Source of the DNA: Chitinophagaceae bacterium
GTDB taxonomy: Bacteria; Bacteroidota; Bacteroidia; Chitinophagales; Chitinophagaceae
DNA: 33,589 bases
Direction: 5' to 3'
Assembly (NCBI GenBank): GCA_022841365.1
Contig: JALHRP010000018.1
Coordinates: 26,785 to 60,373, forward strand
The notes below the pieces were generated by a model that ran no database searches, was not told the origin of the DNA, and saw only the letters and a list, made by a program, of their open reading frames with translations. The position numbers were made by a program, and so were the translations under genes. Shown here piece by piece: positions 1-33,589 of this stretch; within the stretch, counting starts at the first letter, position 1, and each line of letters begins with the position of its first letter.

Positions 1-1099
1 AAAAATCAATGGTAAACTTATAGCTTCCGCTTACTGCAGGTGCTGGAAAATCTGCACCTTCTGCTTTAAACGTTCCTGATTTATTATCAGGTGCTGCTAC
101 ATCTGCTCCAAACTTTTGTCCCCAGCTTCCGTTAACCGGCAAAATCAAATAAGCCTGTCCCGATGTAAAGTTCAGCGTTACATCCCACTGCACGGCATTG
201 CGTCGTGTGAGCTGTTGCGATGGAACAGGAACAGGATTGTTCCAGCCACCGGGTGTTGCTCCACCTACGATAAATAAATTAGTGGGCAACCCATGCTGCA
301 GATTAATGGGCTGCAGATTGTACATGCCTTTCTGGAAATCAATCGTCATTTTATAATAACCACTTGCAGCAGGCGCAGAAATATCGGCACCCTCTGCTTT
401 AAAGGTTCCTGATAAGTTATCATTGGCTGCTACATCAGCACCATATTTACCCCATGAACCATTCTCAGGCAGTAATAAATATTTTTCGCCGGCTGTTAAC
501 AGAAACACACCGCCAAAAGTTGTTTCATCAATCCTTGCCAGCTCTTGCGATGGAACAGGTACGGGGTTGTTCCAGCCGCCTTGTGTTGCGCCACCCACAA
601 TAAATAATTTACCTGTTACAGGCAATGCAACTTTCGGAGGAATTTTATAAGGTGTTGCACGAATGCGCAGAATGTTCGATGCAATTTTTTCGTTGTTGTT
701 ACCGTAAGAAGAAGTAACACGTACATCTACATCGTATGCTTTATTAAATTCAAAACCCCATGCAAGCATAATAGCGTTGAACTCTTTTGCTACAATAGAG
801 TCGGTTAATTTTCCTGTAACAGTACGTGTGTATGCTTTGGAGAAATTGCGACCGCTTGAATCAATTTCAATCACAAATTTATACATGCCCGGAGACTGTG
901 CATGTTTGGGATCGGTCCAGTTGAGGATCAAAGAATATTTGTTTGAGTCGGCAGGTGACGGAGCAACAGTTGTGGATGCTGCGGTTAACACCGGAGCAAC
1001 TCCATTACCATATACCGGAAGGTCGGGTGCTTTTTCGCATGCTGTAAATGCAAAAACAAGTAACAGCATGGATAAACAGAGTTGATTGAATATTTTCAT
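1..1099 (-). CDS. SusE/SusF-like outer-membrane glucan-binding lipoprotein (partial, C-terminus beyond window)
   Basis: The reading frame is open from an ATG at 1097-1099 to the left edge, about 366 codons, so the C-terminus is missing. The start MKIFNQLCLSM leads into a hydrophobic stretch ending in the lipobox FTAC (Cys21), so this is a lipoprotein, probably surface exposed. Residues about 22-155 resemble the N-terminal SusE-type domain (LILNWTDP, then a strand-rich region). Two closely similar modules follow, each beginning LFIVGGAT and GGWNNPVPVPS, at about residues 160-270 and from about 270 to the edge. They resemble the starch-binding modules of SusE/SusF and lie 330 nt apart. The gene starts 11 nt after the SusE gene stops and is the last visible gene of the minus-strand Sus operon. 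Its role, holding alpha-glucan at the cell surface, is inferred from family and position. Whether it is closer to SusE or SusF cannot be decided here. Confidence 0.85.
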   Translation of the reverse strand, partial: MKIFNQLCLSMLLLVFAFTACEKAPDLPVYGNGVAPVLTAASTTVAPSPADSNKYSLILNWTDPKHAQSPGMYKFVIEIDSSGRNFSKAYTRTVTGKLTDSIVAKEFNAIMLAWGFEFNKAYDVDVRVTSSYGNNNEKIASNILRIRATPYKIPPKVALPVTGKLFIVGGATQGGWNNPVPVPSQELARIDETTFGGVFLLTAGEKYLLLPENGSWGKYGADVAANDNLSGTFKAEGADISAPAASGYYKMTIDFQKGMYNLQPINLQHGLPTNLFIVGGATPGGWNNPVPVPSQQLTRRNAVQWDVTLNFTSGQAYLILPVNGSWGQKFGADVAAPDNKSGTFKAEGADFPAPAVSGSYKFTIDF

Positions 1100-1110
1100 T
1101 TGAATTTGTT

Positions 1111-1953
1111 TTACTGTTTTACAACATTGAAAAGTCCTAACTGAAAATCAACAGTTATTTTATATGTACCTGCTGTTGGCGGGCCGGGGAATGCAGGATC
1201 AGCATCTCTCTTTTCAAACTCACCACCCTGCCAGGTGCCACCGGTAAGCATGTGGTATTGTGTACCCCAGTTACCTTGCGCCTGAATAAGTTTATATGCA
1301 CCGCCACCAGGCATGTTTACAGTAAGCTCATACAAAGTAGTTGAACGTCTGGTGAACCTTTGATTTACATCAAACGGACCGGGTAATGGATTTTGCCAGG
1401 ATGATGCAAAGGCATCACCGGTTGCCCACAATGTACCTGCATCGGGAACAGGAACTTTTGGAGGAGGAGGAAACGGACTGGCTGTAAATGTTATGATGTT
1501 TGATGTAAGTTTTGCCGCATCAGTTCCAATACCGAGACTCGATGAAATACGCACCTGTAAGGTATAGGTACGTCTCGGATCTAACTGCAAACGCATGGTA
1601 TTACCAAGGATGGCATTGAGTTCGCCAACAGTATATGTTTTTGATAAATCAGTTGCAAAAACGGTGGTATACTTTTTACTGCTGCTGAAGTTGGCACCAA
1701 GAGTATCCATTTCCAGTGTATACTTTACATCGTGTGAACTGAGTCCGGTAGTAAAGCGATAGTTGGGATTGGTCCACGAAAGACGAAGCGCCACATTGCT
1801 TTCTTCACCTGCCTCCAGACGAACAGCTGCAGTGCTGGCTGTTAATGCAGGTGCAGTGCCGCCCTCGTAAGAAATTTTGTTTTCAACTTTTTCACAGGCA
1901 AAGAAAGAGATCATTGCGAGTAAAAGTGAAAACCGATTCATGTATGATTTCAT
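1111..1953 (-). CDS. SusE-like outer-membrane lipoprotein
   Basis: A 280-residue protein with ATG at 1951-1953; an in-frame ATG four codons later is an equally plausible start. A short hydrophobic leader ends in the lipobox FFAC (Cys20), giving a lipidated N-terminus. The N-terminal half has the SusE-domain pattern, with LRLSWTNPNYRF near residue 57 and VKYTLEMDTLG after it. The C-terminal part, from about residue 175 (LWATGDAFASSWQNPLPGP), is a single binding module related to the duplicated modules of the next gene. It lies between SusD (21 nt upstream) and the second binding lipoprotein (11 nt downstream), so one transcript is expected. The role inferred from the family is surface binding of starch or maltodextrin beside SusC/SusD. 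Confidence 0.85.
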   Translation of the reverse strand: MKSYMNRFSLLLAMISFFACEKVENKISYEGGTAPALTASTAAVRLEAGEESNVALRLSWTNPNYRFTTGLSSHDVKYTLEMDTLGANFSSSKKYTTVFATDLSKTYTVGELNAILGNTMRLQLDPRRTYTLQVRISSSLGIGTDAAKLTSNIITFTASPFPPPPKVPVPDAGTLWATGDAFASSWQNPLPGPFDVNQRFTRRSTTLYELTVNMPGGGAYKLIQAQGNWGTQYHMLTGGTWQGGEFEKRDADPAFPGPPTAGTYKITVDFQLGLFNVVKQ

Positions 1954-1974
1954 GTCTTGTAATTTTAAAATGAA

Positions 1975-3555
1975 TTAATACCCCAGGTTTTGTTTCAGAT
2001 TGGGATTCGCTGCAATTTCAGAATCAGGGATCGGATATATTTTTCTTGTTGCTGCTACACCTGTTCCGTTTTTAACACCGCCTTTCCATGGCCATAAATA
2101 AGTGCCTTCTGTAAAACGGTCGAAACGGATCAGATCTGTACGGCGAAAACCTTCCCAATGCAATTCTCTTGCACGCTCATCCAAAACATAGTTGAGTGTA
2201 TAAGAACCAATAGGTGGTGCAGTTACCTGTGCTCTTGTACGCAGTGCATTTAAATAAATCAATGCCTGTGCTTCAGAACCACCGGTACCGCCACGTTTTA
2301 CTGCTTCTGCATAAATCAAATACATTTCTGCTAAACGGAACAATGGAAAATCAATGTCTGCAAATGTTTTATCGGGATCCTGACCAAAACCGCCGCTACG
2401 TGTACGGTTGCGGTATTTAATCACTGCAAGACCGTCTTTAAACTCAGAAATATTATTGATCTCAATATTCTGTGTCCCCAATGCAAACTGTGCACGCTTG
2501 TCGCCATTACCATTTACATCAGGAAACAGATCGGGTAAATTTCTGGTTGCACGGATACCACCCCATCCACCAAGACCTGAAACAGTTCTGTCCATATCGG
2601 CACCAACGGAAGCGTTTACAAGAAAGGTTGTTCCGCCAAAATTTTTAGAGCGGATGCCATCATAGTTTAAGGTGAGAATAAATTCGGGATTGTTTACATT
2701 ATTATCAGCTAATCCCAGCCAGGTATAATTGCTGAGCAAACCATAACCTGCATCAATCACTTTTTTAGAGTACGTAACAGCATCTGTATTTTTATCTGCA
2801 CCTGTGTACACTTTTGCATTGATGTACAAACGTGCCAGTAACGCCCATGCTGCTGCTTTATCTGCACGACCATATTCGCCTGCACGTGCATTGGATAAAT
2901 CGCCGTCAATTGCTTTGAGTTCTGATTCAATATATGCAAACAGTTCAGTGCGGTTTGTTTGCGGTGGATTGAATTTACCAATGGGATCGTTCTCTGTAGT
3001 AAAGCCGGGGTTTGCATATAAATCTAATAATACCCAATTAGCAAATGCACGGATAAACCTTGCTTCTGCACGCATTTTTTTAATGTTGTCTGCTGCTGCA
3101 CCGGTTATACCACGGCCCGATAATTTATCGGCTGTACTTTCTCTGATGAATTCGTTACACAATGTAACAATGTAAGTACAGCGGTAGTACAATCCTTTTA
3201 ACATGGGGTTGCTCGAGCTCCAGTTCATGTTGTGGAAATCCTGGATACCGGGATCGTTCCATGCTACAACGGCTTCATCGGTACTTAACTCCTGTGCTTT
3301 CCAGAACAAACGGAGAAAATCAGAAGTACCTTCATCAATACCTGCCACATCACCATTACCTGCAGGTCCCTGGTTACCGGTTAATGCTACACTGCCATAC
3401 ACTTTGGCCAGTACCTGTAAATAACCACCTTCAGAATTGTATACATTTTCAGAAGACAATGTATTGGGTGGTTGTCTGTCGAGTTGTTTATGACAACCGG
3501 TTATAACGGCCATCAGCAACAGCATGCTTGTTATATAGACTGAAATACGTTTCAT
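1975..3555 (-). CDS. SusD/RagB family nutrient-binding outer-membrane lipoprotein
   Basis: 526 residues, a normal SusD length. The signal peptide MKRISVYITSMLLLMAVITG is followed by Cys21 (ITGC lipobox). Family hallmarks are an N-terminal region with LDRQPPNTLSSENVY, a middle region with MRAEARFIRAFANWVLLDLY that matches the conserved SusD helix, and the C-terminal RARELHWEGFRRTDLIRFDRF, typical of SusD_RagB proteins. SusD forms the lid over the SusC barrel and captures the oligosaccharide. The gene starts 18 nt after SusC ends, so the two are co-transcribed. The glucan specificity is inferred from the adjacent GH13 enzyme and SusE-like proteins, not from SusD itself. Confidence 0.95.
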   Translation of the reverse strand: MKRISVYITSMLLLMAVITGCHKQLDRQPPNTLSSENVYNSEGGYLQVLAKVYGSVALTGNQGPAGNGDVAGIDEGTSDFLRLFWKAQELSTDEAVVAWNDPGIQDFHNMNWSSSNPMLKGLYYRCTYIVTLCNEFIRESTADKLSGRGITGAAADNIKKMRAEARFIRAFANWVLLDLYANPGFTTENDPIGKFNPPQTNRTELFAYIESELKAIDGDLSNARAGEYGRADKAAAWALLARLYINAKVYTGADKNTDAVTYSKKVIDAGYGLLSNYTWLGLADNNVNNPEFILTLNYDGIRSKNFGGTTFLVNASVGADMDRTVSGLGGWGGIRATRNLPDLFPDVNGNGDKRAQFALGTQNIEINNISEFKDGLAVIKYRNRTRSGGFGQDPDKTFADIDFPLFRLAEMYLIYAEAVKRGGTGGSEAQALIYLNALRTRAQVTAPPIGSYTLNYVLDERARELHWEGFRRTDLIRFDRFTEGTYLWPWKGGVKNGTGVAATRKIYPIPDSEIAANPNLKQNLGY

Positions 3556-3573
3556 ATTGCAGATATTTATTTT

Positions 3574-6543
3574 TTAGAAATCAAGATTTAAACCAAGTAC
3601 ATAAGTACGTGGCCGTGGATAAATGGTATTGTCAATACCTCCGGCAATTTCAGCATCTACACCGTTGTATTTTGAAATCACAAACACATTCTGGATGTTA
3701 GCGGTGATGCGTAACCGTACATTCTTTGCAATTTCACCTGCATCATATCCAAAATTGATATTGTCCATGCGCAGGAAAGAAGCATTCTGAACGTAGTAAT
3801 CGGAGAAGTACTGATTGTTTACAAAACCGGTGTTGAGATAATCTTTTGAACCGTTAGCTAAAAAGCCCAGCGGATTAATGATCTGGCGAAGTACACCCAT
3901 GTTGGAGTTTACATTGCTGTACACATAGTTGCCAATGCTGCCACGCATTACAAAACCTGCTGTAAATCTTTTCACAGATATGTTTGATGTAATACCTAAA
4001 AAGTATTTTGCTTCGGGCGACTGATAAATGTATAAGTCATTTTCGTTGATGATACCATCACGGTTTAAATCTTCGTACAAACCTTCAATGGGTTTATTGT
4101 TGCCATCGTAAATCTGTTTGTATACATAGAACGATGCAGGTCTTTCTCCAACAATATGACGCTGGATGGTATTACCTGTACCACCGCTGATGCCGCCCAC
4201 TTCAACTCCTTTAAAATTAGGATCGGCATTTACCAGCAGGTTGGTGATTTTTGGAACAACATAAGTAACGTTTACACCAAAATCCCATTCTACATTTCTG
4301 TTACGTACTGGCACTACATTTAATGTTACCTCAACACCTTTGCTTTCAATATTACCTACGTTGGTAAATAAACGGTTGGTAAAGTTTGAACCTGCCGGTA
4401 CAGGAACGGTGCTCAACAGATCTTCTGTTTTACGAATAAAACCTTCGAGGGTACCATTGATGCGGTTGTCTTTAAAACCAAAATCAATAGCGGCATTAAT
4501 ATTCGTTGTGGTTTCCCAGCGGAGATCTGCATCATAAGCACCCGGGCGCAACATGTTTACATACGAATTGCCGAATTGATATTGTGCCTGATTATTACTT
4601 AAACTATATACAGGAATGTACCCGTAAAACGGAATACCATCCTGCTGTCCTGTAACACCATAACCTGCACGCAGTTTCAGATTTGAAACCACATCAGATT
4701 CTTTCAGGAAATTTTCTTCGTTGATCTGCCATGCAAAAGCTGCAGATGGGAAAAAGCCCCAACGGTTTGCTTTATTAAATTTAGAAGTACCATCGGTACG
4801 TGCATTTAATGTAATGGTATACTTATTTGCAAGTGTGTACACTAAACGGCCGTAGTAAGAGATGAGTGTAAAACCGGGAGCCTGCGAAATAAATTCCTGC
4901 TGTGAACCCGGAACAGTATCACCATTAAAACGTCTGTCGGGATGATTGAAGCCGTAAAATTCAAAATCCTGGTAACCGGTACCAGCTGTAAAATCAATAC
5001 GGCTTTTGATGGCTTCCAGATTTTTGGTATAGTTGAGATAAAAGTCCATCAGCTTGTTGGTACGTTCCTGCTGATAAGGATTATTCACACCTTTACGACG
5101 GTAAGTATCTGCAGCACTGTCTGAAATAATATTGCGCCCTTGCCCTGTTGAAACATCATAACCCAGGTTAAGGTTTGCACGCAATCCTTTGATAAAAGGA
5201 ATCTGATAATCAAAAGCGATATTACCGATGCTGCGAAATACTTCACTGGTGTTTGATCTGTTATTCAATAAACCAACAGGGTTACGGTTCGATAACTGAG
5301 TGGGTAATCCATCGGGATCTGTCCACTCCCAGTAACCGCCATAACGCTGACTGTTGCTGTTAATAGGCTTGGTGGGATCAAATGTGATGGCGTTGCCTAT
5401 TGCACCTTCGTTTGCAAATTCGTTGGTGGTTCTTGAAATTTTTACATTTACATCCAGTTTCAATTTATTATTGAACATGCTTGGATTTAAGTTTAACGAT
5501 CCGGTTAAGCGTTTAAAGTTTCCGGTCTTTAAAATACCATCCTGATTTAAGTAACCGCCGGAAATACGGAACGGAAGTTTTCCATTACCTGCTGCACCGG
5601 TTGCACTTAAATTAAAATCCTGGGCAAATGCATTTTGAAAAATCTGATCCTGCCAGTTGGTACTTTCTTTACCAAGCAATGCTGCCTGCGATGGAGTACC
5701 TTTTGAATTTACAATAGCTCGTACTTCATCAGCAGTTAATACATCAACTAAATTATTGGCTGTTTGTACAAAGCCCTGTGCATTAAAGTTGAGTTTAATT
5801 TTTCCTCTCTTGCCTTTTTTAGTTGTAATAAGAATGACACCATTGGATGCACGTGAACCGTAGATAGCTGCGGCCGATGGATCTTTTAAGATGGTAAATG
5901 TTTCAATATCATTCGGGTTAATGAGGTTGAGCGGATTGGTTGCTCCTGCAATGCCACCATTATCAACCGGAACTCCATCAATTACAATCAACGGATCATT
6001 ACTTGCATTGAGTGACGCACCACCACGAATTCGGATACGGCTTCCGCTACCGGGAGCTCCACCGTTGGGTGTAATCTGTACACCTGCTACTTTACCGGCA
6101 ATTAACTGCTCCGGTGTTTGCAACGCACCTTTTACAAAGTCTTTAGAAGACACTGTTGCAACAGCACCTGTCAGGTCTCTCTTTCTTTGTGTACCATAAC
6201 CAACCACTACAACTTCGTTGAGGCTTCCTTGTGTGGATGTTAAGTTAACTGAAAGTTCGGCCTGTGCACCAACGGTTACTTCGGTAGTTCCAAAACCAAC
6301 AGATGAAATAACAAGCACAGCGTTGTTATTATCTACTGCAATCCGGAAATTTCCGTTTGCATCGGTTGTTGTACCACGGTTGGTTCCTTTAATTGTTACT
6401 GAGGCATTGGCTACGGGACTTCCGTCTTTACTGTCTGTTACTTTTCCCGTAACAGTTTTCCCCTGTGCAAAAACAGCATGTGCCGACACAAGAAGCACGA
6501 GCAGCAGAGCTGTTGCCCTTGCAAGCATTCGTTTGAAAATCAT
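3574..6543 (-). CDS. SusC/RagA family TonB-linked outer-membrane transporter
   Basis: 989 residues from the ATG at 6541-6543. A longer frame to 6621 begins with TTG and would bury the signal peptide, so I reject it. The chosen start gives MIFKRMLARATALLLVLLV and cleavage after AHAVFA. Domains in order are a carboxypeptidase-D-like domain (GKTVTGKVTDSKDGSPVANA, about residues 28-110), the SusC junction motif NEVVVVGYGTQRKRDLTGAV, the TonB plug (about 120-235, with TPEQLIAGKVAGVQI and SAAAIYGSRASNGVILITTKKG), and a 22-stranded barrel ending in the aromatic RPRTYVLGLNLDF. It imports oligosaccharides across the outer membrane using TonB energy, with SusD as partner. It follows the amylase gene after a 164-nt gap that contains its own -7 box. 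Confidence 0.95.
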   Translation of the reverse strand: MIFKRMLARATALLLVLLVSAHAVFAQGKTVTGKVTDSKDGSPVANASVTIKGTNRGTTTDANGNFRIAVDNNNAVLVISSVGFGTTEVTVGAQAELSVNLTSTQGSLNEVVVVGYGTQRKRDLTGAVATVSSKDFVKGALQTPEQLIAGKVAGVQITPNGGAPGSGSRIRIRGGASLNASNDPLIVIDGVPVDNGGIAGATNPLNLINPNDIETFTILKDPSAAAIYGSRASNGVILITTKKGKRGKIKLNFNAQGFVQTANNLVDVLTADEVRAIVNSKGTPSQAALLGKESTNWQDQIFQNAFAQDFNLSATGAAGNGKLPFRISGGYLNQDGILKTGNFKRLTGSLNLNPSMFNNKLKLDVNVKISRTTNEFANEGAIGNAITFDPTKPINSNSQRYGGYWEWTDPDGLPTQLSNRNPVGLLNNRSNTSEVFRSIGNIAFDYQIPFIKGLRANLNLGYDVSTGQGRNIISDSAADTYRRKGVNNPYQQERTNKLMDFYLNYTKNLEAIKSRIDFTAGTGYQDFEFYGFNHPDRRFNGDTVPGSQQEFISQAPGFTLISYYGRLVYTLANKYTITLNARTDGTSKFNKANRWGFFPSAAFAWQINEENFLKESDVVSNLKLRAGYGVTGQQDGIPFYGYIPVYSLSNNQAQYQFGNSYVNMLRPGAYDADLRWETTTNINAAIDFGFKDNRINGTLEGFIRKTEDLLSTVPVPAGSNFTNRLFTNVGNIESKGVEVTLNVVPVRNRNVEWDFGVNVTYVVPKITNLLVNADPNFKGVEVGGISGGTGNTIQRHIVGERPASFYVYKQIYDGNNKPIEGLYEDLNRDGIINENDLYIYQSPEAKYFLGITSNISVKRFTAGFVMRGSIGNYVYSNVNSNMGVLRQIINPLGFLANGSKDYLNTGFVNNQYFSDYYVQNASFLRMDNINFGYDAGEIAKNVRLRITANIQNVFVISKYNGVDAEIAGGIDNTIYPRPRTYVLGLNLDF

Positions 6544-6585
6544 AATCAATAGTTTAGGTTTTAACAATTCGCAATCTATAATGAA

Positions 6586-6593
6586 CAAAAGTA
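6586..6593 (-). promoter_or_regulatory. Bacteroidota -7 box upstream of susC
   Basis: On the minus strand the sequence reads TACTTTTG, an exact match to TAnnTTTG. It lies about 43 nt upstream of the chosen susC ATG. No clear TTTG -33 box is present at the usual distance, only a T-run, so the call rests on the -7 element alone. It would allow susCD-E expression independent of the upstream amylase gene. Confidence 0.45.
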
Positions 6594-6679
6594 TTTTTCT
6601 GTTTTTGCTGTAAAAACGCAAGTGCTTTTTTTATCAACTTTCAACAAAACAGAAAAGACTTTTATTTATACATCGTTTA

Positions 6680-6695
6680 TGTCTTTTTCAAGACA
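6680..6695 (-). terminator. Small GAAA-loop hairpin after the amylase gene
   Basis: Thirteen nucleotides after the amylase stop codon the minus strand reads TGTCTT-GAAA-AAGACA, a perfect 6-bp stem with a GNRA-type tetraloop. No T-run follows, so it is a weak terminator at best. It could instead be an RNA-processing or stability hairpin between the amylase and susC. Confidence 0.3.
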
Positions 6696-6707
6696 TTCAA
6701 TATTTGT

Positions 6708-9596
6708 TTACTGCTGCACTACCAGTTTTTCATAACGCACTATATTATCTACTCTCACCTGCAATACATATTGTCCGGCTTTTAATGCAGTTCCGTTTAC
6801 ATCATTTTTATTGAGTTCATACACCTGCAATCCTTTTAACTGGAAGCCCATATTTTTTGTTGCCAGCACCTGACCCTGGATATTCATTACACGCAGCGTT
6901 ACCTGTCCGCTCTTTGGTAACTCATATCGTACAAAAGATGTTTGCTGCACAGGATTGGGATACACACCGAGTTTAAACTCGTTGCTGTTTGCATTGACAT
7001 CACGTATGCTGGTAACAATACCTCCTGCAATATTCTGATTGAGAAATACTCTGAACTCACCCGGAGGCAATACCACATTAAAGGTTGCACCTGTTACACT
7101 GATGCTGCCACCTTGTGTATAGTTATACCATGTGCCGGTTGAAGGGAAAGTAACATTGGGCGATTGCTGAAACACATCAAAGTTGGCAACAATCACATAT
7201 TTTAAATCTGCATGATCAACTACAACAGTTTTTACAAGACTACTGCCGAGATTGGTACCGTTGGCAAGAATTGGAGTGCGGAAAGTAACGGGCTTTTGCT
7301 GACGAAGTTTCGCCATGGCCGCATAGGTTTCAAACAACCTGCGGCGGTTGAGTACCTGATAATAATCCCAACGAACGGGCTTAGGATTTGTACGTCCGCC
7401 ATTTGAATTAATTGAAAAATCATAACCTAACTCACCAAACTGCCAGATCATTTTAGGTCCCGGCAATCCCATGAGTATAGCTGCCATTGCTTCTGTTCTG
7501 CGCAGCGCTGTGTTGAGATCTCTCGGATTATGCACACCGGAGTTAGATGTATTGGTATTGCCATTGTTTTGTGTACTGTAAATCACACGCTCTTCATCAT
7601 GACTTTCGGCATATGTAATTAAACCCGGTTTATCTGTCATGTCACCCGCATTCCAGAAAGAACGGTTACGCCAGAATGCACGGTCAATATTTGATTCACT
7701 TGAAACGCCTTTCACATTACCTGTAAATTCAAAAGTCATTTTACCCCACAGCATCATTCCTCTTCTTGCCAGTTCAGCTTCTTCCTGATCACTTCCTAAA
7801 TGTTCAAGAATACAATAAGAACCTGCAGATACTACCTGCATACTGTCGTAATAACGTTGCCAGATATTTACACGGTCCTGATTATATGCATCCCAGCAAG
7901 CCTGGTTACCGATACAGTTTTGATTGGTAAATCCTTTGCTGAGATCCCAACGGAAACCATCAATCCTGTATTCAGTGAGCCAATGACGGATAAACCGGGA
8001 TACATGATATTTTGTTGCTTCTGTATTGTGATTGAAATCGTAGAACACACCAAAAGGGTGTTGATCTGTTTCATAGAAGTAGGGGTTGTTTGCTGCAGGC
8101 CTGTTCAATGCTTTGTTCCACCACATCCACACTAACGGTGACGGTTGATCGGCCTGGTTAAAAGCAACATCCTGTATAACCGCAATACCCATGTTATGGG
8201 CCTGATCAATCATGGCCTTTAATGCATTCTTTGTTCCGTATGCTTTATCAGGGGCCATGTAATAAAGTGGATTATATCCCCAACTGTTATTTCCGCTAAA
8301 CTCATTAAACGGCATAATCTTAATGGCATTAAAGCCAAGCGTTTTAATGTAGTTGAGTGTATCTTTTAACGTTTGCCAGTTTTGTGCTTCTGTAAAATCA
8401 CGCATCAGCAACTCATAAATCATCAAATCTTTTTTATCAGGACGTACATAGCTGTTGCTGGTCCAGTTGTACGGCGTTTCACCGGGAGTGATTACACCCA
8501 CAAAACCACCACTGGTTTTTCCTGCAGGATATGCAGGTCTGTTGGGGAAGGTAGATGCAGAAATGAACTGATCATTCGAGGGATCCAGCAGCAGTTCGCT
8601 GTATGGGTCTGCCACACGAATACTGTCATCAACAATATATTGATAACGGTAACTGTTACCTGCAGTTAAGCCTGTTATTCTTGTCCAGAAATAATCACCA
8701 TCTTTTTGTAACAGTCCGGAACAAGTTTGTGTCCAGTTATTAAAATCACCAATGATGGATACACGATTCTTAAATGGTGCATATAAAATAAAGACAGCTT
8801 CTGTATTATTATTTTCAAACGTAATACCGTCTTTTCTGCCGGCTGGTCTTGCACCTGTTGGGTACGTAACAGGTGGAATAAAAAAGTTGATGGTATCCCG
8901 GATGATATTTCCATTGTCGTTTGCTTCAATGGTTAACTGATGCTCACAGGTTGTTGTAACGTTGGCCGTTCCGCTTGCTGTTTGCGCAGCTGTTGCAGAA
9001 CCTATCTGAGTGCCGTTATAACGGATAATGATGTTTGCGTTTTTACTTGCAACTGCTGTTACAGGAATGTTTGCAGGTACCGATACATTGATAGGCTCAG
9101 GTATCATATTGTATGTTGGCTGCAAAGGCGGTAATGTAAACCGAACTGCAAATGCACCTGCAGCATATACCGGCAGATACATATCGCTGCCATCTATGTT
9201 TCTTTGTACCAAAGTGCCGGCTGCATTTCTGAAAAGAATATTTACACGCAGAATGGTTTCACCCGGCGGTACGTTAAAGAAGGTTCTGATATTATTAATC
9301 GTGTAGGTCCATTTATTTGTGCCTGCACTCACAGCCTGTGCTGCGGGATTAGATGTAGCCCATGCAAAAGGAACATATTTCCAATCTGATGGTCCTGTGC
9401 TGAGGTTGGTGATTACACCCACATGCACATACACGGGTCCGGCAAAACCGAGCAAACCTTTGTTGCCCTTATCTGCATCCATTGTAATAACGAGGTTGCT
9501 GTTATCTAATGGAAAATCGGGTGTAAACGTTAATAATTGTGCGTTAGTAAACGTTAAAGAACACAACAGAATGAAACTGAGTAAACTTTTTTTCAT
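6708..9596 (-). CDS. Secreted GH13 alpha-amylase family enzyme with type IX sorting domain
   Basis: 962 residues from the ATG at 9594-9596; two codons upstream is only a TTG. The signal peptide is MKKSLLSFILLCSLTFTNA. It is followed by an N-terminal beta domain (about 20-150), a linker domain, a CBM48-like domain (FILYAPFKNRVSIIGDFNNW, about 260-345) and the GH13 barrel from about residue 389 (DLMIYELLMRDF). Catalytic residues are visible: Asp551 in GFRWDLSKG (nucleophile), Glu598 in ILEHLGSD (acid/base) and Asp667 in ESHDEER. Region I is DVAFNQ, with Gln where many GH13 enzymes have His. The last 80 residues (YPNPVQQTSFVRYELP to the end) form a type A T9SS sorting domain, so the enzyme is exported and probably surface anchored. 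It heads the Sus operon. Exact specificity (amylase, neopullulanase or pullulanase) is not decided. Confidence 0.9.
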   Translation of the reverse strand: MKKSLLSFILLCSLTFTNAQLLTFTPDFPLDNSNLVITMDADKGNKGLLGFAGPVYVHVGVITNLSTGPSDWKYVPFAWATSNPAAQAVSAGTNKWTYTINNIRTFFNVPPGETILRVNILFRNAAGTLVQRNIDGSDMYLPVYAAGAFAVRFTLPPLQPTYNMIPEPINVSVPANIPVTAVASKNANIIIRYNGTQIGSATAAQTASGTANVTTTCEHQLTIEANDNGNIIRDTINFFIPPVTYPTGARPAGRKDGITFENNNTEAVFILYAPFKNRVSIIGDFNNWTQTCSGLLQKDGDYFWTRITGLTAGNSYRYQYIVDDSIRVADPYSELLLDPSNDQFISASTFPNRPAYPAGKTSGGFVGVITPGETPYNWTSNSYVRPDKKDLMIYELLMRDFTEAQNWQTLKDTLNYIKTLGFNAIKIMPFNEFSGNNSWGYNPLYYMAPDKAYGTKNALKAMIDQAHNMGIAVIQDVAFNQADQPSPLVWMWWNKALNRPAANNPYFYETDQHPFGVFYDFNHNTEATKYHVSRFIRHWLTEYRIDGFRWDLSKGFTNQNCIGNQACWDAYNQDRVNIWQRYYDSMQVVSAGSYCILEHLGSDQEEAELARRGMMLWGKMTFEFTGNVKGVSSESNIDRAFWRNRSFWNAGDMTDKPGLITYAESHDEERVIYSTQNNGNTNTSNSGVHNPRDLNTALRRTEAMAAILMGLPGPKMIWQFGELGYDFSINSNGGRTNPKPVRWDYYQVLNRRRLFETYAAMAKLRQQKPVTFRTPILANGTNLGSSLVKTVVVDHADLKYVIVANFDVFQQSPNVTFPSTGTWYNYTQGGSISVTGATFNVVLPPGEFRVFLNQNIAGGIVTSIRDVNANSNEFKLGVYPNPVQQTSFVRYELPKSGQVTLRVMNIQGQVLATKNMGFQLKGLQVYELNKNDVNGTALKAGQYVLQVRVDNIVRYEKLVVQQ

Positions 9597-9753
9597 ATGC
9601 AATCGTTTGCGCTTCCGGTGAAAATAAAAATGAACTGTTGTTTGAATTAACCCCTGTTATGATTGCAAGTTGTAAGCATGATCGTTCATAATTCGTTTAC
9701 CTGTCATTGAAGTGCTCCATTCATCAGTCGCCGCAATCAAAAAAGCCCTACAA

Positions 9754-9781
9754 AATTAGAGCTTGGGGAAGGGCTCTAATT
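9754..9781. promoter_or_regulatory. Hairpin in the amylase/AraC divergent region
   Basis: A perfect 9-bp inverted repeat (AATTAGAGC and GCTCTAATT) flanks a 10-nt loop, TTGGGGAAGG. Just upstream, AGCCCT at 9744-9749 can pair with part of the right arm as an alternative; on the minus strand that pairing is followed by a T-run. It lies between the divergent amylase and araC starts. No function is assigned. Confidence 0.35.
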
Positions 9782-9810
9782 GAACTAAAATTCCAATTTC
9801 TGACACTATA

Positions 9811-9851
9811 TTGCCAACCTTGCTGTACATTTATTGTACAGACTAATGGCA
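9811..9851. promoter_or_regulatory. Nested palindrome just upstream of the AraC-type regulator
   Basis: The core is CTGTACA-TTTAT-TGTACAG (9823-9841), 7-bp perfect arms around 5 nt. A second 5-bp pair, TGCCA (9812-9816) with TGGCA (9847-9851), surrounds it. The core ends 18 nt before the regulator's ATG, near or just after the expected transcription start. This suggests an operator for autoregulation or an RNA hairpin in the leader. AraC proteins usually bind direct repeats, so another protein may be the binder. Confidence 0.4.
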
Positions 9852-9859
9852 GAAATCAA

Positions 9860-10705
9860 ATGAAAGCAGAACTCGAAAAAATAGTTCCCGGAGATGATAA
9901 ACCCGTACTGGTTGCTTACCAGATGAGTCTTCCCTATCTGGAGTTTTACTGGCACCATCACCCGGAGTATGAGCTCACTTATAAAATAAACATATCGGGC
10001 AAGCGGATTGTTGGCGACAGCTACCAGGAATTTTCGCCGGGCGATCTGGTTTTAATTGGTCCCGATTTACCACACACCTGGGTAACTGATAAAAAAATAA
10101 AAGATACTACCTGTGAGTTTGTGGTGATTCAGTTTTCAGGTTCGTTGTTTAACAGCCTGTCTGGTTTAAATGAGTTTGATAATATTAAACGGCTGTTGCA
10201 AAAAAGCAAATACGGTCTTCATTTTAAAAACAGCCGGTTGTTTAAAGAAGTGATTTTGGGACTGCCTGAGAAAACAGGTGTTGAAAAATTTACAGATCTC
10301 GTATGGTTACTGGAACAACTGAGTAAACAAAAAGGCACCAAGCTTGCATCGGCAGAGTACGATATTTCAACAGCAAAAAACAGTGAACCACGCATTAACA
10401 AAGTGTGTACGTATGTAGAGCAGAATTTTGCCAAGCCCATCCGCATTTCCGATGCAGCAAAAATTATCAATATTTCGCCGAGTGCATTTTGTAAATTTTT
10501 TAAACGGGCAACCGGGAAAACATTTTCTGATTATCTCAATGAAATCAGGATTGGCTATGCCTGTTATCAGTTGATTGAAACGGATAAACAGATCTCTACC
10601 ATTGCACGCAGCGCAGGTTTTGAATCGCTTTCTTATTTTAACCGTGTATTTGCAAAAAAGAAAAACAGCCGCCCCCGTGAATTCAGAAGCGAGGCTGCTT
10701 TTTAA
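9860..10705 (+). CDS. AraC family transcriptional regulator
   Basis: 281 residues from the ATG at 9860. A longer frame back to 9707 starts with TTG and runs through two hairpins, so I do not use it. The N-terminal half is a cupin-like sensor domain (WHHHPEYELTYKINISG near residue 31, then SPGDLVLIGPDLPHTW). The C-terminal 100 residues hold the double helix-turn-helix of AraC/XylS proteins: ISDAAKIINISPSAFCKFFK and ISTIARSAGFESLSYFNRVF, ending PREFRSE. It is divergent from the amylase-susCDE operon and is the only regulator beside it, so control of that operon in response to a sugar is the likely role (inference). It converges with the next gene, with 9 nt between the stop codons. Confidence 0.88.
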   Translation: MKAELEKIVPGDDKPVLVAYQMSLPYLEFYWHHHPEYELTYKINISGKRIVGDSYQEFSPGDLVLIGPDLPHTWVTDKKIKDTTCEFVVIQFSGSLFNSLSGLNEFDNIKRLLQKSKYGLHFKNSRLFKEVILGLPEKTGVEKFTDLVWLLEQLSKQKGTKLASAEYDISTAKNSEPRINKVCTYVEQNFAKPIRISDAAKIINISPSAFCKFFKRATGKTFSDYLNEIRIGYACYQLIETDKQISTIARSAGFESLSYFNRVFAKKKNSRPREFRSEAAF

Positions 10706-10714
10706 TCTGTTTGT

Positions 10715-12355
10715 TTATTTTGAAAAAACAACCTCACCTCCGCAAATAGTTTTGATCACTTTTGTTGAAAGGATCTGTTCAAACGTTGCCGTCATTAAAT
10801 CATGATCAAGCAAAACAAAATCGGCCAGCTTTCCTTTTTCAATACTTCCTTTCTCCTTTTCTTCAAAGGCGGCTTTCGCTGCCCAGATGGTCATGCCACG
10901 TAATGTTGCTTCACGGGATAATGCATTTTCTGTTTGATACCCCGCAGCAGGCCATCCTTTGGCATCTTTACGAAATACAGCGGCATAAAAAGTTTTCAGC
11001 GGATCAATATCTTCAACCGGAAAATCAGTGCCCAATGGTATCCATCCGTTTTGTTGCAGCAAATCGTTAAACGCATAAGCTCCTTTAACACGTATGGGTC
11101 CAACTCTTTTTTCGGCCCAGTACATATCGCTTGTTGCATGTGTAGGTTGTACACTGGGCACTACACTGTACATGCCAAACAATCTAAAATCGTTTGCATT
11201 TACAACCTGTGCATGTTCAATACGCCAGCGCAGATCATTTCTTTCTTTTAAGTACTTGCCATAAATATTGAGAATGGTTCGGTTGCCGCTGTCGCCTATA
11301 GCATGCGTACACATCTGAAATCCTTTTTGATAAATCACTGATGCAACAGAATCAAAATGTTCGGGATTGCTGAGTAAAAAACCAACACTGCCGGGTTTAT
11401 CTTCATAGGGCTCCAGTAAACAGGCACCTCTTGAACCCAATGCACCATCAGCATATACTTTAAAACTCTGCACATTTAACCGGTCTGTTTTTATTTTGCC
11501 CCGCTGAAAAATAGCGTTGTAATTTTTTGCTGCGTCACTCAGCATTACATTGAGCCGCATTTTTAAATCGCCACTCATGTTTGCTTTTTCAATCTGCAAT
11601 ACATCTTCATAGTCCAATCCGCAATCGGTAATGGATGTTAACCCTGCAGCAAAACAATTTTTCTGTGCAGCCATCAATCCTTCTTTGATTTGCTGATCTG
11701 TTGCCGGCGGTATATTTTTTGAAACAAGATCAATAGCGTTATCAATCAACACGCCGGTTGGCTTTCCGTTTTGCAAAATCACATCACCACCAACCAAAGT
11801 TGTTGCATCTGTTACGCTGCTTTTATTTAAAGCAAGCTCATTCACTACTGCAGCATGACCATCAACCCTTGTTAACAATACCGGATTATCCGGAAACAGT
11901 TCATTTAATTTTTGATTTACTGGAAACTCTTTTTGTTCCCAGTCGTTCTGATCCCAGCCACGGCCAATGATCCAATCGCCGGGTGCAGGTGCCATTTGTT
12001 TTTTAAAATCGGCCAGCCGTTTCAATACATCTTCCCAACTGGTTGTTCCGGTGAGATCGGCTGTACGCAAACCCAATCCATAACGATAGAAATGTGCATG
12101 CGCATCATTAAAGCCGGGATATAAAAACTTCCCCTGCAGATCAATGCTTTCTTTTGCTGTGTACATCTTTTGCAGATCGGCAGTGTTGCCCACTGCTACA
12201 ATTTTTCCGTCTTTCACCGCAACGGCTTCTGCTTTTGAAAACAACGAATCAACGGTGTATACTGTACCGTTAAAGAGTAATGTGTCAACAGTTGTTTTGC
12301 TGTTGCATTGGCTAAAGATCACAACAAGAACTAAGAAAGAACAAAATCGTAGCAT
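10715..12355 (-). CDS. Amidohydrolase family lipoprotein (YtcJ-like)
   Basis: 546 residues, ATG at 12353-12355. The leader MLRFCSFLVLVVIFSQ ends at Cys17 in a lipobox-like FSQC, so the protein is probably a periplasmic or outer-membrane-facing lipoprotein. The composite amidohydrolase layout is clear: an N-terminal beta-sandwich (DTLLFNGTVYTVDSLFSKAEAVAV), the metal motif GFNDAHAHF (His86, His88), then THAIGDSGNRTILN, WRIEHAQVV and the C-terminal LGTDFPVEDIDPL metal-binding Asp. The closing KGSIEKGKLADFVLLDHDLM is typical of the family. Members hydrolyse amide or similar bonds; the substrate cannot be told from sequence. It is divergent from ligA and shows no functional link to its neighbours. 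Confidence 0.85.
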   Translation of the reverse strand: MLRFCSFLVLVVIFSQCNSKTTVDTLLFNGTVYTVDSLFSKAEAVAVKDGKIVAVGNTADLQKMYTAKESIDLQGKFLYPGFNDAHAHFYRYGLGLRTADLTGTTSWEDVLKRLADFKKQMAPAPGDWIIGRGWDQNDWEQKEFPVNQKLNELFPDNPVLLTRVDGHAAVVNELALNKSSVTDATTLVGGDVILQNGKPTGVLIDNAIDLVSKNIPPATDQQIKEGLMAAQKNCFAAGLTSITDCGLDYEDVLQIEKANMSGDLKMRLNVMLSDAAKNYNAIFQRGKIKTDRLNVQSFKVYADGALGSRGACLLEPYEDKPGSVGFLLSNPEHFDSVASVIYQKGFQMCTHAIGDSGNRTILNIYGKYLKERNDLRWRIEHAQVVNANDFRLFGMYSVVPSVQPTHATSDMYWAEKRVGPIRVKGAYAFNDLLQQNGWIPLGTDFPVEDIDPLKTFYAAVFRKDAKGWPAAGYQTENALSREATLRGMTIWAAKAAFEEKEKGSIEKGKLADFVLLDHDLMTATFEQILSTKVIKTICGGEVVFSK

Positions 12356-12460
12356 ATGTTTTGGAATTGAACTTGAATATCAGCAAAAAAAAGACAGGTT
12401 TGTCTAACATGCAGAAATTATTGATGAATGGCAGTGAAAAAAATGAACAGGTGAATTTCA

Positions 12461-12490
12461 TTTGTTTTGTTCCCAGTCCTTGTATTTTTA
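12461..12490 (+). promoter_or_regulatory. Candidate Bacteroidota promoter for ligA
   Basis: TTTG at 12461-12464, an 18-nt spacer, then TATTTTTA at 12483-12490 (7 of 8 positions of TAnnTTTG). Transcription would start about 12 nt before the ligA ATG at 12509, giving a very short leader. Confidence 0.5.
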
Positions 12491-12508
12491 CTGTCAGATT
12501 TTATTTCT

Positions 12509-14611
12509 ATGTATTCTCCAGACATTACAAAACAACTGCAGCAATCAACTGCTTCGCTGCTGCAGCAACTGAATGAAAAAGAAATTGAACCAATTCAATT
12601 GGAGTTGCTACGCAACGTTCTCCGGTTTCATGAATACCGTTACTATGTATTAAACGATCCTTTCATCAGCGATTATGAATACGATCAGCTGTACAAAGCA
12701 CTGGAGAAAATTGAAGCCGCCAATCCTGCACTCATTACTCCTGCATCACCCACACAACGTGTTGCAAAGGGCTTGGGAAATGATTTTAAAAAAGTACAGC
12801 ATCTTGTTCCCATGCTGAGTTTAGAAAACTCTTACAATGCCGATGACCTGATTGATTGGGACCGTAAAGCAAAAGAGGCAAGCGGGTTAACTGAAATTGA
12901 ATATTGTGTAGAACCAAAATTCGACGGCGCAAGCATTTCACTTATTTATCAGGATGATCTGCTGGTACGTGCCGCAACAAGAGGTGATGGATCAGAAGGC
13001 GAAGAAATTACTACCAATATCCGCCAGATCAAATCTATTCCACTCACAGCTGCCTTTTCAACATACGGCATCAGTCAAATTGAAATTCGTGGCGAAGTGT
13101 TACTGAGCAAGAAAAATTTTAAAGCCTACAATGATCAACTGGCCGAAGAAAATCTGCCGCCGTTGGCTAATCCACGCAATGCAGCCAGCGGAAGTTTGCG
13201 TATAAAAGACGAAAAAGAAGTAGCCCGCAGAAATCTGGAAGCCTTTTTATATCATGTAGGTTTTGTTACCATGTCTGCAACAAAAAGCACCTTGTATGAT
13301 GTGTTGCACACACATAGTGCTGCGTTAAAAATGATGTGGGAGCTGGGTTTTCGCAGTCCGGAAAAAGAAAAGAAAATCTGCAAAGGCATTGATGAAGTAA
13401 TTGCTTACTGTAATGAGTATGAGCAAAAGCGGGACACACTTCCTTATGAGATAGACGGCATGGTGATTAAGGTAGATGATCTGTTGCTGCAGGATAAAAT
13501 GGGCATGACCAGTCATCATCCACGCTGGGCCATTGCATATAAATTTAAAGCCAGACAGGGCACAAGCAAACTGCGCAATGTAGAATATCAGGTTGGCAGA
13601 ACCGGTGCTGTAACACCTGTTGCCAAGATTGATCCGGTAGCAATTGGTGGTGTAACGGTAACCAGTATCTCTTTACATAACCAGGATTTTATTGCAGAGA
13701 AAGATCTGATGATGGGTGATACCGTTTTGGTTGAACGTGCAGGCGATGTGATTCCCTACATTGTAAAATCAATGCCCGAACTTAGAACAGGTGATGAAAG
13801 CCCCATCATTTTTCCAACACAATGCCCTGTGTGCAAAAGTGATTTGGTAAAGCCTGCAGAAGAAGCAGTGTGGCGTTGTATAAATTATCAATGCGAAGCA
13901 CAGATTGTAGAACGCATTATTCATTTTACAAGCAAAGATGCCATGGATATACGTGGCATGGGTGATGCCAATGTGCGGAAGTTTTATGAACTGGGTTATC
14001 TCAAAAATATTCCATCGCTTTATCAGTTACCGTTTGAACAGATCAGGAGCTTAGAAGGCTATGGAGCAAAGAGTGTAGACAATCTGCAGACAGCAATTGA
14101 ACATTCAAAAAAGCAACCGCTGTTTCGTTTAATATATGCGTTGGGTATTCGCTTTGTAGGAGAAGCTACCGCTAAAACGCTGGCCAATGCAACCAATCAC
14201 CTGCTTGATATAGCTAACAAGTCAATGGAAGAATTACAACAGATGGAAGATGTTGGCCCAAGAGTTGCAGGAAGTATTTTTGAATTTTTCAGCAACAGTG
14301 AAAACATTGCACTGCTGCAACAACTGGAAGCATTTGGACTGCAGTTAAAAAATGAACAGAAAGAATCAACACATGACGGTAATTTAAATGGCATTACTTT
14401 TTTATTTACCGGAACACTTCCAACATTGAAGCGGAGCGAAGCAGAAAAAATGGCGGAAGAACAGGGCGGAACTATTTTAAGCGGAGTAAGTGCAAAACTC
14501 AATTACCTTGTAGTAGGTGAAGATGCAGGCAGTAAACTCGAAAAAGCTAAAAAAATAACGACTGTCAAAATTATTTCTGAAGAAGAGTTTATTGCCCTCT
14601 TAAAAAAATAA
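12509..14611 (+). CDS. ligA: NAD-dependent DNA ligase LigA
   Basis: 700 residues from the ATG at 12509; the frame extends upstream only to a TTG that would overlap the promoter. Domain Ia carries LRFHEYRYYVLNDPFISDYEYD, which binds the nicotinamide part of NAD. The adenylation motif VEPKFDGASISL puts the catalytic lysine at 137. The OB fold follows, then a Cys4 zinc finger (Cys439, Cys442, Cys457, Cys462), helix-hairpin-helix repeats (about 480-610) and a C-terminal BRCT domain (GITFLFTGTLPTLKRSEAE, about 622-700). All parts of a working bacterial ligase are present. It seals nicks in replication and repair. It is divergent from the amidohydrolase, and the next gene lies 142 nt downstream on the same strand. 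Confidence 0.97.
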   Translation: MYSPDITKQLQQSTASLLQQLNEKEIEPIQLELLRNVLRFHEYRYYVLNDPFISDYEYDQLYKALEKIEAANPALITPASPTQRVAKGLGNDFKKVQHLVPMLSLENSYNADDLIDWDRKAKEASGLTEIEYCVEPKFDGASISLIYQDDLLVRAATRGDGSEGEEITTNIRQIKSIPLTAAFSTYGISQIEIRGEVLLSKKNFKAYNDQLAEENLPPLANPRNAASGSLRIKDEKEVARRNLEAFLYHVGFVTMSATKSTLYDVLHTHSAALKMMWELGFRSPEKEKKICKGIDEVIAYCNEYEQKRDTLPYEIDGMVIKVDDLLLQDKMGMTSHHPRWAIAYKFKARQGTSKLRNVEYQVGRTGAVTPVAKIDPVAIGGVTVTSISLHNQDFIAEKDLMMGDTVLVERAGDVIPYIVKSMPELRTGDESPIIFPTQCPVCKSDLVKPAEEAVWRCINYQCEAQIVERIIHFTSKDAMDIRGMGDANVRKFYELGYLKNIPSLYQLPFEQIRSLEGYGAKSVDNLQTAIEHSKKQPLFRLIYALGIRFVGEATAKTLANATNHLLDIANKSMEELQQMEDVGPRVAGSIFEFFSNSENIALLQQLEAFGLQLKNEQKESTHDGNLNGITFLFTGTLPTLKRSEAEKMAEEQGGTILSGVSAKLNYLVVGEDAGSKLEKAKKITTVKIISEEEFIALLKK

Positions 14612-14753
14612 CGATCGGGTTCAGGAAAATGATTGATCAGGTGGATAATTACTGATGCAGAAATAACTGTTTCAATGAACCGTTGCATTTTAGAATTATT
14701 ATCATTACTTTTTAAATGGCATTTAGTATATTTAATATCTCCAATCTTTTTTT

Positions 14754-15323
14754 ATGATCAAGAAGCTTCCCGGCGAACAATGGAAACAACTGCAATTTGC
14801 CGGCTGGAAACAGTTGCGGAAGAAATATGCCGTATCCAATCTTGGCCGCTGTGCAAGTTTTCATCAGGACGTTACAGAAGACGGAAAGTTGCTGAACGGA
14901 TCAATCACAACAGGCTATCGTACATTAAACCTGCACCGAGCAGAAAATAAAGGAACCATTTATTTACACCGTGAAGTAGCCAAACTGTTTTGTAAAAAAA
15001 CGTCGCCCCGCTGCAAATATGTTATTCACCATAACCACAACAAAACAGATAACAAAGCAGCTAACTTAAAATGGGCAACACTGGAAGAGATGGCGGCCCA
15101 TCAGCAAAAAAGCCCTCAAAAAATTGCTTACAAAAAATTACAGAAAGAACGCAGCTCCACACAAAAAGGATTAAAGCTAACACCAGTGCAGGTTAAGACC
15201 ATTAAAAAAATTATTCAGGATCCTAACCGCAGCATCACTTACAAACAACTTGCAAAAAAATACAGCGTAAGTGAAATGACATTGTACCGCATCAGAAGCG
15301 GAGAGAATTGGGGAGCAGTCTGA
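14754..15323 (+). CDS. Free-standing NUMOD4/HNH endonuclease-like protein
   Basis: 189 residues from ATG 14754. The N-terminus (GEQWKQLQFAGWKQLRKKYAVSNLGR, about 7-32) matches the NUMOD4 pattern W-x-x-...-VSNLGR seen in homing endonucleases. The centre, YLHREVAKLF and VIHHNHNKTDNKAANLKWAT (about 64-105), matches the HNH_3 nuclease motif with its His and Asn residues. The basic C-terminus (LTPVQVKTIKKII and ITYKQLAKKYSVSEMTLYRI) is a helix-turn-helix of the NUMOD1/resolvase kind. It is a predicted DNA-binding nuclease. No phage, intron or intein is visible around it; it sits between ligA and a conserved gene. It could be a solitary selfish gene or a domesticated nuclease. Confidence 0.8.
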   Translation: MIKKLPGEQWKQLQFAGWKQLRKKYAVSNLGRCASFHQDVTEDGKLLNGSITTGYRTLNLHRAENKGTIYLHREVAKLFCKKTSPRCKYVIHHNHNKTDNKAANLKWATLEEMAAHQQKSPQKIAYKKLQKERSSTQKGLKLTPVQVKTIKKIIQDPNRSITYKQLAKKYSVSEMTLYRIRSGENWGAV

Positions 15324-15341
15324 ACCTTGATTAATAAGATT

Positions 15342-15387
15342 AAAATGATGGCCATGATTGATTAACGTCTATCATCGCCATCATTTT
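15342..15387. terminator. Strong bidirectional hairpin terminator
   Basis: Arms 15342-15358 and 15371-15387 pair over 11 + 5 bp with a single C/C mismatch, around a 12-nt loop. The right arm runs into a T-stretch, and A-residues on the left serve the other strand. It ends transcription after the HNH gene. Confidence 0.75.
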
Positions 15388-15456
15388 TTATTAATGAATA
15401 CAGCTTCCGGTCTTAACTTTAAACTTCAAACCATTCAATCTCTTTAATCAAGGTAT

Positions 15457-16128
15457 ATGATCCAACCATCAACACTTAAATTTCTAACCAGCTTAAAGAA
15501 GAACAACAACAAACCATGGTTTGATGCTAACCGTAAAGCATACGAAGCAGCAAAGACAGATTTTGCCGGTTTTATAGATACTGTTATTGAAAGGTATGGG
15601 AAAAAAGATCCTTCCATTGCTCAATTAAAAGCAAAAGACTGCATGTTCCTCATCAACCGGGATGTTCGCTTTTCAAAAGACAAGAGTCCGTATAAAACCA
15701 ATTTTGGCGCCAGTATTAATAAAGGCGGAAAAAAATCAATGACAGCAGGTTATTATTTTCATCTGGAACCCGGCGAATCATTTACAGGTGGCGGGTTATA
15801 TATGGCCATGCCCGATCAGTTAAAAAATATTCGTCAGGAAATAGATTACAGCTGGAAAGAATTTCACAAAATCATCAGCACAAAACAATTCAAAACTGTC
15901 TACGGTGATTTGTATATGGGCGATGATATGAAACTGGTGCGCCCTCCAAAAGGATATGAAGCAGATAATCCTGCTATTGAATACATCAAATTAAAAAGCT
16001 GGATTGGTTTTCACAAACTGAGCAACAGCGATCTTACATCAAATACATTACTGAAAAAAACAGTGACTTCATTTGAGGTATTAAAACCTTTACTTGATTT
16101 TTTAAATCAGGGGCTTGAACCGGGTTAG
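15457..16128 (+). CDS. DUF2461 / TIGR02453 family protein
   Basis: 223 residues, ATG at 15457. The family signature is clear: FLTSLKKNNNKPWFDANRKAYEAAKTDF at the N-terminus, then FLINRDVRFSKDKSPYKTNFGASI, YYFHLEPGESFTGGGLYMAMPDQL and the C-terminal RPPKGYEADNPAIEYIKLKSW. The length is usual for the family. The protein is cytosolic, with no signal peptide or membrane segment. The biochemical function of this widespread family is not established as far as I know. It follows the hairpin terminator, so it probably has its own promoter, and it converges with the next gene with only 7 nt between the two. Confidence 0.9.
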   Translation: MIQPSTLKFLTSLKKNNNKPWFDANRKAYEAAKTDFAGFIDTVIERYGKKDPSIAQLKAKDCMFLINRDVRFSKDKSPYKTNFGASINKGGKKSMTAGYYFHLEPGESFTGGGLYMAMPDQLKNIRQEIDYSWKEFHKIISTKQFKTVYGDLYMGDDMKLVRPPKGYEADNPAIEYIKLKSWIGFHKLSNSDLTSNTLLKKTVTSFEVLKPLLDFLNQGLEPG

Positions 16129-16135
16129 CAGCAGT

Positions 16136-17197
16136 TTATTGCTTTTGAAAGGTAAACGGATACACTCCGTTTGAATTGGAAATTTGTAACAGATACATTC
16201 CTTTTGCAAGCCTGTGTACATCAATTGTGCGGTTATCATTGATGATGCCCGATTGAACAGTATGCCCATTTGCAGTAATGATTCTGTAACTGTTCAACAA
16301 CGTAGAAGTTGCAGCAGGCAAATCAACGGTTAAAAAATTTGTAACAGGATTTGGATATACCTGAATGTTTTGCTGATTTGTTTTTTGCACACGCACTGAA
16401 TAGGAATACCTGATTTCGCCGTTATTTTCTTTTGTTTTAATACGGTAAAGTCCACCGGTTCTTTTTACTGCATCACAAAACGTATAGGTGTGTGGATTGG
16501 GATCATTAGTTGCAGACATTGTTCCTGCTGAATAAAAAGAAATACCATTTGAACTGTATTCAATATCGTAGCTGTTGATCTCCTGTTCTGCCTCTGCTTT
16601 CCATGAAATACAGCTTTGGTTGTTTACTGCACTTAGCTGAAGAGCAGAAATAACAACCGGTAATGTGGTACTACGTAAACCGGTAGTTCCGCAAAAGGTA
16701 TAATTACCTGTACGTTGAGAGTTTGTATTTGTTGCACCAAATATGCGGAAGTGATATAGTTGTCCCGGAGTAAGTGGAGATAAGATGAGTGTCTCTTGTG
16801 CATTTGCACCGTTAGCATCTATACATCCTATCTGGTTTAAACCAATACAGGTAGTACCTGAAAAAGCCTGGATAGCCACATCAAATGAAGAAGTAGGGTT
16901 TACAACAATTGATGCCGATGTTGTTTGTGCGTAAAACTTAAACCACACGTCAGAGCCAGTTGTACCCGTTGCACATGCCGGTGCTATACCACAAGCATCC
17001 ATTGTTGTTATGGTTTCACATCCGGCGGCATTTGTATTGCAAAATATTGTGCCACCGGAGGGACAACTGACCAACCATGATTCACTAAATGTACCGGCAG
17101 TGGCAAAGGTTGAACCGCCTCCTAAAATTTGTGCGGAGCTGCATATTGACATGCATATGCATACAATAAAAAGAACGGATTGAATAATCTGTTTCAA
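16136..17197 (-). CDS. Secreted protein with type IX sorting domain
   Basis: 353 residues if started at the TTG at 17195-17197. No in-frame ATG lies upstream before a TGA, and the next internal ATG (codon 16) would leave only half a signal peptide, so TTG is the best start. The signal peptide is MKQIIQSVLFIVCICMSICS, cleaved before Gln23. Residues about 25-175 hold a cysteine-containing beta domain of the kind seen in adhesin-like secreted Bacteroidota proteins (DVWFKFYAQTTSASIVVNP, YHFRIFG). A fibronectin-like segment follows (LSAVNNQSCISWKAEAEQEINSYDIE). The last 75 residues (VYPNPVTNFLTVDLP to the end) form a type A T9SS sorting domain. The function of the cargo part is unknown. Confidence 0.82.
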   Translation of the reverse strand: MKQIIQSVLFIVCICMSICSSAQILGGGSTFATAGTFSESWLVSCPSGGTIFCNTNAAGCETITTMDACGIAPACATGTTGSDVWFKFYAQTTSASIVVNPTSSFDVAIQAFSGTTCIGLNQIGCIDANGANAQETLILSPLTPGQLYHFRIFGATNTNSQRTGNYTFCGTTGLRSTTLPVVISALQLSAVNNQSCISWKAEAEQEINSYDIEYSSNGISFYSAGTMSATNDPNPHTYTFCDAVKRTGGLYRIKTKENNGEIRYSYSVRVQKTNQQNIQVYPNPVTNFLTVDLPAATSTLLNSYRIITANGHTVQSGIINDNRTIDVHRLAKGMYLLQISNSNGVYPFTFQKQ

Positions 17198-17366
17198 GTT
17201 AATGGGGTTAAAGAGTAAAACTAAATTACATCAATTAACCCCCATTTAAAATGGATTATTTAACTATCTGTTTCTCCCATTATACATTCATTTAATGCAA
17301 ACGATTGATGGGAATATTTCCTGCAACACTTTACTCTAACAATAAATAAAACCCACAAAATAACGT

Positions 17367-18356
17367 TTACAACAGCCCTTTTGCAACAAGATACTCAGCA
17401 ATCTGCACGGCATTGGTAGCAGCTCCTTTACGTAAGTTGTCACTTACCACCCACATGTTTAAGGTATTTAGTTGTGTTTCGTCTCTGCGTAAACGGCCGA
17501 CAAACACCTCATCTTTTTCATGTGCATCCATCGGCATGGGATATTGTTGTGTTGCAGGATCATCTGTCAATACTACTCCCGGTGCACTACTCAACAACGT
17601 TCTTACATCGTTCAGATCAAAATCAGTTGCAAATTCAATATTCACACTTTCACTATGTCCACCCATTACCGGTATGCGTACAGTTGTAGCTGTTACACGA
17701 ATACTTTCATCACGCATAATCTTTTTTGTTTCCAACACCATTTTCATTTCTTCTTTGGTGTAACCGTTTTCTAAAAACACATCAATCTGCGGAATAACAT
17801 TTAAATCAATGGGATATTTATAAGCCATTTCACCCGCAATACCTTTGCGTTCATTCAACAACTGATCCACTGCTTTTACACCGGTGCCTGTTACACTCTG
17901 GTAAGTTGAAACCACAATACGTTTTGCAGTATATTTTTTGTGCAGCGGATTTAATGCCACTACCATTTGAATGGTTGAACAGTTTGGATTTGCAATAATT
18001 TTATCTGCAGCAGTTAATGCATCAGCATTAATTTCCGGTACTACTAATTTTTTTGTTGGATCCATACGCCATGCGCTGGAGTTATCAATCACTGTAATGC
18101 CTGCTTCTGCAAATTTGGGCGCCCACTCCAGCGATGTACTGCCGCCAGCACTGAATAAAGCCACAGCAGGTTTGGCAGCAATGGCATCGGTCATACTCAC
18201 CACTTTATATGTTGTTCCTTTATACTCTACTTCTTTACCAATTGATCGTTCACTGGCAACGGGAATTAATTCGGTAACAGGAAAATTCCGCTCTGCTAAT
18301 ACCTGTAACATTTTAGTTCCTACAAGACCTGTAGCACCTACTACTGCAACTTTCAT
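17367..18356 (-). CDS. asd: Aspartate-semialdehyde dehydrogenase
   Basis: 329 residues, ATG at 18354-18356. The NADP-binding start is VAVVGATGLVGTKMLQVL. The active-site cysteine is Cys126 in ANPNCSTIQM, and the catalytic histidine is His234 in RIPVMGGHSESV. STYQSVTGTG and the C-terminal DNLRKGAATNAVQIAEYL are typical of Asd. It reduces aspartyl phosphate to aspartate semialdehyde, the branch point to lysine/diaminopimelate, threonine and methionine. It is transcribed alone. Its leader contains the 20-bp inverted repeat pair, and a terminator for a separate upstream unit lies beyond that. Confidence 0.96.
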   Translation of the reverse strand: MKVAVVGATGLVGTKMLQVLAERNFPVTELIPVASERSIGKEVEYKGTTYKVVSMTDAIAAKPAVALFSAGGSTSLEWAPKFAEAGITVIDNSSAWRMDPTKKLVVPEINADALTAADKIIANPNCSTIQMVVALNPLHKKYTAKRIVVSTYQSVTGTGVKAVDQLLNERKGIAGEMAYKYPIDLNVIPQIDVFLENGYTKEEMKMVLETKKIMRDESIRVTATTVRIPVMGGHSESVNIEFATDFDLNDVRTLLSSAPGVVLTDDPATQQYPMPMDAHEKDEVFVGRLRRDETQLNTLNMWVVSDNLRKGAATNAVQIAEYLVAKGLL

Positions 18357-18376
18357 TTTCGTTTGTTTTTTTATCT

Positions 18377-18442
18377 GTCAGACGCCCTCGTCGGACAGAT
18401 TTTTTTAGTGATGAATTGCATCGTCCGACGAGGGCGTCTGAC
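18377..18442. repeat. Perfect 20-bp inverted repeat pair with self-palindromic ends
   Basis: GTCAGACGCCCTCGTCGGAC at 18377-18396 is exactly repeated in inverse orientation at 18423-18442, with 26 nt between. Each copy is also bounded by its own short inverted ends: ATCTGTC/GACAGAT around the left copy and CATCGTC/GACGATG around the right copy. Each copy can therefore fold alone, or the two can fold together. The GC-rich core stands out from the AT-rich gap. It looks like two copies of a REP-type dispersed element in opposite orientation upstream of asd. Function is unknown; it may affect asd mRNA or act as a terminator. Confidence 0.8.
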
Positions 18443-18449
18443 GATGGAC

Positions 18450-18478
18450 AAAAAAAAAGCCTTCCGTTTCGGGAAGGC
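18450..18478 (-). terminator. Rho-independent terminator of a small minus-strand unit
   Basis: On the minus strand a 7-bp stem (GCCTTCC / GGAAGGC, plus-strand 18459-18465 and 18472-18478) with a 6-nt loop is followed directly by nine T. This is a classic intrinsic terminator. It lies upstream of asd, so it must end a different transcript, the unit starting near 18567. Confidence 0.8.
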
Positions 18479-18510
18479 CTGTTATTATGTTTACAACACA
18501 ACGTACAATA

Positions 18511-18567
18511 TTACCTTCCCTTGCGGAACTGTTTCTTTGTGCGTTTTGTATGTTTCATTTTAATCAT
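18511..18567 (-). CDS. Possible 18-codon basic peptide, or a small RNA
   Basis: ATG at 18565-18567 opens an 18-codon frame (MIKMKHTKRTKKQFRKGR) ending in TAA at 18511-18513. Nine of 18 residues are Lys or Arg. It sits exactly between a promoter-like sequence (18574-18605) and an intrinsic terminator (18450-18478), so a transcript of about 115 nt is predicted. The ATG would be at or within a few nucleotides of the 5' end, so the message could be leaderless. I do not recognise the peptide. The unit may equally be a non-coding small RNA, with the short frame arising by chance. Confidence 0.4.
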   Translation of the reverse strand: MIKMKHTKRTKKQFRKGR

Positions 18568-18573
18568 GAGTTT

Positions 18574-18605
18574 CAAAAATAAAGCTGAATCAGCGTTTCA
18601 CCAAA
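18574..18605 (-). promoter_or_regulatory. Bacteroidota promoter for the small unit upstream of asd
   Basis: On the minus strand, TTTG (plus-strand 18602-18605), a 20-nt spacer and TATTTTTG (plus-strand 18574-18581) match both the -33 and the -7 consensus exactly. This is the best promoter match I found in the window. The predicted start is about 18567. Confidence 0.6.
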
Positions 18606-18667
18606 TTGTTTTTGTAAAAGCAGCGCCATTGCTAACACAATCGTTTGAATATTGTTATTTTTAAATC

Positions 18668-20389
18668 ATGCCCCGCCTTTTAATTCCTGTAACGATTGTT
18701 TGTTTGTGTTGCATGTCAGTTTTTAAAGTTGCTGCACAAAACAGATATGCAATTGTGATTACAGAAATCATGAGCGATCCAACACCACAGGTTGGTTTAC
18801 CCAACTTTGAATGGATTGAAATACGCAACACTTCTGCAACCGCCATTAATTTACAAAACTGGAGAGTGGGCGACGGAAGCGGTGTAAGCGGAACACTTCC
18901 CAACTTTTTATTACAACCCGACAGTATCGCTATCATCTGCGGCACCACTGCTGCTGCAACCATGCAGCAATATGGAAGAACATTGGCTGTAACATCGTTT
19001 CCTTCTTTAGATAATGATGGTGAACTCATTTTTATACGCAGCAACACCGGCGCAACTGTTCATGCAGTTGAATACAGCAAGCTGTGGTTTAACAATGCAG
19101 TAAAGAGTGATGGCGGCTGGACACTTGAAATGACTGATACCAAAAATCCCTGCAGCGGCAGCAGCAACTGGAAAGCCAGTATAGATGCAAGAGGCGGCAC
19201 ACCGGGTATTAAAAATTCTGTTGATGGAACAAACAGTGACCAAACAGCACCTGCATTGATCCGTGCATTTGCAACAGATGCCAATACATTATTATTGAGT
19301 TTTGATGAACCGCTTGATAGTGTTGCAGCAGCAACTGCATCTAACTATTCTGTGAGTGATGGTATTGGTTCTCCCATAGCAGCTATTTGTATAGCACCAT
19401 TATTCAATACTGTGCAGTTAACATTCAGCACTGCCTTACAGGCAAACAAAGTTTACACGGTTACTGCAAACAATGTAACGGATTGTGCAGGTAACGTTAT
19501 CAGTGCTTTTAAAACAACAACCGTTGGTTTGAGTGTAAGAGCCGACAGTACTGATATAATTATTAACGAACTGCTGTTTAATCCAAAAGCCGATGGCATT
19601 GATTATGTTGAACTGTATAACCGGAGCAACAAAATCATTAATCTGAAAGAATTGCTGATCGCCAATAAAAGCAGTACAGGTGTTGTTGCTAATCTGCGAC
19701 AGCTCAGTTTGCAAAACATGCTTTTATTTCCCGGAGAGTTTTTAGTAGTAAGCGAAGATGAACGTATTCTAAAACGACAATTCAATGCAAAGAATGTAAG
19801 TGCCTTTATCAATATTTCTTCCATGCCATCTTTTCCCGATGATAAAGGAACAGTGGTGCTGCTGAATAACACAGGTGCAGTAGTTGATGAATTAGCATAT
19901 GATGATCGCTGGCATTTCCCGTTAATCACGAATACAGAAGGTATTGCATTGGAAAGGATTGATCCCAACACTTCCACTCAAAACAAGGACAACTGGCACA
20001 GTGCTGCAAAAGATGTGGGTTATGGAACGCCCTCGTATCAAAATTCTCAGTTCAGAATAGATCTGCAGGTGAATGGAGAGATTACTGTTACACCGGGAGT
20101 TTTTTCTCCCGACAATGATGGCACCGATGATTTATTAACCATCAGCTACCGTTTTCCTGAAACAGGATATGTGATGAACATTACTGTTTTTGATGCAGGC
20201 GGCCGGCCGGTAAAAGTATTGCAACGCAATGCAGTTTGCAGTCAGCAGGGTTTTTTCCGTTGGGATGGGCTCAATGATCAGTTGAAACAATTACCCATCG
20301 GGCCTTATGTTATTTTTACAGAAGTGTTTAATCTTACAGGGAAAGTAAAACGATTTAAAAACCAGGTAGTACTGGCAAGAAGATTTTGA
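18668..20389 (+). CDS. Secreted lamin-tail-domain protein
   Basis: 573 residues, ATG 18668, with signal peptide MPRLLIPVTIVCLCCMSVFK cleaved near VAAQ. Two lamin-tail (LTD) domains are visible. One is at about 28-135 (IVITEIMSDPTPQVGLPNFE, then NLQNWRVGDGSG), and one is at about 293-425 (IIINELLFNPKADGIDYVEL, then NLKELLIANK). A bacterial Ig-like segment lies between them (LLLSFDEPLDSVAAATASNY). The C-terminus, from GVFSPDNDGTDDLLTISYRF to the end, resembles the FlgD-Ig/gliding-type C-terminal domains of Bacteroidota secreted proteins, but the YPNP-type sorting motif is missing. Such proteins are extracellular; this one's role is unknown. It is transcribed away from asd and the small unit. 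Confidence 0.85.
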   Translation: MPRLLIPVTIVCLCCMSVFKVAAQNRYAIVITEIMSDPTPQVGLPNFEWIEIRNTSATAINLQNWRVGDGSGVSGTLPNFLLQPDSIAIICGTTAAATMQQYGRTLAVTSFPSLDNDGELIFIRSNTGATVHAVEYSKLWFNNAVKSDGGWTLEMTDTKNPCSGSSNWKASIDARGGTPGIKNSVDGTNSDQTAPALIRAFATDANTLLLSFDEPLDSVAAATASNYSVSDGIGSPIAAICIAPLFNTVQLTFSTALQANKVYTVTANNVTDCAGNVISAFKTTTVGLSVRADSTDIIINELLFNPKADGIDYVELYNRSNKIINLKELLIANKSSTGVVANLRQLSLQNMLLFPGEFLVVSEDERILKRQFNAKNVSAFINISSMPSFPDDKGTVVLLNNTGAVVDELAYDDRWHFPLITNTEGIALERIDPNTSTQNKDNWHSAAKDVGYGTPSYQNSQFRIDLQVNGEITVTPGVFSPDNDGTDDLLTISYRFPETGYVMNITVFDAGGRPVKVLQRNAVCSQQGFFRWDGLNDQLKQLPIGPYVIFTEVFNLTGKVKRFKNQVVLARRF

Positions 20390-20402
20390 ACTGCAAACAT
20401 TC

Positions 20403-20484
20403 CTTTGCGAACTTTGTGTAATACTTTGTGTTCTTGATGCTACTCAAAAGAAGATGAAAAAAAGCTACACAAAGGACACAAAAT
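20403..20484. repeat. CTTTGTGT repeat cluster forming a long imperfect hairpin
   Basis: Three spaced copies of CTTTGYG lie at 20403-20431, and two inverted copies (ACACAAAGGACACAAAAT) at 20467-20484. The arms can pair over about 16 bp with a small bulge, closing a loop of roughly 35 nt. It occupies the whole gap between the lamin-tail gene and the next gene. From memory, CTTTGCG-type repeat clusters are common between genes in Bacteroidota; this is unverified here. It could end transcription of the upstream gene. Confidence 0.55.
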
Positions 20485-20493
20485 TTACTGTAC

Positions 20494-21531
20494 ATGATTT
20501 CACGCAAAAAAATAATTTATCCTGTTAATGCTGCACTGCGTAAATATTTAAAAACCTACCAACGTGAACGGAAATTGCCTGTCTCATATCCGCAGCTTAA
20601 ATTTTATACCGAATCGTTACCCCTCATTGATCACAAAGGAAAAGATACGTTATGGGAAACAGTGATGTATCCGCAGGACCAGATTGCCGACATCCATAAC
20701 GGATTAAAACAGGTATACGCCATGCTCAAAGCAGGGGGCGATATTAAAGTGCAAAAGCATTTGTACATTGAACGAATTGATTACTGCAGCTTCGGTAACA
20801 GTCATCCTTTCCGCATCAAGATTGTAAACAGCTATAACGATGTACATGATTATTTCTACATCAAAATCCCTGATGCTTCAAGAGTGTATGGACTGGAGCT
20901 GGAACATATTCTGTCGCCCAATCAGTTAAATTATATTGTTGATGAACATACATTGGTTGAAGAACATATAGCCGGCATTCCAGGTGATGTATTCTTACCT
21001 CTCTACAGCACACGACCTGAGTTTAATCCAAAACGTATTGCCAAAGAGTTTGTGAAATTTAATGAACGTTGTTTTGTGCGGTTGCTGGGCGATATGCGTG
21101 CTTACAATTTTGTATTTGATATAACTCCCGACTTTGATGATTTTCAATTTCGCATCAGGGCCATTGATTTTGATCAGCAGTTTTTTGAAGGGAGTTTGAA
21201 AATTTATTTACCACAATATTTTAAAGAAAACTCGCCTTATGTGGATATGGCGTTGAAACATTTTAATAAAGATGTGATGCTGCAATATCAGCAGGAAGAA
21301 CGGGCACTCATCACCAGAAGAATCAAAGAAGAGCGTTACCGGCTAACGGATCTGCGTGATGTGTTGGTGAAGGATGAAATCTCCACCACAGAAAAAATAA
21401 AACAGCTGGGTTTTGAACTGGCAGAGTATTACCAGGACCCTGTATTTGGCCGATGTACCAGCATGGGTGAATTGATTGACCGGAGTTTGAAGCGGGTGCT
21501 GATTACAACACATATAAAAAGCACGCTTTGA
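20494..21531 (+). CDS. Unrecognised protein with kinase-fold hallmarks
   Basis: 345 residues, ATG 20494, with no signal peptide or membrane segment. I do not recognise the family by name. The layout suggests a protein-kinase/aminoglycoside-phosphotransferase fold: FYIKIPDAS (Lys124) as the VAIK-like lysine, YGLELEHIL (Glu135 or Glu137) as the helix-C glutamate, and TLVEEHIAGIPGDVFLP as a hinge. LLGDMRAYNFVFD follows, with Asp200 and Asn205 at the D-x4-N spacing of the catalytic loop, and then AIDFDQQ (Asp225/Asp227) in place of DFG. The N-terminal 100 residues (KYLKTYQRERKLPVSYPQLK) are of unknown type, and the C-terminal 80 are helical and charged. A small-molecule or protein kinase role is inference. 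It appears to be a single-gene unit. Confidence 0.6.
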   Translation: MISRKKIIYPVNAALRKYLKTYQRERKLPVSYPQLKFYTESLPLIDHKGKDTLWETVMYPQDQIADIHNGLKQVYAMLKAGGDIKVQKHLYIERIDYCSFGNSHPFRIKIVNSYNDVHDYFYIKIPDASRVYGLELEHILSPNQLNYIVDEHTLVEEHIAGIPGDVFLPLYSTRPEFNPKRIAKEFVKFNERCFVRLLGDMRAYNFVFDITPDFDDFQFRIRAIDFDQQFFEGSLKIYLPQYFKENSPYVDMALKHFNKDVMLQYQQEERALITRRIKEERYRLTDLRDVLVKDEISTTEKIKQLGFELAEYYQDPVFGRCTSMGELIDRSLKRVLITTHIKSTL

Positions 21532-21566
21532 TCACATTCGTCAAATAAATATCCTTCAGTTATAAT

Positions 21567-21717
21567 TCGACGAGTCGGCTACGCCAGACATCGCCTGTGA
21601 AGGTTTGAGCTGGAAGGCACGGGGCAAGGAAAGCCCTTGCTTCATTCCTGCTTCAGGCTCCCGATTGTATACTTGGACTAGTTGGGGAAGGGCTTTGTTG
21701 TTTAGTTACTTATAAAT
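21567..21717. other. GC-richer gap segment with small hairpins, no recognised gene
   Basis: This stretch differs in composition from the AT-rich flanks. It contains CGACGAGTCG at 21569-21578, GCAAGG/CCTTGC near 21624-21640 and GGGGAAGGGCTTTG at the end. One frame is open for about 50 codons from a TAA to the TAA at 21718, but it has no start codon and no recognisable product. It may be a remnant or dispersed repeat. Confidence 0.35.
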
Positions 21718-22077
21718 TTACCAACGATGATTTACCAAAGAAAACGGATGATAAAAGGAATCGATTTTATAGGCGCTGTATTTAAAAATGTATTCCAACT
21801 CTAAAGAATCTTTAAAAACAAACCAATAACCAATTGGTTTGTTATCATCCATCTTCCCAATTTTATTCAAAACTCCACTTTTATAAATTATGCATAGCTC
21901 TCCGTCTTTAATAGTTGTATCAGCCACGGTATCTATGTACCCGTATTTATTTTTATAGTAGTATCCTTTTTAAAATAATTGTTTGCTTGGTATCGGATAA
22001 ATGCTCTTTACATAATGCTGATTGCAGCCAAACAAAAAGAAAATTATAAATCCCGCAATAATTTTTGAACTTTTCAT
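21718..22077 (-). pseudogene. Small lipoprotein gene interrupted by an in-frame TAA
   Basis: ATG at 22075-22077 begins MKSSKIIAGFIIFFLFGC, a clean lipoprotein leader with lipobox LFGC (Cys18). The frame meets TAA at 21970-21972 (codon 36). It then continues open in the same frame for 83 more codons to the stop at 21718-21720: KGYYYKNKYGYIDT, then GELCIIYKSGVLNKIGKMDD and PIGYWFVFKDSLELEYIFKY. The downstream part has repeated Gly-Tyr/Trp strands like MORN-type or 'toxin-antitoxin YwqK-like' repeat proteins, but I cannot assign a family. A GTG at 21925-21927 would give a 69-residue remnant without a leader. The joined frame would encode a 119-residue lipoprotein, so a recent nonsense mutation is the simplest reading. 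A sequencing error remains possible. Confidence 0.65.
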
Positions 22078-22126
22078 TACAATATTTTTTTTGTTAGAAC
22101 TTTTTGCGTTAAGCCTTTCTTTCGCA

Positions 22127-22152
22127 GGCGAGTCTCCTGCAAGGGTCTCGCC
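22127..22152. repeat. GGCGAG/CTCGCC hairpin element
   Basis: A 6-bp GC-only stem (GGCGAG at 22127-22132, CTCGCC at 22147-22152) with a small inner CCT/AGG stem. It lies upstream of the broken lipoprotein gene and is isolated in AT-rich DNA. It is of the same general kind as the 18377-18442 element but has a different sequence. Confidence 0.5.
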
Positions 22153-22216
22153 GTCATCAAGAAGTCAAAACTAAATCTGTTTATTCACTTTCGTTAAATC
22201 AATATTCGCCAGTTAC

Positions 22217-22259
22217 ATAAAATGCAAAGCCTCCGGTAACCGGAGGCTTTGCATTTTAT
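22217..22259. terminator. Perfect 21-bp hairpin, bidirectional terminator
   Basis: ATAAAATGCAAAGCCTCCGG with one more base (22217-22237) is perfectly inverted at 22239-22259 around position 22238. The A-rich foot and T-rich end serve both strands. It lies 13 nt after the PfkB kinase stop codon and ends that minus-strand gene. Confidence 0.85.
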
Positions 22260-22272
22260 AAGATCAAATAAT

Positions 22273-23196
22273 TTACACCAGCTCAATATCAAAATTCACC
22301 AACTGTACAAACTGCTGAATACGTGCTGCAATATCTTCTTTTGAAATTTCCTTTAAACGGGTAGTACCGAATTTCTCCACACAAAAACTGGCCATGGCAC
22401 TTCCTACAATGATGGCGGTTTTCATATTTTCAAAACTGATGTCTTTTGTTTTGGCAATATGACCGATAAATCCACCTGCAAACGTATCGCCTGCTCCTGT
22501 TGGATCAAATACTTCTTCTAACGGTAATGCAGGAGCGAAGAACACTTTGTCTTCATGAAACAGCAATGCACCATGTTCCCCTTTTTTAATCACCAGGTAT
22601 TTGGGGCCCATCTCCATGATCACTTTAGCGGCTTTCACCAAAGAGAACTGTGCACTCAACTGTCTTGCTTCACTATCGTTTACCATCAGTACATCCACCT
22701 TACTTAATACTTTTTCCAGATCGGCCATGGCAGTTTCCATCCAGAAATTCATGGTATCCAACACCACCAGTCTGGGTTTGTTTTTCATTTGGCTGATCAC
22801 TGCATGTTGAACTGCAGGAACCAGATTACCCAACATCAGAAATTCACAATCCTGATAAGAATCGGGAACCACCGGATTAAAATTGGCCAGTACATTTAAC
22901 TGTGTATCCAGCGTGTCACGGGTATTCATATCCAGGTGATACTTACCACTCCAGAAAAATGATTTTTCGTTTTCTTTAATTTCTACGCCTTCTGTTGTAA
23001 CACCTCTTTCCTCCAGCAACTGCAGTTCTTCTTTTGGAAAATCGCCCCCAACAACAGAAAGCTGTTTGATGGGCTGTGTAAAATTGGAAGCACTCCATGC
23101 AATGTATGTGGCTGCTCCGCCAATGATCCGGTCGCTTTTACCAAAAGGGGTTTCAATTGCATCAAACGCCATTGAACCAACAACTACTAAAGACAT
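22273..23196 (-). CDS. PfkB family carbohydrate/nucleoside kinase
   Basis: 307 residues, ATG at 23194-23196. The N-terminal substrate region has IIGGAATYIAWSASNF (the GG switch at 26-27). The C-terminal PfkB signature is DPTGAGDTFAGGF, with Asp231 and the catalytic base Asp237, and an anion hole GAGD. VLDTMNFWM and VNDSEARQLS are also typical. It phosphorylates a sugar or nucleoside with ATP in the cytosol; the precise substrate (for example adenosine or a ribose-type sugar) cannot be read from the sequence. It is a single gene ended by the 22217-22259 hairpin. An exact -7 box (TACCTTTG) precedes it. Confidence 0.9.
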   Translation of the reverse strand: MSLVVVGSMAFDAIETPFGKSDRIIGGAATYIAWSASNFTQPIKQLSVVGGDFPKEELQLLEERGVTTEGVEIKENEKSFFWSGKYHLDMNTRDTLDTQLNVLANFNPVVPDSYQDCEFLMLGNLVPAVQHAVISQMKNKPRLVVLDTMNFWMETAMADLEKVLSKVDVLMVNDSEARQLSAQFSLVKAAKVIMEMGPKYLVIKKGEHGALLFHEDKVFFAPALPLEEVFDPTGAGDTFAGGFIGHIAKTKDISFENMKTAIIVGSAMASFCVEKFGTTRLKEISKEDIAARIQQFVQLVNFDIELV

Positions 23197-23233
23197 AAAA
23201 AAAGTTTTTTAATCCCGTTTACTTACGGGACGG

Positions 23234-23241
23234 CAAAGGTA
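23234..23241 (-). promoter_or_regulatory. -7 box upstream of the PfkB kinase gene
   Basis: The minus strand reads TACCTTTG, an exact TAnnTTTG, about 38 nt before the start codon. A 6-bp hairpin (TCCCGT/ACGGGA, 23213-23230) lies in the predicted leader. No good -33 box is present. Confidence 0.4.
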
Positions 23242-23274
23242 ATGTTAACAGGCATACCTGCGTTACACTGCAAT

Positions 23275-23302
23275 AAAAAAAGCGCCGCACAGTGGCAACG
23301 CT
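23275..23302 (-). terminator. Intrinsic terminator after the small secreted protein gene
   Basis: On the minus strand AGCGTTGC pairs with GCGGCGCT (8 bp including two G-T pairs) and is followed by seven T. It lies 25 nt after the stop codon of the 23327-23800 gene. Confidence 0.7.
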
Positions 23303-23326
23303 TTCTATGAAAATCAAAACTCTGCT

Positions 23327-23800
23327 TTATTTCTTGTCGCTGCGGACAAGGTCGAAAAACTTATTATCGCTCATACTCAGCCAGATCATATCAATCTGAC
23401 CAATATCAAATGCCTTATCAAAACAAATGTATTGAATGTGGTTTTGTCCTGCCTGTACGGTCCAGTTACAAGCCAGTTCACCATCTTCTGCTTTAGTAGT
23501 ATAGTTGTAAAACATTTCGTTGTTTTTCAGCTTGATGTAGATTTTGTAATCGCTCCACTTCAAGGGGTTGGCACCTTCCTGGTTTATAACGGCCATACGC
23601 ATTTTAGTGTACCCGGTACCATCATCACGGGTTATAAATTCATTTTTATTCACGTACACCCCAATTAAAAAGTTGATGGTTTTGCTGGGGTTGGAAATGC
23701 TTTCGTAGTAGTAATAATCACTTTGTGCTTTTGCTGTAACAGGTGCACCCAATGTAAAAGCTGCACAAATGAATGCGAGGAAGAAGAGTTTCTGTTTCAT
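23327..23800 (-). CDS. Small secreted protein of unknown function
   Basis: 157 residues from the ATG at 23798-23800. A longer frame to 23851 begins with TTG and delays the signal peptide, so I reject it. The leader MKQKLFFLAFICAAFTLGAP ends near VTAKAQ, indicating export to the periplasm or beyond. The mature part of about 130 residues is strand-rich with many aromatics (SDYYYYESISNPSKTINFLI, KIYIKLKNNEMFYNYTTKAE). It has one cysteine near the middle (LACNWTV) and one near the end (IQYICFD), a possible disulfide. I do not recognise the family. It is divergent from the TetR regulator and ends at an intrinsic terminator. Confidence 0.75.
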   Translation of the reverse strand: MKQKLFFLAFICAAFTLGAPVTAKAQSDYYYYESISNPSKTINFLIGVYVNKNEFITRDDGTGYTKMRMAVINQEGANPLKWSDYKIYIKLKNNEMFYNYTTKAEDGELACNWTVQAGQNHIQYICFDKAFDIGQIDMIWLSMSDNKFFDLVRSDKK

Positions 23801-23894
23801 GTTGTTTGTTTTTGGTAGAGTAAAACTAATTCTGTGCAGAAGCCAAATCAATACCGCCTGTTGGGTATTTTAAAGAAAAGCCGCTTAAACTCTT

Positions 23895-23902
23895 TATTTT
23901 TG
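23895..23902 (+). promoter_or_regulatory. -7 box at the TetR regulator gene
   Basis: TATTTTTG is an exact TAnnTTTG match ending only 4 nt before the ATG at 23907. If used, transcription would start at or just after the ATG, giving a leaderless message. No convincing -33 box is seen. Confidence 0.4.
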
Positions 23903-23906
23903 ATGC

Positions 23907-24497
23907 ATGGGAAAACTGAAAGTGCCAAAAAACGGCAACCGCAAAGACCTCATTGTAAAAGCAGGCGCATCTCTCTTTCGTGAAAAAGGATTTGGAGCAG
24001 CCAGTATGCGGGACCTGGCAGAAAATTTAGGTATTGAAGCAGCCAGCCTCTACAATCATATCCGCTCAAAGAACGAGATTCTGGAGTCGGTTTGTTTTAA
24101 CGTAGCCAACAGGTTTAATTCACATTTTGATGAAATTGAAAGCGGCAGTTTAACGCCCATTAAAAAAGTTGAAACCCTGCTCCGTTTTCATATTCAGCAG
24201 ATGATTGATAATTACGAAGAAGTAATTGTGAGCGACAGGGAATGGAAACATCTGGACGAACCCTATCTTTCTAATTTCCGCATCCAACGCCGCAATTACC
24301 GGAAACGTTTTGCAGCTATTATTGAAGAAGGAATGAAAAAAGGCGAGATCAAAAAAATTGATGCTCCTACTGCCGTTGTTATTCTCTTGCATTCTGTAAG
24401 CGGAATAGAAAGCTGGCACCGTTCTACCGCCAAGATCAGTGGTGCTGAGCTGGAAGATAATATGGTGTTGATTATGATTGACGGGTTAAGAAAATAA
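23907..24497 (+). CDS. TetR family regulator, probable PaaR-type repressor
   Basis: 196 residues, ATG 23907. The N-terminal TetR helix-turn-helix is clear at about 12-58: DLIVKAGASLFREKGFGAAS, MRDLAENLGIEAASLYNHI and RSKNEILESV. The C-terminal ligand domain is all-helical (VETLLRFHIQQMIDNYEEVI, then VVILLHSVSGIESWHR) and resembles TetR_C proteins of aromatic and acyl-CoA degradation. It is the first gene of the phenylacetate cluster, 43 nt before the next gene on the same strand. It would repress the paa genes and release DNA when phenylacetyl-CoA binds; this is inferred from position and known PaaR proteins of other bacteria. Confidence 0.82.
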   Translation: MGKLKVPKNGNRKDLIVKAGASLFREKGFGAASMRDLAENLGIEAASLYNHIRSKNEILESVCFNVANRFNSHFDEIESGSLTPIKKVETLLRFHIQQMIDNYEEVIVSDREWKHLDEPYLSNFRIQRRNYRKRFAAIIEEGMKKGEIKKIDAPTAVVILLHSVSGIESWHRSTAKISGAELEDNMVLIMIDGLRK

Positions 24498-24540
24498 TAT
24501 AACCACTTCTTTTCCCTGCATTAAAATTTTTGCGTTACCA

Positions 24541-25095
24541 ATGAAATATCTTTTACTATTCTTCTTGTGCCTGCAAAGTTTACAGTTAAAGGCTCAAACA
24601 GACAGTGTTTTGCTGAAGCAAAACATCAAGACAGGCATGGATAGTGTGTCTGCAACGTTTATGCGTAAAGACTGGAGCGCCTTTACAAAATATATGCACC
24701 CTGATTTAGTGAAGATGATGGGTGGCGATAAAAACTTTACTGTTTTTCTTGAAAAGCAAATGAGCAGTTTGGAAGATGCAGTCGTTAACAAAAGTGCACC
24801 GGGCAATGTGCTGCAGTTGATTCGATATAAAAATCAATGGCAGTGTATTGTGGAGAGTTATCTTGAAATGACGGTAGACTCTACTGTTGTAAGCAGCGTA
24901 AGTTCAAATATTGGTGTTTCGTTTGATGAAGGTAAAACCTGGAAATTCATTCGCCTTTCAAACGGTAATGAAGAAAAAATGAAACAGTTTTTTAAAGATC
25001 TGTCACCCGATCTGCATGCACCTTTGAATAAAACAGCAGTGGGTGTACGTTTAGATGAGTTACTGAAAACCTATGAGCCCGACTATTCAAACTAA
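24541..25095 (+). CDS. Secreted protein of unknown function in the paa cluster
   Basis: 184 residues, ATG 24541, with signal peptide MKYLLLFFLCLQSLQLKA cleaved before QTDS. The mature part begins with a helix-rich region (SVSATFMRKDWSAFTKYMHP), which recalls the opening of SnoaL/NTF2-like proteins. Strands follow (VLQLIRYKNQWQCIVESYLE, ISFDEGKTWKFIRL). The NTF2-like reading is tentative. It lies between the TetR gene (43 nt) and paaE (51 nt) on the same strand. Its role in phenylacetate degradation, if any, is unknown, as the rest of the pathway is cytosolic. Confidence 0.72.
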   Translation: MKYLLLFFLCLQSLQLKAQTDSVLLKQNIKTGMDSVSATFMRKDWSAFTKYMHPDLVKMMGGDKNFTVFLEKQMSSLEDAVVNKSAPGNVLQLIRYKNQWQCIVESYLEMTVDSTVVSSVSSNIGVSFDEGKTWKFIRLSNGNEEKMKQFFKDLSPDLHAPLNKTAVGVRLDELLKTYEPDYSN

Positions 25096-25146
25096 ATAAA
25101 AAGCGGTTAACGATACTAATAAGAATTCATTTTTTTTGATTGCTAT

Positions 25147-26229
25147 ATGTCTATCCATTTTCATGCGCTGAAAGTTAAAGCCGTAAAAAAAGAAACTGCC
25201 GATTGTGTTTCTGTTTTATTTACTGTTCCTGAAAATTTAAAAGAAGAGTTCAGCTTTACACAAGGACAAAGCCTTACCATGCGTGCAACCATTCATGGTG
25301 AAGAAGTTCGGCGTACGTATTCTATTTGCAGCAGTCCTGCAGAACAGCAACTGAAAGTAGCCATTAAAAAAGTAGAGGGTGGTTTGTTTTCAACGTATGC
25401 CAATGATGTATTACAGCCCAACGATGTGCTGGAGGTAATGCCTCCCATCGGTCGTTTTTATACAACACTTGATGCAGCTAACCGGAAAAATTATCTGGCT
25501 TTTGCTTCAGGCAGCGGCATCACCCCCATTCTTTCCATCATCAAAACAACACTGGCAACTGAGCCCAACAGTACATTCACCTTAGTATATGGAAACAAAA
25601 CCCGTTCTTCGATCATCTTCTTTGAAGAGCTGGAAGGACTGAAGAATATATACATCAACCGGTTTAACCTCATCCATATTTTAAGCAGAGAGAAAACAGA
25701 TGCAGAGCTCAACTTCGGACGAATCAGCAACAACAAATGCAGAGAACTGTTTAATAAACTGCTGGATCTGAAAACAGCTGATGAGTTTTTTATTTGCGGA
25801 CCGGAAGAGATGATCTTCTCCGTAAAAGAATTTTTAGAAAGCAACGGTATTGCTGAAAAGAATATTCACTTTGAGTTGTTTACAACACCGGGACAAAAGA
25901 AAGCTGTAAGTAACAAGGCACAAGGCAAAAGCGAAGATGGTCCACAAAGCAATATCACCATCAAGTTAGATGGACGAAGTTTTGACTTCTCCATTTCACT
26001 CAATAGCGATACAACCATTCTTGATGCGGCGATGCAGCAAGGAGCAGATGTGCCCTATGCCTGTAAAGGCGGTGTATGCTGCACATGCAAAGCCAAGCTG
26101 CTGGAAGGTGATGTAAAAATGGAAGTACACTGGGGTTTAGAACACGAAGAAATAGAACAGGGTTTTATCCTCACCTGCCAGAGCCACCCCACTACAGAAA
26201 AAGTAGTGGTTGATTTCGACGTAAAATAA
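25147..26229 (+). CDS. paaE: Phenylacetyl-CoA epoxidase reductase subunit PaaE
   Basis: 360 residues, ATG 25147. The ferredoxin-NADP reductase fold comes first: FAD motif RRTYSICSSP (55-64) and nucleotide-binding FASGSGITPILSI (119-131), then FFICGPEEMIF. A plant-type 2Fe-2S ferredoxin domain forms the C-terminus (about 270-360). Its ligands are Cys306-x4-Cys311-x2-Cys314, with Cys344 in ILTCQSHP. It passes electrons from NADPH to the diiron centre of PaaA. In E. coli paaE is the last of the five genes; here it is first, 76 nt before paaA. It belongs to the cytosolic PaaABCE complex. Confidence 0.95.
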   Translation: MSIHFHALKVKAVKKETADCVSVLFTVPENLKEEFSFTQGQSLTMRATIHGEEVRRTYSICSSPAEQQLKVAIKKVEGGLFSTYANDVLQPNDVLEVMPPIGRFYTTLDAANRKNYLAFASGSGITPILSIIKTTLATEPNSTFTLVYGNKTRSSIIFFEELEGLKNIYINRFNLIHILSREKTDAELNFGRISNNKCRELFNKLLDLKTADEFFICGPEEMIFSVKEFLESNGIAEKNIHFELFTTPGQKKAVSNKAQGKSEDGPQSNITIKLDGRSFDFSISLNSDTTILDAAMQQGADVPYACKGGVCCTCKAKLLEGDVKMEVHWGLEHEEIEQGFILTCQSHPTTEKVVVDFDVK

Positions 26230-26279
26230 TCATCCGCAAACTCCTTCAACAAAAGTTCCAAACAGCTGTTAGTTTTGAT

Positions 26280-26287
26280 TAAATTTG
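26280..26287 (+). promoter_or_regulatory. -7 box upstream of paaA
   Basis: TAAATTTG is an exact TAnnTTTG match 18 nt before the paaA ATG at 26306, in the 76-nt gap after paaE. No clear -33 box is present. It could give paaABCD a start independent of paaE. Confidence 0.4.
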
Positions 26288-26305
26288 CGAATCAATTGCT
26301 CCGTT

Positions 26306-27274
26306 ATGTCACTACACGATTTTGATCAGCTATTTCAATCGAAGATTGATCAGGAAATAAAGATTGAGCCGAAGGACTGGATGCCCGACGCTTACCGGAA
26401 AACCAATATCCGGCAAATCAGTCAGCATGCCCACAGTGAAATAGTAGGTATGTTGCCTGAAGGCAACTGGATCAGCCGGGCTCCATCGCTCAAACGCAAA
26501 GCCATCCTCATGGCCAAAGTGCAGGACGAAGCCGGTCATGGTTTGTATCTCTATTGCGCTGCCGAAACATTGGGCATGAGCAGGGAACAAATGATTGATG
26601 ATCTCAACAGCGGCAAAGCAAAATATTCTTCCATCTTTAATTACCCCACTTTAACATGGGCCGATATGGGTGCCATTGGCTGGTTGGTTGATGGCGCTGC
26701 CATTCTCAATCAGGTAATGTTGTGCCGCACCAGTTACGGACCCTATGCCCGGGCAATGGTGCGTATTTGTAAAGAAGAAAGTTTTCATCAACGCCAGGGT
26801 TTTGAATCTTTGCTGGTTTTATCAAAAGGAACTGCTGAACAAAAAGCCATGTGTCAGGATGCCATCAACAGATGGTGGTGGCCAAGCCTGATGATGTTTG
26901 GACCAAAGGATAGTGAAAGCACCAACAGTGATCAGAGCATGAAATGGAAGATCAAACGCAAAACAAATGATGAACTGCGTCAGCAGTTTGTAGATATGTG
27001 TGTGGAGCAGGTGAAATTATTAGGTATGACCTTGCCCGATCCGCATTTGAAATGGAATGCAGAGCGTGGTCATTATGATTTTGGCGAAATTGACTGGAAC
27101 GAATTCTGGAATGTGGTGAAAGGAAATGGACCATGTAACAAACAACGATTAGCTGCCCGCCGCAAAGCACACGAAGAAGGCAAGTGGGTTCGTGAAGCAG
27201 CAGCGGCGTATGCGGAGAAAAGGAAAACAGCCTCCCTAAATCCCTCCAAAGGAGGGACTTTGGCAGCAGCATAA
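26306..27274 (+). CDS. paaA: Phenylacetyl-CoA epoxidase catalytic subunit PaaA, with repeat-derived C-terminus
   Basis: 322 residues from the ATG at 26306; the seven-codon upstream extension starts with TTG. It is strongly conserved with Paa[41 protein letters not shown], and two E-x-x-H iron-binding motifs, in [10 protein letters not shown] and [21 protein letters not shown] and [17 protein letters not shown] follow. It is the diiron oxygenase that epoxidises the ring of phenylacetyl-CoA. Family similarity ends near [16 protein letters not shown]. The last residues, 309-322 ([14 protein letters not shown]), are encoded by a palindromic repeat at 27230-27264, and the stop codon follows 7 nt later. 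paaB starts 18 nt downstream. Confidence 0.96.
27230..27264 (-). repeat. Palindromic repeat copy 1, at the 3' end of paaA (inverted)
   Basis: The core is TCCCTCC-AAA-GGAGGGA (27241-27257), a perfect 7-bp stem. Read on the minus strand, the unit starts CCAAAGTCCCTCCTTTGGAG and continues GGATTTAGGGAGGC. This has the same architecture as the copies in paaB and paaC: AAAGTC, inverted repeat, GATTTAG, G-rich tail. It supplies residues 309-320 of PaaA. Confidence 0.85.
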
Positions 27275-27292
27275 GTAATTGTAAAACTCTGA

Positions 27293-27688
27293 ATGATGAA
27301 CATTCAAATAAGAAAATTTTATTACGGAGATATACCTGATACAAACTCTGGAGGTTCTGTAACTACGGAGTCTTCAAAAGTCTCCCCTTCCGGGGGAGAT
27401 TTAGAGGGGGCCGTCTGGCCCCTCTGGGAAGTATTCATCCGCAGCAAGCAAGGTCTTGATCATAAACATGTGGGCAGTTTAAAAGCTGCAGATGCACAAA
27501 TGGCAATTGAAAATGCACGTGATGTGTATACAAGACGCATGGAAGGTGTCAGCATCTGGGTTGTAGAAAGCAAATACATTCATGCAAGCAATCCCGATGA
27601 AGCAGAAAGCTTATACGATCCTGCAAATGATAAAGTATATCGTCATCCTACATTTTATGATCTACCAGACGAAGTAAAACACATGTAA
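27293..27688 (+). CDS. paaB: Phenylacetyl-CoA epoxidase subunit PaaB, with repeat-bearing N-terminal extension
   Basis: 131 residues from ATG 27293 (a second ATG follows at once). Family PaaB is about 95 residues. The conserved part begins only at residue 42: WPLWEVFIRSKQGLDHKHVG, then ENARDVYTRRMEGVSIWVVE and VYRHPTFYDLPDEVKHM. Residues 1-41 are extra. Residues 29-40 (KVSPSGGDLEGA) are encoded exactly by the 36-bp palindromic repeat at 27377-27412. No ATG lies between the repeat and the conserved part, so the extension cannot simply be trimmed by choosing a later ATG. PaaB is a small structural subunit needed for the PaaABCE complex. paaC starts 19 nt downstream. Confidence 0.93.
   Translation: MMNIQIRKFYYGDIPDTNSGGSVTTESSKVSPSGGDLEGAVWPLWEVFIRSKQGLDHKHVGSLKAADAQMAIENARDVYTRRMEGVSIWVVESKYIHASNPDEAESLYDPANDKVYRHPTFYDLPDEVKHM
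27377..27412 (+). repeat. Palindromic repeat copy 2, in frame in paaB
   Basis: A 36-bp unit, AAAGTCTCCCCTTCCGGGGG followed by AGATTTAGAGGGGGCC. It contains the stem TCTCCCC/GGGGAGA (27381-27387 and 27393-27399). It is identical at all 36 positions to the copy in paaC and is read in the same phase, giving KVSPSGGDLEGA. A second hairpin can form just after it between GAGGGGGCC and GGCCCCTC (27404-27424). Confidence 0.95.
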
Positions 27689-27707
27689 GTTCAACTGATA
27701 ATTTTTA

Positions 27708-28493
27708 ATGGATAATTCTTTAATCAACTACACACTTCATCTTGCAGACACAACCCTCATTCTTTCGCAACGAAACAGTGAGTGGTGTGGCCACGGACCA
27801 ATACTGGAACAGGATATTGCCATCACCAATATTTCACTGGACTTGTTAGGGCAATCAAGAAATTTTTATCAATACGCTGCACAATTAATAAACTTCTCCA
27901 AACATTCGGAGGCTAAAGTCTCCCCTTCCGGGGGAGATTTAGAGGGGGCCTCAGAAGACTCCTTAGCCTACTTACGAACCGAACGTGAGTTCAAAAATTT
28001 ATTATTGGTTGAGTTGCAGAACGGCGATTGGGGACAAACTGTTTTACGTCAGTTTTTCTTCAGTCAGTTTCAGTATTTATTGTTTGAGCAACTGCAGCAA
28101 AGTAAGGATGAACAATTAGCAGCCATTGCAGCAAAAGCAATTAAAGAAACCACCTATCATGTTCGTTGGAGCAGTGAGTGGGTGATTCGTTTGGGCGACG
28201 GTACAGATGAAAGTCATCAACGGATGCTCCATGCCATTGATGAACTGTGGCGCTACACCGGCGAACTATTTGAAGCTGCAGAATATGAAACAGCCATGGG
28301 TATTGATCTTGCTGCCATCAAACAAAAATGGACAGAAAAGGTAATAGCTGTTTTTGATGAAGCTACTCTTCCTGTTCCTGAAAACAGTTTTATGCAACTG
28401 GGCGGCAAGAAAGGAGTGCATACAGAACAGCTCGGTTATATCTTAACAGAATTGCAGTACATGCAACGCACTTATCCAAACAGCAACTGGTAA
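27708..28493 (+). CDS. paaC: Phenylacetyl-CoA epoxidase structural subunit PaaC, with repeat-derived loop
   Basis: 261 residues, ATG 27708, compared with about 248 in E. coli. The family pattern is clear: LSQRNSEWCGHGPILEQDIA, ISLDLLGQSRNFYQYAAQL, then LRTEREFKNLLLVELQNGDW, AIKETTYHVRWSSEWVIRLG and GGKKGVHTEQLGYILTELQY. Between YAAQL and DSLAYLR, where E. coli PaaC has a short acidic linker, there are about 17 extra residues. Residues 70-81 of these (KVSPSGGDLEGA) come from the 36-bp repeat at 27915-27950. PaaC has the ferritin-like fold of PaaA without the iron and holds the complex together. Its TAA overlaps the first base of the paaD ATG, so the two are translationally coupled. Confidence 0.95.
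   Translation: MDNSLINYTLHLADTTLILSQRNSEWCGHGPILEQDIAITNISLDLLGQSRNFYQYAAQLINFSKHSEAKVSPSGGDLEGASEDSLAYLRTEREFKNLLLVELQNGDWGQTVLRQFFFSQFQYLLFEQLQQSKDEQLAAIAAKAIKETTYHVRWSSEWVIRLGDGTDESHQRMLHAIDELWRYTGELFEAAEYETAMGIDLAAIKQKWTEKVIAVFDEATLPVPENSFMQLGGKKGVHTEQLGYILTELQYMQRTYPNSNW
27915..27950 (+). repeat. Palindromic repeat copy 3, in frame in paaC
   Basis: Identical over 36 bp to the paaB copy, 538 nt away, in the same orientation and reading phase. A further outer inverted pair, GGCTAA (27911-27916) and TTAGCC (27963-27968), surrounds it. The unit encodes residues 70-81 of PaaC. Confidence 0.95.
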
Positions 28494-28972
28494 TGATGTA
28501 TAAAACCATTGATAAGAAAATGCTCTTCTCGTATCTGGAAGAAATAAAAGATCCGGAAGTGCCTGTTTTAAGTATCATTGATCTGGGCATTGTACGGGAT
28601 ATTGTGTTGCATGATGATGAAGTGGAAGTCTTCATCACTCCTACCTACAGCGGATGCCCCGCCATGGATATGATTGCAACCGAAATAAGAGTTGAGCTGG
28701 CCACACTTGGTTTTAAAAAAGTTATCATTACACAAACCATCAGTCCGCCATGGACAACAGACTGGATGAGTGATGAAGGCAAACGAAAACTGAAAGCCTA
28801 TGGCATTGCCGCACCCGATAAACGATTTGTAATTCCTGCAGATGGTGTAGAGTGTCCTTTGTGCAACTCAACCGATACAAAACTGATGAGTGCATTCAGT
28901 TCTACTGCCTGCAAATCACTGTATCAATGCAACGACTGCAAAGAACCCTTCGATTATTTTAAATGCCATTAA
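28493..28972 (+). CDS. paaD: PaaD, Fe-S maturation factor of the epoxidase
   Basis: 159 residues, ATG 28493, sharing one base with the paaC stop. The N-terminal MIP18/DUF59 domain is clear: YLEEIKDPEVPVLSIIDLGI, then VFITPTYSGCPAMDMIATEI and TQTISPPWTTDWMSDEGKRK. The C-terminus is a small cysteine cluster (VECPLCNSTDTKLMSAFSST, then CKSLYQCNDCKEPFDYFKCH) that could bind zinc or an Fe-S cluster. PaaD is needed for epoxidase activity but is not part of the catalytic complex; a role in cluster delivery is the usual view. There is no sign of the palindromic repeat in this gene. Confidence 0.94.
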   Translation: MMYKTIDKKMLFSYLEEIKDPEVPVLSIIDLGIVRDIVLHDDEVEVFITPTYSGCPAMDMIATEIRVELATLGFKKVIITQTISPPWTTDWMSDEGKRKLKAYGIAAPDKRFVIPADGVECPLCNSTDTKLMSAFSSTACKSLYQCNDCKEPFDYFKCH

Positions 28973-28981
28973 CGAAATAGG

Positions 28982-28989
28982 TATTTTTG
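28982..28989 (+). promoter_or_regulatory. -7 box upstream of the MgtC-family gene
   Basis: TATTTTTG is an exact TAnnTTTG match 19 nt before the ATG at 29009. No strong -33 box is seen. It suggests a possible independent start for the membrane protein gene inside the paa cluster. Confidence 0.4.
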
Positions 28990-28996
28990 AACTCAA

Positions 28997-29002
28997 CGGA
29001 GG
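28997..29002 (+). promoter_or_regulatory. Shine-Dalgarno-like site before the MgtC-family gene
   Basis: ACGGAGGATACACATGG places CGGAGG 6 nt before the ATG. Good Shine-Dalgarno sequences are rare in Bacteroidota and absent from the other starts checked here, which makes this one notable. Confidence 0.4.
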
Positions 29003-29008
29003 ATACAC

Positions 29009-29650
29009 ATGGACATTACAATTTATTTAGAAGAAGCCGCACAGGTTTCTATTGCATTTATCATTGGTGCCGTCATTGGTCTTGAACGTGAGTTCAGAAG
29101 TAAGCCGGCAGGCTTTCGCACCATGATTTTTATTTGCGTGGGCTCCTGTTTATATACCATCCTATCAAAAGAAAGCAATACGGTTAGTCCCGACAGGATT
29201 GCCAGCAATATTGTAACAGGCATTGGCTTTATTGGTGCCGGAGTAATTTTTAAAGAAGGTATTTCTGTAAATGGATTAACAACAGCGGCTCTTATCTGGA
29301 TAACTGCGGCTCTGGGAATGGCCATTGGTTATCACAATTATCCATTGGCCATTGTTGTAAGCAGCATGGTAGTGATTGCGTTGTTTGTGCTGGAACCCGT
29401 GCAACGTTTTATTAACCGTTTACATAAAGTAAAAGATTACAAAATTAAAACTGATGACACAACGGATGCATTAAAAAAAGAAATGGAAGCATTTTTTGAA
29501 CAGCATGAAATCAGTTTCCGTTGTATGAAAATGAATAAAGAAAATAATGAAGCCATTTATCTCTACCGCATTGGTGCGCCTAAACATGATTACGATATTG
29601 TAAATGAATTTTTGCTGCAACACAAGAGTGTAATCAGTTTCGATATTTAA
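29009..29650 (+). CDS. MgtC/SapB family inner-membrane protein
   Basis: 213 residues, ATG 29009. The N-terminal MgtC domain (about 10-135) has the signature IIGAVIGLEREFRSKPAGFR, TMIFICVGSCLYTI and GIGFIGAGVIFKEG. There are about four transmembrane helices, including LTTAALIWITAALGMAIGYH and YPLAIVVSSMVVIALFVLEP. The C-terminal soluble part (about 145-213) is ACT-like. Family members are tied to growth in low magnesium or phosphate, and in pathogens to survival in the host; the molecular function is debated. It lies between paaD (36 nt) and paaG (28 nt) on the same strand. A link to phenylacetate use is not expected, so it may be an inserted passenger. Confidence 0.92.
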   Translation: MDITIYLEEAAQVSIAFIIGAVIGLEREFRSKPAGFRTMIFICVGSCLYTILSKESNTVSPDRIASNIVTGIGFIGAGVIFKEGISVNGLTTAALIWITAALGMAIGYHNYPLAIVVSSMVVIALFVLEPVQRFINRLHKVKDYKIKTDDTTDALKKEMEAFFEQHEISFRCMKMNKENNEAIYLYRIGAPKHDYDIVNEFLLQHKSVISFDI

Positions 29651-29678
29651 TATTCTCTTACTTGATAATTATTACTGT

Positions 29679-30455
29679 ATGTCATCTATTCTGTTTGAAA
29701 TAAAAGATTCCATTGCCTTTATTACACTTAACCGTCCGGATAAGTTCAACTCATTTAACCGGGAGATGGCTTTGCTGCTGCAGAACAGACTCGATGAATG
29801 TGCATCGTTACAGGAAGTACGTTGTGTGTACATTACCGGCAATGGCAAAGCTTTCTGTGCAGGACAAGACATCAGTGAGCTGGTAGGTGAACACAAAATG
29901 GAGCTGGCGCAAATTCTCTCAGAACATTACAACCCCATTGTAACACGCATCCGCAACTTACCCAAGCCCGTTATTGCAGCGGTGAATGGAGTAGCTGCAG
30001 GTGCCGGTGCCAATATTGCTTTGTGTTGCGATATTGTGGTTGCTGCCGAATCAGCTTCATTTATTCAGGCGTTTTCAAAGATTGGTTTGATTCCTGACAG
30101 TGGCGGCACGTTTACACTTCCCCGTTTGATTGGCTGGCAAAAAGCAAGTGCATTGATGATGACGGGTGATAAAGTATCGGCCAATGAAGCAGATCGTTTA
30201 GGTATGATTTACAAAGTGTATGCTGATGTGGTGTTTGAAGAAGAAAGTAAAAAGCTGGCACATACTGTTTCACAAATGCCTACCAAAGGATTAGCTTACA
30301 CCAAACATATGCTCAATGCTTCTTTCACCAATTCATGGGAAGAGCAATTGCAATTAGAAGATCAGTATCAGCAAAAAGCCGCTTCAACTGATGATTATCT
30401 GGAAGGCATCAATGCGTTTTTAGAAAAACGTATGGCTAAATTCACAGGTCAATAA
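29679..30455 (+). CDS. paaG: 1,2-epoxyphenylacetyl-CoA isomerase PaaG (enoyl-CoA hydratase/isomerase family)
   Basis: 258 residues, ATG 29679. Crotonase-fold hallmarks are ITLNRPDKFNSFNREMALLL, GNGKAFCAGQDISELV (CoA binding and oxyanion hole) and AAVNGVAAGAGANIALCCDI. GLIPDSGGTFTLPRLIG has Asp140 in the position of the catalytic Asp of PaaG, where hydratases usually have Glu. It converts ring-1,2-epoxyphenylacetyl-CoA to the oxepin. It is the last gene of the visible paa cluster, and the convergent signalling operon follows. paaF, paaH, paaJ, paaK and paaZ are not in the window. Confidence 0.88.
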   Translation: MSSILFEIKDSIAFITLNRPDKFNSFNREMALLLQNRLDECASLQEVRCVYITGNGKAFCAGQDISELVGEHKMELAQILSEHYNPIVTRIRNLPKPVIAAVNGVAAGAGANIALCCDIVVAAESASFIQAFSKIGLIPDSGGTFTLPRLIGWQKASALMMTGDKVSANEADRLGMIYKVYADVVFEEESKKLAHTVSQMPTKGLAYTKHMLNASFTNSWEEQLQLEDQYQQKAASTDDYLEGINAFLEKRMAKFTGQ

Positions 30456-30702
30456 AATAATCAGCTTAATTTCTTTCAATGCAATAATCTAAACGCTACA
30501 ACACAACCTGTTGAGCCAAGTACCGGAATAAAAGCGCCGGCATACGGTAAGGATAAAGCAAGTGATTTGCACAAGATAAAGCCCGAAGGCCTGTGAATTC
30601 AGTTTAGTTCTGTGAGAGATAAAAAAATAATTACAGATACAGAATGATTTTTGCCCGCTCTTTTAAGTTTAAGAGATGCAGGTAATGCAATATGAATCCC
30701 TG
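30456..30702. other. Gap between convergent units, nothing recognised
   Basis: 247 nt between the convergent paaG and REC-PAS-kinase genes. I see no open reading frame with a plausible start and no strong hairpin with a T-run. Confidence 0.5.
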
Positions 30703-32169
30703 TTATATAAAATCTGTTTTATCTGTTACAGGTATATACACTTTAAGTGTACAACCATTGCCCGGTGAAGAGTTAAGGACCATTGAGCCGGAATAGAATT
30801 CAACTCTGCTTTGAATATTTTTTAATCCGATTCCCTTGTTAATTTGCGAAGTGTCAAAACCATGTCCGTTATCTGAAACCAATAAGGATACCTGTTCTTC
30901 TTCTGCTATTGTTAAATGGATCAGTGCTTCAGTAGCCTTGGCATATTTACTGATATTATTCATTTGCTCCTGTACAATCCGGTATAACATAAGCTCTTTG
31001 TTTTTGTCAATTGGATGTTCATCAAATACTTTATCAACAAGTAAACGTGTATGCAGTCCGTTCACTAAATTGGCATCATCAACTAATTCCTGTAAAGCAG
31101 ATGTTAAACCAATATCACCAAGTGTTGGAGCAACCAATGAGTGAGAAAGTTTTCGAATTTCCTCCATTACATGGTTTATAAACCCGAAGCTTTTATCAAT
31201 CAGGTTTTCAGAGGTTTTAATACCGGATTTAGCCATGCCCAGATACATTTTAATGGTAGCCAGTATCTGATTAATATTATCATGGAGTTCTCTACCCAAT
31301 TCATTACGTTCTTTTTCCTGCGCCAGCAACGTTGTTTCAGTTATTAATTTTTGCTGCATCAGTTGTTGCCTTACCAATGCTTTTTCCAGTTTTTTCTTTT
31401 CAGAGAGATCAGTTATTGCTCCAATCATTCTGCCGGGTTTTATAACTTCATCAAACAAAATATACCCCCGATCAAGTACTTCTTTGTATGATCCGTCGGC
31501 ACAACGAAAACGAAACTCACAATCCCAGTTTCGGATGTTGTTTTCAATATTATAATTGATAGTGTTTAACACCCGTTCTTTATCCTCAGGATGTATAAAC
31601 CGATCTGCCCAGCTTTCATCATACAACAAATCGTTACTGCTGTACCCGTATGTTTTCATAAGCCCTTCGCCCCAAATTCCGTTTCCGGCTTTATAATCCC
31701 ATTCCCAAATAGTATCCTGTGTTGCTTTGTTTACAAACTCAAAACGTTCATTACTTTCCTGGAGATGACGGATCGTTTTTTTTCGTTCAATACTGTATTG
31801 TATTGATTTAGACAGAAGCCTTTCATTGAAATCGCCCTTGATGAGATAATCCTGTGCTCCAAGTGCAATTGCCTCCGTTGCAATTTCAACTGTAGATAAA
31901 CCTGAAAGAACGATGATGGGTGTTTGAGGTAAAAAGATATTCAATGCAACAACTGAGTCTACACCGGTGCTGTCTGGCAGTGTAAGATCAAGAAATGCAA
32001 TATCAAAATCATTATTTCTAATAACACCTGCTACATCGTTCATGTTCTCAACATGTTCGACCTGTTCAATTACTAAACCTGTATGCCGGAGATAGTTTCT
32101 TAATAAAACAAAATCTCCGGGATTATCTTCAATAACCAGCAACCTGTATGGTTTTGCTTTTGTTATCAT
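30703..32169 (-). CDS. Receiver-PAS-histidine kinase (HisKA_3 type)
   Basis: 488 residues, ATG at 32167-32169. The order is unusual, with the receiver domain first (about 7-128), phospho-acceptor Asp61 in AFLDLTLPDS and Lys111 in DYLIKGDF. A PAS/PAC domain follows (about 140-258; WEWDYKAGNGIWGEGLMKTY, then FRCADGSYKEVLDRGYI). A HisKA_3 dimerisation domain has His296 in LGRELHDNINQ, and a HATPase_c domain ends the protein (VSLLVSDNGHGFDTS, GIGLKNIQSRVEFY). HisKA_3 kinases usually pair with NarL/LuxR-type regulators, none of which is visible here. It lacks membrane segments and so is cytosolic. It follows the single-domain regulator by 39 nt and is probably a relay member fed by the upstream kinase. 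Confidence 0.9.
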   Translation of the reverse strand: MITKAKPYRLLVIEDNPGDFVLLRNYLRHTGLVIEQVEHVENMNDVAGVIRNNDFDIAFLDLTLPDSTGVDSVVALNIFLPQTPIIVLSGLSTVEIATEAIALGAQDYLIKGDFNERLLSKSIQYSIERKKTIRHLQESNERFEFVNKATQDTIWEWDYKAGNGIWGEGLMKTYGYSSNDLLYDESWADRFIHPEDKERVLNTINYNIENNIRNWDCEFRFRCADGSYKEVLDRGYILFDEVIKPGRMIGAITDLSEKKKLEKALVRQQLMQQKLITETTLLAQEKERNELGRELHDNINQILATIKMYLGMAKSGIKTSENLIDKSFGFINHVMEEIRKLSHSLVAPTLGDIGLTSALQELVDDANLVNGLHTRLLVDKVFDEHPIDKNKELMLYRIVQEQMNNISKYAKATEALIHLTIAEEEQVSLLVSDNGHGFDTSQINKGIGLKNIQSRVEFYSGSMVLNSSPGNGCTLKVYIPVTDKTDFI

Positions 32170-32208
32170 ATGCTGAGATTTTAGTTTGTTTGTAAATACT
32201 CAGGAATT

Positions 32209-32640
32209 TCAGTGCCTGGGCAATTTTACTATGGTAATCCAGAATTCTTTAATCAACTGTACTACATCAATAAACTTCTTAAAGTCAACAGGTTTAACGA
32301 TGTAACAGTTTGCGTGGTTGTTGTAAGAATTAATAATATCTCTCTCCGATTCGGAGGTGGTTAACATCACAACAGGAATAACCATCAGGTGCTCATCCTT
32401 TTTAATCTCAGAGAGCACTTCAAGCCCGTCTATTTTAGGGAGATTAATATCCAGCAGTATCAGGTCGGGTGTTTCAGCCTGCATATATTCCCCCTCTTTT
32501 CTCAGATACTTCAATGCTGCATCCCCATCTTTTATAACTGTTATTCCATTGGTTATTTGTGCCTTTTTCAGTGCCTGCGTAATTAATACAATGTCTCCGT
32601 CGCTGTCTTCAATAAGTAAAATTTTTACTTCCTGTTTCAT
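32209..32640 (-). CDS. Single-domain response regulator (Rcp1/CheY-like)
   Basis: 143 residues, ATG at 32638-32640. It is a receiver domain only: acidic pocket LLIEDSDGD, phospho-acceptor Asp64 in LILLDINLPKIDG, Thr94/Thr95 in VVMLTTSES and Lys116 in CYIVKPVDF. The LPKIDGLEVL pattern and the length match Rcp1-type regulators that pair with phytochrome-like kinases. It has no output domain, so it acts by protein contact or phosphotransfer. Its ATG overlaps the TGA of the upstream kinase (ATGA), so the two are translationally coupled and likely partners. Confidence 0.93.
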   Translation of the reverse strand: MKQEVKILLIEDSDGDIVLITQALKKAQITNGITVIKDGDAALKYLRKEGEYMQAETPDLILLDINLPKIDGLEVLSEIKKDEHLMVIPVVMLTTSESERDIINSYNNHANCYIVKPVDFKKFIDVVQLIKEFWITIVKLPRH

Positions 32641-33589
32641 AGTGCTATTTTTTTAGGTATACTGAAATAAAATGTACTCCCTTTCCCTACTTCAGATTCA
32701 ATCCAGATTTTTCCGTTATGCAGTTCTATAATTTTTTTGCAGATCGCTAAGCCAATACCAGTGCCGGAATATTCGCTTTTATTATGCAGCCGTTGAAAAA
32801 TGACAAATATTTTATCATAATATTTCGCCTCAATACCCAGTCCGTTATCTTTTACATAAAAAACATAGCTGTCCTGTTCTTCTGTACTGCCTATTTCTAT
32901 TTCAGGATTTTTTTTATTTCTGTATTTTAAGGCATTACTTACCAGATTAAGAAATAACTGGTTGATGAGTGTTTCGTGAACCACCATTTTCGGTAATGGT
33001 TTCCAGTTAAGAACCGCTTCGTTTTTTTTGATTTCTTCCTCCAATACCTGTTTCACATATTGAACTGAATCATTCAAATCGGTGAGCGCAAAACTTTTTT
33101 TATCAGTGCCTATTCGTGAATATTGTAACAAGGCCTGTACAAGCGCTTTCATACGTTCTGCACCATCTACAGCAAAATGAATGTATTCTTTCTGAGCAAC
33201 ATCCAATTGCCCATCCATTTCCTGTTCGAGCAAACTAAGAAAGCTGCTCACCATTCTTAATGGCTCCTGTAAGTCATGACTGGCTACATAAGCAAAGCGT
33301 TCTAATTCTATATTGGAGGATTGCAATTCAGCAGCTTTTTTTTCAAGGCTTACCAGTAGCTCTTCTTTTTCCTGCTGTGCCCTTTTGCGTTCTGTAATAT
33401 CCATTGAAAGAATAAAAAGGCCTTCGGGTACAGGTTGTATTCTTAATTCGAACCAACCTTGCGTATTATCCGGAAAATAAAAATCACTTTCAAAAACACT
33501 GGCGGTTCGTTCCTGCATGCAACGTTTCAGTTCATTAAACATCTCTGTCTGCTCAAGTTCGGGATACATCTCCATCATTGTATGACCAA
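32637..33589 (-). CDS. PAS-histidine kinase (partial, N-terminus beyond window)
   Basis: The frame is open through the right edge. An internal ATG at 33578 exists, but the residues before it (GHT, then MMEMYPELEQTEMF) already belong to a PAS fold, so the true start lies outside. The visible PAS/PAC part ends in LRIQPVPEGLFILSMDITER. It is followed by a coiled linker, a HisKA domain with the H-box RFAYVASHDLQEPLRMV, and HATPase_c motifs: N-box HETLINQLFLNLVSNALKY, DNGLGIEAKYYDKIFVIFQR and SGTGIGLAICKKIIELHNG. This is the phytochrome-type kinase subclass that uses Rcp1-like regulators, and its stop overlaps the start of just such a regulator. The input signal is unknown. Confidence 0.92.
   Translation of the reverse strand, partial: GHTMMEMYPELEQTEMFNELKRCMQERTASVFESDFYFPDNTQGWFELRIQPVPEGLFILSMDITERKRAQQEKEELLVSLEKKAAELQSSNIELERFAYVASHDLQEPLRMVSSFLSLLEQEMDGQLDVAQKEYIHFAVDGAERMKALVQALLQYSRIGTDKKSFALTDLNDSVQYVKQVLEEEIKKNEAVLNWKPLPKMVVHETLINQLFLNLVSNALKYRNKKNPEIEIGSTEEQDSYVFYVKDNGLGIEAKYYDKIFVIFQRLHNKSEYSGTGIGLAICKKIIELHNGKIWIESEVGKGSTFYFSIPKKIAL

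What the first reader, a model, noticed from the sequence alone, without database searches (positions are those of the whole stretch)
27230..27950. A palindromic repeat has entered three consecutive phenylacetyl-CoA epoxidase genes in frame
paaA, paaB and paaC each contain one copy of a 35-36 bp palindromic unit. The paaB and paaC copies are identical at 36 of 36 positions and both encode KVSPSGGDLEGA; the paaA copy is inverted and diverged and encodes the C-terminal [11 protein letters not shown]. Each copy lies where family proteins differ or end (N-terminus, surface loop, C-terminus), and all reading frames stay open. From memory, units of the form AAAGTC-CCTC...GAGG-GATTTAG are common between genes in Bacteroidota (unverified). 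In-frame spread into genes recalls the Rickettsia palindromic elements. A stem that is stop-free in the frame used in each orientation may let the element diversify proteins.
Basis: partly seen in the sequence, partly recalled or inferred. Interest (0 to 1): 0.85.

Follow-up and report, generated by a model that had tools for sequence, protein, structure and literature searches.

The report
In-frame hairpin inserts from nuclease elements
Short DNA hairpins built to fold into three strands have inserted, without breaking the reading frame, into working enzymes of this bacterium, and the same kind of hairpin bounds a larger insert carrying a DNA-cutting domain that also sits in frame inside essential genes, which points to a little-known kind of selfish element.

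Summary
paaB and paaC carry an identical 36-bp unit; paaA carries an inverted, diverged one. Same-genus orthologs have clean empty sites (PaaC loop empty in 6 of 8 genomes aligned).

The unit is more than a palindrome: a pyrimidine arm and a purine arm form a hairpin, and a 3' tail mirrors the purine arm (TCTCCCC..GGGGAGA-TTT-AGAGGGG). Over 37 distinct stems the tail tracks the stem: 192 of 214 allowed triads, shuffled mean 0.53, 0 of 5000 as high. This is the intrastrand-triplex design of PIT/TM motifs, which in E. coli are intergenic.

One copy, identical over 35 bp, is an end of a ~150-codon in-frame insert in LeuRS that codes a DUF559 nuclease domain and has an inverted hairpin at its other end; 9 same-genus LeuRS genes lack the whole insert. 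DUF559 inserts also sit in frame in AroC, MetH, MetRS, CinA and others; 20 of 29 fused inserts scored have outward hairpins at both ends. The AroC insert is far younger than its flanks (dS 0.27 against 1.00).

Best reading: the paa units are solo terminal repeats of a non-splicing, in-frame DUF559 mobile element. Mobility and covariation are well supported; that DUF559 moves the solo units is inferred.

The parts
26309..27274 (+). paaA, phenylacetyl-CoA epoxidase subunit; carries an inverted unit at its C-terminus
   Evidence: TIGR02156, 544.8 bits
27230..27261 (-). unit in paaA (minus strand AAAGTC-CCTCC-TTT-GGAGG-GATTTAG-GGAGGC); triplex-type core at 27231-27257
   Evidence: that strict scan gave 0 hits in 30 Markov-1 windows
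27293..27688 (+). paaB; unit lies in the N-terminal linker before the conserved domain
   Evidence: TIGR02157 match at residues 42-131
27366..27376 (+). CGGAGTCTTCA just 5' of the hairpin, loosely like the TCGGAGGCT beside some other units; meaning uncertain
   Evidence: by eye
27377..27412 (+). unit in paaB: 5' Py arm 27381-27387, 3' Pu arm 27393-27399, linker TTT 27400-27402, mirror tail 27403-27409
   Evidence: found with one pairing mismatch allowed; the mismatch-free scan lists only the paaA core
27708..28493 (+). paaC; unit in a loop of variable length
   Evidence: TIGR02158
27905..27914 (+). TTCGGAGGCT just 5' of the hairpin; TCGGA or TCGGG occurs near 8 of 48 DUF559-insert ends (control window 3 of 48)
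27915..27950 (+). unit in paaC, identical to that in paaB, and over 35 bp to the right end of the DUF559 insert in LeuRS

Best explanation
The units in paaA, paaB and paaC are solo copies of the terminal repeat of a mobile element. SHOWN: the unit is a Py/Pu hairpin with a purine tail that mirrors the 3' arm, so that one strand could fold Py-Pu-Pu. SHOWN: a longer insert, with two such hairpins pointing outwards around a DUF559 (PD-(D/E)XK-like) domain, lies in frame inside conserved enzymes, its ends being translated as hydrophilic Gly/Pro/Ser-rich linkers. INFERRED: the host protein works with the nuclease as a tethered internal domain, with no splicing. INFERRED: the nuclease recognises or cuts the folded ends and repair copies the element, or one end alone, into new sites; only in-frame insertions at tolerant loops survive. 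Settled units can later be replaced by another triplex type at the same site (seen in paaC of G586; the process is inferred).
For: Three-strand covariation over 37 distinct arms. Empty sites in the genus for solo units, for the LeuRS insert (2 occupied, 9 same-genus empty of the loci compared) and for AroC (3 of 13 genus genomes occupied, 10 empty by split matches; sequences of 5 empties). The LeuRS insert ends in the paaB/paaC unit over 35 bp. DUF559 open frames in the family sample are bimodal: of 133 listed rows, 66 at most 220 aa, 1 between, 66 at least 371 aa. Outward hairpins at both ends in 20 of 29 fused inserts, inward at both ends in 3. dN/dS of the nuclease 0.11-0.13 in three pairs. 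AroC insert younger than flanks, 0 of 1000 bootstraps against. Genomes with hairpins have a strong DUF559 hit in 27 of 30, others 99 of 266. Contrast: the 6 PF13366 nucleases of this genome are all in short frames and 1 of 6 has a motif nearby.
Against: No transposition was seen; all evidence is comparative. Hairpins far outnumber DUF559 genes (98 motifs in a 0.76-Mb sample, reversed control 14; 7 DUF559 in the genome), and many belong to other subfamilies. 5 of 29 fused inserts lack both scored hairpins and 4 have one; of 18 stand-alone DUF559 only 3 have both. The own MetH insert has only weak hairpins, pointing inwards. A shared subterminal motif is weak evidence: TCGGR lies within 25 nt of 8 of 48 insert ends (control window 3 of 48) and of 6 of 83 own elements (control 1 of 83). 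For AroC G000/G584 and LeuRS G000/G579 the younger-insert test is not significant (P 0.086, 0.092). The E and second D of the catalytic-type motif were part of my selection pattern, so their invariance is not independent. Triplex folding in vivo is unproven; footprinting of the E. coli motif gave no support (PMC4666352, discussion).
Confidence: 0.64

Rival explanations
1. REP-like element moved by a Y1 (RAYT/IS200-type) transposase acting in trans; DUF559 genes are passengers or independent selfish genes trapped between two hairpins.
For: Hairpins with a conserved asymmetric tail resemble REPs; REPs inside ORFs are on record (PMC3733652, passages). The genome has 5 PF01797 hits. The link between solo units and DUF559 ends rests on the shared hairpin, with little more.
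Against: My scan found no triplex-type hairpin in the five loci (about 1.5 kb either side of each Y1_Tnp match). Hairpins and DUF559 are absent together at empty LeuRS and AroC sites. The unit carries no GTAG or CGTC tag by eye.
Confidence: 0.17
2. An ordinary in-frame selfish palindrome of unknown mover; the mirror tail is a by-product of G-rich composition and the DUF559 association is coincidence of two frequent repeats.
For: In-frame palindromes are known; the paa units need no nuclease nearby; hairpin energies are unremarkable.
Against: The tail follows the stem base by base (table 65,2 / 6,127; slid and reversed controls 0.41-0.55 against 0.90). Hairpin orientation at the ends of DUF559 inserts is biased.
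Confidence: 0.11
3. Host-benefiting regulatory or structural DNA/RNA element, with occasional in-frame copies.
For: Many copies are intergenic (54 of 102 motif hits so scored).
Against: Presence varies within one genus at each of the three paa sites; no Rfam match up to E 0.1 in six loci; the nuclease is under purifying selection.
Confidence: 0.05
4. The DUF559 inserts are splicing elements (intein or intron) and the hairpins part of the splicing structure.
For: In-frame inserts with a nuclease in conserved genes are typical of inteins and group I introns.
Against: No intein domain in Pfam scans at E 0.001 of five fused ORFs of this genome or in NCBIfam scans at E 1e-20 of 20 fused ORFs; no Rfam intron up to E 0.1 in six loci.
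Confidence: 0.03

Closest known systems
PIT / TM intrastrand-triplex motifs (Hoyne 2000, recalled and as cited in Holder 2015, PMC4666352)
   Same: Hairpin plus mirror purine third strand, 37 nt in E. coli, many copies, inverted pairs of two types, variable loci between strains.
   Different: The 23 E. coli copies are all intergenic with no mobile gene found nearby; here units are in frame in genes and at the ends of a nuclease insert. Bacteroid-, Chitinophag- and Flavobac- do not occur in that main text.
Rickettsia palindromic elements (recalled; mentioned in PMC3733652)
   Same: Short palindromes inserted in frame in unrelated proteins.
   Different: A three-strand design and a nuclease-bearing long form here. 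Sequence kinship not tested.
REP / RAYT (REPtron) systems; GTAG and CGTC repeats of PMC3733652
   Same: Hairpins in inverted orientation flank an enzyme gene and also occur as solo copies, some inside ORFs; CGTC repeats are reported there from Bacteroidetes.
   Different: The enzyme is DUF559, not a Y1 transposase; no GTAG or CGTC tag; the enzyme itself is in frame inside conserved proteins.
Inteins and homing-endonuclease introns
   Same: Nuclease insert in conserved genes; same AroC loop used in several genera; AroC insert younger than its flanks.
   Different: No splicing domain or intron found; terminal hairpins; close kin in unrelated host genes.

Membership tests
TM/PIT intrastrand triplex motif | Py arm, Pu arm and mirror Pu tail on one strand | tested here: met
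   192 of 214 allowed triads over 37 arms
TM/PIT intrastrand triplex motif | Intergenic location (E. coli set) | tested here: not met
   7 of 8 close copies in frame in genes
TM/PIT intrastrand triplex motif | Forms a triplex in vitro (CD, NMR) | not testable with these tools
   Only hairpin energies computed, z -1.1 to -2.1
Rickettsia palindromic elements | In-frame insertion with empty sites in relatives | tested here: met
Rickettsia palindromic elements | RPE sequence family | not tested
   No RPE sequence was compared
REP/RAYT | Y1 tyrosine transposase flanked by the repeat | tested here: not met
   0 of 5 Y1_Tnp loci have a hairpin by my scan
REP/RAYT | GTAG or CGTC tag at the hairpin base | tested here: not met
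   By eye on the sequences
Intein | Splicing (Hint) domain | tested here: not met
   Pfam at E 0.001 on 5 fused ORFs, NCBIfam at E 1e-20 on 20
Group I/II intron | Intron covariance model match | tested here: not met
   No Rfam match up to E 0.1 in 6 loci, 5 of them with DUF559
DUF559 nuclease | PF04480 domain over its cut-off | tested here: met
   7 hits in the genome; kin of PDB 3hrl, E 5e-25
DUF559 nuclease | Conserved D..E.D catalytic-type residues | tested here: inconclusive
   Present in 31 of 31 aligned domains, but the selection pattern required E and D; H84 and D93, not in the pattern, are also 31 of 31
DUF559 nuclease | Nuclease activity | not testable with these tools
   No assay

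The most novel reading that the evidence does not exclude
A class of mobile element that I did not find described: a DUF559 nuclease bounded by outward-facing terminal repeats that fold as three-stranded DNA. It transposes and homes between conserved genes as an in-frame, non-splicing internal protein domain, and sheds solo terminal repeats that write short peptides into many other proteins across Bacteroidota. The triplex end is the recognition signal, which would explain the three-strand covariation and how PIT/TM motifs spread elsewhere.
Probability: 0.52. Interest if true: 0.93.

Novelty: new variant of a known kind. Interest (0 to 1): 0.86.

Why it matters
It joins three loose ends. How triplex (PIT/TM) motifs spread was open, since no mobile gene was found near them in E. 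coli (PMC4666352). In-frame palindromes had no mover known to me. DUF559 is a domain of unknown function in Pfam. If true, a nuclease uses a three-stranded DNA end as its signal and lives inside essential proteins without splicing, a natural and recurring source of tolerated peptide and domain insertions. Each step is testable in harmless free-living bacteria.

Tried and rejected
Y1 transposase as neighbour: none of 5 loci. Rfam: nothing in six loci. Target-site duplication: the sites compared are too diverged to define one. A shared subterminal motif looked convincing by eye but counted weakly (8 of 48 ends, control 3 of 48); for that I lowered the best explanation from 0.68 to 0.64, raised two rivals by 0.03 and 0.01, and lowered the novel case from 0.55 to 0.52. 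A hairpin-only test without the tail requirement (37 against 16.5 +/- 3.1 shuffled) counts each palindrome on both strands, so I rely. The mismatch-free scan of the window lists only the paaA core, because it extends the paaB and paaC arms to 8 bp with one mismatch; searches list all three. A first codon-usage classifier missed known in-frame copies; its replacement still scores paaB and paaC as 5' flank. One search leaves out 18 of 65 DUF559 loci whose signature my pattern missed; the loci are the best-scoring ones and some are near-copies (L247, L248). One search, a looser scan of 29 loci (3 without an ORF by my pattern), gave 19 of 20 fused with both flanks but ignored orientation. Large open frames are stop to stop; hosts were named for 17 of 20 ORFs scanned (HsdM below its cut-off), none for L282, L283, L285. 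One search is not corrected for phylogeny, its hairpin list was cleaned by hand (9 of 39 genomes dropped), and it assumes that these genomes are among the 296, which are not all listed.

Literature: all 10 searches used, open-access PMC only. None listed a paper on in-frame DUF559 inserts or on this unit in Bacteroidota; the 14 DUF559 papers were seen as listings only. Of PMC4666352 I read the abstract, passages, sections 15 and 18 and part 1 of 2 of the discussion; of PMC3733652 passages only.
Full report
1. The observation. The two 36-bp copies in paaB and paaC and the inverted copy in paaA are real and not chance. The genes are PaaA, PaaB and PaaC of the phenylacetyl-CoA epoxidase. The own genome (4.56 Mb in 326 contigs, unnamed) holds 8 copies of a 29-bp core within 3 mismatches. 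Seven of the 8 lie in frame inside genes: paaB, paaC, leuS, argC, trpE, a MiaB-like gene and ispG; six are read as a KVSPSGGDLEGA-type peptide and the MiaB-like one is inverted. The eighth spans no long frame and was scored as ending an antisense gene. The closest named relative found is a Chitinophagaceae MAG, SCNH_8 (PaaA 94%).

2. Empty and occupied sites. In eight same-genus genomes aligned at the DNA level (a ninth could not be extracted), the PaaC loop insert is absent from six and present in two. In the second (G586) the same site, with the same 5' flank TCGGRGGCTAAA, holds a different triplex type (CCCCTCC.TTT.GGAGGGG.CTT.GGGGAGG). The PaaB linker is occupied in three (two types) and empty in five. 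PaaA has the window's type in three, other hairpin types by eye in two, and none in three. Flaviaesturariibacter flavus PaaB carries an inverted pair of units in the same linker (L034) and Niastella soli PaaB one unit by eye (L031). So insertion recurs at tolerant places and the occupying type can change.

3. Anatomy: three strands. A strict pattern without any demand on the tail (except that its last base is not T, which was dropped) found units in 51 of 395 Bacteroidota genomes. Over 37 distinct 3' arms the tail, read outward, repeats the arm read inward: 192 of 214 positions are allowed purine-motif triads (G.G-C, A.A-T, T.A-T), against a shuffled mean of 0.53 (maximum 0.63, 0 of 5000). Stem A goes with tail A or T in 65 of 67 cases and stem G with tail G in 127 of 133 (p 8e-43; cells with tail C are outside this table but count as failures above). 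Sliding or reversing the tail destroys it (0.41-0.55). A parallel copy cannot arise from ordinary hairpin pairing, so this points to selection for a triplex or for a protein that reads it. The design is that of the PIT/TM motifs (PMC4666352). The hairpin energy by itself is unremarkable.

4. Own-genome census. A motif scan of 40 stretches (0.76 Mb) found 98 motifs, against 14 in the reversed control. The stretches were partly chosen for hits, so this is no genome density. The motifs are patchy, and many are inverted pairs 40-150 bp apart with conserved inner edges. With the window added, a codon-usage classifier put 54 of 102 hits between genes, 16 inside frames, 6 at C-termini, 16 at N-termini or 5' flanks, and 10 where the unit stops the frame; chance hits are included.

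5. The link to DUF559. One copy, identical over 35 bp, lies in LeuRS (1207 aa), where it ends a ~150-codon in-frame insert with a PF04480 domain and an inverted hairpin at the other end. Nine same-genus LeuRS genes have a 33-36 aa stretch where G000 and G579 have 184 and 165 aa. The own genome has 7 DUF559 hits: five inside AroC, adenine deaminase, an AMP-binding (acetyl-CoA synthetase-like) enzyme, LeuRS and MetH, one stand-alone, one broken. Four of the five have left-inverted and right-direct hairpins; MetH has only weak ones pointing inwards. In family and phylum samples 76 of 147 and 170 of 296 genomes have DUF559. Of 133 listed family rows, 66 lie in open frames of at least 371 aa. Further hosts are MetRS, CinA, a ligase-associated helicase and, below its cut-off, HsdM; 3 of 20 ORFs scanned had no named host.

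6. Ends and orientation. Of 65 best-scoring DUF559 loci, 47 could be scored and 29 of these are fused. Both ends carry outward hairpins in 20, one end in 4 and neither in 5; inward hairpins at both ends occur in 3. Beside the hairpin, some insert ends (AroC both, adenine deaminase, LeuRS, CinA and others) have TCGGA or TCGGG, as do the solo units in paaC, argC and the MiaB-like gene. Counted, this is weak: 8 of 48 insert ends (control window 3 of 48) and 6 of 83 own elements (control 1 of 83), 5 of them among the 19 with a TTT linker. So the tie between solo units and the DUF559 element rests mainly on the shared hairpin and the 35-bp identity in LeuRS.

7. Mobility and function. The AroC insert differs between G000 and G579 at dS 0.27, its flanks at 1.00 (0 of 1000 bootstraps against). 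The same test for AroC G000/G584 and LeuRS G000/G579 points the same way without significance. The nuclease is under purifying selection (dN/dS 0.11-0.13). In 31 fused domains aligned, H84 and D93, which my selection pattern did not use, are invariant; the E and second D of the catalytic-type motif were required by the pattern and are no independent evidence. The tree clusters inserts by host gene (8 changes, shuffled mean 16.1), yet inserts in adenine deaminase, MetRS, CinA, the AMP-binding enzyme and MetH group together with moderate support, so elements have changed hosts. The DUF559-bearing AroC is the only AroC match in the own genome and its flanks are conserved in protein (dN 0.06), so the interrupted enzyme probably works. 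A second LeuRS-like copy without the insert lies on contig C107 (assembly contamination 4.09%). As a contrast, the 6 PF13366 nucleases of this genome are in frames of 131-142 aa, and 1 of 6 has any motif within 480 bp of the locus centre.

8. Reading and limits. Shown: in-frame mobile units, three-strand covariation, in-frame DUF559 inserts mostly with such ends, purifying selection, and recent sharing in AroC. Inferred: that DUF559 acts on the ends and spreads the solo units, and that the triplex forms in the cell. Hairpins greatly outnumber DUF559 genes, so action in trans or a second mover is needed. Genomes with hairpins have a strong DUF559 hit in 27 of 30 cases against 99 of 266 others, uncorrected for kinship.

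9. Place among known things. The solo unit taken alone is a new variant of in-frame palindromes combined with the TM/PIT design. The nuclease insert fails the tests made here for intein, intron and REP/RAYT, and I found no report of it (searches listed under Tried and rejected); that is the basis of the bolder case.

Noticed in passing
window 18362-18396 and 18423-18457: Inverted pair GACGCCCTCGTCGGAC / GTCCGACGAGGGCGTC, reminiscent of CGTC-tagged palindromes.
   Followed up: no
window 22217-22259: Perfect 21-bp inverted repeat with 1-nt spacer, terminator-like.
   Followed up: no
window 3-611: Two direct repeats about 330 bp apart, 75% and 85% alike.
   Followed up: no
L208 (genome G586), between paaB and paaC: An insert of several hundred bp whose open frame looks, from memory, like a four-helix-bundle / 23S intervening-sequence protein, with other flanking repeats; absent from the other seven genus members aligned.
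   Followed up: no
L184:3887-7510 (LeuRS): A further N-terminal peptide NPSTGSGQAP, and, besides the DUF559 insert, two more triplex-type units in one protein.
   Followed up: partly
L204:12750-14999 (IspG/GcpE): Further repeat-like in-frame peptides besides KVSPSGGDLEGA-type, e.g. SPSQTLHGREGF and SPFGGGREGA.
   Followed up: no
own genome contigs C1, C2, C6, C11: Intergenic inverted pairs of triplex-type hairpins with conserved inner motifs (GAAATGCTTAATTACA..., AAGCTGGCTTTGTGC), MITE-like and distinct from the DUF559 subfamily.
   Followed up: partly
L208 (G586), end of paaA: A second palindrome, CCCGATAGCTATCGGG, nested in the unit.
   Followed up: no
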